From: Thermodesulfobium sp. 4217-1
GTDB lineage: Bacteria; Thermodesulfobiota; Thermodesulfobiia; Thermodesulfobiales; Thermodesulfobiaceae
Direction: 5' to 3'
NCBI RefSeq assembly: GCF_039822205.1
Contig: NZ_JBAGBW010000003.1
Coordinates: 47,983-111,982, forward strand
Length of the DNA stretch: 64,000 nucleotides
Position numbers and translations under genes: made by a program. Shown piece after piece: positions 1 to 64,000 of the stretch (the first letter of the stretch is position 1; every line of letters begins with the position of its first letter). Under the pieces are notes generated by a model. That model saw only the letters and a program-made list of their open reading frames with translations, searched no databases and was not told the origin of the DNA.

Positions 1-810
1 AAAAAGTTCTTTATTGTTCTTACTATAGCTTTAGCTATAGGTTTGGTTTTTTATCTTGTTAAAGGTAGAGTTGGAAGCGTTGATAAAGTTCAAAACAGTA
101 GTAAAACTGTTGAAAAAAATATTTCTGATGTTCAAAACAATAGTACATCTTCGAATACAAGCAACACAAAGGACAAGACAGATAGGAAAATTGATGAAAC
201 ATCTAAAACTTATAGTTCAAGATATGAGATTGATAGGGCAAAAGGCAAAACTGTCGTTCTAACCTTTGATGCAGGTGCGGACGGAAGCAGATTGCCAGAT
301 ATTTTAGATATTCTATCTGAAAATCATGTCAAAGCAACCTTTTTCCTTACAGGTCCGTTTTGTGAAAAATATCCGAATCTTGTTAGTATGATTACTAAGC
401 ATGGTTTTGAAGTTGGAAACCATTCTTATGCGCATCACGATATGACAAAAATGTCCGATGAGGCGATCAAAGAAGATATTTTAAAGGCCCAAAATATTAT
501 TATTGAAACTACTGGTCAGGATCCAAGGCCTTGGTTTAGACCACCTTATGGAGCACGAAACGATAGGGTGAGAGGGGTATTGAAATCTTTGGGATATGAG
601 ACAGTGTATTGGACTATTGACTCTCTTGATTGGGAGGATAATATGACTGTTGATAGAGAGAAAAAGAGAATATATAATAATTTAAAAGATGGGAGCATAA
701 TATTGCTTCATATTGGTAGCAAAACTACTCCTGTGATTCTTTCTGAGATGATAAAGTATTTTAAGAGTCAAAATTATAGAGTTACTGATTTATCTGGAGC
801 TCTGCGATGA
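1..810 (+). CDS. Polysaccharide deacetylase (NodB domain), 5' end outside window
   Basis: Membrane-anchored or secreted carbohydrate esterase 4, expected to remove N-acetyl groups from peptidoglycan or another cell-surface glycan. The frame is open from base 1 and starts with a Lys-Lys plus hydrophobic stretch (signal anchor), so the true start lies just upstream of the window; the TTG at 43 is inside that segment. A Ser/Asn/Lys-rich linker follows, then the NodB domain: motif 1 TFDAGAD (the usual second Asp of TFDDG is Ala), motif 2 HSYAHHD (zinc histidines), motif 3 RPPYG, motif 4 TIDSLDW and motif 5 LLHIG. The DA variant of motif 1 occurs in sporulation-type deacetylases, so activity is likely but the substrate is unknown. 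The usp gene follows after 15 bases, probably co-transcribed. Confidence 0.88.
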   Translation, partial: KKFFIVLTIALAIGLVFYLVKGRVGSVDKVQNSSKTVEKNISDVQNNSTSSNTSNTKDKTDRKIDETSKTYSSRYEIDRAKGKTVVLTFDAGADGSRLPDILDILSENHVKATFFLTGPFCEKYPNLVSMITKHGFEVGNHSYAHHDMTKMSDEAIKEDILKAQNIIIETTGQDPRPWFRPPYGARNDRVRGVLKSLGYETVYWTIDSLDWEDNMTVDREKKRIYNNLKDGSIILLHIGSKTTPVILSEMIKYFKSQNYRVTDLSGALR

Positions 811-825
811 ATAAGGAGGATAAAT

Positions 826-1284
826 ATGAAAATTCTTGTTGCTGTCGATGGTTCTAAATATTCTAGAGAGGCAGCACTTTGGGCAGTAAAGATAGCTAGG
901 AAAGAAGTTGAATATAAGATTATTGCAGTTTATGTAGAAAAGATACTTTCGAGAAACGATTATTCTTTATCAGATGAGGATCTTGATCTTAGAATCGATA
1001 AAAATGCAAAAAATGTGTTTGAAAAGTCTTTTGAAAACATAGAGCTTGATGGTATAAAAATTGAAACAAGAGTTGAAAAAGGCAGTCCCGCTTCGAAAAT
1101 TTTGGATATTTCTGATAAAGAAGATGTCGATTTAATAATTGTCGGCAGTAGGGGGAGATCTGGTGTAAGCCATTTCTTTCTGGGCTCTGTGTCTGACAAG
1201 GTTTTTACTTATTCTGTAAGGCCGGTGCTTGTCGCTAAGGTTAGAGAGATAGAGCCAATAATAGAAACGGTGGCTATAACTTAG
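826..1284 (+). CDS. Universal stress protein, UspA family
   Basis: Single 152-residue Usp domain, the normal size for a stand-alone UspA protein, probably a cytoplasmic dimer. The N-terminus KILVAVDGSKYSREA is the family beta1-alpha1 signature. The C-terminal ATP-binding pattern GxxGxxxxxxxxxGS is present as GSRGRSG followed by LGSVSD, so this is an ATP-binding type. An SD AAGGAGG lies 8 bases before the ATG. Its 3' end overlaps the opposite-strand glycosyltransferase by 11 bases, so the two transcripts converge. The target process is not evident from context. Confidence 0.88.
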   Translation: MKILVAVDGSKYSREAALWAVKIARKEVEYKIIAVYVEKILSRNDYSLSDEDLDLRIDKNAKNVFEKSFENIELDGIKIETRVEKGSPASKILDISDKEDVDLIIVGSRGRSGVSHFFLGSVSDKVFTYSVRPVLVAKVREIEPIIETVAIT

Positions 1285-2374
1285 ATTTAAAGATACTTTC
1301 TGACTCTTTATAAAGTTCAATTAGCGATGATGTAATTTTTTCCCATGAAAAATTTATTGCATAAGGTCTTGCCTTTTTTTCTAAATCTACTCTTACGTCT
1401 TTATTTTTGATTAAATAGCATATCTTATTCGAAAGATCGATGTGGTCGTTTGGCTCTACTAATAATCCATATTGACCGTTTTTTAACAGGGTTCTGTAAC
1501 CAGTAATGTTCGATGCAATTACCGCAGTGCCACAAGAGAGCGCCTCTAAAATAGTCATACCAAAGCTTTCTCCTCCCAATGCTGGCGAACAAAATATCCA
1601 AGCTTTGGAATATTCTTTTGCAAGGTCTTCTTCGCTTAATTCTCCCAGAAATTTTATGCTTTCTAATTCTTGAAATTTACTAATTTTCTTTTCGGTAGAA
1701 TATCCTGCAATTCTGAGCTGGGCATCGGGAAAGTTTTTAGAAATTTTGTTCCATGATTTTAATATTACGTCAAGGCCTTTTCTTTTTTCAAGCCTACCTA
1801 CAAAAAGGACTGTAGGGTTCTGATATTTTTCACAGGGTGCAAATATATCAATATTGACTCCGTTTGGTACAATTTTGAAATCACCAGATATATATTGTTC
1901 GGCAAAATGCATTGACGCTTCGGATACAGCAATTTTGACAGCTACCTTGCTTGAAAATCTTTTTGATATTGGTTTAAACCATTCGAAAGGAAATGGGATA
2001 TCTGAGTAGGCATGAAACGTTCCCACTATAGGTTTGTTAAGTGCGAATACTGAAAAAAGAGATGGACCTGGTGCGAATGGTTCATGTATATGCCAAATAT
2101 CAAAACTTTCTTTAAGCAAGAGTATTTTTCCTAATGCGCCTGGAGTTGGGGCGAGCCTTGCTATTGAGCCATTTGTCATAAATGGAAGTGAACGCCCCAC
2201 TGTGTGAAATCTCGCGTGATCTATATTATATGCGAGTATTTTTCCTGGTTCAGCAGGCGCAATTATATGAGTTTCGATATTCTGCTTGTCGAAAAATTTT
2301 TGTAGAAAAAAGAGATGGGTGTTAACTCCACCTTTAAAGGAAAAAGAGTATGGACTAACAAGCGCTATTCTCAA
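1274..2374 (-). CDS. GT4 glycosyltransferase, PimA-like (phosphatidylinositol mannosyltransferase candidate)
   Basis: GT-B fold retaining glycosyltransferase of family 4, 366 residues. The N-terminal domain opens RIALVSPYSF and carries the glycine-rich acceptor loop GGVNTHL, much like PimA. The C-terminal domain carries the EX7E nucleotide-sugar motif (ESFGMTILE) and LFVGRLEKRKG. In mycobacteria PimA transfers mannose from GDP-mannose to phosphatidyl-inositol at the inner membrane face. Here it follows an LpxL/PatA-like acyltransferase (TTGA overlap) and a CDP-alcohol phosphotransferase, the same order as pgsA-patA-pimA. Start TTG at 2374 with SD GGAGATGAT. The lipid-sugar role comes from context; donor and acceptor are inferred. 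Confidence 0.75.
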   Translation of the reverse strand: MRIALVSPYSFSFKGGVNTHLFFLQKFFDKQNIETHIIAPAEPGKILAYNIDHARFHTVGRSLPFMTNGSIARLAPTPGALGKILLLKESFDIWHIHEPFAPGPSLFSVFALNKPIVGTFHAYSDIPFPFEWFKPISKRFSSKVAVKIAVSEASMHFAEQYISGDFKIVPNGVNIDIFAPCEKYQNPTVLFVGRLEKRKGLDVILKSWNKISKNFPDAQLRIAGYSTEKKISKFQELESIKFLGELSEEDLAKEYSKAWIFCSPALGGESFGMTILEALSCGTAVIASNITGYRTLLKNGQYGLLVEPNDHIDLSNKICYLIKNKDVRVDLEKKARPYAINFSWEKITSSLIELYKESESIFKSKL

Positions 2375-3237
2375 CTATAATCATCTCCAATCCAATTCGG
2401 TTGAAAGATAAACCATTGAGTTGGGCTAATTGTTACCAAGTTTTCTATATGTTTTATTATCAAATTTGTGATTTCTTCTTTTGAGCATTCAACATTGTAC
2501 TCTATTTCTTTAAAATATACTTGATATTTATTATTAGATTTATATAAAGCAGCTACAAAAAATTTTGGATTTGTTTTTTTAATCAAAATTGATGGGCCAT
2601 CATTGAATATGCACTCTCTGCCAAAGAAAGTGGTCTTAATTCCGTGGCTGGTTAGATTCCTATCGACCACAAGAGCTATTACATTGCCATTTCTTAACTC
2701 CTTTAATGACTTTATAGCAGTAGCTTTGTTAAGAGGTATTATTTCTAGTCCAACTTTCTTCCTAATTCTCTTGAAGAAGTTAAATAGCCAATTTGGTTTT
2801 ATGGATTCTACCACTGCAAATGCTTCTTTATTACATTCTCTTGCTGCAGAAGCTATCAAAAAGGACCCGAGATCCCAATTTCCAAAGTGTGCTGTAGTAA
2901 CTATTATCCCTTTGTCATTCGCTCTCTTAAAACACTCTTTGATGTTTGAATATGAAGCATCAAAATCATTTATAAAATATCTAATAAATTTAACCATAAA
3001 CGGTAAAAAAATTACTTCAAGATAATAAATTGAATAGTTATAAAAATTTTGGGCTACCATAGAATCTAGCTCTTTTTCGCTTAAGGATGGAAATTGTGAC
3101 TTAAACCTAAGCCTGGACATTTGGCACCCTTTTTTGTGAAGAGACATCATAATATGTGAAATTGGATGCGCTAAAAGATTTATAGTTTTAAGGATAAGAC
3201 TGCATAGAAAAATTTGAGCCCTTTCTTTATAGAGCAC
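2371..3237 (-). CDS. LpxL/PatA-family acyltransferase
   Basis: Membrane-associated acyltransferase, 288 residues. The catalytic HxxxxD motif is HFGNWD at about residue 118 (TAHFGNWDLGS), and a hydrophobic N-terminal segment suits membrane association. The family includes lipid A late acyltransferases and mycobacterial PatA, which acylates a mannose of PIM. No lipid A gene is in the window, and the neighbours are a CDP-alcohol phosphotransferase upstream and a PimA-like enzyme downstream (4-base overlap), so a PatA-like role is favoured. The start is uncertain: GTG at 3237 is the first candidate but its SD (AAGG) is 13 bases away; an ATT a few codons downstream behind AAAGGG is an alternative. 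Confidence 0.75.
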   Translation of the reverse strand: MLYKERAQIFLCSLILKTINLLAHPISHIMMSLHKKGCQMSRLRFKSQFPSLSEKELDSMVAQNFYNYSIYYLEVIFLPFMVKFIRYFINDFDASYSNIKECFKRANDKGIIVTTAHFGNWDLGSFLIASAARECNKEAFAVVESIKPNWLFNFFKRIRKKVGLEIIPLNKATAIKSLKELRNGNVIALVVDRNLTSHGIKTTFFGRECIFNDGPSILIKKTNPKFFVAALYKSNNKYQVYFKEIEYNVECSKEEITNLIIKHIENLVTISPTQWFIFQPNWIGDDYS

Positions 3238-3292
3238 TATCTTACATTAACCTTAAATTAATTTGAAATTAAAAATTTTATAACTTTTCAAA

Positions 3293-3865
3293 CTATCTGT
3301 ATCCTTTAAATGCAATAAAAATCCTTTGAAAAGTTGTAAAAATTGATAGAGCTGTAAGTATTATAAGGCCCAGCAACAAATATCCTGATGCTAAAGATAC
3401 GATTAACAATATTAACCTCTCTGGTCTTTGCATAAGCCCACCTTTTATTGGGACGTTATCGCACTCAGATCTTGCTTTCGCATAAGAAATCATATATGAA
3501 AAGATCATTGCTAAAAAAGAAAAAATTATAATCAGGTTATTGTTATTTAGTATTCCATATATCGCTATAAAGGAGAAAATAAAGCCTTCTGAAAGCCTAT
3601 CGAGTGTAGAATCTAAAAACCCGCCAAATTTGGTTATTTTACCAGAGATTCTTGCTACTGCGCCGTCTAATGAATCAAAAGAAACAGCAATTAGTAAAAA
3701 TATTGCGCTAAATAGTCCTGGTAGAAAGATGATTGAGAGAGATGCTGCAAAAGTTAACAGAGTACAAAAAATAGTTAATGAATTTGGAGAAATATTCATT
3801 TTTGAAAGGAAGCTCGCTATGGGATAAATAATAGGTTTTACTAATTTTCTCTTATCTATTTCCAT
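3293..3865 (-). CDS. CDP-alcohol phosphatidyltransferase, phosphatidylinositol(-phosphate) synthase candidate
   Basis: Integral membrane enzyme of 190 residues with several hydrophobic helices. The full family signature D-x2-DG-x2-AR-x(8-9)-G-x3-D-x3-D is present: DSLDGAVARISG then GGFLDSTLDR. Family members condense CDP-diacylglycerol with an alcohol. Length and neighbourhood (inositol-phosphate synthase, acyltransferases, PimA-like GT4) point to inositol phosphate as acceptor, as in mycobacterial PgsA1/PIP synthase. A PgsA or CdsA-like role with glycerol phosphate cannot be excluded from motif alone. Its start overlaps the 3' end of the PHP gene by 14 bases, so the two are translationally coupled. 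Confidence 0.78.
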   Translation of the reverse strand: MEIDKRKLVKPIIYPIASFLSKMNISPNSLTIFCTLLTFAASLSIIFLPGLFSAIFLLIAVSFDSLDGAVARISGKITKFGGFLDSTLDRLSEGFIFSFIAIYGILNNNNLIIIFSFLAMIFSYMISYAKARSECDNVPIKGGLMQRPERLILLIVSLASGYLLLGLIILTALSIFTTFQRIFIAFKGYR

Positions 3866-4586
3866 TTATTAACCTGCCACCTATTTTTTGTGCAATATTT
3901 TTAATGTCTGAGTTTAGCCTTGTTCTTGCAATTCTCAAATGTTCTTTTATGCTCCAAAATTCTCCACATGCTATAGTTTGTCTATTTATTATAGCTCTTT
4001 TTACGTCTTCAAGCGTTTTTACGTTGTCTGGAAACAGCGTATACGCACTTCCTATTGTGTCTAGTGTATGAGAATCGGTTCCTGCGAGTTCTGCTAAATT
4101 TAATGTCTTATTTAAATCTATCACCTTTTGTCTAATCACTCTGCCAGCAAGTGTAGGATTTATTATTTCTATTGCGTCTGGTTTCGGAAAGTTTTCTTTT
4201 TTAAATATATTTTTTATACAACGAAGTGGGATGCTGTATGTTAGGGGGCTCATTGGGTGGGGGAGAACTATTATTCCTCCTGATTCATAGGTTATTTCTA
4301 TAGTTTTGTAAAGGCTAGTGAATTTTCTAATATGCCTGTCTATAAAAAGGCATATTATATGGCCCTGGAGCGTAGTTACTTCGACTCCTGGAACGACAAT
4401 TATGCCATATTTTTCGCCTAATTCGGCTGCTTTTAGAGAGCCCTTTATGTTGTCGTGATCGGTTATGGCTATTATTTTAAGATCAGTATTTCTTGCTGCA
4501 TATTTTACAATCTCTTCTGGCGAAGCTATTCCATCACTAAAGCTGCTGTGTATGTGAAGGTCGCCTTTAATAAATTTTTTATCCAT
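3852..4586 (-). CDS. PHP-domain phosphoesterase (first copy)
   Basis: Stand-alone PHP hydrolase, 244 residues. Metal-ligand motifs: DLHIHSSFSDG near the N-terminus, ITDHDNIKG near residue 45, HPMSPL in the middle and AGTDSHT near residue 170. PHP proteins are trinuclear-metal phosphatases or phosphodiesterases such as histidinol phosphatase, RNase AM and nucleotide phosphatases. The gene sits between two lipid genes and overlaps both (8 and 14 bases), so its substrate is probably in the same pathway: inositol phosphate or phosphatidylinositol phosphate is my inference. ATG start with SD GGAGAT. A general RNase AM-type role remains possible. Confidence 0.75.
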   Translation of the reverse strand: MDKKFIKGDLHIHSSFSDGIASPEEIVKYAARNTDLKIIAITDHDNIKGSLKAAELGEKYGIIVVPGVEVTTLQGHIICLFIDRHIRKFTSLYKTIEITYESGGIIVLPHPMSPLTYSIPLRCIKNIFKKENFPKPDAIEIINPTLAGRVIRQKVIDLNKTLNLAELAGTDSHTLDTIGSAYTLFPDNVKTLEDVKRAIINRQTIACGEFWSIKEHLRIARTRLNSDIKNIAQKIGGRLINGNR

Positions 4587-5355
4587 TTTTTATCTCCATA
4601 GGCAGAAAGATGTACCACTGATTTGGGTACTTGATTACATATTTTTCGAAAGAGTTTGCCCATTCTTGCATAGCTATCCTGTAATCTTTCTTGGGTTCAA
4701 TATAATTTTCTATATAACAGTCAAAGTCAAATGGTTTTTTTCTGATTATAAAAACTGGTAAAATTGGGCAGTTTCTTGATGACGCTATTTGAAACGCTGC
4801 CTTTGGAAAAGAAACTTTGTGATTTAAAAAATCTACATATTCTGAAGGAAAATTTGATGATATATCGCTTAGCATACAAAGAGGACGATTTTGTTTAAGA
4901 GATGTTATTATTTCTCTTAAGCCATTTTTTGCAGGGATTACATCAAAGCCTATTCTTGAACGAATTAGCTTTATGATATAGCCGGCAAGTGGAAAGTCTA
5001 GATTGGCCACAACTTTGAGCTTTAAGTCTTTATGGTCAAGTAGACTTCCAATATCCCAATTGCCAATATGTGCCGTACTTACAATTGCCCCTCTTTGAAG
5101 TGAAAGCGCCTCATCAAGATATTCTAAATTTAAAAACCTCACGTTAAATTTTTTCTTGTTAAAAATTAACGTGATAACTTCGTATATATAGTCGCTAAAT
5201 GAAACAAGGGCTTCTTTGGCAAGTTGTTCTGGGTTTTGCTGACCTGATGCGCTGCTTATTAACTTATAATTGTCGAGTACGACTTCTCTTTTTTTCTTAT
5301 TGTCCCAGTAGATGCCAAAGATTACCCTTTTTATTAACTTTTTCAGTAAAGACAG
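4579..5355 (-). CDS. LpxL-family acyltransferase (second copy), probable CTG start
   Basis: Second acyltransferase with catalytic HIGNWD (TAHIGNWDIGS), about 258 residues when read from 5355. The first ATG/GTG/TTG is a GTG at 5142, which would leave only about 23 residues before the HxxxxD motif; the neighbouring paralogue has about 117. The frame is open upstream to 5367 and encodes a family-like N-terminus with a SFSDYIYEV segment that parallels NYSIYYLEV in the paralogue. SD AAGGGAG (5362-5368) lies 6 bases before a CTG at 5353-5355, directly after the ino1 stop. I therefore call CTG as start. Probable role: acylation of an inositol-lipid precursor. Confidence 0.72.
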   Translation of the reverse strand: MSLLKKLIKRVIFGIYWDNKKKREVVLDNYKLISSASGQQNPEQLAKEALVSFSDYIYEVITLIFNKKKFNVRFLNLEYLDEALSLQRGAIVSTAHIGNWDIGSLLDHKDLKLKVVANLDFPLAGYIIKLIRSRIGFDVIPAKNGLREIITSLKQNRPLCMLSDISSNFPSEYVDFLNHKVSFPKAAFQIASSRNCPILPVFIIRKKPFDFDCYIENYIEPKKDYRIAMQEWANSFEKYVIKYPNQWYIFLPMEIKNG

Positions 5356-5356
5356 A

Positions 5357-6421
5357 TTATTCTCCCTTTATAAAATCTTCAAGCATTGCTCTTGCTTGGG
5401 TGTCTGGATATTGTACAGGTGGACTTTTCATCAAGTACGCACACGCGCTGACTATCGGGCCTCCCAATTTTCTATCTTTTGCCAATTTTACTAACCTTAC
5501 TGCATCGACTATTATTCCGGCAGAATTCGGAGAATCCCAAACTTCTAGCTTGCACTCAATATTTAATGGAACTTCACCAAAGGCTTTGCACTCTATTCTT
5601 ACGTATGCCCATTTTCTATCGTGTAGCCACGGAATATAATCTGATGGCCCTATATGTATATTTTCTTCTGACATTGGCTCTGGCATTAGAGAATTTACCG
5701 CATTGGTTTTGCTAATTTTTTTTGATTCCAATCTCTCTCTTTCGAGCATGTTCAAGAAGTCTAAATTGCCGCCAACATTAAGTTGGAATGTCCTCTCTAT
5801 CTCAAGTCCTCTATCAAGGCAAATTTGTGTAAGTGCTCTGTGCAGTATTGTGGCTCCCAATTGAGATTTTATGTCGTCGCCTATTATGGGCAAGTTTTTA
5901 TCCTTGAATTTTTTTGCCCATTCTTCTTTGCTTGCTATAAAAACTGGTATTGCGTTTATTACACCAAGATTTGCTTCTAACGCACAGTTCATATAGAATT
6001 CGGCGGCTTTTTGGCTGCCCACTGGTAAGTAATTTATCAACACATCTGCTTTTGCTTCTTTTAGAACTTTTACAACGTCGACAGGTTCTGCTTTTGATTC
6101 TATTATTGCTCTAGCTGCGTATTTTCCTATACCATCGTTGGTATGCCCTCGCATAACTGTTACGCCGAGATTTGGAACGTCATGGATTTTTATTGTGTTG
6201 TTTGGCTCTGCAAATATGGCCTCTGAGAGATCTTTGCCAACTTTTCTCTCATCAATATCAAAAGCAGCAACAAAACGAATGTTTTCTAATTTATATGGCC
6301 CTATCTCATCATGGATTAATCCTATAGGGTTTTTTTCTGAATTTCTATAAAATTCAACGCCCTGTACCAGAGATGAGGCGCAATTTCCAACCCCTACTAT
6401 TGCAACTCTTATTTCTTGCAT
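5357..6421 (-). CDS. ino1: myo-Inositol-1-phosphate synthase
   Basis: NAD-dependent isomerase converting glucose-6-phosphate to L-myo-inositol-1-phosphate. It is 354 residues, the short archaeal/actinobacterial form rather than the ~530-residue eukaryotic form. The N-terminal Rossmann motif is [13 protein letters not shown]. Conserved blocks [39 protein letters not shown] and ESKKISKT carry the catalytic lysines and substrate-binding residues. ATG with SD AAAGGAG. The gene overlaps the upstream PHP gene by 13 bases, and the acyltransferase starts right after its stop. In hyperthermophiles this enzyme feeds di-inositol phosphate; here the phosphotransferase and GT4 next door indicate a lipid end product. 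Confidence 0.92.
5362..5368 (-). promoter_or_regulatory. Shine-Dalgarno site that decides the CTG start of the second acyltransferase
   Basis: AAGGGAG on the minus strand overlaps the last codons of ino1 and is followed by the 6-base spacer AATAAT and then CTG. No ATG, GTG or TTG exists in frame between the upstream stop (5368-5370) and 5142. Confidence 0.6.
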
Positions 6422-7080
6422 TTTAAAACTCCTTTCTTTTTTTGAAAACTTGCTGATATTTTATAAAAAATATTTTCCACAAAAAAATATCTTCCAAAAA
6501 TTGTAGATTGGCTTAAGATTTTGACTAAATTGTCCCTACAAAAGTTTAAATCTGTTTCAACATAAGAATAAGTTCTACCAAATCCCTCTATCGAATGTGC
6601 ATCACTTCCTGCTGCGTCCACCTTTCTGTATTGACTCGCAAATCTCTTTGCAACAAAATTTTCATATGGTAATGATTTTGCATTAAACGATTCAATTATA
6701 TCAAATTGATCTATTAGTAGTTTCTTGGCATTACTTTTTAGGGCACTTCTAAAGACAGAAAATGGATGGGGTATATATACAAGCCCTCCCTGTTCCCTGA
6801 TTTGGTTGATGGTATCTTTTGCGCTTAAAAAAGGTTTAATTTCACTATGCAAAAAAAGCCCAATTATTTCTCCTTCTGAAGTAAGGATTTCTTCACCTAC
6901 TATGACTTCAATCTCTTTTATTTTCTTCTTTGCAAGTAGTGCTCCTTTTATTGTATTGTGGTCTGTGACAGCAATTACGTTTATGCCATTTAACAGCGCT
7001 TTTTTACGTAAATCTTCAATTGATATATTTGAATCCTTTGAAAAGTTAGTGTGAATATGCAAGTCAATTTTATATTTCAT
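6409..7080 (-). CDS. PHP-domain phosphoesterase (second copy)
   Basis: PHP protein of 223 residues with [29 protein letters not shown] and AGSDAHS metal-ligand motifs. It is distinct from, but related to, the copy at 3852-4586. It overlaps nth upstream by 4 bases (ATGA) and ino1 downstream by 13 bases, so it is translated as part of the same unit. Being adjacent to the inositol-phosphate synthase makes it a second candidate for inositol-monophosphatase or lipid-phosphatase activity. No classic SuhB/IMPase gene is seen in this window. The substrate is inferred from position only. Confidence 0.72.
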
Positions 7081-7724
7081 TTATTTATTGATATGCCTAC
7101 CTTTGGGCAAATGTCATATAAAACGCATTCTGGACATTTGGGTTTTTTTGCGGTACATATCGTTCTTCCGTGTTGGTTTAGAAAATAAGAAAACTTAAAC
7201 CAATCTTTTTCTTCAACATTAGAGGCTATTTCTTTTTCAACAATTAATGGGTCATCCTTTTTGGAAAGGGACAATCTTACTGCCAGCCTTTTCACGTGTG
7301 TGTCAACAATTATAGCGCTTTTATTAAATACATAGCCTAAAATGGCATAGGCAGATTTCCTGCCTATGCCTGGAACTTTAATTAGATTGTCAAAGTCATT
7401 GGGCAAATTCCCCCCGAAATTTTCAAGTATAAATTTTGCTCCCTCTTTTAGAGACCTTGCTTTGTTGTGATAAAATCCAGTTGAATGGATTGCCTTTTCT
7501 AAACTATCTAACGAAATACTGTTTAAATCATCAAAATTTTTCAGGTATTGAAATAAGTCTTTTGTAACAAAATTTACCTTTTCATCGGTACATTGTGCAG
7601 ATAGAATTACAGATACATAGAACTCAAAAGGGCTATTAAAAATCAATTTACTTTTTATTTCTGGATAAAGCTTTTGAAGCCTGATTAATATTTCAGAATA
7701 AGTATTGCTATTATTTGAGATCAT
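7077..7724 (-). CDS. nth: Endonuclease III (DNA glycosylase/AP lyase)
   Basis: Base-excision repair enzyme removing oxidised pyrimidines, 215 residues as usual. The helix-hairpin-helix is KVPGIGRKSA (catalytic Lys), the catalytic Asp is in VDTHVKRL, and the C-terminal [4Fe-4S] loop fits C-x6-C-x2-C-x5-C (CTAKKPKC, PEC, VLYDIC). It lies 5 bases after pnp with AAGGG as SD, so it belongs to the rpsO-pnp transcript, and overlaps the following PHP gene by 4 bases. Confidence 0.95.
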   Translation of the reverse strand: MISNNSNTYSEILIRLQKLYPEIKSKLIFNSPFEFYVSVILSAQCTDEKVNFVTKDLFQYLKNFDDLNSISLDSLEKAIHSTGFYHNKARSLKEGAKFILENFGGNLPNDFDNLIKVPGIGRKSAYAILGYVFNKSAIIVDTHVKRLAVRLSLSKKDDPLIVEKEIASNVEEKDWFKFSYFLNQHGRTICTAKKPKCPECVLYDICPKVGISINK

Positions 7725-7729
7725 TTTAG

Positions 7730-9895
7730 TTATCTATTTACCCTTTTTTGCTTTCCTTGATATCTATCGCCTTTACTCTCTGATGGGTCTTCTGAAAGGG
7801 CTTTTATGCTGAGATTTATCTTCCCATTGCTTTCAAGATCGAGTACCTTTACAGTTACTTCGTCACCCAAGCTTAAAACTTCCTCAACATTTTTTACCCT
7901 TGTTTTCGAGAGCTCAGATATGTGAACGAGTCCTTCTTTGCCTGGTGATATTTCAACTAAAGCTCCAAAATTAAAAATCTTTGTTACCTTTCCTGTATAA
8001 ATTTGTCCTGGGATTATCGGTTTTACAAGATTCTGTATAATTTCAATGGTTTTATCCAGGCTCTCTCCAGAATTAGATGCTATAAAAATTTTGCCATCTT
8101 GTTCAATGCTTATCTTGGATCCTGTCTCTTCTATAATTTTTTTAATTATTTTGCCGCCCTGGCCAATTACGTCGCTTATCTTTTCTGGATTAATTTGAAT
8201 CATTTCTATTCTAGGAGCATAGTTTGAAAGCTTTTCTCTTGGGCTTGATATTGTGTTTGTCATCTTGTCTATGATAAATTTTCTACCCTTGTTTGCTTTG
8301 GCAATTGCTCTTACGAGCGCATCAAGAGGTATGCCCGGGACCTTTACGTCCAATTGGAGTGCGCTAACTCCATCAACAGTACCTGTGACTTTGAAGTCCA
8401 TATCGCCTAAAGCATCTTCTAACCCTGTGATGTCAGACAGAATAATGCTGTCTTCCTTTTCATAAATAAGACCCATTGCTATTCCGCCAACGTGTTTTGA
8501 TATTGGCACTCCTGCATCCATTAGCGAAAGAGAAGATCCACATGTAGATGCCATAGAGGATGAGCCGTTTGACTCAAGTATCTCAGAAACCACCCTAATA
8601 GTGTATGGGAAATCTGATTCTTTGGGTAGAACTGGAACCAATGCCTTTTCTGCAAGAGCTCCGTGCCCAATCTCTCTTCTTCCTGGACCCCTGGAGGGTC
8701 TAGCTTCGCCTACACTAAATCCTGGAAAGTTATAATGATGCATATATCTTTTTCTTATTTCGCTATTTGTTTGGTAAAGTGTATCGATTATTTGAGAGTC
8801 CTCTTGAGTCCCCAATGTAGCAATACTAAGGGCTTGCGTCTGACCTCTGGTAAACAAAGCCGAGCCGTGTGCCCTAGGTAATATGCCTACTTGAATTGTA
8901 ATGGTCCTTATTTCGTCGAGATCCCTGCCATCGAGCCTTTTGTTGTTTTTTATAATATAGCTTCTGACTATTTTTTTAAATTTACTCTGAAACGCTTGAT
9001 TCAACAGCAATATATTTGATTCTACGAATTCTATTCCGAATTTTTCAGAGATTTTCGAGATCATCTCTTCTTTTAATGCTTTTTCCAAGTTTTCATAATC
9101 TATTTTGGCTTTGAGCGGGAAGTTATTGGTGATTTCATCCGTTAGAATTTTATCTAAAGCGTCTATAATTTCTTTTGTAGGCTCTTGAATGTAAACAGAG
9201 CTCTTGGATGGATTTATTTTTGAAACGAGGTCTCTTTGTAGATCGCATATATTTTTTATAACAGGGAGCGAAAAGTTTATTGCTTCAATTATCTCTTGTT
9301 CAGGTATTTCTTTGAATCCTCCCTCAATCATCAATATATTCTCTTCTTTTCCAACGATTACAATGTCTATATCGCTATTTGCAATTTGATCTATTGTGGG
9401 GTTTAAAATAAACTTTCCATCAATCTTGCCTACTCTAACTGCGCCTATCGGACCGCCAAATGGGATGTCTGATATACAAAGGGCTGCGCTGGTTGCGATG
9501 ATAGTAAGTACATCTGCTGGAAAATCATTGTCAATTGAGAGCGGGAAAGCTGATATACAGACATCATTTCTAAGTCCCTTGGGAAACAACGGTCTAATAG
9601 AACGGTCTATAATTCTGCTATAAAGTATAGCTCTTTCGCTAGGCCTTCCCTCTCTTTTAAAGAAGCCGCCAGGAAACTTGCCTGCTGCATACATCTTTTC
9701 GTCGAAATCGACTACGAGAGGCATAAAATCTAAATCACTGCGTGCTTCTTTGGACATAGTTGCTGCACTAAATACGATAGTATCACCAGATCTTACTGTA
9801 ACTGAGCCATTAGCTTGTTTTGCCAATAGACCCGTTTCTATATTGATCGTAATGCCTTCTGCGATTTCCTTTGTAAGGCTATATACCTCACTCAT
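7730..9895 (-). CDS. pnp: Polyribonucleotide nucleotidyltransferase (PNPase)
   Basis: Trimeric 3'-5' phosphorolytic exoribonuclease, 721 residues. It contains two RNase PH-like domains (second: RAHGSALFTRGQTQAL), a KH domain (DVIGQGGKIIKKI, about residue 570) and a C-terminal S1 domain (GQIYTGKVTKIFNFGALVE), ending in a short basic tail. The start overlaps the rpsO stop by one base (TAATG), the classic rpsO-pnp coupling. RNA decay is also represented in this window by RNase J and NrnA. Confidence 0.96.
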   Translation of the reverse strand: MSEVYSLTKEIAEGITINIETGLLAKQANGSVTVRSGDTIVFSAATMSKEARSDLDFMPLVVDFDEKMYAAGKFPGGFFKREGRPSERAILYSRIIDRSIRPLFPKGLRNDVCISAFPLSIDNDFPADVLTIIATSAALCISDIPFGGPIGAVRVGKIDGKFILNPTIDQIANSDIDIVIVGKEENILMIEGGFKEIPEQEIIEAINFSLPVIKNICDLQRDLVSKINPSKSSVYIQEPTKEIIDALDKILTDEITNNFPLKAKIDYENLEKALKEEMISKISEKFGIEFVESNILLLNQAFQSKFKKIVRSYIIKNNKRLDGRDLDEIRTITIQVGILPRAHGSALFTRGQTQALSIATLGTQEDSQIIDTLYQTNSEIRKRYMHHYNFPGFSVGEARPSRGPGRREIGHGALAEKALVPVLPKESDFPYTIRVVSEILESNGSSSMASTCGSSLSLMDAGVPISKHVGGIAMGLIYEKEDSIILSDITGLEDALGDMDFKVTGTVDGVSALQLDVKVPGIPLDALVRAIAKANKGRKFIIDKMTNTISSPREKLSNYAPRIEMIQINPEKISDVIGQGGKIIKKIIEETGSKISIEQDGKIFIASNSGESLDKTIEIIQNLVKPIIPGQIYTGKVTKIFNFGALVEISPGKEGLVHISELSKTRVKNVEEVLSLGDEVTVKVLDLESNGKINLSIKALSEDPSESKGDRYQGKQKRVNR

Positions 9896-10167
9896 TATGC
9901 AGTTTCTCTAAGGCCAAGTTTGCCAATCAGCTTTCTGTATCTGTTTATGTCTTTGCCCTTTACATAAGATAGTAGTCTCTTTCTCTGATTGACCATTTTC
10001 AAAAGCCCTCTTTTTGAGTGAAGATCGCTTTTGTGCTCTTTCAAGTGTTCTGCAAGTTTCTCAATACGATAAGTTAATATTGCTACCTGTACTTCTGCTG
10101 AGCCTGTGTCGTTCTCATGCAAACCGAAATCTTCTATTACCTTCTTCTTAAGTTCCTTTTCTAACAT
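9895..10167 (-). CDS. rpsO: Ribosomal protein S15
   Basis: Small-subunit primary binder of 16S rRNA, 90 residues. Signature segments are [28 protein letters not shown] and [10 protein letters not shown] longer frame with an upstream start is possible, but ATG at 10167 has SD AAGGAGG at the right distance and gives the family length. First gene of the run through pnp, nth and the inositol-lipid genes. The 159 bases upstream hold a TTGACT-like -35 at 10264-10269 (minus strand), but I found no convincing -10 or S15 autoregulatory fold. Confidence 0.96.
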
Positions 10168-10326
10168 AAAATCCTCCTTAAATAATAAATCCACTATCCA
10201 AGCAATGTCGTTTGTAATCTTGCAATGCCTAGATAGGGTAAGTTTGAAAACATATGATATTAGTAGTCAAACATTTAGATCTATTCTATCATAAATGTAT
10301 AATATTCAAAAAGTGAGGTTAAAATT

Positions 10327-10725
10327 TTGATTTTAGGGATTGACGCAGGGAGATATAAGGTTGGTTATGCAATCTTAGGCAATGATTATAAAGTTTTTGT
10401 CAAAGGGATAATATTATTTGATAATTTTAAAAGTGAATTCTCCGAGATTATCCATAATTATGAAATCGAAAATATAATTGTTGGAAGTGGCACGGGGCAC
10501 AATGAAATCGTAAGCTTGATAAAGGAAGTCGATCCTGATTTAAAAGTTATAATAGTATCAGAGATAAATAGTTCTGTAGAGGCAAAGTGGAGATATATAA
10601 ATTCACTAAAAGGGATTAAAGGACTGTTTTATAGAATAATTGGTTATGCTGATAAGCCTGTTGATGACATTTCAGCAGTAATAATAGCTGAAAGATATTT
10701 GAAAGAAAAGGAGAAAAATAATTGA
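10327..10725 (+). CDS. RNase H-fold protein of the YqgF/RuvX-like group
   Basis: Cytoplasmic 132-residue protein starting [15 protein letters not shown], the beta1 signature of the YqgF fold with its first acidic residue, and ending [13 protein letters not shown], which matches the third acidic motif (D-x-x-AA-x-IL). The middle DER motif is not clear ([13 protein letters not shown] may be its remnant). A second, more typical YqgF lies at 50484-50900, so this is a divergent paralogue, perhaps a nuclease with another substrate. Start TTG behind GTGAGGT; the next gene overlaps by 4 bases. A TATAAT at 10298-10303 could be its promoter. Confidence 0.6.
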
Positions 10726-11180
10726 GACCAGATTGGGATTCTTACTTTATGCAAATCGCCAATTTAGTAGCCACACGTTCAACCTGTATAAGGAGGAAGG
10801 TTGGCGCAGTCATTGTTAAGGACAAGAGAATATTGTCAACTGGATACAATGGTGTTCCTTCTGGGCTCCAACATTGTTTGGATATAGGCTGTTTAAGGGA
10901 TAAACTGAAGATTCCGTCTGGGGAGCGGCAAGAACTTTGCAGAGGTTTGCATGCTGAGCAAAATGCTATTATTCAAGGGGCGATGTACGGTGTTAGCTTG
11001 ATGGGCTCAGTGATATATGTTACCAATCAACCATGTATAACCTGTGCAAAGATGTTAATTCAATCAGGAATAATTAAAATATATTATCAAGGAGACTATC
11101 CCGATCCTCTTTCTTTGGAGATGTTAGGTGAGGCAAGGATTGAAACGATAAAATTTATTCCTGATGAAAAAGAGGTGTAG
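10722..11180 (+). CDS. dCMP deaminase (ComEB-type)
   Basis: Zinc cytidine/deoxycytidylate deaminase, 152 residues, making dUMP for thymidylate synthesis. Zinc site: HAEQNAI (His and catalytic Glu) and PCITCAK (two Cys). The N-terminal [12 protein letters not shown] and [13 protein letters not shown] are typical. There is an additional conserved Cys/His segment between (HCLDIGCLR), as in dCMP rather than cytidine deaminases. TTG start inside ATTGA, coupling it to the upstream gene; SD within AAAGGAG. Confidence 0.93.
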
Positions 11181-11186
11181 TTTATT

Positions 11187-12206
11187 TTGTTATTTCTTAT
11201 GTGCTTAATATCTTTTTTATTTTCACTGCTAAATACAAAATTTGTAATTTTTTTCTCTGAGAAGCTAAAAATCTATGACAAGCCTGATAGTAGAAAAATT
11301 CATAATGAATTAATCTCTCGACTTGGCGGAGTAGGTTTTTTTATACCTTTTTTAATTTCTATGTTTATGTATTCTTTTTTTGTAAAAGGTTTTGAGATTG
11401 TTGATTTTTTAATTTGTATTCTTCCAGTTTTTCTACTTGGGTTATATGACGATCTATTCGGAATTAACCCTCTGGTAAAATTGGCGGCTCAGATTTTCGC
11501 TTCGGTAGTGGCTTTCAATTTAGGATTTCGTATTGATTATATTTATTTTCCCTTTATAGGGTATCTTTTTTTTGGGGGACTTTCCCTTTTTTTTACAATA
11601 TTTTGGTTGGTGGGACTATCTAACGCTCTTAATTTAGTAGATGGCATGGATGGACTTGCGTCTGGAGTCGCTATATTAATATTGTTATCTATGGCAATCG
11701 TTTCATATGTTCTGGACAGAAATTTTGTTTTTGTAATATCGGTATTGCTTCTGTTTTCAATGACAGGTTTTTTTGTCTTTAACATAAACCCTGCAAGGAT
11801 ATTTATGGGCGATAGCGGTTCCTTGACGGTAGGATTTATAATAGGGTTGCTTTCTGTGTCTGGTTTTATGAAGGGGCTTACGCTGGTGACACTCTTTTCT
11901 ATAATAATTATGTTAATAATTCCTGTAGCGGATACCTTATGGGCTATAATAAGAAGATCTATATCAGGGAAATCGATTTTTTCCCCGGATAAAGGACACT
12001 TTCATCATGTACTTTTAGAAAAAGGATGGAGTGTCAGAAAGATTAATTTTTTATTTAGAGGTATAACTGTGGTAGGATCTTTGGTCTTCTTCTTTGTCTT
12101 TCTGCCTCAGGAGTACTTTTTGTTTACTGCTTCTTTTTTGATTTTTGGATATTTCTTTCTGTTTTTAATTGAATCTATTGTTATTGGAGTGAGAAAAAGT
12201 GCATAA
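11187..12206 (+). CDS. Undecaprenyl-phosphate GlcNAc-1-phosphate transferase (WecA/TagO family)
   Basis: Polytopic PNPT enzyme, 339 residues with about ten membrane segments, transferring a HexNAc-1-phosphate from UDP-sugar to undecaprenyl phosphate. Catalytic and metal motifs: GLYDDLFG, NALNLVDGMDGLA, ARIFMGDSGSL and the His motif GHFHHVLLEKGW. These match WecA/TagO rather than MraY. It starts at TTG behind AGAGGTG and overlaps the UDP-GlcNAc 2-epimerase by 8 bases, so both probably act in one surface polysaccharide or teichoic-like pathway. Confidence 0.9.
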   Translation: MLFLMCLISFLFSLLNTKFVIFFSEKLKIYDKPDSRKIHNELISRLGGVGFFIPFLISMFMYSFFVKGFEIVDFLICILPVFLLGLYDDLFGINPLVKLAAQIFASVVAFNLGFRIDYIYFPFIGYLFFGGLSLFFTIFWLVGLSNALNLVDGMDGLASGVAILILLSMAIVSYVLDRNFVFVISVLLLFSMTGFFVFNINPARIFMGDSGSLTVGFIIGLLSVSGFMKGLTLVTLFSIIIMLIIPVADTLWAIIRRSISGKSIFSPDKGHFHHVLLEKGWSVRKINFLFRGITVVGSLVFFFVFLPQEYFLFTASFLIFGYFFLFLIESIVIGVRKSA

Positions 12207-13350
12207 AGCATTGCTAATTTTTGGTACGCGTCCTGAGGCTATTAAAATGGCTCCTCTTTTTTTGGAGTTAAAAGAATCAAAGAATTTTGAACCAATCGTA
12301 GTGGTTACCGCCCAACACAGAGAGATGTTGGATCAGGTTTTAAAGATTTTCAATATTGAGCCCGATTTTGATTTAGACATCATGAAACCAGGCCAGAGCC
12401 TTGAGGGCATAACTATTAGAGCTTTGGAGGGTCTCTCCACCATCATGAGAAAGGTTAGCCCTTCTATCGTTCTTGTTCAGGGAGATACTACGACGACTTA
12501 TGCAGGTGCGCTATCGGCTTTTTACCATAAAGTGCCAGTAGGACACGTGGAAGCAGGACTGAGAACTTATGACAAATTCAACCCTTACCCCGAAGAGATC
12601 AATAGAAGGATGACGACTTGCCTTGCTGATTTGCATTTTGCTCCAACTATTACATCTTTTAACAATCTAATTAGAGAAAACGTTAAAAAAGATGATATAT
12701 ACATCACTGGAAACACCGTGATCGATTCTTTACTAAATATATCCAAAAGAGATTATGATTTCCCACCTGCATTAAACCCAATAATAAACTCTTCACTAAG
12801 GAAGATTTTGATTACTGCCCATAGAAGAGAGAATTGGGACGAGATGAAGAATATTTTTTCAGCAGTTAAAAAGTTAGTTGAAAATTTTAATGATATACAA
12901 ATAGTTTTTCCAGTTCATATGAATCCAAAAATAAGACGTGATGCACAGGATATTCTGGGCAATAATCCAAGAATATCCTTGCTTGAGCCCCTTGACTATG
13001 AAACATTTATCCATGTTATGAAGAGCTGCTATCTTATACTTACAGATTCGGGAGGTGTCCAGGAAGAGGCTCCTTCATTGGGCGTGCCCGTGGTCGTTAT
13101 GAGAAAGACTACAGAAAGGCCTGAGGCCCTGAAAGCAAATGCTGTAATATTAAGCGGGACAGATGGAGAAAAGATTTATGACACCACAGCAAAACTCTTG
13201 AGCGATTCTGTTTTTTACTCTTCAATGAAAAAGAAGCTCAATCCTTATGGTGACGGAAGAGCCTCTTTTAGAATATTGAAATCTTTAGAATACTTTTTTG
13301 AGCTTAGTCAAGAAAAGCCTGAAGATTTTCACTATGACTATGAAGAATAA
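12199..13350 (+). CDS. wecB: UDP-N-acetylglucosamine 2-epimerase, non-hydrolysing
   Basis: Interconverts UDP-GlcNAc and UDP-ManNAc, 383 residues. Conserved blocks: FGTRPEAIKMAP, VQGDTTTTYAGAL, GHVEAGLRTYDKFNPYPEE, TAHRRENW and TDSGGVQEEAPSLG. GTG start with SD GGAGTGA. It follows the WecA/TagO-like gene directly, so UDP-ManNAc for a surface polymer linkage unit is the likely use. Convergent with the LUD gene, with only 3 bases between. Confidence 0.94.
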   Translation: MHKALLIFGTRPEAIKMAPLFLELKESKNFEPIVVVTAQHREMLDQVLKIFNIEPDFDLDIMKPGQSLEGITIRALEGLSTIMRKVSPSIVLVQGDTTTTYAGALSAFYHKVPVGHVEAGLRTYDKFNPYPEEINRRMTTCLADLHFAPTITSFNNLIRENVKKDDIYITGNTVIDSLLNISKRDYDFPPALNPIINSSLRKILITAHRRENWDEMKNIFSAVKKLVENFNDIQIVFPVHMNPKIRRDAQDILGNNPRISLLEPLDYETFIHVMKSCYLILTDSGGVQEEAPSLGVPVVVMRKTTERPEALKANAVILSGTDGEKIYDTTAKLLSDSVFYSSMKKKLNPYGDGRASFRILKSLEYFFELSQEKPEDFHYDYEE

Positions 13351-13353
13351 TCT

Positions 13354-13995
13354 TTAAAAACCCAACTCCTCGTTTATTATAAACACGCTAAAAGGGGTAA
13401 GGCTTGGCCTCTTTTCTAATATTGTAGTGATGTTACATGTTCTTGTTGGACCCTGACAATCCATGCATTCACCTGTTACGGTGCACGGATTTGGCCTATT
13501 TAGCCTCTTATTGTTGATTGGGGCTGCGATTGTTTTAATTCTTCTTCTGGCTTCTTCTTCGTCTTTTACTATCTTGTTTGTGCCGGCCAGGATTATAACT
13601 TGCTTTGGTCCAAATATCATTGATGCAACTCTGTTTCCCACTCCATCAGTGTTTACAAGTTTTCCATCAAGAGTTATTGCGTTTGATCCTGTCATAAAAG
13701 TATCGCAAGTTAGCTGTTTTCTTCTTAAGTTTAAGACTTCTTCTGAGGAAAGACCAGCTTTATTGTGATCTAAAATTAGATTGCCTCTTTTAGCTAAAAT
13801 TTCGAGTATTCCGAGATTTTGTACTGTGGTAGATCCACCAACGCCTATGATGTCTTTCTCAGGAATCAGTTCTAAGAGCCTTTTTATAAGCTCTTCTCTT
13901 GTGCTAAAAAAATCAGCGTTAAAATTATTTTTTTTCAAAGCTTCTACAACCCGTTTCCCAAACACTTCACCGTGCCATTGCAAATTTGAATCCAT
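13354..13995 (-). CDS. LUD-domain protein (LutC/YkgG-related, DUF162)
   Basis: Cytoplasmic 213-residue protein with the LUD core: IGVGGSTTVQNLGI, GSNAITLDGKLVNTDGVGNR and KQVIILAGTNKIV. The C-terminus adds a cysteine-rich loop (CTVTGECMDC and a later C) seen in a stand-alone LUD subgroup of anaerobes and possibly metal-binding. LUD proteins LutB/LutC take part in lactate oxidation, but no lutA or lutB is adjacent, so the role is unknown. ATG with SD GGAGGGAAG. Divergent from the ATP synthase operon. Confidence 0.8.
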   Translation of the reverse strand: MDSNLQWHGEVFGKRVVEALKKNNFNADFFSTREELIKRLLELIPEKDIIGVGGSTTVQNLGILEILAKRGNLILDHNKAGLSSEEVLNLRRKQLTCDTFMTGSNAITLDGKLVNTDGVGNRVASMIFGPKQVIILAGTNKIVKDEEEARRRIKTIAAPINNKRLNRPNPCTVTGECMDCQGPTRTCNITTILEKRPSLTPFSVFIINEELGF

Positions 13996-14167
13996 TTTCT
14001 TCCCTCCAATTAAAAATTGTTATAGTTAATGATATCACTAAATATAATTGTTTTTTTAAATTTAAAGGCTTTATATCATAAATAAATTTTTATTAATTTG
14101 AGAAATAAAGTTTCTATTAATATAAATCTTATTTATTTAGAAAATTAAGATTGTTCTGACAAAAGTA

Positions 14168-14196
14168 GTGACATTTGACAATATTAAAATTACAAT
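14168..14196 (+). promoter_or_regulatory. Probable promoter of the ATP synthase operon
   Basis: GTGACA (14168-14173), 17-base spacer, TACAAT (14191-14196), five of six consensus bases in each hexamer. It lies about 87 bases before atpZ in the 287-base AT-rich gap between the divergent LUD gene and atpZ. A second TTGACA at 14232-14237 has only a poor -10 (TAACCT). No other structured element was seen in this gap. Confidence 0.45.
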
Positions 14197-14282
14197 GTTG
14201 GAGATCTAATTAGTATGTAAAATTTTATTATTGACATGATAAGAAAAATCTATTAACCTATAAGTGATTTTTGTAGTTAGGG

Positions 14283-14501
14283 GTGAGTTCTATAAAAAAA
14301 ATTAAAAAAGAACAAATCCCGCCTTTACATGTAGCTCAGTTGGGCTTTAACGTTTTAGGATCAACTTTAGGAGGGCTTTTATTAGGGTGGTTTTTGCAAG
14401 AGAAATTAGGATTTGGAATAGTAGGTTTTCTGTTTGGGCTCTTACTAGGAGTTTTTTCTGGATTATGGATTATTTTAAAGCAAATTTTAAATCAAAAATG
14501 A
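14283..14501 (+). CDS. AtpZ/AtpI-like small membrane protein of ATP synthase operon
   Basis: 72 residues with two hydrophobic helices separated by a short loop (GGLLLGWFLQEKLGFG). AtpZ/AtpI proteins head many F-type operons and are linked to Mg2+ transport or c-ring assembly. Position directly before atpB supports this. Start is doubtful: the GTG at 14283 lies inside the best SD (TTAGGGGTGA, 14277-14286), and the codon at optimal spacing is ATA at 14292, which would shorten the protein by three residues. Confidence 0.7.
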   Translation: MSSIKKIKKEQIPPLHVAQLGFNVLGSTLGGLLLGWFLQEKLGFGIVGFLFGLLLGVFSGLWIILKQILNQK

Positions 14502-14517
14502 AAGGGGGTGAAAAGAG

Positions 14518-15273
14518 TTGCATATCGCAGAAGAATTTATGTTACACAAGATCATTCCAATAAACATTGCTGGTTTTGATTTAAGCATTACACAGGCAGT
14601 TTTATGGATGTGGATAGCGTCTGTTATTATGCTGCTGTTTTTGTTTTATTGCAGCAAGAACATGACGGTTATACCTTCTAATAGGCTGGTTACAATGTTT
14701 GAAGTTTTTGTCGACTTTGTCAAAAAGGACATGGTAGAGAGTTTTATGCACGGGCAAGATGTAGAGAGATTCTTCCCACTAATAGCATCTATGTTTTTCT
14801 TTATTTTTGCATCAAACTTCATAGGAATTATCCCTGGGACTTATACTCCGACGAGCAACATCAATACAACTGCTGTCCTGGCTATATTTGTGTTTATCCT
14901 TTATAACGTTCTGGGAGTTATTAGGAACGGTGTAGGCGGATATCTAAAAAGTATAGTTGTTCCTGGTCTTCCTGCTCCTATTATTCCGGTTGTTTTTGTC
15001 ATAGAGGTATTTAGCCACTTTGCAAGGCCTCTTTCATTGGCAATAAGGTTATTTGCCAATATGATGGCTGGACACATTATAATCGGTGTTTTGATTTATC
15101 TTGCACTGCTTGCGACAGGAGCATTTATGGGTGGCATAATGCTCGGGTCTGTTTCTTTCGCTGCTTCTGTGGGAATGTATTTCTTGGAAGTTTTTGTAAA
15201 ATCACTTCAAGCGATAATCTTTGCTGTTTTAACATCAATGTATATTGCTGGTGCTGTTGCACCTGAACATTAG
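14518..15273 (+). CDS. atpB: ATP synthase F0 subunit a
   Basis: Stator channel subunit, 251 residues, five to six membrane helices. The essential stator arginine is in HFARPLSLAIRLFANMMAGH (second Arg). NFIGIIPGTYTPTSNINTT is the conserved segment after the second helix. TTG start with SD GGGGGTG. It provides the ion half-channels facing the c ring encoded by the next gene. Confidence 0.95.
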   Translation: MHIAEEFMLHKIIPINIAGFDLSITQAVLWMWIASVIMLLFLFYCSKNMTVIPSNRLVTMFEVFVDFVKKDMVESFMHGQDVERFFPLIASMFFFIFASNFIGIIPGTYTPTSNINTTAVLAIFVFILYNVLGVIRNGVGGYLKSIVVPGLPAPIIPVVFVIEVFSHFARPLSLAIRLFANMMAGHIIIGVLIYLALLATGAFMGGIMLGSVSFAASVGMYFLEVFVKSLQAIIFAVLTSMYIAGAVAPEH

Positions 15274-15319
15274 TTTTTGTTTCACAACTTTAATTAAAAA
15301 TTTTTGGAGGTGTTTTTAA

Positions 15320-15571
15320 ATGGATGCAGTAAGTATAAATCTTGGTTTGGCTCAGTTGGGCGCAGGTGTTGCTATTGGATTTGCCGCTGCTGGTGGTGGC
15401 GCAGGAATGGGTATATTGGGTGGATATTTTTTGACCGCTCTTGCAAGACAGCCAGAACTTCTTGGACCACTACGTACCTATATGATTTTGGTATTGGTCT
15501 TTATTGAAGCTCAGGTTCTTTATGGTTTTACTGTTTCTATGATCCTTTTGTTTGCTGCTCCTAAGCATTAG
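15320..15571 (+). CDS. atpE: ATP synthase F0 subunit c
   Basis: 83-residue hairpin proteolipid. Helix 1 has the glycine-rich GGGAGMG motif, the polar loop is ARQPE, and helix 2 holds the ion-binding Glu in FIEAQVLYG. Sodium-type rings need a Gln in helix 1 and Ser-Thr after the Glu; here these positions are non-Gln and Ala-Gln, so proton coupling is more likely (inference from family rules). SD GGAGG lies 9 bases before the ATG. Confidence 0.95.
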   Translation: MDAVSINLGLAQLGAGVAIGFAAAGGGAGMGILGGYFLTALARQPELLGPLRTYMILVLVFIEAQVLYGFTVSMILLFAAPKH

Positions 15572-15602
15572 TCTTTTATTCTTTTAAGGGAGATCTAAAA
15601 AA

Positions 15603-16088
15603 ATGATGAATTTTGAATTTGGTCTGGAGTTCTGGACTATTGTCTCCTTTTTTATATTCTTCTTTCTATTTGCAAAGTTTGTTGTTCCACCAATAAATAA
15701 TGCTCTTAAAGAGAGAGAAAAGGCTATTGCAGGGGCGATAGAGCAGGCTCGAAATGAAAGAGAAGAGGCAGAAAAGCTCTTACAAGAATCAAAAAAAGAA
15801 CTTGAGGAAACAAGGGCTCGTTCTTCAAAGATTGTAGAAGAGGCAAGAGCTTATGCTGATGATGTTAAGAATGACATTGTTAAAAAAGCAAAAGATGAAG
15901 CACAGAAAATAGTTGAAAATGCTTCCAAAGATCTTGATAGAGCGAAGGCAGAAGTAATAGCTGAGCTAAAAGTGGAAGTTGTTAATCTTACCATTACTCT
16001 TGCAGAAAAACTCCTTGAGAAAGAAATGGACAAAACCGTACAAACAAAATTTGTTACAGAATATTTACAAAAAATGGGTAAGAACTAA
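15603..16088 (+). CDS. atpF: ATP synthase F0 subunit b
   Basis: 161 residues: one N-terminal membrane helix, the PPINNALKERE bend, then a long charged coiled coil (about residues 35-150) rich in Glu, Lys and Ala that forms the peripheral stalk. Only one b-type gene is present, so the stalk is presumably a homodimer. Two consecutive ATG codons (15603, 15606) follow SD GGGAGAT. The next gene starts one base after its stop. Confidence 0.94.
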   Translation: MMNFEFGLEFWTIVSFFIFFFLFAKFVVPPINNALKEREKAIAGAIEQARNEREEAEKLLQESKKELEETRARSSKIVEEARAYADDVKNDIVKKAKDEAQKIVENASKDLDRAKAEVIAELKVEVVNLTITLAEKLLEKEMDKTVQTKFVTEYLQKMGKN

Positions 16089-16089
16089 G

Positions 16090-16632
16090 ATGGACAATAG
16101 CTATGTCTTAGCAAAGAGATATGCAAGGGCTTTTTTGTCTATTCTTAAGGAAAAGAATTCAGACTTGCAAGGTGTGGTAGACGAAACACAAACTCTTCTT
16201 CAAAGCTTTAAGGATACAGGTCTTGACAAAATAATTGTGAATCCTGTTCTCGATTTAAGCATGAAGAAGAGTCTAATTGAACCTTTAAAAGATAAGATTT
16301 CACAAGATATTTATGCTTTTGTGGAATTTCTTATCGACAAAAATAGATTTACATTGCTCCCTTTCATTTTAGAATCTCTTGAAGAAACGTTAAATGAGGA
16401 GCGTGGCAGGATTATTGCCAATCTTGAGGTTGCTTCGCCATTGACTGACGATTTGAAATTAAATTTTTCAAATTATTTCAAAACAAAGTTTGATGCGAAA
16501 AGCGTCGAGATTATAGAAGTTGTCAACGAAAAGATCATTGGTGGTTTTAGGGCAAAAATTGGAGATTATCTTATTGATGCAAGCGTTAGGGGGTCCTTGG
16601 AAAAAGCCAAGAGACTTCTTTTAGCTAACTGA
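16090..16632 (+). CDS. atpH: ATP synthase F1 subunit delta
   Basis: 180-residue OSCP-type subunit joining F1 to the b stalk. [12 protein letters not shown] at the N-terminus and the C-terminal [21 protein letters not shown] block are diagnostic. The frame extends upstream into atpF, but ATG at 16090, just after the atpF stop, gives the usual length. Confidence 0.93.
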
Positions 16633-16649
16633 AGGGAGGTGTTGTTTTT

Positions 16650-18164
16650 TTGAAGATAAGGGCTGAAGAAATTACTGATGTAATAAAGAAACAGCTTTCA
16701 GCTGTTAAAGCCGAACCAGAATCAGCACTGGTGGGCACAATAATATCTGTTGGTGACGGAGTTGCAAGGATTTGGGGTTTGAAAGATGCAATGATGTCCG
16801 AGCTTTTGGAATTTCCAAATGATGTTTATGGAATCGTATTCAACCTTGAAGAGGATTCAGTTGGTGCAATTATTTTGGGTGATGACTCCAAATTAAATGA
16901 GGGTGATACCGTTAAGTCGACTGGTAGAGTTATATCTGTTCCAGTTGGGCCAGAGTTGGTAGGTAGAGTGGTAGATGCCTTAGGAAGACCTCTTGATGGC
17001 AAGGGTCCCATAAATTCAAAAAAATTCAGGGTGATTGAGAGGGTGGCTCCTGGTGTAATTACCAGACAGTCAGTTAATCAGTCTGTACAGACAGGGATTA
17101 AGGCTATCGACGGTATGATTCCTATTGGAAGAGGCCAGAGAGAGCTGGTAATTGGCGATAGACAGACTGGTAAAACGGCAATTTGTATAGACACAATTCT
17201 CAATCAAAAAGATCAAGACATGATATGTATTTATGTGGCTGTTGGCCAAAAAGCCTCAACTGTTGCAACAATCATTAAAACACTTGAGGATAACGGTTCA
17301 TTGGATTACACAATTGTCGTAGTAGCTAATGCTTCTGACGCTGCTGCTCTTCAGTATATTGCTCCATTTAGCGGTTGTTCTATGGGTGAAGAATTTATGG
17401 AACAGGGCAAAGATGCTCTAATAATTTATGACGACCTTTCAAAACATGCATGGGCTTATAGACAGGTTTCACTTCTTCTCAGAAGACCTCCTGGCCGTGA
17501 GGCATATCCTGGCGATGTTTTCTATTTGCACTCCAGGCTTCTTGAAAGGGCAGCAAAACTTAACAAGAATTATGGTGGAGGAAGCTTAACTGCTTTGCCT
17601 ATTATTGAAACTCAGGCGGGCGACGTAACAGCATATATTCCTACAAACGTAATTTCTATTACGGATGGACAGATATATTTGGAGCCAGAACTCTTTTATG
17701 CGGGCGTAAGACCTGCTGTAAACGTTGGTCTTTCTGTATCTCGTGTAGGCGGTGCTGCTCAAACTAAAGCTATGAAACAGGTTGCGGGCAGATTGAGATT
17801 AGAATTGGCACAATATCGTGAGTTAGCTGCTTTTGCTCAGTTCGCATCAGACCTTGACGCATCTACAAGACAGGTTTTAACTCGTGGTGAGAAGTTGGTA
17901 GAGCTCTTAAAACAGCCTCAATATTTAACTTTCCCACTATGGAAAGAGGTTTGTTCGATATTTTCTGGCGTAAGAGGATTTTTGGATGATTTGAACACCG
18001 ATGACATTCAAAGATTTGAAAAAGAGCTTCTTGCTTATATTGAGGCTCACAACCAGAACATTATCGAATCAATAACCAAAGAAAAAGCAATATCAAAAGA
18101 GACTGAAGAAATGCTTGAAAAAGCTATAAAAGATTTCAAGTCTCTTTTTGCGGGCGGTAAGTAA
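16650..18164 (+). CDS. atpA: ATP synthase F1 subunit alpha
   Basis: 504-residue non-catalytic nucleotide-binding subunit. P-loop GDRQTGKTA is near residue 170, with [14 protein letters not shown] and the family signature [17 protein letters not shown] start behind GGGAGGT. Full length and well conserved. Confidence 0.97.
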
Positions 18165-18166
18165 AA

Positions 18167-20459
<2,293 letters not shown>

Positions 20460-20470
20460 GGGTGGGATAA

Positions 20471-20899
20471 ATGAAAATGTTAATTTTGACCCCTGAGGGT
20501 GTAATAGCTGACGAAGAAGTTACATTCGTTTCGGCTGTTGGAGAGGAAGGATCTCTTGGTATTTTGCCAAGGCATGCACCTCTGGTTACCACTTTGAAGA
20601 TAGATGTGGTAGAATTTGTTAAAGAGAATTCTGATAGAGAAGTGGTTGCTGCTATTGGAGGCATCCTTGAAGTTAAGGATAACAAAGTTACTATTTTAAG
20701 TGATGCTGCTGAGTTCTCTGTTGACATAGATGAGCTAAGGGTAAAAGAAGCTGAGAAAAGGGCTAGAGCACGTTTGACTATGAAAACGGAAGAAGTTGAT
20801 GTAAAGAGAGCAGAAGCTGCTCTTGCAAGAGCCCTTGCAAGGCTTAAGGCTGTAGAGCTATTAAATAGAAGAACTGGAAGTAGGAAAAGAGGTGTGTAA
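20471..20899 (+). CDS. atpC: ATP synthase F1 subunit epsilon
   Basis: 142 residues: N-terminal beta sandwich (LTPEGVIADEEV, GILPRHAPLVT) and a C-terminal helical hairpin of Ala/Arg/Glu-rich sequence that can act as the inhibitory arm. Closes the ATP synthase set; murA follows almost directly. Confidence 0.95.
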   Translation: MKMLILTPEGVIADEEVTFVSAVGEEGSLGILPRHAPLVTTLKIDVVEFVKENSDREVVAAIGGILEVKDNKVTILSDAAEFSVDIDELRVKEAEKRARARLTMKTEEVDVKRAEAALARALARLKAVELLNRRTGSRKRGV

Positions 20900-20904
20900 G
20901 AGGT

Positions 20905-22203
20905 ATTTTAGGAACAAATAACTGTAATGGAAATTTTTCTAAACAATATTATAGGATTTGTGGCGGCAAATCGTTATCTGGTTCTGTAAAGACTAGCGGT
21001 TCAAAAAATGGGTCGTTGCCTGTTATGGCAGCGACCTTGCTGTTCGATTCTCCTGTATTTCTATCAAACGTCCCTTATTTGCTTGATGTCGATACGATGG
21101 GCAAGATAATTTCAAGCCTTGGTGGTAAAGTAGATTTCAAAGGCGATTCACAGGTCTTGATTGATCCTTCTAATATATCCAATTATGAGCCTCCTTTGGA
21201 GCCTGTTATTGCAATGAGAGCCTCGTTTTTAGTAGCAGGAGCGCTTCTTGCTAGATTTGGCAAGGCAAAAGTAGCCCTGCCTGGCGGCTGTGCTATTGGT
21301 TCTAGGCCTGTCGATATTCATCTTAAGGGTTTTGAAGCCCTTGGTGCAAAAAGATCAATCGAACACGGGTTTGTAAATTTAGAGTGTGAGAAATTGCGGG
21401 GAGCCAATATATATCTCGCTTACCCAAGCGTTGGTGCTACTGAGAACTTAATAATGGCATCTGTATTTGCTGAAGGAATGACTGTTATTGATAATGCTGC
21501 TAAAGAACCTGAGATATTTGGCCTTGCTGATTTTTTAAATTTATGTGGTGCGAAAATTAAAGGCGCTGGTTCAAGAACTATCGAGATTGAAGGTGTAAAA
21601 TCTCTTAAGCCAGTTGATAACTACAGGATTATTCCCGACAGAATTGAGGCTGGCACTCTGATGCTTGCTGGGGCGATCACAAAGGGCGATATATTTGTAG
21701 AAAATATAAACTATGACTTTATGGGATCCGTGATAGATAAGATGGTTGAAGCTGGAATTGACATAGCTTCTGAGAAAAATGGTATTAGGGTAAGGTGCAA
21801 CATTAGACCAAAACCTATAATGATAAAAACTTCTCCACATCCCGGTTTCCCTACTGATATGCAGGCACAATTTATGGCGCTTCTATCTGTGGGGGAGGGC
21901 ACTTCTGTGATTACTGAAATGGTTTTTGAAAACAGATATCTGCATGCTGAAGAGTTAAGCAGGTTGGGGGCAGATATAAGGATCGATGGAAGAACGGCTG
22001 TCATATTTGGAACCGATCACCTATCTGGTGCACCAGTGAGAGCTCTTGATTTGAGGGCAGGGGCAGCACTTGTTATTGCTGGGCTTGTAGCTGAAGGCGA
22101 GACAAGAGTATTTGGACTCTCACACTTGAATCGTGGTTATGAAAATCTGGAGTTTAAACTTAGAGGACTCGGTGCTTCTATTTCTAGAGAGGTGTTGCCT
22201 TAA
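20905..22203 (+). CDS. murA: UDP-N-acetylglucosamine 1-carboxyvinyltransferase; start codon anomalous
   Basis: First committed enzyme of peptidoglycan synthesis, adding enolpyruvate to UDP-GlcNAc. The conserved N-terminus (GGKSLSGSVKTSGSKNG), the active-site Cys in PGGCAIGSRPVD (fosfomycin target) and the C-terminal DLRAGAALVIAG are present. The frame is open upstream of the N-terminus but has no ATG, GTG or TTG where expected. Options: ATT at 20905 (SD AGAGGTG, 10-base spacing), or ATG at 20927 in the +1 frame. In the latter case one extra T in the T5 run 20934-20938 would join it in frame and give a normal N-terminal length. The coordinate given is the ATT option. Confidence 0.9.
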   Translation: MLGTNNCNGNFSKQYYRICGGKSLSGSVKTSGSKNGSLPVMAATLLFDSPVFLSNVPYLLDVDTMGKIISSLGGKVDFKGDSQVLIDPSNISNYEPPLEPVIAMRASFLVAGALLARFGKAKVALPGGCAIGSRPVDIHLKGFEALGAKRSIEHGFVNLECEKLRGANIYLAYPSVGATENLIMASVFAEGMTVIDNAAKEPEIFGLADFLNLCGAKIKGAGSRTIEIEGVKSLKPVDNYRIIPDRIEAGTLMLAGAITKGDIFVENINYDFMGSVIDKMVEAGIDIASEKNGIRVRCNIRPKPIMIKTSPHPGFPTDMQAQFMALLSVGEGTSVITEMVFENRYLHAEELSRLGADIRIDGRTAVIFGTDHLSGAPVRALDLRAGAALVIAGLVAEGETRVFGLSHLNRGYENLEFKLRGLGASISREVLP

Positions 22204-23285
22204 TGAATTTTTTTATAAACAATAATTGTATAAAAAATACTATTTCTTTATTTAAGACCTTTACAAGTTCTTCTATGTTTTCTATCAAGACTTTTACTTG
22301 CTTATTTTTTGTCTTTTCTATATTGTTTTTTTATCAAAGCAACTGCTTTGCTTTTACTAAAAGTGAATACAGTATTAATAGCTCACACCTTTATATATTT
22401 AAATTTAAGCCAACTGAAGTTAGACTGATACCTTATTTAAACGATTACCCAATAAGGGCAAGGGATGTGGTTAACTACTACAACCCATTTATATTGGTAA
22501 ATGGCACTTTTTTTTACTCTAATATACTTCTAGGCGCTTTATATATGCATGGTGAACCCTTATCCTATATGGGGGATAAGAGAGCAACTTTTTACTATTA
22601 TAAGAACAATACAGCAAGCATAAATTATTTGAAATACAGAGTTAGGCTTGATATTTGTAGCTCAACTTCAAAGTGTAAAGTTCTATATCTTGACGGGGTT
22701 AATAGACCTCAGAACTATTATGAAAACATATTGTATACAAATGGTTATTCCAGACCAGTGCTGCCAACTTCTGGCATATTATTGAAGATAAATGAAGATG
22801 GGACTTTTGAGTATCTCTATACCAGAAGTGCCATTCCTTCTCCTGGAGAATATGTATTGTTGGCCAATCACGATCTCGATGTCTTAAACAACCTTGCTCC
22901 TACAGACAGAATTAGTGTGAGCATTGAACCTGAGATAAACAACAATCTTGACTTTTATATTTCTGGTGGCCCAATGCTTTTGTTTAACGGCCAGAATGTT
23001 GCGCTTCAATCAAGTAAAAATGAATATATTGTAAACGATATAAAAATGGGCAACCATATGAGGACGGGTTTAGGAATTGATTCAGCTTCTAATATCTACG
23101 TTTTTGCTGTTTCATATCCAGGGTGTACTATTGATGAGCTTGCAAATGTATTGCAGAATCTTGGATTAAAAAATGCTATGCTTTTGGACGGTGGATATTC
23201 AACTACACTTTATGAAAAAGATAAATTTCTTGTCGACAGCGATGCAAGGGCTAATATTTCTTATTTAATGTTCTTTATCAATTAA
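22203..23285 (+). CDS. Secreted phosphodiester glycosidase-family protein (NAGPA domain)
   Basis: 360 residues with an N-terminal hydrophobic segment (FTCLFFVFSILFFYQ, about residues 30-45) as signal or anchor. The C-terminal half carries NAGPA/DUF2233 landmarks: SGGPMLLFNGQ, RTGLGIDSASNIYVF and the LLDGGYSTTLY block. Family members cleave GlcNAc-1-phosphodiesters or act in exopolysaccharide metabolism. The start overlaps the murA stop (TAATG), placing it with cell-envelope genes. The actual substrate is unknown. Confidence 0.75.
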   Translation: MNFFINNNCIKNTISLFKTFTSSSMFSIKTFTCLFFVFSILFFYQSNCFAFTKSEYSINSSHLYIFKFKPTEVRLIPYLNDYPIRARDVVNYYNPFILVNGTFFYSNILLGALYMHGEPLSYMGDKRATFYYYKNNTASINYLKYRVRLDICSSTSKCKVLYLDGVNRPQNYYENILYTNGYSRPVLPTSGILLKINEDGTFEYLYTRSAIPSPGEYVLLANHDLDVLNNLAPTDRISVSIEPEINNNLDFYISGGPMLLFNGQNVALQSSKNEYIVNDIKMGNHMRTGLGIDSASNIYVFAVSYPGCTIDELANVLQNLGLKNAMLLDGGYSTTLYEKDKFLVDSDARANISYLMFFIN

Positions 23286-23333
23286 TTTGTATAATATTTA
23301 TATGATTTCTCTAAGTAAAGGAGAGTGAATAGT

Positions 23334-24734
23334 TTGAGTATAAAATTTGGAACGGATGGCTGGAGGGCAAAAATTGCACAGGATTTTACCTTTGAAAGCC
23401 TTGAAAAGGCGACATTGGCTTTAGCTATAACACTTGAAGAGGAAAACGTTTCAAAAAAAGATTGTGTTATTGGCTATGATACAAGATTTTTTTCTGAAGA
23501 TTTTGCAATGCACTCTGCTGAAATATTATCGGGAGTTGGTTTTGACGTGACTATTTCCGAAAATTTTGTTCCAACTCCTACACTTGCCTTTTCAGTTAAA
23601 GATATGAGCTGCGCTGTTGGTATTATGATTACTGCAAGTCATAATCCATATAAATATAATGGATTTAAAATAAAACAAAGCTTTGGCGGATCGGCTTCTG
23701 GAGATTTCACATCAAAGGTTGAGTCAAATTTATCTAAAATAAAAAACTATAAATTCAGCAACGAAAAAAAGAAGGTTACTGTAAAAAACCTTTTTGAAAA
23801 CTACAGAAATTCTTTATTGAAATTTGTCGATGTAGATCTCATAAAGGGCTCAGATCTTAAGGTTGCTATAGATTGTATGAATGGCGCTGGATCTGGATAT
23901 CTTGCAAAACTTTTATCCGATCTTAATATCAAAGTATTTCCTGTAAGAAATGAAAGAGATCCTTATTTTAAAGGTTCTAGGCCAGAGCCGATTCCTCAAT
24001 TACTTGGGCCTTTGTCATACGAAGTCTTTTCTAACTCTTTAAATCTGGGCACTGCCCTTGATGGCGATGGAGATAGAGTTGCGTCCTGTGATTCATCTGG
24101 CACTGTTTTTACTTCTCAGCAAACTTATGCCCTCTTACTCAATCACCTTGTTACAAACAGGAAGATGAAAGGGAAGGTTTTAAAGAATTTTGCCGTAAGC
24201 GTTTTGATAGATAAGCTTTCTAAATTATACGATATCGAGTTTGAAGTGTTGCCAATCGGATTCAAATATATTTGTTCAAAGATGATTAGTGAGGGCAATG
24301 TTTTAATGGGAGGCGAGGAAAGTGGCGGATTTGGTTTTTTCGGCCATATACCTGACAGGGATGGCTTTTTATCCTCGCTATATCTAATAGAATCAGTTGC
24401 TGTTACAAAGAAATCTTTAATGGATCAGCTAGATGAAATATACGATAAAGTTGGATTTTTTGAATATGATAGATATGATCTAAAATTAGAAACTTCAGTT
24501 GATGAGGTAAGAAGAAAAATAAAAGACCTTGTCGATAATCCGATGAAGACAATTAACGACAAGTTGGTTATTAAAATTTCCACTATTGATGGAATAAAAT
24601 ATATATTAGAAGATGAAAGCTGGCTTTTAATAAGGCCATCTGGGACTGAGCCTTTAGTTAGAATTTACGCAGAAGGAACAAGCATCCATGAGGCTAAAGC
24701 TCTAACAAGATTTGGCAGAAGTCTTTTTCATTAA
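23334..24734 (+). CDS. Phosphohexomutase (phosphoglucosamine/phosphomannomutase family)
   Basis: Four-domain alpha-D-phosphohexomutase, 466 residues. KFGTDGWRAK (N-terminus), active Ser loop TASHNPYKYNG, metal loop DGDGDR, sugar loop GGEESGGFGF and phosphate loop RPSGTEPLVR are intact. Start TTG at 23334 with SD AAAGGAG at good spacing; a GTG at 23325 is too close to the SD. Being downstream of murA, GlmM-like (GlcN-6-P to GlcN-1-P) is plausible, but ManB/PGM activity, which would feed GDP-mannose for PIM-like lipids, cannot be excluded. Confidence 0.85.
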   Translation: MSIKFGTDGWRAKIAQDFTFESLEKATLALAITLEEENVSKKDCVIGYDTRFFSEDFAMHSAEILSGVGFDVTISENFVPTPTLAFSVKDMSCAVGIMITASHNPYKYNGFKIKQSFGGSASGDFTSKVESNLSKIKNYKFSNEKKKVTVKNLFENYRNSLLKFVDVDLIKGSDLKVAIDCMNGAGSGYLAKLLSDLNIKVFPVRNERDPYFKGSRPEPIPQLLGPLSYEVFSNSLNLGTALDGDGDRVASCDSSGTVFTSQQTYALLLNHLVTNRKMKGKVLKNFAVSVLIDKLSKLYDIEFEVLPIGFKYICSKMISEGNVLMGGEESGGFGFFGHIPDRDGFLSSLYLIESVAVTKKSLMDQLDEIYDKVGFFEYDRYDLKLETSVDEVRRKIKDLVDNPMKTINDKLVIKISTIDGIKYILEDESWLLIRPSGTEPLVRIYAEGTSIHEAKALTRFGRSLFH

Positions 24735-24757
24735 GTTAAAAGACTAAATAAAATTAT

Positions 24758-26425
24758 CTATTTTAATGCTATAGCCTGGATGAATATTCCTGGGCTTTTC
24801 CTATAGCGATTGAAAATCGAGTCTTTTATGTAGTTAGAAATTTTTTCTTCGAGTTTTTCTTCATTTTCTATTTTCTGGCTTTTTAAGAAAAATGAATAGA
24901 TGGACGTTTCAATCTCCTTTTGGAGCATATTTTCTTGATTGCTTAATCCTGATATCTTGATCTTTGGAGATGATAATATTTTGAATTTCTCAGGGTCAAA
25001 CAAAATTGAAATAAGCACCAACCCTTCTTCTGACAACTTCTTTCTTTCTAAAAAAGAGGTTTTATTGAATTCAATTATTTCTGGGCCGCTTGTAATCATA
25101 TTTTTCATTGGGAGTTCATCAATTATTTTTACTTGACCCTCGTTTAACTCAACTACTGTTCCATTTTTTGCTAAAATTACATTTTCTTTTTTAAAATCAA
25201 GTGTAAGAGCTAAGTCTAAAAAGTGTTTCATATGTCTATACTCACCGTGGAAAGGCAGCAAATTTTTTGGTTTTACTAAGTTTATGAGAAGCTTTATGTC
25301 TTCTTTTGAACCATGTCCAGATACGTGTACCTTGTAATTTGGTTCATATAAAATTTCTGCGCCCAATTTAAAAAGTTTGTTTATTGTCTTGTTCACAAGC
25401 GTTTCATTGCCTGGAATTGGTGACGCTGAAATTATGACAGTGTCATCTGAAAATATCTTAACGTCTTTGTGATTGTTGTTTGCAATTCTAGTTAACACAG
25501 AGAGGGGTTCTCCCTGACTGCCTGTGGTTATTATTGTGGTTTTTTCGAGAGGATGAGTTTTTAGCTCGTGTTGTTTTAGGTGATACTCTTCCGGGAAAGA
25601 AAGATATCCCAATTCCTTTGCTATTGATACAGTGTTTATCATGCTTTTGCCAAGTATGCAAAACTTTCTGTCAAAAGCAATTGATGCGTTTATTGCTTGC
25701 TGTACCCTGTGGACATTTGAAGCAAATGTCGTGAGTATTATCCTGCCGTTTACTTTTCTGAAGACATCGAAAAACTTTTCACCAACAATTTTCTCAGAAG
25801 GGGTAAAACCTTCCCTTTCAACGTTTGTGATATCAAGCATCAGTAAGTCTATACCTTTTGAGCTAATTGAAACCAGTTTTGAATATTCTGTTACTTTTTT
25901 ATCTATTGGAGTCTGATCGAATTTGAAATCTCCAGAATGAATAATTGTTCCGTGGGCAGTATGGATTGCATAACCTACACCGTCGGGAATACTGTGATTA
26001 ACGCGGAAGGATTCTACAAATATATCATCTACAAAAATAATTTCGCCTGAATTAATTTCATGAAAGACTATATCCTTTGAAGATATTTTGTAATCTTTGA
26101 GTTTTGCCCTTACCATACCAAGCGTTAACTTGGTTCCATATATTGGTAAGTTCACTTTTTTCAGCAAAAAAGGAATAGCCCCTATGTGATCTTCGTGACC
26201 ATGGGTGATAAAAAGAGCTTTTGCCTTGTCTTTTTTATCGATTACGTATTGGAAGTCTGCTATTAAAAGGGATGACCCAAAATTCGAGTCTGGAAACTTT
26301 ATTCCACAATCAAGAACTATGAGCGCCTTGTCACTTTCGAACAGTGTCATATTTCTTCCAATTTCTTCAATTCCACCTAGTGGAATTATCTTGATAGGTG
26401 AGCTTTTTTTAGTAAAATTAAAAAT
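24758..26425 (-). CDS. rnj: Ribonuclease J, probable ATT start
   Basis: Metallo-beta-lactamase/beta-CASP ribonuclease with 5'-3' exo- and endonuclease activity. THGHEDHIG is the zinc motif, HSIPDGVGYAI and HSGDFKFDQTP follow, and HVSGHGSKEDIKLL is the C-terminal core. The first ATG (26350) comes after the conserved N-terminus: the preceding codons encode KIIPLGGIEEIGRNM, which every RNase J has. Upstream of this there is no ATG, GTG or TTG; AGGAGG at 26432-26437 points, with a 6-base spacer, to ATT at 26423-26425. That yields 555 residues, the family length. Confidence 0.92.
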   Translation of the reverse strand: MFNFTKKSSPIKIIPLGGIEEIGRNMTLFESDKALIVLDCGIKFPDSNFGSSLLIADFQYVIDKKDKAKALFITHGHEDHIGAIPFLLKKVNLPIYGTKLTLGMVRAKLKDYKISSKDIVFHEINSGEIIFVDDIFVESFRVNHSIPDGVGYAIHTAHGTIIHSGDFKFDQTPIDKKVTEYSKLVSISSKGIDLLMLDITNVEREGFTPSEKIVGEKFFDVFRKVNGRIILTTFASNVHRVQQAINASIAFDRKFCILGKSMINTVSIAKELGYLSFPEEYHLKQHELKTHPLEKTTIITTGSQGEPLSVLTRIANNNHKDVKIFSDDTVIISASPIPGNETLVNKTINKLFKLGAEILYEPNYKVHVSGHGSKEDIKLLINLVKPKNLLPFHGEYRHMKHFLDLALTLDFKKENVILAKNGTVVELNEGQVKIIDELPMKNMITSGPEIIEFNKTSFLERKKLSEEGLVLISILFDPEKFKILSSPKIKISGLSNQENMLQKEIETSIYSFFLKSQKIENEEKLEEKISNYIKDSIFNRYRKSPGIFIQAIALK

Positions 26426-26431
26426 ATATAT

Positions 26432-26437
26432 CCTCCT
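26432..26437 (-). promoter_or_regulatory. Shine-Dalgarno site that decides the ATT start of RNase J
   Basis: Perfect AGGAGG on the minus strand, spacer ATATAT, then ATT in frame with the RNase J N-terminus. The only in-frame codons near the SD are ATA, TAT and ATT. Confidence 0.6.
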
Positions 26438-26509
26438 GATTAAATTTTAACTATTATGTTATAATAACTAAAAATAAGTTAATTTATTATAGCATTTTAA
26501 TCTTGATTT

Positions 26510-26541
26510 AGAGTGGGTAAGCACCCACTCTTTGTGTTTTT
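26510..26541 (+). terminator. Intrinsic terminator in the rimP-nusA-infB leader
   Basis: Perfect 9-bp stem AGAGTGGGT / ACCCACTCT with loop AAGC, followed by TTGTGTTTTT. It reads as a rho-independent terminator on the plus strand, yet the gene upstream (RNase J) runs the other way, so the only transcript it can stop is the leader of rimP. This suggests attenuation of the operon, for example by NusA. Confidence 0.75.
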
Positions 26542-26564
26542 AAAAAACCGAAGGGATGATATTC

Positions 26565-27041
26565 TTGAGGGCTAAAGATATAAAGGAAAAATTGATTAAT
26601 ATCGTTGAAAAAGTTTTGCTTAATTTAGGCTTTGAAATGTATGATTTGGAGTACTTTAAACAGGGCAAAAGATGGGTATTGAGAGTATTTATCGATAATA
26701 TCGAAAGACCCATTTCTGTAAATGATTGCGAGGTTGTTTCAAAAGAGTTGAGCGCTATTTTAGATTATTACGATATAATCCCCGATAGTTTTTTGCTTGA
26801 AGTATCTTCGCCTGGAATAGAAAGAAAATTAAAGAAAAATTCTGATTTTATAAGGTTCAAAGGTGAAGAAGTAGTAGTAAGCTTTTCAAAATCAAGTCTT
26901 AATCCTATTATTGGTGTACTCGAGGGGATTGATGATGCTGGAGAATATATTTTTATTAATACAGGGAAATCTGAAGAAAAGATAAACCGAAATGATGTTA
27001 AAGAGGTAAGAATACATTTCAGGTTTAAGGGAGATAAATGA
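26565..27041 (+). CDS. rimP: Ribosome maturation factor RimP
   Basis: 30S assembly factor, about 158 residues. Conserved features: VEKVLLNLGFEMYDLEY, RVFIDNIERPISVNDCEVVSKELSAILD, and LEVSSPGIERKL. The ATG at 26556 lies inside the SD-like AAGGGATGAT, so TTG at 26565 is the better start. First gene of the classical rimP-nusA-rnpM-infB operon. Confidence 0.93.
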   Translation: MRAKDIKEKLINIVEKVLLNLGFEMYDLEYFKQGKRWVLRVFIDNIERPISVNDCEVVSKELSAILDYYDIIPDSFLLEVSSPGIERKLKKNSDFIRFKGEEVVVSFSKSSLNPIIGVLEGIDDAGEYIFINTGKSEEKINRNDVKEVRIHFRFKGDK

Positions 27042-28063
27042 TGAAAATAGATTTACACGTTCTTGAACAGTTAGAAAAGGAAAAAGGGATTACCATGTCT
27101 GCGATGATTTACGTTTTGGAGTCAGCCCTTTTGGCTTCATACAAGAAATATTATCCATCGAAAAGCGTTTCGTTAAAAATAGATCCACACAGTGGAGATT
27201 TAGAAATTGTTGTTAAAAAGACGGTTGTTGAAAAGGTGAACAACCTCTTTGATGAGATAAGTCTTGCTCAGGCTCGTGAAGTTGAACCACAAATCAACAT
27301 AGGGGAGACCTTAGATGTTTTGGTAGATCCTAAAAATTTTGGAAGAATTGCAGCTTTGACTGCAAAACAAGTTTGGCAACAAAAGATAAAAGAGGCCGAG
27401 AGAGATGCAGTATTTGAAGAATTTAAAGACAGAGTTTTTGGAGTTATATCTGGCAAGATTTTAAGACAAGAAGGAAAGAATTGGTATGTCCAGCTTGGAA
27501 GAGCCGAGGGCATATTGCCCCAAAAAGAAACTGTATATCAGGATAAATACAGTGCAAATGAAAGATATGTGTTTTACGTTTTGTCTGTGAAAAAGCTACA
27601 AAAAGAAGTTGAAATAGTCTTATCAAGAAGTCACCCAAATTTAGTTAAAAGAATATTTGAGCTTGAATCTGCTGAAATTAGATCTGGAATAGTAGAGATA
27701 ATATCTATTGCAAGGGATCCTGGCAGTAGATCTAAGATTTCTGTTCTTTCTAGGGATACTCATATTGATCCACTGGGTGTTTGTTTGGGTTTAAGGAATG
27801 CCAGGATACAAAATGTTACAAAAGAGCTCAGAGGAGAAAAGATTGACGTAATTTTATACAATGACGATCCGAAAATTTATATTGCTAGCGCTCTTTCGCC
27901 TGCTAAAATTAAAAGAGTAGATATTTTGGATCAAGCTAAAAAGGAATCAAGAGTTTATGTAGATAAGTCTCAGCTTTCTTTGGCTATTGGGAGAGATGCC
28001 CAGAATGTTCGATTGGCGCATAAACTCACGGGATACAAAATAGATATAAAAATAGAAGAATAG
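27038..28063 (+). CDS. nusA: Transcription termination/antitermination factor NusA
   Basis: 341 residues: N-terminal RNA polymerase-binding domain, S1 domain (GVISGKILRQEGKNWYVQL, about residues 130-200) and two KH domains (DPLGVCLGLRNARIQNV; SLAIGRDAQNVRLA). No C-terminal acidic repeats, the short Gram-positive-like form. The first ATG overlaps the rimP stop; a second ATG at 27041 has better SD spacing. It may control its own operon through the upstream leader terminator. Confidence 0.95.
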   Translation: MMKIDLHVLEQLEKEKGITMSAMIYVLESALLASYKKYYPSKSVSLKIDPHSGDLEIVVKKTVVEKVNNLFDEISLAQAREVEPQINIGETLDVLVDPKNFGRIAALTAKQVWQQKIKEAERDAVFEEFKDRVFGVISGKILRQEGKNWYVQLGRAEGILPQKETVYQDKYSANERYVFYVLSVKKLQKEVEIVLSRSHPNLVKRIFELESAEIRSGIVEIISIARDPGSRSKISVLSRDTHIDPLGVCLGLRNARIQNVTKELRGEKIDVILYNDDPKIYIASALSPAKIKRVDILDQAKKESRVYVDKSQLSLAIGRDAQNVRLAHKLTGYKIDIKIEE

Positions 28064-28074
28064 CCTTAAAATAT

Positions 28075-28362
28075 ATGTTAAAGGGATATAGAAAATGCAT
28101 TTGTTGTGGCAGCTTCTTGCCTAAAGAACAAATGCTGAGGTTGGCAAGGACCAAAGCAGGGGAAGTTCTAATTGACATAGATAATAAAATTTACGGAAGA
28201 GGAAGCTACATTTGTTTTTCTTGTAATGATATTTCTAAATTTAAAAAGAGAAATGTTATCTCAAGATCTCTTAAAACAAATGTTGATATAAAGTTTTATA
28301 ATGAAATTGAGGAATATTTAAAAAATTTATCAATTAAGATCAAGGAGGTGAGCGCTGATTGA
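28075..28362 (+). CDS. rnpM: YlxR/RnpM family RNA-binding protein
   Basis: 95 residues with the YlxR core RKCICCGSFLPKEQMLRLAR and the GRGSYIC motif. In Bacillus the homologue modulates RNase P; here the operon place between nusA and infB is the conserved one. An unusual Cys-x2-Cys (CICC) and a second Cys pair (ICFSC) could bind metal. No strong SD before the ATG. Confidence 0.85.
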   Translation: MLKGYRKCICCGSFLPKEQMLRLARTKAGEVLIDIDNKIYGRGSYICFSCNDISKFKKRNVISRSLKTNVDIKFYNEIEEYLKNLSIKIKEVSAD

Positions 28363-30410
28363 AAAGAATATATGAACTTTCAAGAGAATTAGGCATTTCA
28401 TCTAAGGAAATTATGGAAATATTATCAGGTTTAGGAGTTGCTGTAAAATCTTCCTTATCTTCAGTAGGTGAGGAGGAGGAATTTATGGTAAGAGCCGCTA
28501 CAGAACCTGAAAAGAAGGCTGAAGTAAGCGAAGAAACAAAAAAAGTTGAGGTTGAAAATAGAGATTTGGAAAAAGAAGATGTAACAAATGTTACGGTAGT
28601 TGATGTACCAAAGGCTGTTCCCCAGGAGAAAGAAACTGTCCAAATAGAAAAACCAATGCAAGAGGAAAAAAATATTTTATATATATCTGATGGCATGACT
28701 CCAAGAGAAATTGCCCAAAAGATTAAGGTTAAAGAAAGTGACATTATAAGAAAGCTCATACAGCTTAAAACACTTGCTACTATAAATCAAGCATTAGGCA
28801 TTAACCTAATTGAAAGCATAGCAAGGGAATTTGGCTATGAACCAGTAATAAAAGAAGAAGAATCTTTATCCTTTGTTGATGAGGATATTGAAAAAGAAGA
28901 TGATTTGAAACCGAGACCTCCTATTGTTACGATTATGGGGCATGTAGATCATGGTAAAACTACCCTTTTAGATAAAATTCAGAAAACCAAGATTGCATCA
29001 AAAGAGTTTCGTGGAATAACACAAAAGATTGGTGCATATCAGGTAGAAATTGATGGTAAGAAGATTACCTTTATTGATACACCAGGTCACGAAGCATTTA
29101 CTGCTATGAGAGCAAGGGGCGCTAATGTAACAGATATAGTTATCTTAGTAGTAGCTGCAGATGATGGTGTAAAACCTCAAACAATTGAAGCCATACAGCA
29201 TGCAAAGGCAGCAGGTGTTCAGATAATGGTTGCGATAAATAAAATTGATAAACCTGGAGCGCAGCCAGAGAAAATAATGCAACAACTTACTGAGTACGAA
29301 CTTGTCCCCGAAGAATGGGGTGGGAAGACTATATTTGTTAAAGTTTCTGCAAAATCTGGAGAAGGCATTGATGAACTTTTAGAGATGACCTTGCTATTGG
29401 CAGAAATGATGGAATATAAATCTAATCCAAAAGCTTTAGCCAGAGGTCTTGTGCTTGAGGCAAAATTAGAGAAAAATAGAGGTCCTGTGGCATCTGTCCT
29501 TGTCCAAAAAGGAACTTTAAAAACGGGTGATTTTGTATGTGTTGGCTCTGCTAGCGGCAGGGTGAGGGCACTGATTAATGATAGAGGCAAGAGGATAAAA
29601 GAAGCAGGACCATCAACCCCTGTTGAGATTTTAGGAATAAATTTAGTGCCAGAGGCCGGAGATAGTTTGTACGCTCTAAAAACCGATAAAGAAGCAAAAA
29701 TGATGGCCGAGAAGATGTTAAATAAGAAAAAAGAGTTGCAAATTCAAAGGATGAAGAAACCAACCCTTTCTTGTTTTGTGCAGGGAGGAGATCTGTCTGA
29801 AATTAAAGAATTGAAGCTTATATTAAAGGCTGATTCTCAAGGCTCGCTGGAGGCAGTCCTTAGTTCTTTGTCAAAAATTAAAGAAGATAACGTAACTATA
29901 AATATTCTTTCATCTGGCACAGGCGGTATTTCTGAGTCAGATGTAATGCTTGCGTCTGCTTCACAGGCTATTATAATTGGTTTTAATGTAAGACCTTCCA
30001 ATACAGCTTTCAAGCTTGCTACAGAAGAGGCAATTGATGTAAGGACTTATAGGGTTATATATGACCTTATAGAGGATATTTCAAAAGCGATCAAGGGTCT
30101 TTTGCCACCAAAGTATGAAGAAACGATTCTTGGTAGGGTTGAGGTAAGACAAACCTTTAAAGTCCCAAAGATTGGTCTTATTGCAGGGTGTTATGTTATA
30201 GACGGTAAGGTTACAAGAGATTCAAAAGTAAGAGTTTTGAGGGATAATGTTATTATTCATGAAGGCGAGCTCTCATCGCTTAAGAGATTTAAGGATGACG
30301 CGAAGGAAGTTAATCAGGGATATGAGTGTGGAATTTCGATAAAAGACTTTCATGATGTTAAAGAAAATGATATTTTTGAAATATATAAAATGGTAGAGAT
30401 AGCTTGTTAA
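28359..30410 (+). CDS. infB: Translation initiation factor IF-2
   Basis: GTPase that recruits fMet-tRNA, 683 residues. A short IF2-N helix bundle (RIYELSRELGISSKEIMEIL), an acidic/Val linker, a second IF2-N (GMTPREIAQKI), then the G domain with GHVDHGKTTL, DTPGHEAF and NKIDKPGA, and the C-terminal domains 2-4. TTG start overlapping the rnpM stop, SD GGAGGTGA. Relevant here because several genes of this window seem to use weak start codons. Confidence 0.96.
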   Translation: MKRIYELSRELGISSKEIMEILSGLGVAVKSSLSSVGEEEEFMVRAATEPEKKAEVSEETKKVEVENRDLEKEDVTNVTVVDVPKAVPQEKETVQIEKPMQEEKNILYISDGMTPREIAQKIKVKESDIIRKLIQLKTLATINQALGINLIESIAREFGYEPVIKEEESLSFVDEDIEKEDDLKPRPPIVTIMGHVDHGKTTLLDKIQKTKIASKEFRGITQKIGAYQVEIDGKKITFIDTPGHEAFTAMRARGANVTDIVILVVAADDGVKPQTIEAIQHAKAAGVQIMVAINKIDKPGAQPEKIMQQLTEYELVPEEWGGKTIFVKVSAKSGEGIDELLEMTLLLAEMMEYKSNPKALARGLVLEAKLEKNRGPVASVLVQKGTLKTGDFVCVGSASGRVRALINDRGKRIKEAGPSTPVEILGINLVPEAGDSLYALKTDKEAKMMAEKMLNKKKELQIQRMKKPTLSCFVQGGDLSEIKELKLILKADSQGSLEAVLSSLSKIKEDNVTINILSSGTGGISESDVMLASASQAIIIGFNVRPSNTAFKLATEEAIDVRTYRVIYDLIEDISKAIKGLLPPKYEETILGRVEVRQTFKVPKIGLIAGCYVIDGKVTRDSKVRVLRDNVIIHEGELSSLKRFKDDAKEVNQGYECGISIKDFHDVKENDIFEIYKMVEIAC

Positions 30411-30526
30411 GTGTCTTTGAATCATTTTTTAAGGTTGAACTGAGTATATTGCTTTAGTTTAATAAAATTATTTATAAAAATTTTAACAATGTTTATGTTT
30501 AAAATAAATATAAATTTTTAATTGCT

Positions 30527-30805
30527 ATGGTAAGAGCAGGCTTAATTATTTTTAAATTTTATTTTCCATATATTGTTAGCATAAAAGAACATAGAAAGAT
30601 TATGCTAACAATCATTTCAGATATAAAAAGACACAATATAAGCGTAGTTGAAGTTTTAAGTGATAATATTAGATCAAGCTCTCTGTGTCTCTCTTTGGTA
30701 AGGGAAAACGAAAATGATATACGCAAACTTTATGATTTTTATATTAATTTTTTTCTCGATAGGTCTGATATAAGCCTTATTTCTTATAATATTGAAATAT
30801 ATTAG
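30527..30805 (+). CDS. YlxP-like DUF503 protein
   Basis: 92-residue protein occupying the ylxP position between infB and rbfA. It matches the DUF503 pattern loosely: KEHRKIMLTIISDIKRHNISVVEV corresponds to the SLKEKRxxxxSLxxRLRxxFNVSVAEV core. Function unknown. The 116-base gap before it is very AT-rich and without a clear SD or terminator, so expression level is uncertain. Confidence 0.65.
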   Translation: MVRAGLIIFKFYFPYIVSIKEHRKIMLTIISDIKRHNISVVEVLSDNIRSSSLCLSLVRENENDIRKLYDFYINFFLDRSDISLISYNIEIY

Positions 30806-30864
30806 ACTCTTTTGATTTTGTAAGTTTCTTGTCTTCAGTCTTAACTTTTACAGGAGGTAATAAA

Positions 30865-31230
30865 ATGAATGTAAAGATAGAGAGATTGAGAGAAACCATT
30901 AAGAAAGAACTTGCTGTTTTGATATATGAATTGAAGGATTCAAGGATTAAAGGTTTGGTTTCAATTATGGAAGTAGATATGTCAAATGATCTCAAAAATG
31001 TTAAAGTTTGGGTGAGCATATACGGAGATGAAAAATCAAAAGAAGAAACTTTGAAGGGTCTTGCTTCTGCTTCAAGGTTTTTAAGAGGCGAGTTGACTAG
31101 AAGGATTGGCTTGAAATACGCTCCGCAAATTCTTTTTGCAATTGATAACTCTCTTGAGAGAGGCGGCAAGATATTTGAGATTCTCAAGAAAATTGACAAT
31201 ATTGACAATGAAGAAGGTGAACAGGACTGA
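30865..31230 (+). CDS. rbfA: Ribosome-binding factor A
   Basis: 121-residue KH-fold 30S maturation factor. Conserved: IKKELAVLIYELKDSRIKGLVSIMEVDMSNDLKNVKVWVSI in spaced form and LRGELTRRIGLKYAPQI. ATG at 30865 with AGGAGGT; an upstream in-frame start has no support. The following nrnA frame begins at its stop. Confidence 0.93.
   Translation: MNVKIERLRETIKKELAVLIYELKDSRIKGLVSIMEVDMSNDLKNVKVWVSIYGDEKSKEETLKGLASASRFLRGELTRRIGLKYAPQILFAIDNSLERGGKIFEILKKIDNIDNEEGEQD
31213..31220 (+). promoter_or_regulatory. Shine-Dalgarno site that decides the CTG start of nrnA
   Basis: GAAGGTGA inside the end of rbfA, 6 bases before CTG at 31227-31229. The TGA in this SD also closes the nrnA frame upstream, so no earlier start is possible. 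Confidence 0.6.
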
Positions 31231-32183
31231 GTAATATTCCAGAAAGAATATTAAAATTTCTAGATAGTTATAATTCTTTTGATATATACACACATCTTGA
31301 GCCTGATGGAGATGCTATAGGGTCTAGCCTTGCGATGTATTTTTTCTTGAAATCAATTGGCAAAGATGTAAGATTTATAAAGCCTTATAAAACTCCAAAC
31401 AGCGTGTTGGGTTTTCCAGGGATGGAAAATACTTATTCTCTTGATAAATTTGACCCATCAAGGGTTGCTATCTTGCTTGATGCATCTTCTTTAAAGAGAA
31501 TTGGCAAGCCCTATGAAGAGCTTTTTTCTAAGTACGAGCACTCTTTCATTATTGATCATCATCATGGTCCATATTTTGACTCTGATATTTATGTGGACAC
31601 TACAGCTAGTGCTACTGCGGTTTTGGTTTTTGATGTTATGGAGAAGATGGACTGTAGGGTAAGTAGTGTTGTTGCCACTTATTTGTATCTGGCTTTGCAC
31701 TATGATACAGGTGGTTTTTATTATACGAATACTAACAAAAAATGTTTGCAAACTGCTGGAAAGTTGATCGAATTGGGTGCTGACATGAACCTTGTTATGC
31801 AATATTATGAGAGAGACGCCAATAGCATAGCAAAAATGGGTTTTCTGTTGTCTAGATTAAAGGCTTCTGATGGAATCTCCTGGTTACCTATATCGTATAA
31901 TGATTATGTAGAATTTTCATTAGAACCCGATGTCACGAAAGGTTTAATTGAGTGGCTAAGGAGGATAAAAGACTGCAAGGTTTCTATCGTCTTCAGAGAA
32001 GATCAGCCTGGTAAAGTAAAAATGAGCTTTAGAGGTAAAAATACAGGGAAACTTCACCTTATTGCAGAACATTTTGGTGGAGGCGGGCATCCAGAGGCTT
32101 CTGGTGCTATTATTGAAGGGAAATTTGATGAAATTGTAGATTTAGTTTTACTTTATACGAAAAAAGAGGTATTTGGCGATTAA
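31227..32183 (+). CDS. nrnA: DHH/DHHA1 phosphoesterase (NrnA, oligoribonuclease/pAp phosphatase), probable CTG start
   Basis: 318 residues if read from the CTG at 31227. The DHH motif I (HLEPDGDAIGSSLA) lies before the first ATG (31335), so that ATG cannot be the start. The in-frame segment is bounded upstream by TGA at 31218-31220 and contains no ATG, GTG or TTG. SD GAAGGTGA (31213-31220) is 6 bases before CTG, which overlaps the rbfA stop as CTGA. The IDHHHG motif (residue about 115) and C-terminal GGGGHPEASGA motif are intact. Role: degradation of nanoRNA and 3'-phosphoadenosine phosphate, useful in a sulfate assimilator or reducer. Confidence 0.9.
   Translation: MSNIPERILKFLDSYNSFDIYTHLEPDGDAIGSSLAMYFFLKSIGKDVRFIKPYKTPNSVLGFPGMENTYSLDKFDPSRVAILLDASSLKRIGKPYEELFSKYEHSFIIDHHHGPYFDSDIYVDTTASATAVLVFDVMEKMDCRVSSVVATYLYLALHYDTGGFYYTNTNKKCLQTAGKLIELGADMNLVMQYYERDANSIAKMGFLLSRLKASDGISWLPISYNDYVEFSLEPDVTKGLIEWLRRIKDCKVSIVFREDQPGKVKMSFRGKNTGKLHLIAEHFGGGGHPEASGAIIEGKFDEIVDLVLLYTKKEVFGD
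32165..32170 (+). promoter_or_regulatory. Shine-Dalgarno site favouring the ATT start of truB
   Basis: AGAGGT, 8 bases before ATT (32179) and only 2 bases before TTG (32173). The spacing supports ATT. Confidence 0.5.
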
Positions 32184-33081
32184 CGGTTTTTTAAATATAT
32201 TCAAAGACAAGTCGAGAAGTTCTTTTGAAATAGTTGATACAGTAAAAAAAATGTTTAAGGACATTCTGGATATTGATATAAAAGTTGGTCACTTAGGAAC
32301 CTTAGATCCTTGTGCTGTTGGCGTTTTGCCAATGGCAATAGGTAAGGCTACCAGACTTTGTGAGTTTATGGAAAATAATGATAAAAAATATCTCTTCGAA
32401 TTAACTTTAGGGATCAAGACGACTACTGGAGATCAGGAGGGCGAGGTTTTAGATATTCAAACCCCACCTATTTTTTCTGATGAAAAAGTGATATCTGTTT
32501 GCTCTGAATTTATTGGACATTACAAACAAAAAATACCTTCATATTCTGCAGCTAAAGTTGATGGTAAAAGATTTTATGAGCTTGCAAGGTCGAACCAAGC
32601 TGTTCCAGAGAGATACAAGGATGTAGATATTAAAAGGCTTCAGTATATAAAGCGTGATAAAAATTCTTTTTGGTTTGAAGTTGTGTGCTCTTTTGGGACA
32701 TACGTTAGATCTCTATGTGAAGATATTGCATCAAGTTTGGGGACTATTGGGACGATGACCTACTTGCTAAGAGAGGCATCAGGAAGTTTTTTCCTTAAAG
32801 ATAGCCTCAGCCTTGAAAATTTAGAATATTTAATTTCAAAAAAGGAGTATTTTAAGATTTTGACTTCTGTAAATAAAATGCTCTCACATATACCCGTCGT
32901 AATTTTAAACTATGATAATTCAAGAAAGTTTGTGAATGGCGGTGAAATTTGGATTAATAAAGATTTTGAAAATTTGGATATTTTAAGAATATTTTGTACT
33001 TCTGGTACATTTTTGGGTTTAGCTGAAAGACATAATGGAAGCAAAAAAATTTGGAAACCTAATAAGGTGATAGTTATATGA
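32179..33081 (+). CDS. truB: tRNA pseudouridine-55 synthase TruB, probable ATT start
   Basis: 300 residues. The catalytic Asp lies in HLGTLDPCAVGVLP. KVDGKRFYELAR and VVCSFGTYVRSLCEDIA are further family blocks. The first permitted start codon is TTG at 32173, only two bases after AGAGGT (32165-32170). ATT at 32179 is 8 bases away and gives the usual N-terminus (M)NGFLNIFK. Overlaps nrnA by 5 bases and ribF by 4. Confidence 0.92.
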   Translation: MNGFLNIFKDKSRSSFEIVDTVKKMFKDILDIDIKVGHLGTLDPCAVGVLPMAIGKATRLCEFMENNDKKYLFELTLGIKTTTGDQEGEVLDIQTPPIFSDEKVISVCSEFIGHYKQKIPSYSAAKVDGKRFYELARSNQAVPERYKDVDIKRLQYIKRDKNSFWFEVVCSFGTYVRSLCEDIASSLGTIGTMTYLLREASGSFFLKDSLSLENLEYLISKKEYFKILTSVNKMLSHIPVVILNYDNSRKFVNGGEIWINKDFENLDILRIFCTSGTFLGLAERHNGSKKIWKPNKVIVI

Positions 33082-34001
33082 TAAGGGGAATTTATAGAAA
33101 AGAAGATAAAAAAGGATCAAGATTTTTAACTATTGGTACTTTTGACGGAGTGCACCTTGGTCATCAGAAGTTATTTAGTCAACTTAAAAAAATGAAAAAA
33201 AATGATGATGACATAATTAGCGTTGTAACCTTCGAGCCCCACCCACGAATATTTTTTAAAAGTATGGAAAATCTATCCTTAATTACTATTATTGAAGAGA
33301 GAGTAAGACTTTTACTAGAGCATGTGGACGAGGTAATAGTTCTGAAATTTGATGAATCTTTATCCAAGCTTTCTCCAGAAGAATTTATTAGCTTTCTTTG
33401 TAGTAATTTCAAAATTGATACAATCATAGAAGGTGACAATTTTCATTTTGGTCACGGAAAGGGCGGAAACGTTAATCTTTTAAAAACTTTGGGGAGACAA
33501 TTTGGGTTTAGCTTAGATATTTCAGACCTATATATTTTTGATGGGTTGCCAATTTCAAGTTCTAGGATTAGAAGACAAATCATATCAGGTAAAATTGAGG
33601 AAGCAAATAAGCTTCTGGGCTGGAATTTTTTTATTTCTGGAGAAGTAGTTCACGGAGATCGCATAGGAACATTTTTGGGTTTTCCAACCGCAAATCTTAG
33701 ATTGCCTGACTATAAGATAATACCCCAATCAGGAGTTTATTCGACCGATGTTGAAGTCTCTGGGAAAAAATATTTAGGAGCCTTAAATATTGGAGTCAAG
33801 CCGACTATTGGTGGAAAAAAGAGGACAGTTGAAGTTCACCTGATCGATTTTGATGGGAACCTTTATCAGGAAGTTGTTACTGTCAATTTTAAATTTAAAA
33901 TTCGAGATGAGGTCAAGTTTGATTCTATTGCTGCTCTTAAAAAACAAATTAAATTGGATATAGAGAAAATTATAGATATAAGCCATAAGGAAAATGAATA
34001 A
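33078..34001 (+). CDS. ribF: Bifunctional riboflavin kinase/FAD synthetase
   Basis: 307 residues: N-terminal nucleotidyltransferase domain (GTFDGVHLGHQ, ending with SSSRIRRQI) and C-terminal flavokinase domain (GDRIGTFLGFPTANL, with NIGVKPT). Converts riboflavin to FMN and FAD. ATG overlaps the truB stop as ATGA; SD AAGGTGAT. Last gene of the infB-type operon. Confidence 0.95.
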   Translation: MIRGIYRKEDKKGSRFLTIGTFDGVHLGHQKLFSQLKKMKKNDDDIISVVTFEPHPRIFFKSMENLSLITIIEERVRLLLEHVDEVIVLKFDESLSKLSPEEFISFLCSNFKIDTIIEGDNFHFGHGKGGNVNLLKTLGRQFGFSLDISDLYIFDGLPISSSRIRRQIISGKIEEANKLLGWNFFISGEVVHGDRIGTFLGFPTANLRLPDYKIIPQSGVYSTDVEVSGKKYLGALNIGVKPTIGGKKRTVEVHLIDFDGNLYQEVVTVNFKFKIRDEVKFDSIAALKKQIKLDIEKIIDISHKENE

Positions 34002-34028
34002 AGGCAGTTCGCCAGTGTTACATATTTT

Positions 34029-34412
34029 CTATTGTTTTATAAGATCTGGTCTTAACTTCATGGCTTCATTAAGAAAAATATGATTTACTTGGGATTTACC
34101 TTTTTTACTATAGCATTGAATAAGAATTCTTATGCACAATTTAGGAGCGTTTGTAACATTAGCCTCTACAGCCCCGAAAACAGGGGTTTCAGGAAACCTT
34201 ATTCTAAGGAATTTTCCAGCAAATTCAGAATGAATATCCTGGGTTACTGAGATAATAAAATTAACGATGTCCTCTTCTTCTATACTGTTTTCTTCAACCA
34301 TCTTGTTTACAAGTTCAATAGTTTTTTCCATTATTTCATTGGGTTCATCTTTTGATAGAGTAGTGGCTCCTCTAATTGCTAATAATCTTAAGTTTTCTTT
34401 GTCCTCTTTCAT
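34029..34412 (-). CDS. aroH: Chorismate mutase, AroH type
   Basis: 127-residue trimeric pseudo-alpha-beta-barrel chorismate mutase, prephenate branch of Phe/Tyr synthesis. AIRGATTLSKDE (active Arg), FGAVEANV (Glu), CIRIL (Arg) and HIFLNEAMKLRPDL are conserved. The usual Tyr of HVYL is Phe here. ATG at 34412 with SD GGGAGG. Isolated gene between two plus-strand operons; no other shikimate gene nearby. Confidence 0.9.
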   Translation of the reverse strand: MKEDKENLRLLAIRGATTLSKDEPNEIMEKTIELVNKMVEENSIEEEDIVNFIISVTQDIHSEFAGKFLRIRFPETPVFGAVEANVTNAPKLCIRILIQCYSKKGKSQVNHIFLNEAMKLRPDLIKQ

Positions 34413-34449
34413 TTTTCCTCCCATTTCCCATAGTTTTTTATTATGATAA

Positions 34450-34477
34450 TTTAAAATATATTATTTTGCCTTATAAT
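34450..34477 (+). promoter_or_regulatory. Possible promoter of folD and the downstream his/pur run
   Basis: TTTAAA (34450-34455), 16-base spacer, perfect TATAAT (34472-34477), about 30 bases before the folD start. The -35 matches only four of six bases. Confidence 0.45.
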
Positions 34478-34508
34478 AAAGTATCATAAAAATTTGGAGA
34501 TGATAAAG

Positions 34509-35372
34509 TTGAGTGCAATTATCTTAAATGGTAAGGACGTTGCTAGTCAATGGGAGCAAAAAAACAGATTGAGAGTTCAGAACCTTAAAAACAAAGGCGT
34601 TAACGTTTGTCTTGCTGTAGCAAGGTTCAATGATGATGAGGGATCAAAGGTTTACGTTAAGAAAAAGGTAGCTATGTGCGAAAAATTGGGAATAAGACCT
34701 ATTTTATTAGAAGAAGAGGGATTAGATCAAGTACAGATACAAAATAGAGTTTCCAATTTAAATCAGGATAAAGAAGTAAACGGAATAATAGTCCAACTCC
34801 CATTGCCAAAAGGCATTGATAAGGAGAAAGTTTTGTCTTTAGTAAGCCCAGAAAAAGATGTTGATGGTCTAAATGTTTTTTCATGCGGCTTGTTATATAA
34901 AAATTTGCCCGGTTTGAGGCCGTGCACCCCTAGTGGAATAATTCACCTGTTAAAAGAATATAAGATAGACATGGTTGGCAAGAAGGCCGTGGTCCTTGGG
35001 AGGAGTCAGCTTGTAGGACTTCCAATTTTCCTAATGCTTTTGCATGAGAATGTAACTCCAACGATTGTTCACTCGAAAACAAAGGATTTAAAGGCTGTTT
35101 GTAAAGATGCAGATATATTAATTGTTGCCACTGGAAGAGCAAAAATGGTCAACAGAGAATATGTGAAAAAAGGTGCAGTTGTGGTAGACGTGGGCATATC
35201 CAGACTGGAAGGCAAGATTGTGGGAGATGTGGACTTTGATGATGTAGTAGACGTGGCGGGCTACCTTACTCCTGTACCAGGAGGAGTGGGGCCTCTTACT
35301 ATAATGTCTTTAATGGAAAATGTTATTCAGGCGGCATCTGTTCAAGCAGGTATAAAAGATGACGTTGTTTAG
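34509..35372 (+). CDS. folD: Methylenetetrahydrofolate dehydrogenase/cyclohydrolase
   Basis: 287 residues. Active Lys in SKVYVKKK; VQLPLPKGID; NAD(P) loop VLGRSQLVGLP; signature VPGGVGPLTIMSL. Provides 10-formyl-THF for PurN and PurH encoded downstream and can serve an acetyl-CoA (Wood-Ljungdahl) branch. TTG at 34509 fits SD GGAGATGAT; an upstream TTG at 34494 overlaps that SD. Confidence 0.95.
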   Translation: MSAIILNGKDVASQWEQKNRLRVQNLKNKGVNVCLAVARFNDDEGSKVYVKKKVAMCEKLGIRPILLEEEGLDQVQIQNRVSNLNQDKEVNGIIVQLPLPKGIDKEKVLSLVSPEKDVDGLNVFSCGLLYKNLPGLRPCTPSGIIHLLKEYKIDMVGKKAVVLGRSQLVGLPIFLMLLHENVTPTIVHSKTKDLKAVCKDADILIVATGRAKMVNREYVKKGAVVVDVGISRLEGKIVGDVDFDDVVDVAGYLTPVPGGVGPLTIMSLMENVIQAASVQAGIKDDVV

Positions 35373-36408
35373 AGAAGATCTTTTAAAGGTAGAACCGTAT
35401 AGGCCAGTAGAAGTAGATGACGCTATAAGGCTTGATAGAAATGAAAGCCCTTTTAATTTACCCTTACAAATAAAAGAAGAAATAATTAGCGCCTTTTCCA
35501 ATCTGCGACTTAATCAATATCCAGATGCATGGTGCGGTTCTGTTAAAGAAGCTTTTACAGGTTATATCGGCAAGATCAGATCCGAAGAGGTTACTGTGGG
35601 AAATGGCTGTGATGAGGTAATACAAAACGTTATCATGGCTTTTGCTTTAAATAATGGGCCCATTCTTTCTTTTTGGCCGACATTTCCTACTTATCGGATA
35701 GCATCGAGAAATTTAGGACTCGAATATATTGAAATTCCTTTAAATGAGGACTTTACTTTGCCCTTAGAGAAAACAATAAATTTTATAAAAGAGAAAAAAC
35801 CATCCATAGTTATTTTATGCAATCCAAATAACCCAACAGGAAACTGTTTTCCGAGTGAGGATATAGAAGAAATAATTAATAGCACAGATGGAATTATATT
35901 GATTGATGAAGTATATTGTGAGTTTAGTAAAAAGAGCTTTGTCGACAAATTTAGATCTTATCCAAATGTTTTAATACTGAGAACTCTATCAAAAGCTTTT
36001 TCGGGTGCTGGAATAAGGATGGGTTTTGCTTTTGGAGACAAATCGCTTATTGATGAGGTTGAAAAGGTTAGATTGCCATATTTGTTGTCTCATTTTTCCC
36101 AGATAGCTGGAAATATTATTCTAAAGAATAGCAATTTATTTATTCCAAATATTGAGGCTATTAACGTTGAGATAAAGAGAATTTATGAAGGCTTAAGAGA
36201 GATGAATATTCAAGTATATCCAACTGAAGCCAACTTTTTATTGGCAAATTTTAACAAGCCAACTAAAAATATTGTTGAGAGGCTTAAAGAGAGAAAAATT
36301 TTAGTTAGATATTTTCCATATTTGCCTAATCATATAAGAATTTCAGCAGGGTTTAAATCTGATACTGATGTTTTATTAAAGGAGCTAGGTAAAATAATAA
36401 ATGAGTAA
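35359..36408 (+). CDS. hisC: Histidinol-phosphate aminotransferase
   Basis: PLP fold-type I enzyme, 349 residues. RLDRNESPFNLP at the N-terminus, NPNNPTGN, DEVYCEF, PLP-lysine loop RTLSKAFSGAGIRMGF and C-terminal RISAGF match HisC. Overlaps folD by 14 bases and the HAD gene by 8. Aromatic aminotransferase activity is a possible second role. Confidence 0.9.
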   Translation: MTLFREDLLKVEPYRPVEVDDAIRLDRNESPFNLPLQIKEEIISAFSNLRLNQYPDAWCGSVKEAFTGYIGKIRSEEVTVGNGCDEVIQNVIMAFALNNGPILSFWPTFPTYRIASRNLGLEYIEIPLNEDFTLPLEKTINFIKEKKPSIVILCNPNNPTGNCFPSEDIEEIINSTDGIILIDEVYCEFSKKSFVDKFRSYPNVLILRTLSKAFSGAGIRMGFAFGDKSLIDEVEKVRLPYLLSHFSQIAGNIILKNSNLFIPNIEAINVEIKRIYEGLREMNIQVYPTEANFLLANFNKPTKNIVERLKERKILVRYFPYLPNHIRISAGFKSDTDVLLKELGKIINE

Positions 36409-37210
36409 CTTTATAGTTTTTGATATAGACGGAGTCCTAATACAGACCAATGGTTCTTTTGTTGAATCTACAATTAAAACTTTTGAGTTTGTTAGGACGA
36501 TGTATAATAAACCTGCAAAATGTAATATTGACCATATAAGTTTTTTAAAGTCATTAGGCGGTTATAATAACGATTGGGACTTAACTTTTGCTCTTTTAAC
36601 GATTAGTTGGGCTTACGAAAAGTTTGACGATAATGAACTTTTGGCAATTCTAAAAAATCATTTTAAGAAAGATAACATCTTACCAAAGATAGAAATAACT
36701 TTTGAGTTTGTTAAGAGAATATTTCAAGAATACTATTTAGGCGAGAAACTTTTTTTTGAGATGTATGGAGAGAAGCCAAAGTTTGTTTTATTTAAAGGGT
36801 TTATTTATCAAGAAAAGCCAGTAATAAATTTTTGTAATTACTCTTTAAACTTAGAAAATATAGGAATTTATTCTGGCAGGTGTTTTAAAGAAGCTGAGGT
36901 GGCCTTGAGAGCAGTTAACTTGATGCCATTGAAAGAATTTTATTTTACTGACGATAGCGGTTTTAAGAAACCCGATCCTACCCCTCTAGAAAAGATGTTT
37001 ATAATAAATAATTGTTCAAAAATGATTTACGTGGGTGATACCCTTGATGACCTTGAATTGGTTAAGAGAGCGCGCGAAAATGATTTGCCTGTAGAATTCA
37101 TTGGAGTTGAAACTGGCACTTATTCAAACCAGCTTTTTGAAAGCGTGAAAAACCTTTCCTTTGCCAAAATGTTTCAGGATGTAAGAGTATATTTAGATAG
37201 TATTACTTAA
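36401..37210 (+). CDS. HAD-superfamily phosphatase in his cluster (histidinol-phosphatase candidate)
   Basis: 269 residues with all four HAD motifs: I DIDGVL, II YSGR (about residue 154), III FKKPDP and IV YVGDTLDDLE. A large helical cap lies between motifs I and II. The gene is embedded between hisC and hisB with an 8-base overlap upstream, and no other histidinol-phosphate phosphatase (HisN or PHP-type HisK) is adjacent. The assignment is inference; motif II has Ser rather than Ser/Thr plus typical neighbours, and the cap is unusual for HisB-N. Confidence 0.7.
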   Translation: MSNFIVFDIDGVLIQTNGSFVESTIKTFEFVRTMYNKPAKCNIDHISFLKSLGGYNNDWDLTFALLTISWAYEKFDDNELLAILKNHFKKDNILPKIEITFEFVKRIFQEYYLGEKLFFEMYGEKPKFVLFKGFIYQEKPVINFCNYSLNLENIGIYSGRCFKEAEVALRAVNLMPLKEFYFTDDSGFKKPDPTPLEKMFIINNCSKMIYVGDTLDDLELVKRARENDLPVEFIGVETGTYSNQLFESVKNLSFAKMFQDVRVYLDSIT

Positions 37211-37314
37211 AGTATCTGATATGCTAAGAAGTTAGTAGGAGCTATTCAAGTTGAGTTTGATTTTAGAGTATATAATTATTTGTTTAACAAACAAGAGAGA
37301 GGTAGGTTTTTTGG

Positions 37315-37926
37315 ATGAGCGATGAAGCAAGTGTGAAAAAAATAATCAGGGCCTCAAGCGTAAAAAGGAAAACTAATGAAACCGATATCGAATTGGAGAT
37401 AAATTTAGATGGTATTGGTGATAGCTCAATTCAGACTGGCATTGGTTTTTTCGATCACATGCTTAGCACTCTTTCAAGACACTCTAATATCGATATGAAG
37501 CTAAAATGTAATGGAGACTTGTTTGTCGATTACCACCATAGTATTGAAGATGTGGGGATTGTTATTGGAGAGGCGATTTTGAAAGCTTTAGGAAATAAAG
37601 CTGGCATAAAAAGATTTTCTGATAAGATTTTGCCAATGGATGATGCTTTGGTCTTGTGTGCTATTGATATTTCTGGGAGATCTTATTTTTCATATGACGT
37701 TGACTTTGAATGTGAAATGATTGGGAAGTTCAATACAGAGCTTGTTGAAGTTTTCTTTAATTCTCTTGCAATGAATTTAAAAATTAATCTTCATTTAAAA
37801 AAATTATCTGGCTTTAATAGCCATCATATTGCAGAGGCTTGTTTTAAATCGTTTGCTCTGTGTCTAAAAGATGCTCTGTCGCTAACGAATTCTGAATCTA
37901 TTCCTTCTGTTAAGGGGTGCATCTAA
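37315..37926 (+). CDS. hisB: Imidazoleglycerol-phosphate dehydratase
   Basis: Monofunctional IGPD, 203 residues. Metal-binding motifs FFDHML, DYHHSIEDVGI and SHHIAEACFK, duplicated fold. ATG with SD GAGAGAGGT. The 104-base gap upstream holds a possible 24-codon ORF (37251-37325) that overlaps the hisB start. Confidence 0.94.
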   Translation: MSDEASVKKIIRASSVKRKTNETDIELEINLDGIGDSSIQTGIGFFDHMLSTLSRHSNIDMKLKCNGDLFVDYHHSIEDVGIVIGEAILKALGNKAGIKRFSDKILPMDDALVLCAIDISGRSYFSYDVDFECEMIGKFNTELVEVFFNSLAMNLKINLHLKKLSGFNSHHIAEACFKSFALCLKDALSLTNSESIPSVKGCI

Positions 37927-38540
37927 TGATAGGAGTATTGTGCTATAAAGGCGGAGGTAACTTAGGCAGTGTGTTTAAGGCAATAAAATATCTTGGATAC
38001 GATTTTAAAGAGGTTTGGAGTCCTGAAGAGCTAAAAAAGGTTGATGCTATAATCTTTCCTGGACAGGGTTCTTTTGCGCAGGCATATAGGTCTCTTAAAG
38101 AGGTGAATCTATGGGATTCCCTCAAGGAATTTATATCAGAAAACAAACCCTTTTTCGGAATTTGCTTAGGGTTGCAATTGCTTTTTGACTATTCCGATGA
38201 GTATGGCTTTACTGAAGGCTTAAAGATTATTTCTGGTAAGGTTGTGGAGTTTGGCCCAGAATTTATAAAGCCGCATTTGGGTTGGAATCAGGTTTTCAAT
38301 ACTGCAGAATTCAGATTTTTTGAAGATATTCCTGATGCCTCTTCTTTTTATTTTGTTCACTCATATTATCCTGAAGTTCTTGATCTTTCTTGTAAAAAGG
38401 CTTTCTCTGAGTATGACGATAAGAAGTTTGCATGTGTTATTGAAAAAGATAATGTGTTTGCATGCCAGTTTCATCCCGAGAAAAGTGGTCGTTGGGGGCT
38501 GAAACTTTTGGATAATTTTTTGAGATCTACAAAGTTTTAA
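37926..38540 (+). CDS. hisH: Imidazole glycerol phosphate synthase subunit HisH (glutaminase)
   Basis: 204 residues, class I amidotransferase. Nucleophile Cys in FFGICLGLQLLF; His and Glu in CQFHPEKSG. ATG overlaps the hisB stop as TAATG; SD AAGGGGTG. The cyclase partner hisF is not in the window. Confidence 0.93.
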   Translation: MIGVLCYKGGGNLGSVFKAIKYLGYDFKEVWSPEELKKVDAIIFPGQGSFAQAYRSLKEVNLWDSLKEFISENKPFFGICLGLQLLFDYSDEYGFTEGLKIISGKVVEFGPEFIKPHLGWNQVFNTAEFRFFEDIPDASSFYFVHSYYPEVLDLSCKKAFSEYDDKKFACVIEKDNVFACQFHPEKSGRWGLKLLDNFLRSTKF

Positions 38541-38639
38541 GATTATTTATAGATTGATTATAAAAGACTGTACCAAGGTTTGCCAATGATTTTTATATAC
38601 GTAACATGCTTGCAGCGAAAATATAAATTACTAAATATT

Positions 38640-38667
38640 TTGGAAAATTTAAAGGCGTTATTATAAT
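38640..38667 (+). promoter_or_regulatory. Possible promoter of hisA-purF
   Basis: TTGGAA (38640-38645), 16-base spacer, TATAAT (38662-38667) in the 170-base gap after hisH, 44 bases before hisA. No riboswitch-like structure or terminator recognised in this gap. Confidence 0.4.
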
Positions 38668-38710
38668 ATTTTTTGGCATATAGTGTTGAGAAATGTGATG
38701 AGGAGGATTA

Positions 38711-39418
38711 ATGTTTGAAATAGTGCCTGCAATTGACATATATCATGATAAAGTGGTCAGACTTTATCAGGGTGATTTTGATAAGGTGAAGGTATATGGA
38801 GACGCTGAAGAATTTCTTGATAAGCTAAAGTCTTCTGGAATAGGTTTTGTTCATATAATTGATCTGGAGGCCTCTAAAATTGGCAGATTTACTGCCTTTA
38901 ACGTTCTGGAAATGGCTAAATCAAAAGGTTTTGTTGTTCAATGGGGAGGAGGGGTAAGAAGATACGAAGACGTTAAGGATTTGGTAAAGTTGGGAGCAGA
39001 TAGAATTATCATTGGTACGGTTGCATTTACCGATGAAGAGACTCTTGAAGCAATTTTAAGAGACTTTGGAAACAAAATTCTAATTTCTTTAGATTTCAGA
39101 GATGCGAAACTTTGTTTTCATGGATGGACTTCTTCAATTTCTATAGAATTAAAAGACTTGCAAAATAAGTTCGTTAATAGAAATAATCTGGGTTTTTTGG
39201 TTACAGACATAAATAGAGACGGAACTCTTTCTAACCCTTCATTGGAGCTATTTGAGAGTATTAGAAATATATTCCCAAAACACAATTTGATTGGCGCTGG
39301 CGGCATATCCAAGAAAGAACACGTTCAAACCCTTGAGGATATAGGTTTTAACGGTGCTGTAATAGGTAAAGCATGGATGGAAGGTCATATAAAATTTTTT
39401 GACGGAAAGGTAGTTTAA
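38711..39418 (+). CDS. hisA: ProFAR isomerase HisA
   Basis: (beta-alpha)8 barrel, 235 residues, isomerising phosphoribosyl-formimino-AICAR-P. General acid/base Asp in VPAIDIYHDK and SLDFRDA; phosphate loops GGGVRRYED, IIGTVAF, AGGISKK. SD GAGGAGG. Two bases separate it from purF, so histidine and purine genes are expressed together; the AICAR released by the HisF-HisH step is a purine intermediate. Confidence 0.92.
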   Translation: MFEIVPAIDIYHDKVVRLYQGDFDKVKVYGDAEEFLDKLKSSGIGFVHIIDLEASKIGRFTAFNVLEMAKSKGFVVQWGGGVRRYEDVKDLVKLGADRIIIGTVAFTDEETLEAILRDFGNKILISLDFRDAKLCFHGWTSSISIELKDLQNKFVNRNNLGFLVTDINRDGTLSNPSLELFESIRNIFPKHNLIGAGGISKKEHVQTLEDIGFNGAVIGKAWMEGHIKFFDGKVV

Positions 39419-39420
39419 CT

Positions 39421-40806
39421 ATGTGTGGTATATTTGGAATTCTTTGTCCCGCTAAGAGAGATGTAGCAAAGCATACATATTTTGCGTTGTACTCTCTTCA
39501 GCATAGAGGACAGGAAAGTTGCGGAATAGCTGCAACTGATGGTACAAGTATGATGATACAACGTTCTATGGGTTTAGTGTCATCTGCATTTTCGGAAAGA
39601 GAGCTTCAAGAGTTATATGGTTATGCTGCACTTGGTCACGTTAGATATTCTACTACTGGAAGACCAAATATAGAAAATGCTCAACCGCTGAAAATGAGAT
39701 ATAAGGGCGGAACATTTGCTTTGGCTCATAACGGAAACATTGTAAATATCAAAGAGCTAAGGGAACAAGTTTCTAATTTGGGCATCTCACCGCACACATC
39801 TTCTGATACAGAGCTTATGGGTCACATAATAGCAAACAACTTTAAAAGTGATTTTAAATCGACCCTTGCCGACGTGTGCAACAGGTTTATCGGAGCATAC
39901 TCTTTGGTATTTTTGACTGAAGAAGAGATATATGCTATTAGAGACCCTTGGGGCTTTCGACCGCTTTGTATGGGTTCTTATGAGGACGGATACGTTGTGT
40001 CTTCTGAAACTTGTGCTTTTGATATTATCGGAGCAAAGTTTATCAAGGAGATTGGGCCAGGAGAGATGGTAAGAATTCATAAAAATGGTTATGAGATAGA
40101 ACAAATATTGGAGCCAAAAGGTAACTTTCTGTGCTCCTTTGAATATATATACTTTGCAAGACCTGACTCAGTGGTTTCAGGGAAGAGACTTTATGAAGTT
40201 AGGAAAAAATTTGGTGAGCTTTTGGCTGAAGAGTCTCCAGTTGATGCCGATATTGTTGTAAGTGTCCCAGACTCGGGTACTCCCGCTGCGATTGGTTTTG
40301 CCCAAAAGTGTAAAATACCTTTCAATGAAGTTTTTATAAAAAACAGGTATGTGGGAAGAACCTTTATCCAACCTACAAAGGATTTAAGAGAAAGGGGTGT
40401 TCGTTTAAAGTTAAACCCTATATCAGAATTGGTAAGAGGAAAAAGGGTTGTGGTTGTGGATGATTCTATTGTACGAGGCACAACAAGCAAGGAGATTGTT
40501 AAAATGTTATGGGAATGTGAACCCAAAGAGATTCACTTTAGAGTGAGCTCGCCAATGGTGAGCCACCCATGTTTTTATGGTATTGATACGGCATCAAGAG
40601 GAGAGCTTTTGGCAAGCAAGATGAATCTAGAGCAAATCAGAGATTTTTTGGGAGTAAACAGCCTGGCATATCTTTCAAGAAAAAGCACTGTTGAGGCCAT
40701 TGGTATTGATTATCCCTGTTTGGCATGTTTTGGAGCTGATTATCCCACTTATATACCGAGTGAGGAAGTGAGAGAAAAATATGCGCTTGAGAAAAATGAA
40801 AAGTAA
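39421..40806 (+). CDS. purF: Amidophosphoribosyltransferase
   Basis: First step of purine synthesis, 461 residues. Starts directly with MCGIFGI, so the catalytic Cys follows Met and there is no propeptide. PRPP motif VVVDDSIVRGTT. Cysteines in FLCSFEY, SHPCFYGI and the C-terminal CLAC match the [4Fe-4S] type of Bacillus PurF. A complete gene, essentially coupled to hisA. Confidence 0.95.
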   Translation: MCGIFGILCPAKRDVAKHTYFALYSLQHRGQESCGIAATDGTSMMIQRSMGLVSSAFSERELQELYGYAALGHVRYSTTGRPNIENAQPLKMRYKGGTFALAHNGNIVNIKELREQVSNLGISPHTSSDTELMGHIIANNFKSDFKSTLADVCNRFIGAYSLVFLTEEEIYAIRDPWGFRPLCMGSYEDGYVVSSETCAFDIIGAKFIKEIGPGEMVRIHKNGYEIEQILEPKGNFLCSFEYIYFARPDSVVSGKRLYEVRKKFGELLAEESPVDADIVVSVPDSGTPAAIGFAQKCKIPFNEVFIKNRYVGRTFIQPTKDLRERGVRLKLNPISELVRGKRVVVVDDSIVRGTTSKEIVKMLWECEPKEIHFRVSSPMVSHPCFYGIDTASRGELLASKMNLEQIRDFLGVNSLAYLSRKSTVEAIGIDYPCLACFGADYPTYIPSEEVREKYALEKNEK

Positions 40807-40889
40807 TGTATTTATAACTTTTTTGGTAAAAATTTTACTTTTCAAAAACAATCATAATTGGTTGGTTTTAAACTGTGAGGAGGCGTATG

Positions 40890-41906
40890 ATGTCGGAAAA
40901 TGAATTTACATATGCAAAATCTGGAGTCAATATTGATAGTGCAAACAAGTTTATTGAAGAAATAAAGAAAATAACCAATAAAGCCTTTGGTTCATTTTCA
41001 GAAAATTTAGGAGATGGTTTTGCAGGTTCTTACCCACTTGATAATTTTGGCTCTGACTTTGTCTTATTGTCATCTTGTGATGGAGTAGGGACTAAGGTTT
41101 TGGTGGCAAAAAAGGCCAATATTTGGAATGGTATCGGACAAGATCTGGTGGCTATGAACGTAAACGACATATTGGTACATGGCGGGAAGCCTTTGTTCTT
41201 TTTAGATTATATTGCCTGTTCAAAGTTGGACAATAAAATTGCTCTTGAAATTGTTTCTTCTATAGTAGAGGCATTAAAACCTACTGGCGGTGTACTATTG
41301 GGCGGAGAGACTGCTGAAATGCCAGATCTTTATAAAAAAGGTGATTGGGATCTCTCTGGATTTGTAGTAGGGGTGGTAAAAAGAGCCTCTCTTTTGCCAA
41401 AAAATATTAAATCTGGCAATATATTAATAGGGTTATCTTCGAATGGAGTCCACAGCAATGGATTTTCATTGATAAGAAAGATAGTTAAAGAAAACAAAGT
41501 TGATATATTGAAGACCAACACCCCTAAAGGTATCAGTTTGGCAAGGGAGCTTCTAAAACCTACAAAAGTTTATTATTCTGATGTTTTTCCCTTTATCGAA
41601 AAGGGTTTGATTAATGGACTTGCACATATTACTGGAGGTGGTATAGAAGGCAACTTAATAAGGATTTTGCCTAAGAATCTAAAGGCAGTGGTAAAAAGGG
41701 ATTTCGATATACCCTGGATTTTCAAGTGGATTTCAGAATACGGTGTAAGTGAAGATGAAATGTATAAGGTTTTTAATATGGGAATAGGAATGATATTAGT
41801 CGTAAACCCCGCTAATGTGGAAGAAATTTTAAAGTCTTTGGGTTCAAATGCTAAGATTATAGGTAAAATTGTTGCCTCTGATGAGAGGAGAGTTGAATTT
41901 GCATAG
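40890..41906 (+). CDS. purM: Phosphoribosylformylglycinamidine cyclo-ligase
   Basis: AIR synthetase, about 338 residues. TYAKSGVNIDSAN, SCDGVGTK, GQDLVAMNVNDIL and GGETAEMPD are conserved. Three starts compete: GTG 40875, ATG 40887 and ATG 40890; the last has the best distance from GAGGAGG. Overlaps purN by 8 bases. Confidence 0.95.
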   Translation: MSENEFTYAKSGVNIDSANKFIEEIKKITNKAFGSFSENLGDGFAGSYPLDNFGSDFVLLSSCDGVGTKVLVAKKANIWNGIGQDLVAMNVNDILVHGGKPLFFLDYIACSKLDNKIALEIVSSIVEALKPTGGVLLGGETAEMPDLYKKGDWDLSGFVVGVVKRASLLPKNIKSGNILIGLSSNGVHSNGFSLIRKIVKENKVDILKTNTPKGISLARELLKPTKVYYSDVFPFIEKGLINGLAHITGGGIEGNLIRILPKNLKAVVKRDFDIPWIFKWISEYGVSEDEMYKVFNMGIGMILVVNPANVEEILKSLGSNAKIIGKIVASDERRVEFA

Positions 41907-42501
41907 ACTTAAAGTTGGGGTTTTAGCTTCAGGCAGAGGATCGAATTTTAAAGCTATAGCCCAAAAAGCTGAAAATGTTGAGATAGTTTTATTGGTGGTT
42001 GATAAATCTGATGCAAAGGCTATTGAAATAGCAAAGGACTTGAATATTCCTTATAAAGTTATCGATAGAAAAAATTTTGGCAATAAAGAAGATTTTGAAA
42101 GAGAAATAATTAACGTTTTAGATTCCTACAGCGTAGAGTTGGTCGTTTTAGCTGGTTTTATGAGAATTTTGGGCGCTGAATTTGTAGAGCATTTTAAGTG
42201 GAGAACAATGAATATACATCCTTCATTGTTGCCATCTTTTCCTGGACTTCACGCTCACAATCAAGCTCTCGAATATGGTGTTAAGGTTAGCGGATGCACC
42301 GTTCATTTTGTAGATACTGGGACCGATACTGGGCCAATAATTTTGCAGTCTGCCGTATGTGTACTTGAAGATGATAGTGAAGAGAGCCTGTCTTCGAGAA
42401 TCTTAGAAGAAGAACACAAGATTTACCCTTTTGCTGTTTCATTATTTGCTCAAAATAGGTTAATAATTGATGGAAGAAAGGTAAAAATTAAGAATATATA
42501 A
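41899..42501 (+). CDS. purN: Phosphoribosylglycinamide formyltransferase
   Basis: Folate-dependent GAR transformylase, 200 residues. GVLASGRGSNFKAI, and the active-site block MNIHPSLLPSFPG (catalytic His in IHPS) with VDTGTDTGPII (Asp). TTG start at 41899 with SD GAGGAGAG. Uses 10-formyl-THF made by FolD. Confidence 0.94.
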   Translation: MHRLKVGVLASGRGSNFKAIAQKAENVEIVLLVVDKSDAKAIEIAKDLNIPYKVIDRKNFGNKEDFEREIINVLDSYSVELVVLAGFMRILGAEFVEHFKWRTMNIHPSLLPSFPGLHAHNQALEYGVKVSGCTVHFVDTGTDTGPIILQSAVCVLEDDSEESLSSRILEEEHKIYPFAVSLFAQNRLIIDGRKVKIKNI

Positions 42502-42530
42502 TATATATAATAAACTTTAGGGAGGTCAAT

Positions 42531-44027
42531 ATGCAAAGAGCCTTGATAAGTGTTTACAATAAAAGTGGAATTGAAGAATTTGCTAAGGAGCTAAACAAGT
42601 TAGGATTTGGTTTACTTTCTACAGGTGGTACTGCAAAATATCTTAAATCTTTTGACTTTCCTGTGATTGAAGTTTCTGAGTATACACACTTTCCTGAGAT
42701 TCTGGGTGGTAGGGTAAAAACTCTTCATCCAATTATTTTTGGTGGCATTTTAGCTCAAAGAGACAATCCAAATCACATACAACAAATAAAGAATTTAGAC
42801 ACCATTGATGTGGTTGTTGTAAATCTTTATCCATTTTTAGAAACTATGAATAGAGGGGCACCTATAGAAGAAATAATTGAAATGATTGATGTTGGAGGGG
42901 TTGCTCTTATAAGGGCTGCTGCAAAAAATTATAAAGATGTTCTCGTTTTGATTGATCCAAATGATTACAACAAGACTATTGAACTTTTAAGAAACAATAC
43001 AATGACACTTGAATATAGAAAATATCTTGCTGCTAAAGCTTTTCAGCATACAGCTTCTTATGACTCTCATATAGCAGCATATTTTTCTGATGACCTGTTT
43101 CAAGAGCAGTTTACTCTCACTGGTAAAAGGATTCAGAGTCTTAGATATGGCGAAAATCCTCATCAGAAAGCCTTTCTTTACAAGACCGAGGATGGATATC
43201 CCCTTGATGCTGAATTTCTAAGCGGCAAAGAGCTTTCTTTTAACAATATTGTAGACATAGACGCCGCCCTGCGCTTTCTAAACGATTTTATAGATGAAAA
43301 GGCGATAGTGGTTATAAAGCATAACCAAGCTTGCGGATTCGCCGTTGCAGATGATCTTTTAACTAGCTATGCCAAGGCTTATGAGGGAGATAAAGAATCA
43401 GCTTTTGGTGGCATTTTAGCTATAAATGGGGATGTGGATGAAGTTCTTGCAAGAGAGATTTATAAAAACTTTTATGAAGTGATATATGCTAATGACTTTA
43501 GCGAAAAGGCTTTAGAAATTTTGCGAGAAAAGAGGAATCTTAGGATTTTAAGAGGGTCTACAAAGAGAACCAACTGGAATTTTAACATAAAACAAATTGG
43601 TGCTGGCTTCTTACTACAAACGGAAGACTTCCTTAAAATGGACAATTTTGAAGTAGTGACAGAGGTAAAACCCGATGAAAAAACTATGAAAGATTTGATA
43701 TTTGCATGGAAATTGTGTAAAAACTTTAAGTCTAATTCTATTGTTTTTGCTAAAGACGGCCAATTGGTTGGTTCTGGTGCAGGACAGACAAGTAGAGTGA
43801 TGTCTGTAAAGATTGCAGGTATGAGAGCTATGGATAAATCTGCTGGTTCAAGTCTTGCTTCTGATGGCTTTTTCCCGTTTAAAGATTCAGTGACCCTTGC
43901 AGGTGAATATGGCATTAAGGCAATTATTCAACCAGGCGGCTCTAGGAGAGATGAAGAGGTTATTGAAGAAGCAAATAGATTGGGAATACCCATGATCTTT
44001 ACTCACAGAAGACATTTCTATCACTAA
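42531..44027 (+). CDS. purH: Bifunctional AICAR transformylase/IMP cyclohydrolase
   Basis: 498 residues. N-terminal MGS-like cyclohydrolase (ALISVYNKSGIEEF, STGGTAKYL, GGRVKTLHP) and C-terminal transformylase (LRYGENPHQ, KHNQACGFA, GAGQTSRV). ATG with SD GGGAGGT. Last two steps of IMP synthesis. Confidence 0.96.
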   Translation: MQRALISVYNKSGIEEFAKELNKLGFGLLSTGGTAKYLKSFDFPVIEVSEYTHFPEILGGRVKTLHPIIFGGILAQRDNPNHIQQIKNLDTIDVVVVNLYPFLETMNRGAPIEEIIEMIDVGGVALIRAAAKNYKDVLVLIDPNDYNKTIELLRNNTMTLEYRKYLAAKAFQHTASYDSHIAAYFSDDLFQEQFTLTGKRIQSLRYGENPHQKAFLYKTEDGYPLDAEFLSGKELSFNNIVDIDAALRFLNDFIDEKAIVVIKHNQACGFAVADDLLTSYAKAYEGDKESAFGGILAINGDVDEVLAREIYKNFYEVIYANDFSEKALEILREKRNLRILRGSTKRTNWNFNIKQIGAGFLLQTEDFLKMDNFEVVTEVKPDEKTMKDLIFAWKLCKNFKSNSIVFAKDGQLVGSGAGQTSRVMSVKIAGMRAMDKSAGSSLASDGFFPFKDSVTLAGEYGIKAIIQPGGSRRDEEVIEEANRLGIPMIFTHRRHFYH

Positions 44028-44107
44028 AACATAATGTTTAAGTTTCATATCTTTAGATCGATATTTAAAAGATTTTAATAGCATAACTTATCAATTAGGA
44101 GGTATAT

Positions 44108-45340
44108 GTGGGTTCAATTTTAGTTATAGGAAGCGGCGCAAGGGAACATGCAATTGCCTGGAGACTTAAAAAAGAAGGAAAGGATGTCTTTCTTTCTCCA
44201 GGAAATGGTGGTACATCCCTAAATTGGATAAACAAGATCCTTGCAAAGGATGACATAGAATCCTTTTGTAAAGTAGTAGGCGTGGACATGATAGTTATAG
44301 GTCCAGAAAAACCTCTTACTGAAGGAGTTTCTGATTTTTTGAGATCAAAAGGTTTTTATGTTTTTGGTCCTGGTGCTGAAGCGGCAAAATTAGAAGGCAG
44401 CAAGGTTTTTGCAAAATCTTTTATGAAGAGAAATAATTTGCCAACAGCAGATTTCGTCTTCTATGAAGATGAGGAATCATTGAATAAATATTTTGATCAT
44501 TGCAAATATCCGGTGGTCATAAAGGCAGATGGTCTTGCATCTGGCAAAGGAGTAGTAGTTGTAGATGATAAAGAAGAGGCTAATAACGCAGTGACTTTTC
44601 TTAAAAAAAACTTTCCAGAAGCTTCTAAATACATACTTGTAGAAAAATGTCTGACAGGCAAGGAACTTTCTGTATTTGTGTTAATAAATGACAAAGGATA
44701 TGTTGTTTTAGATAATGCAAGAGATTACAAGAGACTAAATGATTTTGATGAAGGACCGAATACGGGTGGTATGGGGTCTTATTCTCCTGTTGACGATCTG
44801 CCCGATTTTCAGGTTAACAAAATTGAAAATGATATAATTATACCCACTATTAATGCTTTAAAGAATGAAAAAATTGCTTATCAGGGCGTTTTATATTTTG
44901 GCATAATGTTAACGAAAAATGGGCCATCGATTCTTGAGTTTAACTGTAGATTTGGTGATCCAGAAACCCAAGTGCTTATACCAAGGATTCTTAATTTGTC
45001 TGAACTTTTGTATGCTATAGCTAAAAACGAACAAATACCTGAACCAAAAATTTCAAGTAAAAAAGCACTATCAGTTGTTCTTGCTGCCAGAGGATATCCT
45101 GATAACCCTGAAACTGATAAAAAGATTGATATTGATAAAAAAGTATTTGAAGATGAAGATACTGCAATTTTCTTCGCAGGGGTAAAAAGAGACAATAATG
45201 ATCTCTTAACTTCTTCTGGCAGAGTTTTGAACGTGGTAGGCATGGGAGAAACCTTTGAGAAGGCAAGAGAAAAGGCTTATAGCTTGGTTAGATATATTAA
45301 TTTTGAAGGAATGTATTTTAGGAGGGATATCGGTTTATGA
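44108..45340 (+). CDS. purD: Phosphoribosylamine-glycine ligase
   Basis: ATP-grasp GAR synthetase, 410 residues. VIGSGAREHAIAW at the N-terminus, KADGLASGKGVVV (ATP-binding Lys), FDEGPNTGGMGSYSP and CRFGDPETQ. GTG start with SD AGGAGGT. Overlaps purE by 4 bases. Confidence 0.96.
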   Translation: MGSILVIGSGAREHAIAWRLKKEGKDVFLSPGNGGTSLNWINKILAKDDIESFCKVVGVDMIVIGPEKPLTEGVSDFLRSKGFYVFGPGAEAAKLEGSKVFAKSFMKRNNLPTADFVFYEDEESLNKYFDHCKYPVVIKADGLASGKGVVVVDDKEEANNAVTFLKKNFPEASKYILVEKCLTGKELSVFVLINDKGYVVLDNARDYKRLNDFDEGPNTGGMGSYSPVDDLPDFQVNKIENDIIIPTINALKNEKIAYQGVLYFGIMLTKNGPSILEFNCRFGDPETQVLIPRILNLSELLYAIAKNEQIPEPKISSKKALSVVLAARGYPDNPETDKKIDIDKKVFEDEDTAIFFAGVKRDNNDLLTSSGRVLNVVGMGETFEKAREKAYSLVRYINFEGMYFRRDIGL

Positions 45341-45828
45341 TTTCAATAGTAATAGGAAGTTACAACGATTATGAAACTATCATTCCAGCAATCAAAGAAC
45401 TTAAAAAATTTAATTTAAAATTTGAACTGGTAGTGAGCTCTGCTCACAGAAATACTGAAGAAACAATAGAATGGGCAAAAAAAGCTGAGAGTAGGGGCGT
45501 AGAGGTTATTATAGCTGTTGCAGGCCTTGCTGCTCATCTGCCGGGCGTCTTAGCTGCGGTAACAACTTTGCCTGTTATAGGAGTTCCTCTTGCTAATTCC
45601 CCAGTCTCAGGCATGGATTCGATGTTTTCTATAGTCCAAATGCCGTCAGGGGTGCCTGTTGCAACAGTTGGGCTTGGAAACGTTAAAAATGCAATTTATC
45701 TTGCTATGAGAATTCTTGCAATAAAATATCCTGATATAAAGAGTAAGGTTTTAAAAAATACAGAAGATATGAAGAAAAACATTCATGAACAAAACAAGGT
45801 TCTTCAAGAGAAATTAAAGGATCTTTAA
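45337..45828 (+). CDS. purE: PurE-type 5-(carboxyamino)imidazole ribonucleotide mutase/AIR carboxylase
   Basis: 163 residues with the PurE core: SSAHRNTEE (active His), AGLAAHLPGVLAA and IVQMPSGVPVATVG. The N-terminal substrate loop reads GSYNDYETI instead of the usual GSxSDxxxM, so the conserved second Ser is Asn. No purK lies next to it; whether this is a mutase (class I) or CO2-using carboxylase (class II) cannot be decided here. ATG overlaps the purD stop. Confidence 0.9.
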   Translation: MISIVIGSYNDYETIIPAIKELKKFNLKFELVVSSAHRNTEETIEWAKKAESRGVEVIIAVAGLAAHLPGVLAAVTTLPVIGVPLANSPVSGMDSMFSIVQMPSGVPVATVGLGNVKNAIYLAMRILAIKYPDIKSKVLKNTEDMKKNIHEQNKVLQEKLKDL

Positions 45829-46632
45829 TTGCTCTTTTTAATAATGCTTTTTGATTTTTCTATTCACCTTTCAGAGGCTACTGCATCATCTTTGCGCTTA
45901 GCTGGTCTAAGGACTGGTAAAATAACTACTTCCATATCTTTTTACAACATCATCGCTTTAATATCAAGGATGTCAAATATGTTTCAGGCACCACTTTTAG
46001 GGGTATTAGTTGATACCGCTGTTTTAACAGGAAATATTGACAGATTAGGATTTAATTTTAGAACTGTTATATTTTGTGGAGCATTGGGAGACGTTCTGGC
46101 AATAGTACTTATGCCATATTCTATAGCTTTTTTTTCGAGAATAATTCTTTGGTTTGATGAAACTGGTTCTGTGCCAATGGCACTACTCAAATTGCTGAGG
46201 TTTAAAAATTTAAAGTTAATTTATAAAGACTTATCAAGTGTAAAATTTTTAAAAAGATTTGAAGAATTTGATTTCCATAAGATACCGAAAAGTTTTATAT
46301 TTTTTAATATAATTGTTGTTGCAGTATATACAGTTGGGGTAATGTCATCTCTATTTGCTGGAGCTCATCTGGCTGCTTACAGGGTGACAGCTACTCAGCT
46401 TTCGGGAATTGTAAATGGCGTAGCTACTATATTGATGGCCTTTGTCGTAGATCCTACTGCTGCTTTGATTACCGATGATGCGCTGCATAAAAGAAGAACA
46501 TATAATAATGTCGAGTCAATGGTTTATTTGCTGCTATTCACAAGAGTATTGGGATCTCTTGTTCTGGCTCAGATAATATTTTTGCCAGCAACCTGGTATA
46601 TAATGAGTGTAACGACTTTTTTACATAAATAA
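45829..46632 (+). CDS. amj: Amj-family lipid II flippase (DUF2837)
   Basis: 267-residue polytopic membrane protein with about six hydrophobic helices. SLRLAGLRTGKITTSISF and MFQAPLLGVLVDTAV match the conserved N-terminal half of Bacillus Amj, and a TDD motif (VVDPTAALITDD) its C-terminal half. Amj translocates lipid II in parallel with MurJ. TTG start with SD AAAGGAT, right after purE. Recognition is from memory of family motifs; a distant relative with another lipid substrate is possible, which is of interest given the inositol-lipid genes. Confidence 0.78.
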   Translation: MLFLIMLFDFSIHLSEATASSLRLAGLRTGKITTSISFYNIIALISRMSNMFQAPLLGVLVDTAVLTGNIDRLGFNFRTVIFCGALGDVLAIVLMPYSIAFFSRIILWFDETGSVPMALLKLLRFKNLKLIYKDLSSVKFLKRFEEFDFHKIPKSFIFFNIIVVAVYTVGVMSSLFAGAHLAAYRVTATQLSGIVNGVATILMAFVVDPTAALITDDALHKRRTYNNVESMVYLLLFTRVLGSLVLAQIIFLPATWYIMSVTTFLHK

Positions 46633-46665
46633 ATTTATATTAATAACTTTTTAAGGAGGAGAGTC

Positions 46666-46965
46666 TTGATTGATAGGGAGACAATACTGCATGTAGCCAA
46701 TCTAGCAAGATTGGAACTAAAAGATGATGAAGTAGACAAGCTTAAAGAGGATCTTGGCAATATTTTGAACTATTTTATTACATTAAACGACGTAAATACC
46801 GATAATGTGGCTCCTACTTTTCACCCCTTTCCCATAAATAATATATTTAGAGAAGATATCGTGAAAGAGTCCTTTTCTGTGGATGATATTCTGTCGAATG
46901 CCCCAAGTAGCGCTACGACCTACTTTTTAGTTCCCAGAATTGTGGAGGAAAAAAATGGAAACTAA
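46666..46965 (+). CDS. gatC: Asp-tRNA(Asn)/Glu-tRNA(Gln) amidotransferase subunit C
   Basis: 99-residue small subunit. IDRETILHVANLARLEL and LGNILNYF are conserved, with the C-terminal tail carrying FREDIV. TTG start with SD AAGGAGG. Overlaps gatA by 11 bases. Confidence 0.93.
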   Translation: MIDRETILHVANLARLELKDDEVDKLKEDLGNILNYFITLNDVNTDNVAPTFHPFPINNIFREDIVKESFSVDDILSNAPSSATTYFLVPRIVEEKNGN

Positions 46966-48403
46966 AAAATTTACAATTGGCCAACTAATTAAGGGTTATA
47001 AAAATAAGAGTGTTAGCCCAAGAGAAGTATTAGATTATGTTTTCAGTAATATAAAACTTTATGAACCAAAGATAAATTCTTTTGTTACTTTAATGGAAGA
47101 ATATGCTTACAAAAGCGTTGAATCCCTGAGCTTTGACGAAATTGATTCAAAACCTTTATGGGGAGTGCCAGTGGCAATAAAGGATAATATGTGTGTCAAT
47201 GGTTTCAAAACCACTTGCAGCTCTAAAATTCTTGAACCTTTTACTCCGATATATACCGCTACGGCTGTCCAAAGGTTGATTGATGCAGGTGCAATTGTTG
47301 TTGGAAAAACCAACCTAGATGAATTTGCTATGGGTTCTTCCACTGAAAATTCCGCATTCTTCACTACCTCAAACCCATGGGACATAGATAGGGTTCCTGG
47401 AGGAAGCTCAGGAGGATCGGCATCTGCTGTTGCAGCGAGATTTGTCCCGCTTGCTACAGGTTCAGATACTGGTGGCTCTATAAGACAGCCTGCCTCTTTT
47501 TGTGGTGTAGTAGGATTTAAGCCAACTTATGGCACTGTATCAAGATATGGTTTAGTGGCTTTTGCATCATCTCTTGATCAGATAGGACCTTTTGCTACAA
47601 AAGTGAAGGATGTAGAGGCTGCTTTTTCTGTGATTAGCGGAAAAGACGAAATGGATTCCACTTCTCATCCTTACGTATTTTCTCCGGTAGATAAGAATAT
47701 AAAAGAATATAAGATAGGTATTGTCAAAGAACTTTATGAAACAGAGGGGTTTGATTCTGAAGTTTTGGATTCTTTGAACAACGTTATAAGACTTCTTAAA
47801 TCAGAGGGCTGCAAAGTTGATTTTTGTTCTCTTCCGCATCTACAGTACTCACTGCCAGTTTACTACCTAGTAGCCACTTCTGAGGCTAGCTCAAACCTTG
47901 CAAGATTTGATGGTGTGAGATATGGACTGAGGGTGGAAGGCAAGGATATTATTGAGACCTTCCTTCAAACAAGAGGGCGTGGTTTTGGTAGTGAGGTAAA
48001 AAGAAGAATAATGTTGGGAACCTATGCTCTTTCGAGCGGCTATTACGATGCATACTATTTAAAGGCATCAAAAGTTAGAACTCTTATAGTCAATGATTTT
48101 GAGAAAGCCTTTGGAGAGTATGACTGCTTAATATGTCCAACTTCCCCGACAACTGCTTTTAAAAAAGGTGATAAGACGAACGATCCACTTTCAATGTATT
48201 TATCTGATATAGCTACCATCCCCGTAAACCTTGCAGGGCTCCCTGGAATTTCTATTCCAGTTGGTCTTGATAAAAAAGGTCTTCCTATCGGATTGCAAAT
48301 TATTGGTAAACCCTTTAACGATAACGATGTTCTAAATTTTGCAAGTAAGATTGAATCAATTATAAATTTTGAGGCTGAGCCTTCTCTATTGGGAGGTAGA
48401 TAG
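46955..48403 (+). CDS. gatA: Asp-tRNA(Asn)/Glu-tRNA(Gln) amidotransferase subunit A
   Basis: Amidase-signature glutaminase, 482 residues. Catalytic Lys in VPVAIKDNM, Ser-cis-Ser-Lys region GGSSGGSASAVAARF and SDTGGSIRQPASFCG. ATG at 46955 with SD GGAGG; upstream in-frame TTG lacks support. Supplies ammonia for GatB. Confidence 0.96.
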   Translation: METKKFTIGQLIKGYKNKSVSPREVLDYVFSNIKLYEPKINSFVTLMEEYAYKSVESLSFDEIDSKPLWGVPVAIKDNMCVNGFKTTCSSKILEPFTPIYTATAVQRLIDAGAIVVGKTNLDEFAMGSSTENSAFFTTSNPWDIDRVPGGSSGGSASAVAARFVPLATGSDTGGSIRQPASFCGVVGFKPTYGTVSRYGLVAFASSLDQIGPFATKVKDVEAAFSVISGKDEMDSTSHPYVFSPVDKNIKEYKIGIVKELYETEGFDSEVLDSLNNVIRLLKSEGCKVDFCSLPHLQYSLPVYYLVATSEASSNLARFDGVRYGLRVEGKDIIETFLQTRGRGFGSEVKRRIMLGTYALSSGYYDAYYLKASKVRTLIVNDFEKAFGEYDCLICPTSPTTAFKKGDKTNDPLSMYLSDIATIPVNLAGLPGISIPVGLDKKGLPIGLQIIGKPFNDNDVLNFASKIESIINFEAEPSLLGGR

Positions 48404-48407
48404 ATTT

Positions 48408-49859
48408 ATGAATAATAATGTCGTAATTGGTTTGGAGATTCATGCTCAATTGAAAACAAACACAAAGATGTTTTGTGGCTGTAGGACATCTTTTGGCGAT
48501 AAACCAAATTCTAACGTGTGCCCTGTATGTATGGCTCTGCCTGGCTCTCTTCCTGTCTCCAACAAGAAGGCAGTTACATATACCGTTATGAGTGGTTTAG
48601 CTCTTAATTGTACAATTTCTAGATATTCCAAATTTGATAGAAAACAATATTTTTATCCCGATATGCCCAAAAATTATCAGATTTCACAATATGATTTGCC
48701 CTTTTGCAGGAATGGATATCTTGAATTTTTCTGTGATGATGAGCTTAGAAAGGTAAGAATTCATAGAATCCATCTTGAAGAAGATACTGGAAAACTAATA
48801 CACACAGGCGATATAATGGAATCAGAGCAGAGCATGGTGGACTATAACAGAGCTGGTACACCTCTGATGGAGATCGTTACTGAGCCTGATATTTCGTCTC
48901 CAAAAGAGGCTAGACTTTTTATGTTCGAGCTCAGGAATCTCTTGAGGTACCTTGACGTTTCAGATGGAAATATGGAAGAAGGATCTATGCGCTGTGACGC
49001 AAATATATCCCTAAAAAATCCTGATGGTACTCTTGGAACTAAAGTCGAAATTAAAAATATGAACTCTTTGAAATCTCTTGAAAAGGCATTAGAATTTGAA
49101 ATTAACAGGCAGTCACATGTTATAAGTTCTGGTGGAATTATAATTCAAGAGACAAGACATTTTGATGAACGTGATAGTACAACTCATTCTCTGAGAACGA
49201 AAGAGGAAGCTCACGATTATAGATATTTTCCTGAACCAGATCTCTTGCCTGTAGTTATTACCGATGAAGAAGTTATGAGCATATCGTGCAACTTGCCCGA
49301 ACTTCCATTGAAAAAATATTTTAGGTTTATTGAAGAGTTAGGTATTGGTAAAAATGATGCCTCCACACTTATTTTTGATTTGAAATTAGCCAACTTTTTT
49401 GATGAGTGTGTGAAATGTAAGTGCTCCCCTAAAGAGGCTGTAAAGTGGATACTGGGTGACTTAACTTATTTTTGGAACGAGAAAAAAATAGAACCTGATA
49501 GTAATGTTTTTACCCCGCTCTATCTAAAAGAAATTCTCGATCTTATTGATGAGAAAATAATAAGCATTAGACAAGCGAAGGAAGTTGTTGAAAAGGTTTT
49601 CGAAATGATTGAGTCTCCAAGAAATATTATTGAAAAGCTTGGGATTAAACAGATTTCTGATGAGGGATTCTTGATCGATACTGCTAAAAGGATCGTAGAA
49701 GAAAATCCAAAAGCTGTCCAAGACTTTCTTAAGGGAAAAAAGAATGCAGTAGGATTTCTTGTCGGTCAACTGATGAGGGAGACTAAGGGTAAGGCTTCTC
49801 CAGAGATGTCTAATAAAATAATTAATGAAATTTTGAATGAGTTAAGCCCCAAGGAATAG
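48408..49859 (+). CDS. gatB: Asp-tRNA(Asn)/Glu-tRNA(Gln) amidotransferase subunit B
   Basis: 483-residue kinase/transamidase subunit. GLEIHAQLKTNTKMFC, zinc Cys motif MFCGC with CPVCM, RIHLEEDTGKL, VDYNRAGTPL and the C-terminal YqeY-like tail. ATG at 48408 with SD GGGAGGT. Presence of gatCAB implies indirect Gln-tRNA and/or Asn-tRNA synthesis. Confidence 0.96.
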   Translation: MNNNVVIGLEIHAQLKTNTKMFCGCRTSFGDKPNSNVCPVCMALPGSLPVSNKKAVTYTVMSGLALNCTISRYSKFDRKQYFYPDMPKNYQISQYDLPFCRNGYLEFFCDDELRKVRIHRIHLEEDTGKLIHTGDIMESEQSMVDYNRAGTPLMEIVTEPDISSPKEARLFMFELRNLLRYLDVSDGNMEEGSMRCDANISLKNPDGTLGTKVEIKNMNSLKSLEKALEFEINRQSHVISSGGIIIQETRHFDERDSTTHSLRTKEEAHDYRYFPEPDLLPVVITDEEVMSISCNLPELPLKKYFRFIEELGIGKNDASTLIFDLKLANFFDECVKCKCSPKEAVKWILGDLTYFWNEKKIEPDSNVFTPLYLKEILDLIDEKIISIRQAKEVVEKVFEMIESPRNIIEKLGIKQISDEGFLIDTAKRIVEENPKAVQDFLKGKKNAVGFLVGQLMRETKGKASPEMSNKIINEILNELSPKE

Positions 49860-49897
49860 TAGATTTATTTTGTATTATTATAAAGGAGGATCATAAA

Positions 49898-50503
49898 GTG
49901 TCTTACAAAAAAATTGTTCTAATGTTTGTATGCATTACTATATTTTTTTGCGGGAGATCCTTTGCAAATTGGGGGGATAGGACACACGAATATATTCTTG
50001 AGACTATAAATAATAGCGGTCTTTACAAAAGCTCACTTGAATATTCTAGTTCTTTTAAAGACAACAGCGATAACGTGTTAAAAATCAATCTAAGATCGGC
50101 TGCTCTTAGCTTAGATGAATCGTTGATTGAGAGAACCTTAGAATCGACTCCAGTCTCTTTAATGAATTCAAGAGAATATTTTCTTGCTGAGGGAATAAAG
50201 TATTACTTGCAAGGCAATTGGGCCCAAAGCATTGGCGCACTGAGTATTTGTATTGATAAAGATCCCCTTGATATTTATAGTTGGTATTATATGGCTAAAG
50301 ATTATGAATTGAGAAATGATTATAATAGCGCTAATTATGCTTATCAAAAGGCACTGTCAATAGATCCAAATAGCGTTGGTGTTTTGAAGAGCTATGCGAG
50401 ATTCTTGAATCTAGCTGGTTTAACTGATCAATATAAAGTTGTTAAAAATCACATTAAAGATATTTATTCGAGAGATAGCAATCTTGAGATATTTGGGAAT
50501 TGA
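49898..50503 (+). CDS. Secreted TPR-repeat protein
   Basis: 201 residues. N-terminal signal sequence (KKIVLMFVCITIFFCG, cleavage probably after SFA). The second half has tetratricopeptide-like helices: YFLAEGIKYYLQGNWAQSIGALSICIDKDP and YYMAKDYELRNDYNSANYAYQKALSIDPNS. Probably a periplasmic or surface protein-interaction adaptor; no partner recognised. GTG start with strong AAAGGAGG. Overlaps ruvX by 20 bases. Confidence 0.75.
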   Translation: MSYKKIVLMFVCITIFFCGRSFANWGDRTHEYILETINNSGLYKSSLEYSSSFKDNSDNVLKINLRSAALSLDESLIERTLESTPVSLMNSREYFLAEGIKYYLQGNWAQSIGALSICIDKDPLDIYSWYYMAKDYELRNDYNSANYAYQKALSIDPNSVGVLKSYARFLNLAGLTDQYKVVKNHIKDIYSRDSNLEIFGN

Positions 50504-50900
50504 TTGGGGAGTTAGCCATCTGGGATTAAGCATAAGCGATCCTGATGAAAAGATTGTTTTTCCAATGGGTTCAATTACAAGAAACACCTGGAAGGAAGAC
50601 TTAATTAAAATTAAAAAAATAATAGAAGAAAAAGGCATACAGGCAATAGTTCTTGGAGACCCTATAAGGACAGATGTAGCTTCTGCTTCATCTAAGTCAA
50701 TTCTTAAGGTTAAGAGAAAATTGGAAACTTTGGGAGTTGGCGTTTTCCTCTTTGACGAAAGATATTCTTCTAAGGAGGCACTAAAACTTCAGGAGATTCT
50801 TGGCAACAAAGATAAAAATAAAGTTCATGAGATTGCTAGTTCGATTATTTTGAAGTCATATCTGGAACACAAAGCAAATGTTGCAAAGAACTTGGGTTAA
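50484..50900 (+). CDS. ruvX: Putative pre-16S rRNA nuclease YqgF/RuvX
   Basis: 138 residues, standard YqgF length, from TTG at 50484 inside the TPR gene. LGIDWGVSHLGLSISDP (first Asp), IVLGDP and FDERYSS (second acidic motif) are conserved. The third acidic position, normally Asp in (V/I)DxxAA, is His here (VHEIASSIIL), so the metal site may be altered or use the neighbouring Glu. The divergent paralogue at 10327-10725 keeps that Asp. Confidence 0.82.
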   Translation: MRYLGIDWGVSHLGLSISDPDEKIVFPMGSITRNTWKEDLIKIKKIIEEKGIQAIVLGDPIRTDVASASSKSILKVKRKLETLGVGVFLFDERYSSKEALKLQEILGNKDKNKVHEIASSIILKSYLEHKANVAKNLG

Positions 50901-50913
50901 ATTAATATAGTCT

Positions 50914-51108
50914 ATGGATTTTTTAAAATCTATATCCTTCTTGCCTGAAAAGTGTAATATGTGTGGTAGGTGTTCTTTAGAGTGTCCTAGGGGTGTAATC
51001 TATCTCAATGGTTTTTTTAGGCCAATATTTGTTGACCTGTCAAGGTGCGATGCTTGTAAAAAATGCGAAAAAGTATGTAAAAATAATGCGATTGAGGTTT
51101 TATCTTAG
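50914..51108 (+). CDS. 2[4Fe-4S] ferredoxin
   Basis: 64 residues with two clusters: C-x2-C-x2-C-x3-CP (CNMCGRCSLECP) and C-x2-C-x2-C-x3-C (CDACKKCEKVC). Small cytoplasmic electron carrier. Its stop overlaps the GTG start of the CbiA-like gene, implying they work together or are simply co-transcribed. No clear SD before the ATG. Confidence 0.85.
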   Translation: MDFLKSISFLPEKCNMCGRCSLECPRGVIYLNGFFRPIFVDLSRCDACKKCEKVCKNNAIEVLS

Positions 51109-52490
51109 TGAAGAAAAATTTTAAAAAAATTTTAATTTCCGCTCCATTTGGCCGATCTGGCAAAACATCCTTTTCAATAGGACTAACTCGTGCGCTTTCA
51201 AGAAAAGGATACACAGTTCAAACTTTTAAAAAAGGGCCTGATTTTATAGATCCTAGCTGGCTTTCTATGTCTTCGGGAAGATCATGCAGAAATTTAGATT
51301 TATTTATGATGGATAAAGAAACAATTTTAGATTCTTTCATCAGAAACTCTTCTGATGCAGATATTTCAATAATAGAGGGGGCAATGGGACTCTATGACGG
51401 AATTGACTATTTGGGTACGGGTTCAACTGCTGAAATTGCAAAAATAATTGATAGTCCTATTCTCTTTGTTATGCCTGTTCAGAGAATAACAAGAAGTTGT
51501 GCCGCACTTATAAAGGGCTATGTCGAATTCGATAAAGAAATAGATATAAAGGGCGTAATACTAAATAAAGTTGCAAGAGACAGGCAGAAAAACTTAATTA
51601 TCAATGCATTGGAACACTATAATTTACCAGATGTCTTAGCCTCTTTCCCTAAGGATGACAAACGATTGTCCATTCCAGATAGACATTTAGGGCTAATACC
51701 TGCTAAAGAAAGATTGGAACTAAATTCTGTAATTGACAGATTTGCTGATGCTGTAGATGAACATATGAATTGGGATTTGTTTTTCGATATAGCCAAAGAT
51801 CCTGTAGAACCAATCAGTAAGCTTATTGATAATCTAACTGGATACGATCTTTTGTCTGACGTTAAGATTGGTATTTTACAGGATATATCTTTTTCATTTT
51901 ATTACCCTGAAGTATTTGATTTTTTGAAAATGTCAGGTGCAAAAGTAGAAATCATAAATTCTTTAACGGATAAGCGTCTTCCAGATATAGATGTGCTTTA
52001 TATTGGCGGAGGGTTTCCTGAAGTTTTTGCTAAAGAGCTTGAGGGAAATGATTCGCTAAGGAGATCTATTAAGGATTTTGGCGAGAACAATAATCCAATT
52101 TATGCTGAATGCGGCGGGTTAATGTATTTATCTGATTTTATTGAAAACGACGGTAATAAATATAATATGGTTGGGCTCTTGCCATTTGGCATTCATATGG
52201 ATAAAAAACCTGTGGGACATGGTTATGAAGAGGTTGAGGTATTTGAAGAGAATCCATTTTTCCCAAAAAGGACAAGGATTAGAGGACATGAATTTCACCA
52301 TAGCAGCGTATCTATGAATAGAAGTGAAGATATTAAATTTTCTATGAAAGTTCTTAGGGGAAATGGCATAATGAATAAACTCGATGGCGTGGTGTATAAA
52401 AGGGTTATGGCATCATATCTTCACATTCATCCATTAGGTTTTAAAGATTTTATAGCCGATTTGCTAAAGTCTGCATGTATTTCTAAGTAG
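51108..52490 (+). CDS. Cobyrinate a,c-diamide synthase family amidotransferase (CbiA/CobB or DsrN)
   Basis: 460 residues. N-terminal P-loop-like ATP domain (SAPFGRSGKTSFSIGL, KKGPDFIDP) and C-terminal class I glutaminase (GGGFPEVF, nucleophile YAECGGLMYL, His in YLHIHPLG). CbiA amidates cobyrinic acid; the homologue DsrN amidates siroheme to siroamide for dissimilatory sulfite reductase. The isolated locus beside a ferredoxin, with no other cobalamin gene, leaves both open; in a sulfate reducer DsrN is attractive. GTG start. Confidence 0.85.
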   Translation: MKKNFKKILISAPFGRSGKTSFSIGLTRALSRKGYTVQTFKKGPDFIDPSWLSMSSGRSCRNLDLFMMDKETILDSFIRNSSDADISIIEGAMGLYDGIDYLGTGSTAEIAKIIDSPILFVMPVQRITRSCAALIKGYVEFDKEIDIKGVILNKVARDRQKNLIINALEHYNLPDVLASFPKDDKRLSIPDRHLGLIPAKERLELNSVIDRFADAVDEHMNWDLFFDIAKDPVEPISKLIDNLTGYDLLSDVKIGILQDISFSFYYPEVFDFLKMSGAKVEIINSLTDKRLPDIDVLYIGGGFPEVFAKELEGNDSLRRSIKDFGENNNPIYAECGGLMYLSDFIENDGNKYNMVGLLPFGIHMDKKPVGHGYEEVEVFEENPFFPKRTRIRGHEFHHSSVSMNRSEDIKFSMKVLRGNGIMNKLDGVVYKRVMASYLHIHPLGFKDFIADLLKSACISK

Positions 52491-52573
52491 AGCAAGACGA
52501 TTGACTTTTCTTGTTTTTAAGATATTAAATTTAGTGTATAATATTATATGATTTTTTTTGGAGGTGGAGGGTC

Positions 52574-52885
52574 TTGGACCGCAAAGAACATTTTGTAAAG
52601 ACAGGAAGAAAGCTTATGCTACCTGCATCGTTTGTGTATATTGTGTTTTTTCTATTTAGTTTATTTTTTGCTATGAGAAGGTTTGATTCTTTTGGTTGGG
52701 GGACTTTAAGCTGTGTTTTTTGGATTTTGATTGTTTTATCAGTAGTTTTTACTAAAGATCTCTTCGTAAAATATTTTCTAGCTCTATTGGAGAAGGTTTC
52801 TTTTTCAATTGCCAGGCGCTTTAATTTGCTTGCTGGAGATATTAACTCAAACGAATATTGTGATTCGGAAGTTATCGAAAAGTAG
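52574..52885 (+). CDS. Hypothetical small membrane protein
   Basis: 103 residues with two or three hydrophobic segments (MLPASFVYIVFFLFSLFF; TLSCVFWILIVLSVVF) and an acidic, charged C-terminal tail. I do not recognise a family. TTG start with a strong SD TGGAGGTGGAGG. Upstream lies TATAAT at 52537-52542 and TTGACT at 52501-52506 (30-base spacing to that TATAAT, 18 to a TTAAAT), so a promoter of its own is likely. It abuts the convergent lysE-like gene. Confidence 0.6.
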   Translation: MDRKEHFVKTGRKLMLPASFVYIVFFLFSLFFAMRRFDSFGWGTLSCVFWILIVLSVVFTKDLFVKYFLALLEKVSFSIARRFNLLAGDINSNEYCDSEVIEK

Positions 52886-53503
52886 TTAGATTGATATCAG
52901 ACTAATTATTCCAAAGCCCAAAATTACCAGGGCTGAGAGCTTGTTTACAAGAACGAGATTATTTTGACTTAACTTTTCGCGCATTAAGTTTGTTGTTGAA
53001 CAAAGAATTATCCACCAAAAAGTTGAGCCTAAAAAAACTCCGATAGTTGGAAATATTGAATAGCTAAATTCTATATTGTTATTGAACAAACCGACCCCTG
53101 CAAAGATAGCCCCAAATGATAATATTGTCATTGGATTGATTACTGTTAAAAAAAGAGTTGATAAGTATGAGCTAATAAATCCTATGCGTGATTCTTTTTT
53201 TGAATCCTTTACTGGTATTGATTTAAAAATAGTATAACCAAGATAGATTAAAAATATCCCCCCTACTAAGTGAATAATATATTGACTGTCAAGGAGCCAT
53301 TTTGATATTTTTGAGATGCCAATTATCGCTAAAAAAGAATATGCACTGTCAGCAGTTGCAGCTCCCAATCCTGATATAAGACCATTTGAGAGCCCATTTG
53401 ATAAGGTTCTTTTTATGCAGAGTATGCTTATCGGTCCAATTGGGGCTGCAACTGAAATTCCTATAAAAAACCCTTTAGTTAAGAAAGACAGATTAGACAA
53501 CAT
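52886..53503 (-). CDS. LysE/RhtB-family amino-acid exporter
   Basis: 205 residues, six predicted membrane helices. The N-terminal family motif GISVAAPIGPISILCIKRTLSNGLSNG (in spaced form) is typical, as are GGIFLIYLGY and NPMTILSFGAIF. Exports an amino acid such as Arg, Lys, Thr or Leu. Overlaps the upstream lrp gene by 11 bases, so the regulator and exporter form one operon. Confidence 0.87.
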   Translation of the reverse strand: MLSNLSFLTKGFFIGISVAAPIGPISILCIKRTLSNGLSNGLISGLGAATADSAYSFLAIIGISKISKWLLDSQYIIHLVGGIFLIYLGYTIFKSIPVKDSKKESRIGFISSYLSTLFLTVINPMTILSFGAIFAGVGLFNNNIEFSYSIFPTIGVFLGSTFWWIILCSTTNLMREKLSQNNLVLVNKLSALVILGFGIISLISI

Positions 53504-53954
53504 TTACATTAACTGGAAGCGATGAGACTTCTTTTACGGTTGATAGAACTACCATTGTTTTTGTTTTTATACCAGCTATAGATTTAAGTTCGTTGCTGAT
53601 AATTTTTTCTAAATCATTTGTATTTGAACAGCGGATCTTAACCATGTAGTCAGCGTCTCCAGTAATATGATAACACTCTAAGATCTCTGGTATAGTTTTA
53701 GTTTTTTGTAAAAAGTAGGCTCTTCCTTCGGGATTTTCTATTGTGATAAATATCAAAGCTGTTAATCCCAATCCAACCATATTGGGATCGATTATTGCTG
53801 AATATCCCTTTATAACCCCTGAAATTTCCAATTTATGAACCCTCTCTGCTGCTGCGGGAGGTGACATATTTAACAAACTTCCTAACTGGGACCAGGATGA
53901 ACGGGCATTTGACATTAGCTCCCTTATAACTTTTAAATCAATGTTATCTAACAT
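53493..53954 (-). CDS. Lrp/AsnC-family transcription regulator
   Basis: 153 residues. N-terminal winged helix-turn-helix (LDNIDLKVIRELMSNARSS, SPPAAAERVHKLEISGVIKGY) and C-terminal RAM ligand domain (ITGDADYMVKIRC). Start ATG at 53954 with SD GAGG; two upstream in-frame Met codons would place the start inside the operator. Likely controls itself and the exporter in response to an amino acid. Confidence 0.9.
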   Translation of the reverse strand: MLDNIDLKVIRELMSNARSSWSQLGSLLNMSPPAAAERVHKLEISGVIKGYSAIIDPNMVGLGLTALIFITIENPEGRAYFLQKTKTIPEILECYHITGDADYMVKIRCSNTNDLEKIISNELKSIAGIKTKTMVVLSTVKEVSSLPVNVNVV

Positions 53955-53964
53955 AAAAAACCTC

Positions 53965-53987
53965 ATAATCATAAGTATTATGATTAT
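53965..53987. promoter_or_regulatory. Perfect inverted repeat, probable Lrp operator
   Basis: ATAATCATAA - GTA - TTATGATTAT: 10-base arms, 3-base centre. It lies 11 bases before the lrp start and covers the -10 region of the lrp promoter, a position suited to autorepression. Confidence 0.65.
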
Positions 53988-54014
53988 AATAGATTGTTTT
54001 TGAAACTATGTCAA
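53986..54014 (-). promoter_or_regulatory. lrp-lysE promoter
   Basis: Perfect TTGACA (minus strand, 54014-54009), 17-base spacer, TATTAT (53991-53986), merging into TATAAT (53988-53983). Overlaps the palindrome. Confidence 0.65.
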
Positions 54015-54033
54015 GGATACAGGTTAAATGGCG

Positions 54034-54507
54034 TTATGGTTTTCTTTTACATTTAGGGCACATAGACAAATGTTTTGGGATTGGTTTTCCCTCACCAAAC
54101 AATTTGTTTGCTATAAGCGTCATATCTGGTATAAAGGCGTCACATTTTGCGCACTTTATAAGGTTTATTTGATGATCGACCTTAAAATCATCGAGATTGG
54201 TGGTAACAAAATATGGGTTTGGCATGTGCTTTATTGCATTAGTAGGACAATAATCTATACACTGTCCACAACAGGTGCACTGATCTAAGTCCATATGATA
54301 GTTTATTTTGTCATCTATCTGTGATATTTTTATAACCTTTGCCGGGCAAAAGTACTGACATATACCGCATGCAATACATCTGGTGGGATCGTGTTCTGGA
54401 TAGCCGTGAAATCCCTTTGGATGCTTTGGCAAGTTAACACTCGATATATCTTCTGTTATGGGTGGCTTAAAAATATTCTCAATTAAGATTCTTATCAGTG
54501 GAAGCAT
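54034..54507 (-). CDS. Hydrogenase NuoI/HyfH-like ferredoxin subunit
   Basis: 157 residues with two [4Fe-4S] motifs (CIACGICQYFCP, CTCCGQCIDYCP), as in complex I NuoI and group 4 hydrogenases, conducting electrons to the small subunit. A C-terminal extension has CAKC and, 30 residues on, CPKC: a probable zinc or rubredoxin-like site, also seen in HycF/HyfH. Last gene of the operon; ATG with SD GGAGAC. Confidence 0.85.
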   Translation of the reverse strand: MLPLIRILIENIFKPPITEDISSVNLPKHPKGFHGYPEHDPTRCIACGICQYFCPAKVIKISQIDDKINYHMDLDQCTCCGQCIDYCPTNAIKHMPNPYFVTTNLDDFKVDHQINLIKCAKCDAFIPDMTLIANKLFGEGKPIPKHLSMCPKCKRKP

Positions 54508-54531
54508 GGCGTCTCCTTTCTAATATACAAT

Positions 54532-55473
54532 TTAAACATGTGTGAAAAATGCTAATAAAAGCCCTAATATAGAAATTGGCCAGGTAAATTTTACAAATAT
54601 ATTAATTGCCTGATTAAGCTCAATTCTTGCTGTTGCGGCTTCTAATAATGAGAGCAGCGATGCGAATACAAAGCATATTAATATTATTGAGATTAATATA
54701 AGATTTGTTGGTATGATGAATATTGGTAAAAATAGATAAGAAAATAAAAATCCCAAAATAACCCACTCCATAAAATGCGAGATTTCAAAAAGCGCAAGGG
54801 CAGGCCCGCTTGCCTCTACCGTAGGTCCCTCCAATATTTCTTGTTCAGCATTTGGTATTGAAAAGGGATTAAGCTTTAGCTTCGCAAGTGAACACAAAAT
54901 AAATATCGGAATAAATATGATTTTTAAAAAGATTGATGTGGTATTAAAACCCTTTGCAGCAAGGTCAAATAAATTAAAAGTTGGGGATCCGTTTACGCTA
55001 AAAGCTAGTGCCGTAATGATCAATATCATTGGCACGTTGTATGCAAAAAGAAGTTGGGCCTTTCTTGATGCTCCTATTTGACCAAATATAGAGTTCGTAA
55101 AGTATCCAAATAAAAGATAACAAATAGTAGGCACTTCAGAGAGATAAAATATTACTATAAGATCGAATGGTATTTTGTGTGAGTTAAACTTGACAAATGG
55201 TAATGGAATAGGAAAAAGAGAGAGAGCAATTGATATGGACACTACGCCTATAATTGGGGTTATAAAATACAGAACCCATGGCATATTTTCTGGGATTAAG
55301 GTTTCTTTGCTAAATAACTTTATAATATCGTAGAAGCCTTGTGTCAGTGGAGGACCAATTCTAAGCTGCATTTTTGCCTTTAACTTTCTTCTAAATGAGT
55401 CCATAAGACCTCCAAGCAAGAATGAAAAGAGAAAACCGGGAAAAATTAAAATTGAAAGTATATATGAAATCAT
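54532..55473 (-). CDS. Hydrogenase NuoH/HyfC-like membrane subunit
   Basis: 313 residues, about eight helices. RIGPPLTQGFYDIIKLFSKE and the NAEQEILEGPTVEASGP segment match NuoH/HycD, the subunit that links the hydrophilic arm to the proton pumps. Overlaps the small-subunit gene by 4 bases; SD AAGGAGGG. Confidence 0.92.
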   Translation of the reverse strand: MISYILSILIFPGFLFSFLLGGLMDSFRRKLKAKMQLRIGPPLTQGFYDIIKLFSKETLIPENMPWVLYFITPIIGVVSISIALSLFPIPLPFVKFNSHKIPFDLIVIFYLSEVPTICYLLFGYFTNSIFGQIGASRKAQLLFAYNVPMILIITALAFSVNGSPTFNLFDLAAKGFNTTSIFLKIIFIPIFILCSLAKLKLNPFSIPNAEQEILEGPTVEASGPALALFEISHFMEWVILGFLFSYLFLPIFIIPTNLILISIILICFVFASLLSLLEAATARIELNQAINIFVKFTWPISILGLLLAFFTHV

Positions 55474-55892
55474 CTTCCCTCCTTAAAAACCTCTATGGCT
55501 TTTTGTAATCCCAAAAATATATTCTTAGGATGAGCAGAGCATCCTCCGACATAAGCGGTTACAGGAATTAAATTATGGGCAGGACCTACAATGCTATATC
55601 CATCTGTAAATACCCCAGAACTTATAGAACACGCGCCAATGCACACAATTACCTTTGGGTTTGGCAGCATATCGTATATTCTTAAAAGAGGTTCCTTAGA
55701 TCTTGCTGTTACAGGGCCAGTGACCAGACATATATCTGCATGCTTTGGGCTGCCAACTAATTTGCAGCCCAGTCTCTCTACATCGTATCTTGATGCAAGA
55801 AGAGCTACAATTTCTATGTCGCAGCCATTGCAAGAACCTGTATTCAAATGAAACAACCAGGGTGATTTACTTCTTCCAATCTTAAAAATCAT
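55470..55892 (-). CDS. [NiFe] hydrogenase small subunit (NuoB-like)
   Basis: 140 residues. Proximal [4Fe-4S] ligands: NTGSCNGCDIE (two Cys), CIGACSISSG and VGGCSAHP. Carries electrons between the NiFe site and the ferredoxin subunits. One base separates it from the antiporter-like gene upstream. Short single-cluster type as in energy-converting hydrogenases. Confidence 0.93.
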   Translation of the reverse strand: MIFKIGRSKSPWLFHLNTGSCNGCDIEIVALLASRYDVERLGCKLVGSPKHADICLVTGPVTARSKEPLLRIYDMLPNPKVIVCIGACSISSGVFTDGYSIVGPAHNLIPVTAYVGGCSAHPKNIFLGLQKAIEVFKEGR

Positions 55893-55893
55893 T

Positions 55894-57183
55894 TTAATTT
55901 ACCACCTTAATCAAGCTATTGATGACGTTTATTAAATAGTTTGGGTATATACCAAAATATAAAATTGCTATACATAAAATTGTGAGCGAGATATTTGTAA
56001 CAAATTTTTCTTCAAAACTTATCTTGTTTTTTGCCATGCTTTCTTCACTTCCCCAAAAAATTTTATGATAGGCACGGATATAGTAAATAAGAGTCAAGCA
56101 GCTTGCAATAATTAGAAAGATGCTAAGCAACAAGCTTTTATCAAAAGCTGCCTGATAAAGTAACAATTTTCCAGAAAAACCAGGCAAGAAAGGAGCGCCT
56201 ATTAGGCTAAGTGAGAAAATCAAAAATGTTATTGATAAAAATGGATATTTTTTTGCAATGCCGCTTAATTCTGATATATTTGTGGTGCAAAAAATACTTT
56301 CAATTTTGTCAGTTATAACGAATAGCCCAAATTTTGAAACAGAATGATTTATTAATATTATTATGGCTGCGATTAATCCTAAACTATTTCCAATTGCAAG
56401 CGCTAAAAGAAAGTAGCCGGTGTCATCAATTGTCGAATAAGAGAGAAGTCTTTTTAGATCTTTTTCAAGGTATGCCATTATTGCTCCGACAACAATTGAT
56501 AATATTGCCACGAAGAACAGTATATTGTTTAGATCTTGATATGTTATAAATGATATCGACTTAACTTCTTGCAATATGAAGAACAATAGGTAAAAGTCTA
56601 TTACTTCTCCGACACATACAACTGCAGATGATATTATAGGATTTGTGATGCTAACGAATTTTGGTTGCCACCAGTGAAATGGTGTGGCAGCTAACCTTAA
56701 AGATATTGCAATTATAGCTAGAAGGCCAGTAAATGAAATAAAACTTGTGCTATTTAAAATAAAAAGTAAATAATAGATTATGTTAACAATAAAATATATT
56801 TTGTAAGAGTTAAAAGATTTAATTTTCATAAATAGGAAGCCAAATGTTATTAAACTTAAGAGTTCTAACACAATGCTGTAAAGCAATGCATCGTGATTTA
56901 AGAGTGCGAATAACTGAAAGATAAATGCTATTACGTACAAAGGTGAAACTGATTTCTCGAAATCCTTAACTGACAATATGATAGAAATCATAGCAGAGAC
57001 GATAAATACCGTTATTATAAAAAATGCCCTTAAGTCAAAAGGTGAAAAAATTCCTAAGTTAATTAGATCGTATCCTAATGAAGAAAATGCAATCAAAACT
57101 AATATAAATCTTATAATTTTATTTTTTGCATTTGAAAGTAATATTAGACATATTGCTAATAATAAATCAGATATTAATACCAA
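55894..57183 (-). CDS. Hydrogenase antiporter-like subunit (NuoN/NuoM type)
   Basis: 429 residues, twelve or more helices. Key features: LRLAATPFHWWQP, lysine-bearing YLEKDLKRLLSYSTIDDTGY and GAPFLPGFSGKLLL. Member of the Mrp/NuoL-M-N family, a proton or sodium channel. TTG start with SD AAGGAGGTG. Confidence 0.88.
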   Translation of the reverse strand: MVLISDLLLAICLILLSNAKNKIIRFILVLIAFSSLGYDLINLGIFSPFDLRAFFIITVFIVSAMISIILSVKDFEKSVSPLYVIAFIFQLFALLNHDALLYSIVLELLSLITFGFLFMKIKSFNSYKIYFIVNIIYYLLFILNSTSFISFTGLLAIIAISLRLAATPFHWWQPKFVSITNPIISSAVVCVGEVIDFYLLFFILQEVKSISFITYQDLNNILFFVAILSIVVGAIMAYLEKDLKRLLSYSTIDDTGYFLLALAIGNSLGLIAAIIILINHSVSKFGLFVITDKIESIFCTTNISELSGIAKKYPFLSITFLIFSLSLIGAPFLPGFSGKLLLYQAAFDKSLLLSIFLIIASCLTLIYYIRAYHKIFWGSEESMAKNKISFEEKFVTNISLTILCIAILYFGIYPNYLINVINSLIKVVN

Positions 57184-57198
57184 GTTAACACCTCCTTG

Positions 57199-59085
57199 TC
57201 ATCTAACTAGTTGGACAATAGCTATTACTATTATCATTGAAACTATGCTCGTCACCAGCCACATCTCGTTTTCAAGCCACTTTATAGGTATATATATAAT
57301 TTCAAATGCAGTTTTTAACAAATCATTTGAAAAGTCATACCACTTGTCAGAATCTGTAAATCTGTAAAAGTTTTTTGAAAGGCTTTCAACATCGAATATG
57401 TAATCAAATGCATTGATGTTTTTTAATGAGCTTGTTTTTACCTCTCCACCGGTAAAGCTTTGAACTCTTTTGAACTTTTTGTTTGTGGCGAAAATTATTA
57501 TGATAGGAGCAAAAATAGCCACTATTGCGAATATGGCGGTAAAGCTTGCAAGGTAGCCTCCTCCAGAGGATAACAAGACCCCTAGGTTAAAGTTGAATAT
57601 TTCCTGGTTTAAATTTAAGTTAAGGCTATGAAGAGCTGGAACAAGAAGATATGAAATCAAAAATTGCGGCAATATTCCAATTAGTATGCAAAAGATTGCG
57701 AGCAGAGAAATTGAGAATATTTCAATTTTATATTTGCCTTCTTGTATATTTTTAAATTCTTCTTTTTGGAATCCAAAAAAGGCTGTTGAAGATGCCTTTA
57801 TGAAAGAAAGCAGGGTAAGAGTGCTTGCAATAAGACCAATAGCCGCAGCAAATGGATAATTTGCTTGAATTGCTGCATAATAAAACATCCATTTACTTAT
57901 AAATCCATTAAAACCCGGCACGCCTGATATTGAAAACGATCCTATAAGAAAGAGGGCAGCTGTAAATGGAAGTTTTTTAAAAAGTCCACCCATCTTTGTA
58001 AGGTCTTTGCTGCCTGTAGCGTTTTGCATTATCCCAGAGCATAAAAATAGAGTGCATTTAAATAGCCCATGATTAAGCGCGTGAAAAAGTGCGCTTGCAA
58101 TCCCAAGGGGGGTTCCAAGTCCAATTCCCGCAACCATATATCCAATTTGAGATACGGTATGAAAGGCAAGAAGTTTTTTTATCTCTGTCTGTTTTAGCGC
58201 ATACATTACGCCAATTAGTGATGTTAACGAGCCTACAGTAACTATCAGTGCGTTCCATGGTAGCGGATAGGGATACAATATTACATACATCTTTACAAGG
58301 ATATACACACCAGCTTTAACAAGGCATGCAGCATGTAAAAGTGCGCTAACAGGAGTCACAGTGTTCATGGCGAAGGGTATCCATGTGTGAAGCGGCCATT
58401 GAACAGATTTTGCCATACATGCAATTAATATTCCTAGAAGGATTATATTGGTATATATGCCAAAACTACTTCCTTCAAGTTTTGAGATAATTAGATTTCC
58501 ATGTGTACAATATGCAATAGCAATAATACCAAGTAACAGCCCGTATCCAGCAATGTGTGTCATAAGATATGCCTTTTTCGCAGAGTAGCTTGAAAGATCT
58601 CTTTCATACCAAAAGCCGATTAGTTGATAAGAACAAAGTCCAATAAGTTCAAAGAAAATATACGTCCAGATTAAATTATCACTCAATACTACTCCAAGAT
58701 ATCCACCAATAAAGAGCTGCATAAGACCAAAAAATCGGCCCATTCCATTTTTTTCGTGAGACATATACTCAATAGAATAAATGCAAACGCAAAAACTAAT
58801 AAAGGATCCAAAAAGTGCAAAAAATAAGTTAATTCCATCGGCTCTTAGTATTAAGTTCAAATTAATAATGTTGAAAAGGTTTTGGCTGAAGGGACTGGTA
58901 GAAAAAGGATGATTAATAAAATTTATGCAAAGGTATATTATGGTTAGTAAAGAAATTAGAGAAGTAATTATCGAAATAGATCCATGAAACTTGCGCGAAT
59001 TTATTTTGTGAAATAGGAAAGAGATTATACTTCCAGAAAAAAGAATTCCTATGCTTAGAAAAATTATAAAATTTTTGTCTAACAA
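57199..59085 (-). CDS. Hydrogenase antiporter-like subunit (NuoL/HyfB type)
   Basis: 628 residues, fourteen or more helices. NuoL-type core: FFELIGLCSYQLIGFWYE, WPLHTWIPFAMNTVTPVSALLHAA, KKLLAFHTVSQIGYM, HALNHGLFKCTLF and GVPGFNGFISKWM. The C-terminal part ends in a single helix (no long lateral helix is certain). With the NuoN-like subunit it forms two pumping modules. TTG start with AAAGGAGGAG. Confidence 0.92.
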   Translation of the reverse strand: MLDKNFIIFLSIGILFSGSIISFLFHKINSRKFHGSISIITSLISLLTIIYLCINFINHPFSTSPFSQNLFNIINLNLILRADGINLFFALFGSFISFCVCIYSIEYMSHEKNGMGRFFGLMQLFIGGYLGVVLSDNLIWTYIFFELIGLCSYQLIGFWYERDLSSYSAKKAYLMTHIAGYGLLLGIIAIAYCTHGNLIISKLEGSSFGIYTNIILLGILIACMAKSVQWPLHTWIPFAMNTVTPVSALLHAACLVKAGVYILVKMYVILYPYPLPWNALIVTVGSLTSLIGVMYALKQTEIKKLLAFHTVSQIGYMVAGIGLGTPLGIASALFHALNHGLFKCTLFLCSGIMQNATGSKDLTKMGGLFKKLPFTAALFLIGSFSISGVPGFNGFISKWMFYYAAIQANYPFAAAIGLIASTLTLLSFIKASSTAFFGFQKEEFKNIQEGKYKIEIFSISLLAIFCILIGILPQFLISYLLVPALHSLNLNLNQEIFNFNLGVLLSSGGGYLASFTAIFAIVAIFAPIIIIFATNKKFKRVQSFTGGEVKTSSLKNINAFDYIFDVESLSKNFYRFTDSDKWYDFSNDLLKTAFEIIYIPIKWLENEMWLVTSIVSMIIVIAIVQLVR

Positions 59086-59103
59086 ATTTCTCCTCCTTTA
59101 CTC

Positions 59104-59523
59104 TTATTCTGTAGAAATTGTTGCTGCCTGTTCGATTGCCCCTGTTGGACAGGCCTGAGCGCACGCAGCAACGAAATTATTTTTTTCACAAAGATTACAT
59201 TTTTGAGCTATTATTTTTACATAATGTGTGCTTTGTCTTGATATCATTTCGATTGCGCCAAATGGGCACATATAGTAGCAAGTTTTACAGCCAACGCATG
59301 CATCAGGATTTATATCAATTACTCCCTTTCTCCTATCTATAGCTTTTACAGGGCAAACCTTTTCACATATTCCACACATTGTGCAATATGTGATTTTGAA
59401 GCTTTCTGTAGATTCATTTTTTGATATAAAAATTCTTGGTTGAGATGAATTGTTTATTTCTTTGCACGCATCCATACATTTTTGACATCCAATACATTTT
59501 TTTTGATTTATTCTAAGTCTCAC
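59104..59523 (-). CDS. HycB/CooF-like polyferredoxin subunit
   Basis: 139 residues. Four Cys motifs: CIGCQKCMDAC, CTMCGICEKVCP, CVGCKTCYYMCP and CNLCEKNNFVAACAQACP, the pattern of four [4Fe-4S] clusters of HycB, CooF and HydN proteins. It can connect the hydrogenase to a formate dehydrogenase, CO dehydrogenase or ferredoxin donor; no such partner is in the window. GTG start with SD AGGAGG. Confidence 0.88.
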   Translation of the reverse strand: MRLRINQKKCIGCQKCMDACKEINNSSQPRIFISKNESTESFKITYCTMCGICEKVCPVKAIDRRKGVIDINPDACVGCKTCYYMCPFGAIEMISRQSTHYVKIIAQKCNLCEKNNFVAACAQACPTGAIEQAATISTE

Positions 59524-59532
59524 ATCTTCCTC

Positions 59533-60630
59533 CTATCTTTGAGTACATGAGAGGCATGGATCTACGCTGGCAACTATTAAGGTAGCATTTGCCAAATCGT
59601 TATTGGGCAGCATTGCTGAGAGGGCTGGAAGATTGACAAAGCTCGGGGCTCTAATCTTGTGCCTAAAGGGAACATCCGAACCATCAGATACCAGAATGTG
59701 AACGTCCTCGCCCCTTGGCGCCTCATGCCTACCTATTGCTGTACCTTCGGGAATTATTGGTCTAATTTCTTTAGCAATTGGGCCATCTGGCATAATTTTT
59801 AGAAGTTCTTTGATAATGTGTATGCTTTCCAAAATTTCTAAGAGCCTCACTTCTACTCTTGCAAAAACATCACATCCATCAGAGACGATTACTTGCCAGT
59901 CGACCATGTCGTAAGCAGCTCCTGGCTCGTCAACTTTTCTAATATCTTGTGGCATTCCAGATGCTCTTGCGACAGGTCCTACGACTGAATATGTAATTGC
60001 ATCTTCTTTTGTGAGGACCCCAACCCCTTTGGTCCTGAGTTCAATTGTTTTGTCATTCATAACTACGTCAATAAATGATTTGCAATCTTCTTCCACTTCG
60101 TTTAATACCTTAAAAATTTGTTCTAAATCTGTAATATCCCTTCTTACTCCGCCTATCGTATTAAACGAATAGTTTGCTCTGTGCCCGGTGGTTAATTCCA
60201 TTAGATCTTTTACTTTTTCCCTCGAATTCCATATTAAATAAAATACGCTTATAAAACCAATTACATGTGCTGCTATTCCTGCCCAAAGAAGGTGTGAATG
60301 AATTCTTTCAAGTTCGCTAACTACTGTTCTTAAACATTTAGCTCTTGGGGGTACGTTAACATTTCCAAGTTTTTCTACTGCCTGGACCCAGGCCATTGGA
60401 TGGGTCATACTTCATATTCCGCAAACTCTTTCGACAAGTGGAATTATTTGCCAGAAATTTTTGGTTGCAGATAGATATTCAATACTGCGATGTACGTGAC
60501 CTAAATCTATTGTAGCGCTCTTTATTCTGGAACCTTCTGCTTCAAGAGTGTATGTGGCTGGTTCTTCGAGGGCTATGTGAATAGGCCCAATCGGTAGAGA
60601 AAAACCCTTTTTTATCTCACTTTCAGACAA
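59533..60630 (-). CDS. [NiFe] hydrogenase large subunit (NuoD-like) with in-frame TGA
   Basis: One frame of 366 codons interrupted only by TGA at codon 73. Read through, it encodes R68-V-C70-G-I-TGA73-S-M-T-H77, an exact L1 motif RxCGxCxxxH with the second Cys replaced, and ends DPCLSCTQR, the L2 motif (C359, C362) typical of group 4 enzymes without a cleaved C-terminal extension (as in Ech and CooH). Sequence on both sides of the TGA is NuoD-like and continuous. TTG start with AGGAGG. Options: selenocysteine at the bridging Cys position, a nonsense mutation (TGC/TGT to TGA), or a base-call error. Not complex I, since the L2 cysteines are present. Confidence 0.85.
60385..60406 (-). other. Stem-loop just after the TGA (possible SECIS-like element)
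   Basis: GACCCA and TGGGTC form a 6-bp stem starting 6 bases after the TGA, with a 10-base loop that can form two more pairs (CC/GG). I do not see the bulged U and GU apical loop of the E. coli element with confidence, and these bases also encode conserved residues, so this may be chance. Confidence 0.25.
60412..60414 (-). other. In-frame TGA codon at the L1 cysteine position (candidate selenocysteine)
   Basis: The only interruption in the large-subunit frame. The next ATG (60408) is two codons further, has no SD of its own and would give a protein lacking L1. Confidence 0.6.
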
Positions 60631-61087
60631 TTTTGTCCTCCTGAACTTTATTTTTTCTTATTAAAATTTTTTCTGTTTCTTGTTTAAGAAGAGGCATTTT
60701 TAATTCTTTTTGTGATGTAAGTAGAAGTCCATTTTTTACGTCTTTATTGTCAGTAAAATCAATGCCAAACATTTCAAAACACTCACTTTCTCCCCAATTG
60801 GCATTTGGATATATTGAAGTTATACTGTTATATGTGGCAGGGAGGTTTTTCTTGAATTGGAATGAAAATAAATGACCCTCAATATCGTATAGATTTTCCA
60901 AAATTATTGATTTTTCATCTTCAAGATCCAAATGCGCATTGACCAGCACGAACCTTGCATCAATTGACCTCATCACAATAGCAATTTCTAAAGGATTTTC
61001 GTCAGTGGTGTTTCTATAAATGCCTTTGTCTAAGACACAGGAATTTTTGATCTTTTCAAAGATAATGCTTAAGTTTTGTTTTTTCAT
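60623..61087 (-). CDS. Hydrogenase NuoC/HycE-N-like subunit
   Basis: About 154 residues. The WGESECFEMFGIDFTDN block corresponds to the NuoC signature W-x-E-R-E-x-x-D-M-F-G-I. Hydrophilic structural subunit binding the large subunit; in E. coli HycE it is fused to it. First gene of the operon. ATG at 61087 or 61108 (seven residues longer); neither has a perfect SD. Overlaps the large-subunit gene by 8 bases. Confidence 0.82.
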   Translation of the reverse strand: MKKQNLSIIFEKIKNSCVLDKGIYRNTTDENPLEIAIVMRSIDARFVLVNAHLDLEDEKSIILENLYDIEGHLFSFQFKKNLPATYNSITSIYPNANWGESECFEMFGIDFTDNKDVKNGLLLTSQKELKMPLLKQETEKILIRKNKVQEDKIV

Positions 61088-61299
61088 AAAGTTACTCTCG
61101 CCCCTCATTAAAATTTATTTATAAATATTACTTTTTTATAGCAATGCATTTCATAATCATTTTATAATAAAAAATACTTATTTTTTAATAAATTAAATTT
61201 ACTAATTTCTTAGACAATTCTAAATTTTCTCAATCTTGTAAATGGTTACACTTTTAAGTTAATTTAGTAAAATTCATAAATAGTTAGGAGGTAAATTGA

Positions 61300-62673
61300 A
61301 TGAATTTTAGAGTTGAAGAAGATGTGATTGGTCAGGTAAGGATCCCAGAAGAAAAGCTTTGGGGGATTCAAACTCAAAGGGCTATTGAGAACTTTAAAGT
61401 TGGGAATGAAGTTATGCCATTTGAAATTATTAAGTCTCTTGGTATAGTGAAGAAGGCTGCTGCAAAGGCGAATTTGAAGTTAAAAATTCTTGAAGAGAAA
61501 AAGTCTAAAGCGATAGTTGAAGCAGTCAATGAAATAATTGACGGAAAATTCCTTGATCAATTTCCATTGCATATATGGCAAACTGGCAGCGGAACAAGCA
61601 CTAATATGAATATAAACGAAGTTATAGCAAATAGGGCTAATCAGATTCTAAAGGAAAATATTGTAGATCCTCATGACGACGTTAATATGTGTCAAAGCAC
61701 GAATGATATTTTCCCTACTGCAATGCACATTGCCTTTGTATCGGAAATTAAAAAATTTCTTTTCCCTGCACTGGATAAATTTAGCGAGACTCTTAAGGAT
61801 AAATCAAGTCAATATAAAAATATAATAAAAGTAGGTAGGACTCACCTTCAAGATGCCGTCCCTATAACTCTTGGCCAAGAGATTTCTGCTTGGCAGACAA
61901 TGATTGACAGGTCGAAAAGCATGATTGAGAGTTCATTGGATCAATTAAAGGATCTGGCTCTGGGTGGTTCAGCTGTTGGCACAGGATTGAACGTTCATCA
62001 TGGTTTTGAAGATATCGCTGTTAGGGAAATAAATAAAATTACGGGTGAAAATTTCTCTCCATCGGCAAATAAGTTTTACTCTTTGAGTAGCAGAGAACAA
62101 ATAGTATTTTCACATGGTGCTTTAAAATCTCTTGCAACCGATCTCATGAAGATTGCAAATGATATTAGGCTGTTGTCAAGCGGACCAAGATGCGGTATAG
62201 GTGAAATCTCTATTCCTGCAAATGAGCCAGGCAGTTCAATAATGCCTGGAAAGGTTAATCCAACTCAGTGTGAAGTAATTACAATGGTTGTTTGCCAGAT
62301 ATTTGGGAACGACTTAACAATCTCTTTTGCTTCTAGCCAAGGAAACTTTCAATTAAATGTTTTTGCACCGGTAATTGCTTATAATTTTTTGCAATCTGTA
62401 AAGCTTTTATCTGATTCAATAAGCTCATTTGATAACAAGTGTGTGAAGGGCCTCACTCCAAATATTGAGAAGATAAATTATTATCTGAAAAATTCTCTTA
62501 TGAGTGCTACCTTTCTCAATCCATATATCGGTTATGATAAAACAGCGAATGTTGTAAAGGAAGCTTTTACAGAGAATATATCAATAAAAGAGGCTGTTTT
62601 GAAGCTTGGATATTTGGAAGAGAGTGAATATGACTTACTTTTTGATTTAAGAAAAATGGTAGGATTGGAATAA
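61300..62673 (+). CDS. fumC: Fumarate hydratase class II
   Basis: 457-residue fumarase/aspartase superfamily enzyme. GSGTSTNMNINEV, THLQDAVPITLGQE, and the catalytic signature GSSIMPGKVNP (Ser loop) indicate fumarase C rather than aspartase. ATG with SD AGGAGGT. The 212-base gap upstream, shared with the divergent hydrogenase operon, is very AT-rich; only weak promoter-like hexamers were seen (for example GTTACA with TAAAAT). Confidence 0.92.
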   Translation: MNFRVEEDVIGQVRIPEEKLWGIQTQRAIENFKVGNEVMPFEIIKSLGIVKKAAAKANLKLKILEEKKSKAIVEAVNEIIDGKFLDQFPLHIWQTGSGTSTNMNINEVIANRANQILKENIVDPHDDVNMCQSTNDIFPTAMHIAFVSEIKKFLFPALDKFSETLKDKSSQYKNIIKVGRTHLQDAVPITLGQEISAWQTMIDRSKSMIESSLDQLKDLALGGSAVGTGLNVHHGFEDIAVREINKITGENFSPSANKFYSLSSREQIVFSHGALKSLATDLMKIANDIRLLSSGPRCGIGEISIPANEPGSSIMPGKVNPTQCEVITMVVCQIFGNDLTISFASSQGNFQLNVFAPVIAYNFLQSVKLLSDSISSFDNKCVKGLTPNIEKINYYLKNSLMSATFLNPYIGYDKTANVVKEAFTENISIKEAVLKLGYLEESEYDLLFDLRKMVGLE

Positions 62674-62677
62674 AATT

Positions 62678-62702
62678 TAGGGTGCAAATTTCTTGCACCC
62701 TA
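62678..62702. terminator. Bidirectional terminator between fumC and the MFS gene
   Basis: Perfect 10-bp inverted repeat TAGGGTGCAA / TTGCACCCTA with loop ATTTC, placed between the two convergent stops (62673 and 62709). A T-rich tract follows on the minus strand (AAATTTTATT); the plus-strand side is less T-rich. Confidence 0.7.
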
Positions 62703-62708
62703 GTAAAT

Positions 62709-63944
62709 TTACTGTAATTCTTTGCCCATTGTTTCTGGCAAGAAAAATATTAAGATCGCACCGAGAAAGAAAAAGATAGAAGTAATTGTTAGTGACGCGC
62801 CAAGACCATAGCTAATAGCAAAGAAACCTACTACTGTAGGAGCAAATGCGCTTAGCGCTCTGCCTGTATTGTAGGTGAAGCCTACCCCTGCACCCCTTGC
62901 TTTTGTGGGGAAGAGTTCTGAGATGAATGCTCCAAATCCGCTAAAATACCCTGATCCAAAGAATCCAAGGAAAGGACCGAGCAACATTAGCGTATTAGCA
63001 TCCTTTGTGTGTCCATAAAAATATACCAAAATTGCTGATATTATGAGGTAAAAAGAAAATGTAGGTCTTCTTCCCAATCTATCTGCTATAAATCCAAAAC
63101 TAACGTATCCTAAAAAGGCACCGACCATAGTTGGCATCATAAAGTTCGAACTCTTTACTATACTAAGTCCTGCTCCGCCTTTTTCTACTGGAGAGCTTAA
63201 AAATCCAGGTAGCCAGACAAATAATCCCCAATAAGCAAACATAACTGCTGAGCTAATTAAAGTGGTAATTAATGTATATCTAAGCAGGTATGGCTTAAAT
63301 ATTTCTACAAATGAAGACAGAAAAGCTCTGTTCTTATCAGTTTTCTCAATCCATATCTTTGGTTCATCTACAAATTTTGTTACATAAAATATAAATAGAG
63401 CTGGAAGTATGCCTATAAAGAAAAGTACCCTCCATCCATGTGCTGGAATAACATAAGCAGCTACTAATGCGGCTAAGAAGTAGCCTATCGCCCAACCGCT
63501 TTGCATAATGCCTATTGCCTTTCCTCTGTGTTTGGTTGGCCAAGATTCGCTTACAAGCAGGGCACCAGTAGCCCATTCGCCGCCCATTCCCAGTCCAAGA
63601 AGAGTTCTTGCTATTGCAAGCTGCCAAATGTCTTGAGAGATACCGCTTAAACCAGAACAAATTGAAAATATTAATACAGTTGACATCAAAGCCTTTTTCC
63701 TACCAATTTTGTCGGCGACAATGCCCCATATTATACCGCCAACAGCTGAAGAAAGTAGAGTAAGTGAAGCCAAGAGTCCTAAAATTGCGGTGTTTATGGA
63801 CCACTCTTTCATGATACTTGTGAGAGCGAAGGCATAAAGCATAACATCAAATGCATCTAACCCCCATCCCATAAAACCTGCAAAAAGAGAATACCACTGG
63901 CTTTTGTTGATCTCTAAGTACCATGGAACGCTTTTTTCTGACAT
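62709..63944 (-). CDS. MFS transporter, carboxylate/sialate (SHS/AAHS-like) type
   Basis: 411 residues, twelve helices. GWGLDAFDVMLYAFAL in helix 1, the loop 2-3 motif GIVADKIGRKKAL, LGLGMGGEWATGALLVSE in helix 4 (typical of the lactate/sialate/aromatic acid carriers) and a second GFIADRLGRRPTF loop. Probably a proton symporter for a carboxylate, which would match the adjacent fumarase. ATG at 63944 with SD AAGGGGTG; an upstream GTG in frame is less likely. Confidence 0.88.
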   Translation of the reverse strand: MSEKSVPWYLEINKSQWYSLFAGFMGWGLDAFDVMLYAFALTSIMKEWSINTAILGLLASLTLLSSAVGGIIWGIVADKIGRKKALMSTVLIFSICSGLSGISQDIWQLAIARTLLGLGMGGEWATGALLVSESWPTKHRGKAIGIMQSGWAIGYFLAALVAAYVIPAHGWRVLFFIGILPALFIFYVTKFVDEPKIWIEKTDKNRAFLSSFVEIFKPYLLRYTLITTLISSAVMFAYWGLFVWLPGFLSSPVEKGGAGLSIVKSSNFMMPTMVGAFLGYVSFGFIADRLGRRPTFSFYLIISAILVYFYGHTKDANTLMLLGPFLGFFGSGYFSGFGAFISELFPTKARGAGVGFTYNTGRALSAFAPTVVGFFAISYGLGASLTITSIFFFLGAILIFFLPETMGKELQ

Positions 63945-64000
63945 AGTTTGCACCCCTTCCACTATAAAAATTATTATAATAATACCATTAAGCGTTAGAA

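Follow-up and report, generated by a model that had tools for sequence, protein, structure and literature searches.

In [NiFe] hydrogenases the first cysteines of the L1 and L2 motifs are terminal ligands of Ni, while the second cysteines bridge Ni and Fe. The [NiFeSe] enzymes HysA of sulfate reducers (group 1) and FruA and VhuU of methanogens (group 3) have one selenocysteine (Sec) in place of a Ni-binding cysteine. It is located at the first cysteine of L2 (UxxC), and Sec at this position is the definition of [NiFeSe] hydrogenases in use. In all [NiFeSe] hydrogenases known to us Sec is a terminal Ni ligand. This terminal position anchors the current account of the benefit of selenium, i.e. 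hydrogen evolution and recovery from oxygen. Tuning of redox and proton chemistry and easier repair have been argued for the known enzymes.

An inventory of 119 prokaryotic selenoprotein families from May 2026 has hydrogenase large subunits only with UxxC in L2 and contains no group 4 hydrogenase (PMC13188914), in agreement with older surveys (PMC1794560, PMC9312934, PMC5029168, PMC1914089). This agrees with the statement in an earlier note on the DNA described here that no enzyme with Sec at the second L1 cysteine is known. Our full-text literature search for Sec in L1, in group 4 or in HycE yielded no report, with subscription journals mostly outside its scope.

We analysed a window of 64,000 nt from Thermodesulfobium sp. 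4217-1, by which we mean the whole stretch to which the coordinates below refer. It encodes a group 4 large subunit with an in-frame TGA at the second cysteine of L1 (CxxU when read as Sec), whereas HysA, FruA and VhuU carry Sec in L2. The L2 of the window protein is DPCLSC, without the Sec by which [NiFeSe] enzymes are now defined. The best solved full-length relative is MbhL (6cfw_L), in which L1 and L2 are at the same places and the chain ends with DPCLSCTDR as the window protein ends with DPCLSCTQR. In contrast to the window enzyme, Mbh is archaeal, has an Mrp antiporter module and carries a cysteine at the second L1 position. HycE of formate hydrogenlyase (7z0s_E, group 4a) is also similar over the full length. 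Yet HycE has cysteines at both L1 positions, and the window protein is unfused and lacks a C-terminal extension.

Large-subunit gene and operon

The large-subunit gene is located on the minus strand (60630 to 59533) and starts with TTG at 60630, six bases 3' of AGGAGG. Its frame consists of 365 codons and a stop, equalling 365 residues with TGA counted as Sec, and the TGA is the sole internal stop. It occupies positions 60412 to 60414 (minus strand), is codon 73 and turns L1 into VERVCGI-U-SMTHP, U denoting the TGA. In alignments it coincided with the second L1 cysteine of Mbh and HycE, both of which matched the read-through protein over the full length (E values of 2e-79 for Mbh alpha, 6cfw_L, and 3e-75 for HycE, 7z0s_E). 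This bears out the assertion of the earlier note that the frame is interrupted by nothing but a TGA at this very cysteine. The best family models were NuoD/FpoD-like. L2 at the C-terminus (59533 to 59562, minus strand) is intact and the protein stops at the usual processing site; as DPCLSCTQR is directly followed by the stop codon there is no C-terminal peptide to remove. The Ni-ligand positions are C70, U73, C359 and C362, a set which is complete only if Sec counts.

By the established ligand roles in [NiFe] hydrogenases, a TGA at the second L1 cysteine falls on a bridging position. The assignment as a Ni-Fe bridge is inferred and rests on the alignment because the predicted structure was poor around L1 and L2. 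The AlphaFold2 model of the large subunit had a mean pLDDT of 60, with L1 and L2 mostly below 50. The L1 motif with TGA occurred once in the window and in none of 100 shuffles. A chance origin of the TGA was ruled out by the finding that the same codon is TGA in all four genus members and that 20 genomes from other phyla share it.

The partner genes of the operon are on the minus strand as well. They code for a NuoC-like 30 kDa subunit (60623 to 61108), a HydN/HycB-like polyferredoxin with several 4Fe-4S sites (59104 to 59523), antiporter-type membrane subunits similar to NuoL (57199 to 59085) and to NuoN/M (55894 to 57183), a NuoB-like hydrogenase small subunit (55470 to 55892), a NuoH-like membrane subunit (54532 to 55473) and a NuoI/HycF-like 4Fe-4S subunit (54034 to 54507). 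All seven ORFs are uninterrupted, so that the description of L2 and the partner subunits as intact in the earlier note was accurate. Judged by its sequence, the operon encodes a group 4 hydrogenase that is membrane-bound and energy-converting. It combines genes for a small subunit, for membrane subunits of the NuoH and NuoL/N types and for Fe-S subunits, and the homology of the large subunit to NuoD/HycE/MbhL extends from end to end, a criterion for group 4. No subgroup was assigned, and H2 activity is inferred.

Retention of the codon and capacity for Sec insertion

The genome of Thermodesulfobium sp. 4217-1 comprises 2.0 Mb, those of three other species of the genus 1.8 to 1.9 Mb. All three have a large subunit of 93 to 96% identity with TGA at the same codon, not TGC or TGT, and two of the four TGA-bearing genomes are single-contig. 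For all pairs within the genus dN/dS was 0.02 to 0.17 upstream and 0.07 to 0.10 downstream of the TGA. Hence purifying selection is strong on both sides of the codon. With TGA retained in the genus and dN/dS low on either side, neither a dead gene nor an error in sequencing is tenable. The alternative of a dead catalytic subunit, also considered in the earlier note, thus found no support.

That note had proposed a search for selA, selB, selC and selD, and all four are present in the genome. selC, coding for a tRNA-Sec with the anticodon TCA, precedes the selB match by 37 nt. At least two further genes contain a TGA, although our listing is not exhaustive: SelD itself has one in CAG-U-AAK and an FdhA paralog has one in RI-U-HSS. 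Very probably, the cell uses TGA for Sec in these genes too. Like the hydrogenase gene they combine the TGA with a downstream hairpin and share the decoding system, yet their protein families are unrelated to it. HypF, the sole Hyp maturation gene looked for, is encoded in the genome.

TGA in L1 of hydrogenases from other phyla

About 85,000 species genomes were scanned for the motif E-R-x-C-G-x-TGA-x-x-x-H. In 16 of 36 matches the frame was that of a hydrogenase large subunit, and these belonged to KSB1, Calditrichota, Chloroflexota and Acidobacteriota, plus one record of the genus Thermodesulfobium. About 20 matches outside hydrogenase frames were discarded as chance. In the KSB1/Calditrichota phylum every ortholog with at least 65% identity (15 of 15) had exactly one TGA, at the same codon, while more distant homologs (about 45%) had a cysteine there. 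The TGA was also carried by four members of the Chloroflexota and by one of the Acidobacteriota. Distant homologs of G109 and G053 had TGA codons as well, but these were N-terminal, not in L1, and were rejected.

SelB was above the cut-off in 15 of 18 carrier genomes compared to 54 of 116 genomes in a broad panel. Two of the three remaining carriers have SelB-like fragments at contig ends. G130 carries TGA in L1 (L079), yet no clear SelB was found in its assembly.

This second family resembles HycE in its fused C/D domains, its C-terminal extension and an adjoining gene for a HycI-type protease. Sulfhydrogenase-like beta and gamma subunits also adjoin the large subunit. In one KSB1 operon (L047:594-7985) a Sec-containing HycE-like subunit is found together with sulfhydrogenase beta- and gamma-like subunits, which suggests an NAD(P)-linked energy-converting hydrogenase.

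In a maximum-likelihood tree the two Sec groups were placed apart, and the hypothesis of a single Sec clade was rejected (AU test, p = 6e-11). The simplest account is two origins of Sec in L1. Nested in the second Sec group is an ortholog with a cysteine codon (TGT; L031, G058:C226:1297-2394), the genome of which still has SelB. The stem after this codon is weakened (ACAGUA/UAUUGU) and the GG loop is absent. This suggests a reversion from Sec to Cys, although placement of L031 outside the second Sec group was not quite excluded by the AU test (p = 0.056).

RNA structure after the TGA

To assess selection on the RNA, we used the 135 degenerate columns with an invariant amino acid in an alignment of 18 second-family genes. 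The codon was invariant in only six of these, i.e. ATA just 5' of the TGA and CAC, AGT, ACG, TAC and TGT at +4, +5, +6, +8 and +9. Five of the invariant codons form a hairpin 11 to 27 nt after the TGA, ACAGUAC-(GGN)-GUACUGU or a shortened version of it; about 18 nt separate the TGA from the loop. At other sites in these genes AGT is a minor codon for serine (37 of 420). The codon invariance is due to selection on the RNA, as a bacterial SECIS element would show. Column covariation in this family was not informative due to too little variation, with 29 of 500 shuffles reaching the observed level.

In the window gene the candidate for the apical hairpin of a SECIS is GCCUG-GGUC-CAGGC (60380 to 60393, minus strand), the loop of which begins 24 nt after the TGA. 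It is identical in all four genus members, so that the search for a SECIS suggested in the earlier note did return a hairpin of this type. All 12 degenerate codons from +5 to +18 were invariant in the four species, and no other such run in this gene is as long (P = 0.001 for this stretch itself, 0.15 for a run of equal length at any place). A hairpin of the same type follows 1.5% of codons in the window genes, but the peptide AWVQA favors its formation here, as 30% of synonymous recodings produce one. The folding energy was no better than that of shuffles, an Rfam scan around the TGA gave no credible match to an RNA family, and in this species a competing fold exists. Taken alone, the RNA case for the window species is weak. 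A hairpin just after the TGA with a G in the apical loop, the criterion for a SECIS, is present; statistically it is weaker than in the KSB1/Chloroflexota family. A SECIS in the window gene is plausible, not proven.

The gene of an Acidobacteria MAG (L058, 407-439, minus strand) has the same TGA, but the 7-bp hairpin at this place is a different one (CACUCCAC/GUGGAGU). Its register is shifted, and the amino acids around it are changed. Column counts cannot credit a hairpin in a shifted register.

All Sec forms of the two groups, L047, L049 and L058 among them, have an ATA directly before the TGA (60415-60417 of the window, minus strand). This ATA is invariant among the 18 genes, the other Ile codons of which vary. 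An effect of this context on UGA decoding is possible.

Interpretation of the TGA codon

We propose that SelB and tRNA-Sec decode the UGA, aided by the hairpin just downstream. The product would serve as catalytic subunit in an energy-converting group 4 hydrogenase of the membrane, with selenium in place of sulfur as the second L1 ligand, which bridges Ni and Fe. The earlier note had raised this reading, and we consider it very probably right that TGA is a Sec codon and that selenium bridges Ni and Fe in the product; protein, selenium or metal data are lacking. The codon, its conservation, purifying selection, the Sec machinery and the RNA conservation in the second family can be read from the DNA, and the Sec reading gains further weight from an independent family of other phyla, in which this substitution recurs and the hairpin is strongly conserved. 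Translation through the TGA with Sec is inferred from this codon evidence, without protein data, and is highly likely. Somewhat less certain is a bridging selenium in a working Ni-Fe site, as here insertion of the Ni-Fe cofactor is inferred and the bridging geometry is deduced from homology to Mbh and HycE.

It is conceivable, but unlikely, that Sec is inserted without a standard Ni-Fe(CN)2CO site being formed and that this relative of complex I has another metal site or a redox role. Such a view could draw on the NuoD/FpoD-like family models and on the loss of the cysteines in many relatives of this fold. Yet all four ligand positions are filled (C, U, C, C), the remaining residues of L1 and L2 match those of the solved Mbh and HycE, and HypF is encoded in the genome. 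Moreover, the second family has the HycI protease gene next to a large subunit with a HycE-like C-terminal extension. We give even less credit to a split gene, where translation stops at the TGA and restarts at an ATG two codons on, resulting in an N-terminal peptide and a protein of 291 residues. One Ni-Fe ligand would be lost, the second family has no conserved start at the corresponding codons, and both the codon conservation in the hairpin and the link to SelB would remain unexplained, whereas TGA AGT ATG is retained in all four genus members and the ORF finder begins its frame at that ATG.

A pseudogene or sequencing error with a dead catalytic subunit would account for the stop codon breaking the frame, but can practically be dismissed in view of the recurrence of the TGA in four genomes, single-contig ones among them, and in 20 of other phyla, and of the purifying selection on either side. 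Equally hard to maintain is the view that a suppressor or near-cognate tRNA reads the UGA as an ordinary Cys or Trp. Homologs do have a cysteine at this position; on the other hand a dedicated tRNA-Sec, SelA, SelB and SelD are present, and the known selenoprotein genes of the genome have TGA as Sec codon.

A group 4 hydrogenase with Sec in place of the second L1 cysteine would be a new variation on the [NiFeSe] theme, although proof at the protein level is missing. Quite probably there is a second structural class of [NiFeSe] enzymes, with a selenium bridge in group 4, which was invented at least twice, in the genus of the window and in the family found in KSB1/Calditrichota, Chloroflexota and Acidobacteriota, and lost to Cys at least once. 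The two independent origins of Sec in L1 suggest selection for it. The benefit is again an inference; the likeliest may be that selenium tunes redox and proton chemistry or facilitates repair of damage by oxidation or sulfide. If true, selenium in the bridge is a natural experiment on the other half of the Ni-Fe site, where it is in contact with both metals and should change their electronic coupling. The range of [NiFeSe] enzymes would then include group 4, whose members are closely related to respiratory complex I. Hydrogenases with Sec in L1 are probably under-counted because automated annotation would cut the genes at the TGA or start after it.

Other genes of the genome

Two FdhA-like paralogs are about 6 kb apart (G000:C14:17663-20341 and G000:C14:23902-26568; L123 and L124), one of them with TGA, the other without a stop. 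Another hydrogenase-like large subunit (L004, G000:C4:17738-17938) has the sequence RLCGVSSVSH with a serine at the position of the second L1 cysteine. Perhaps the complex of this subunit has lost its Ni-Fe site.
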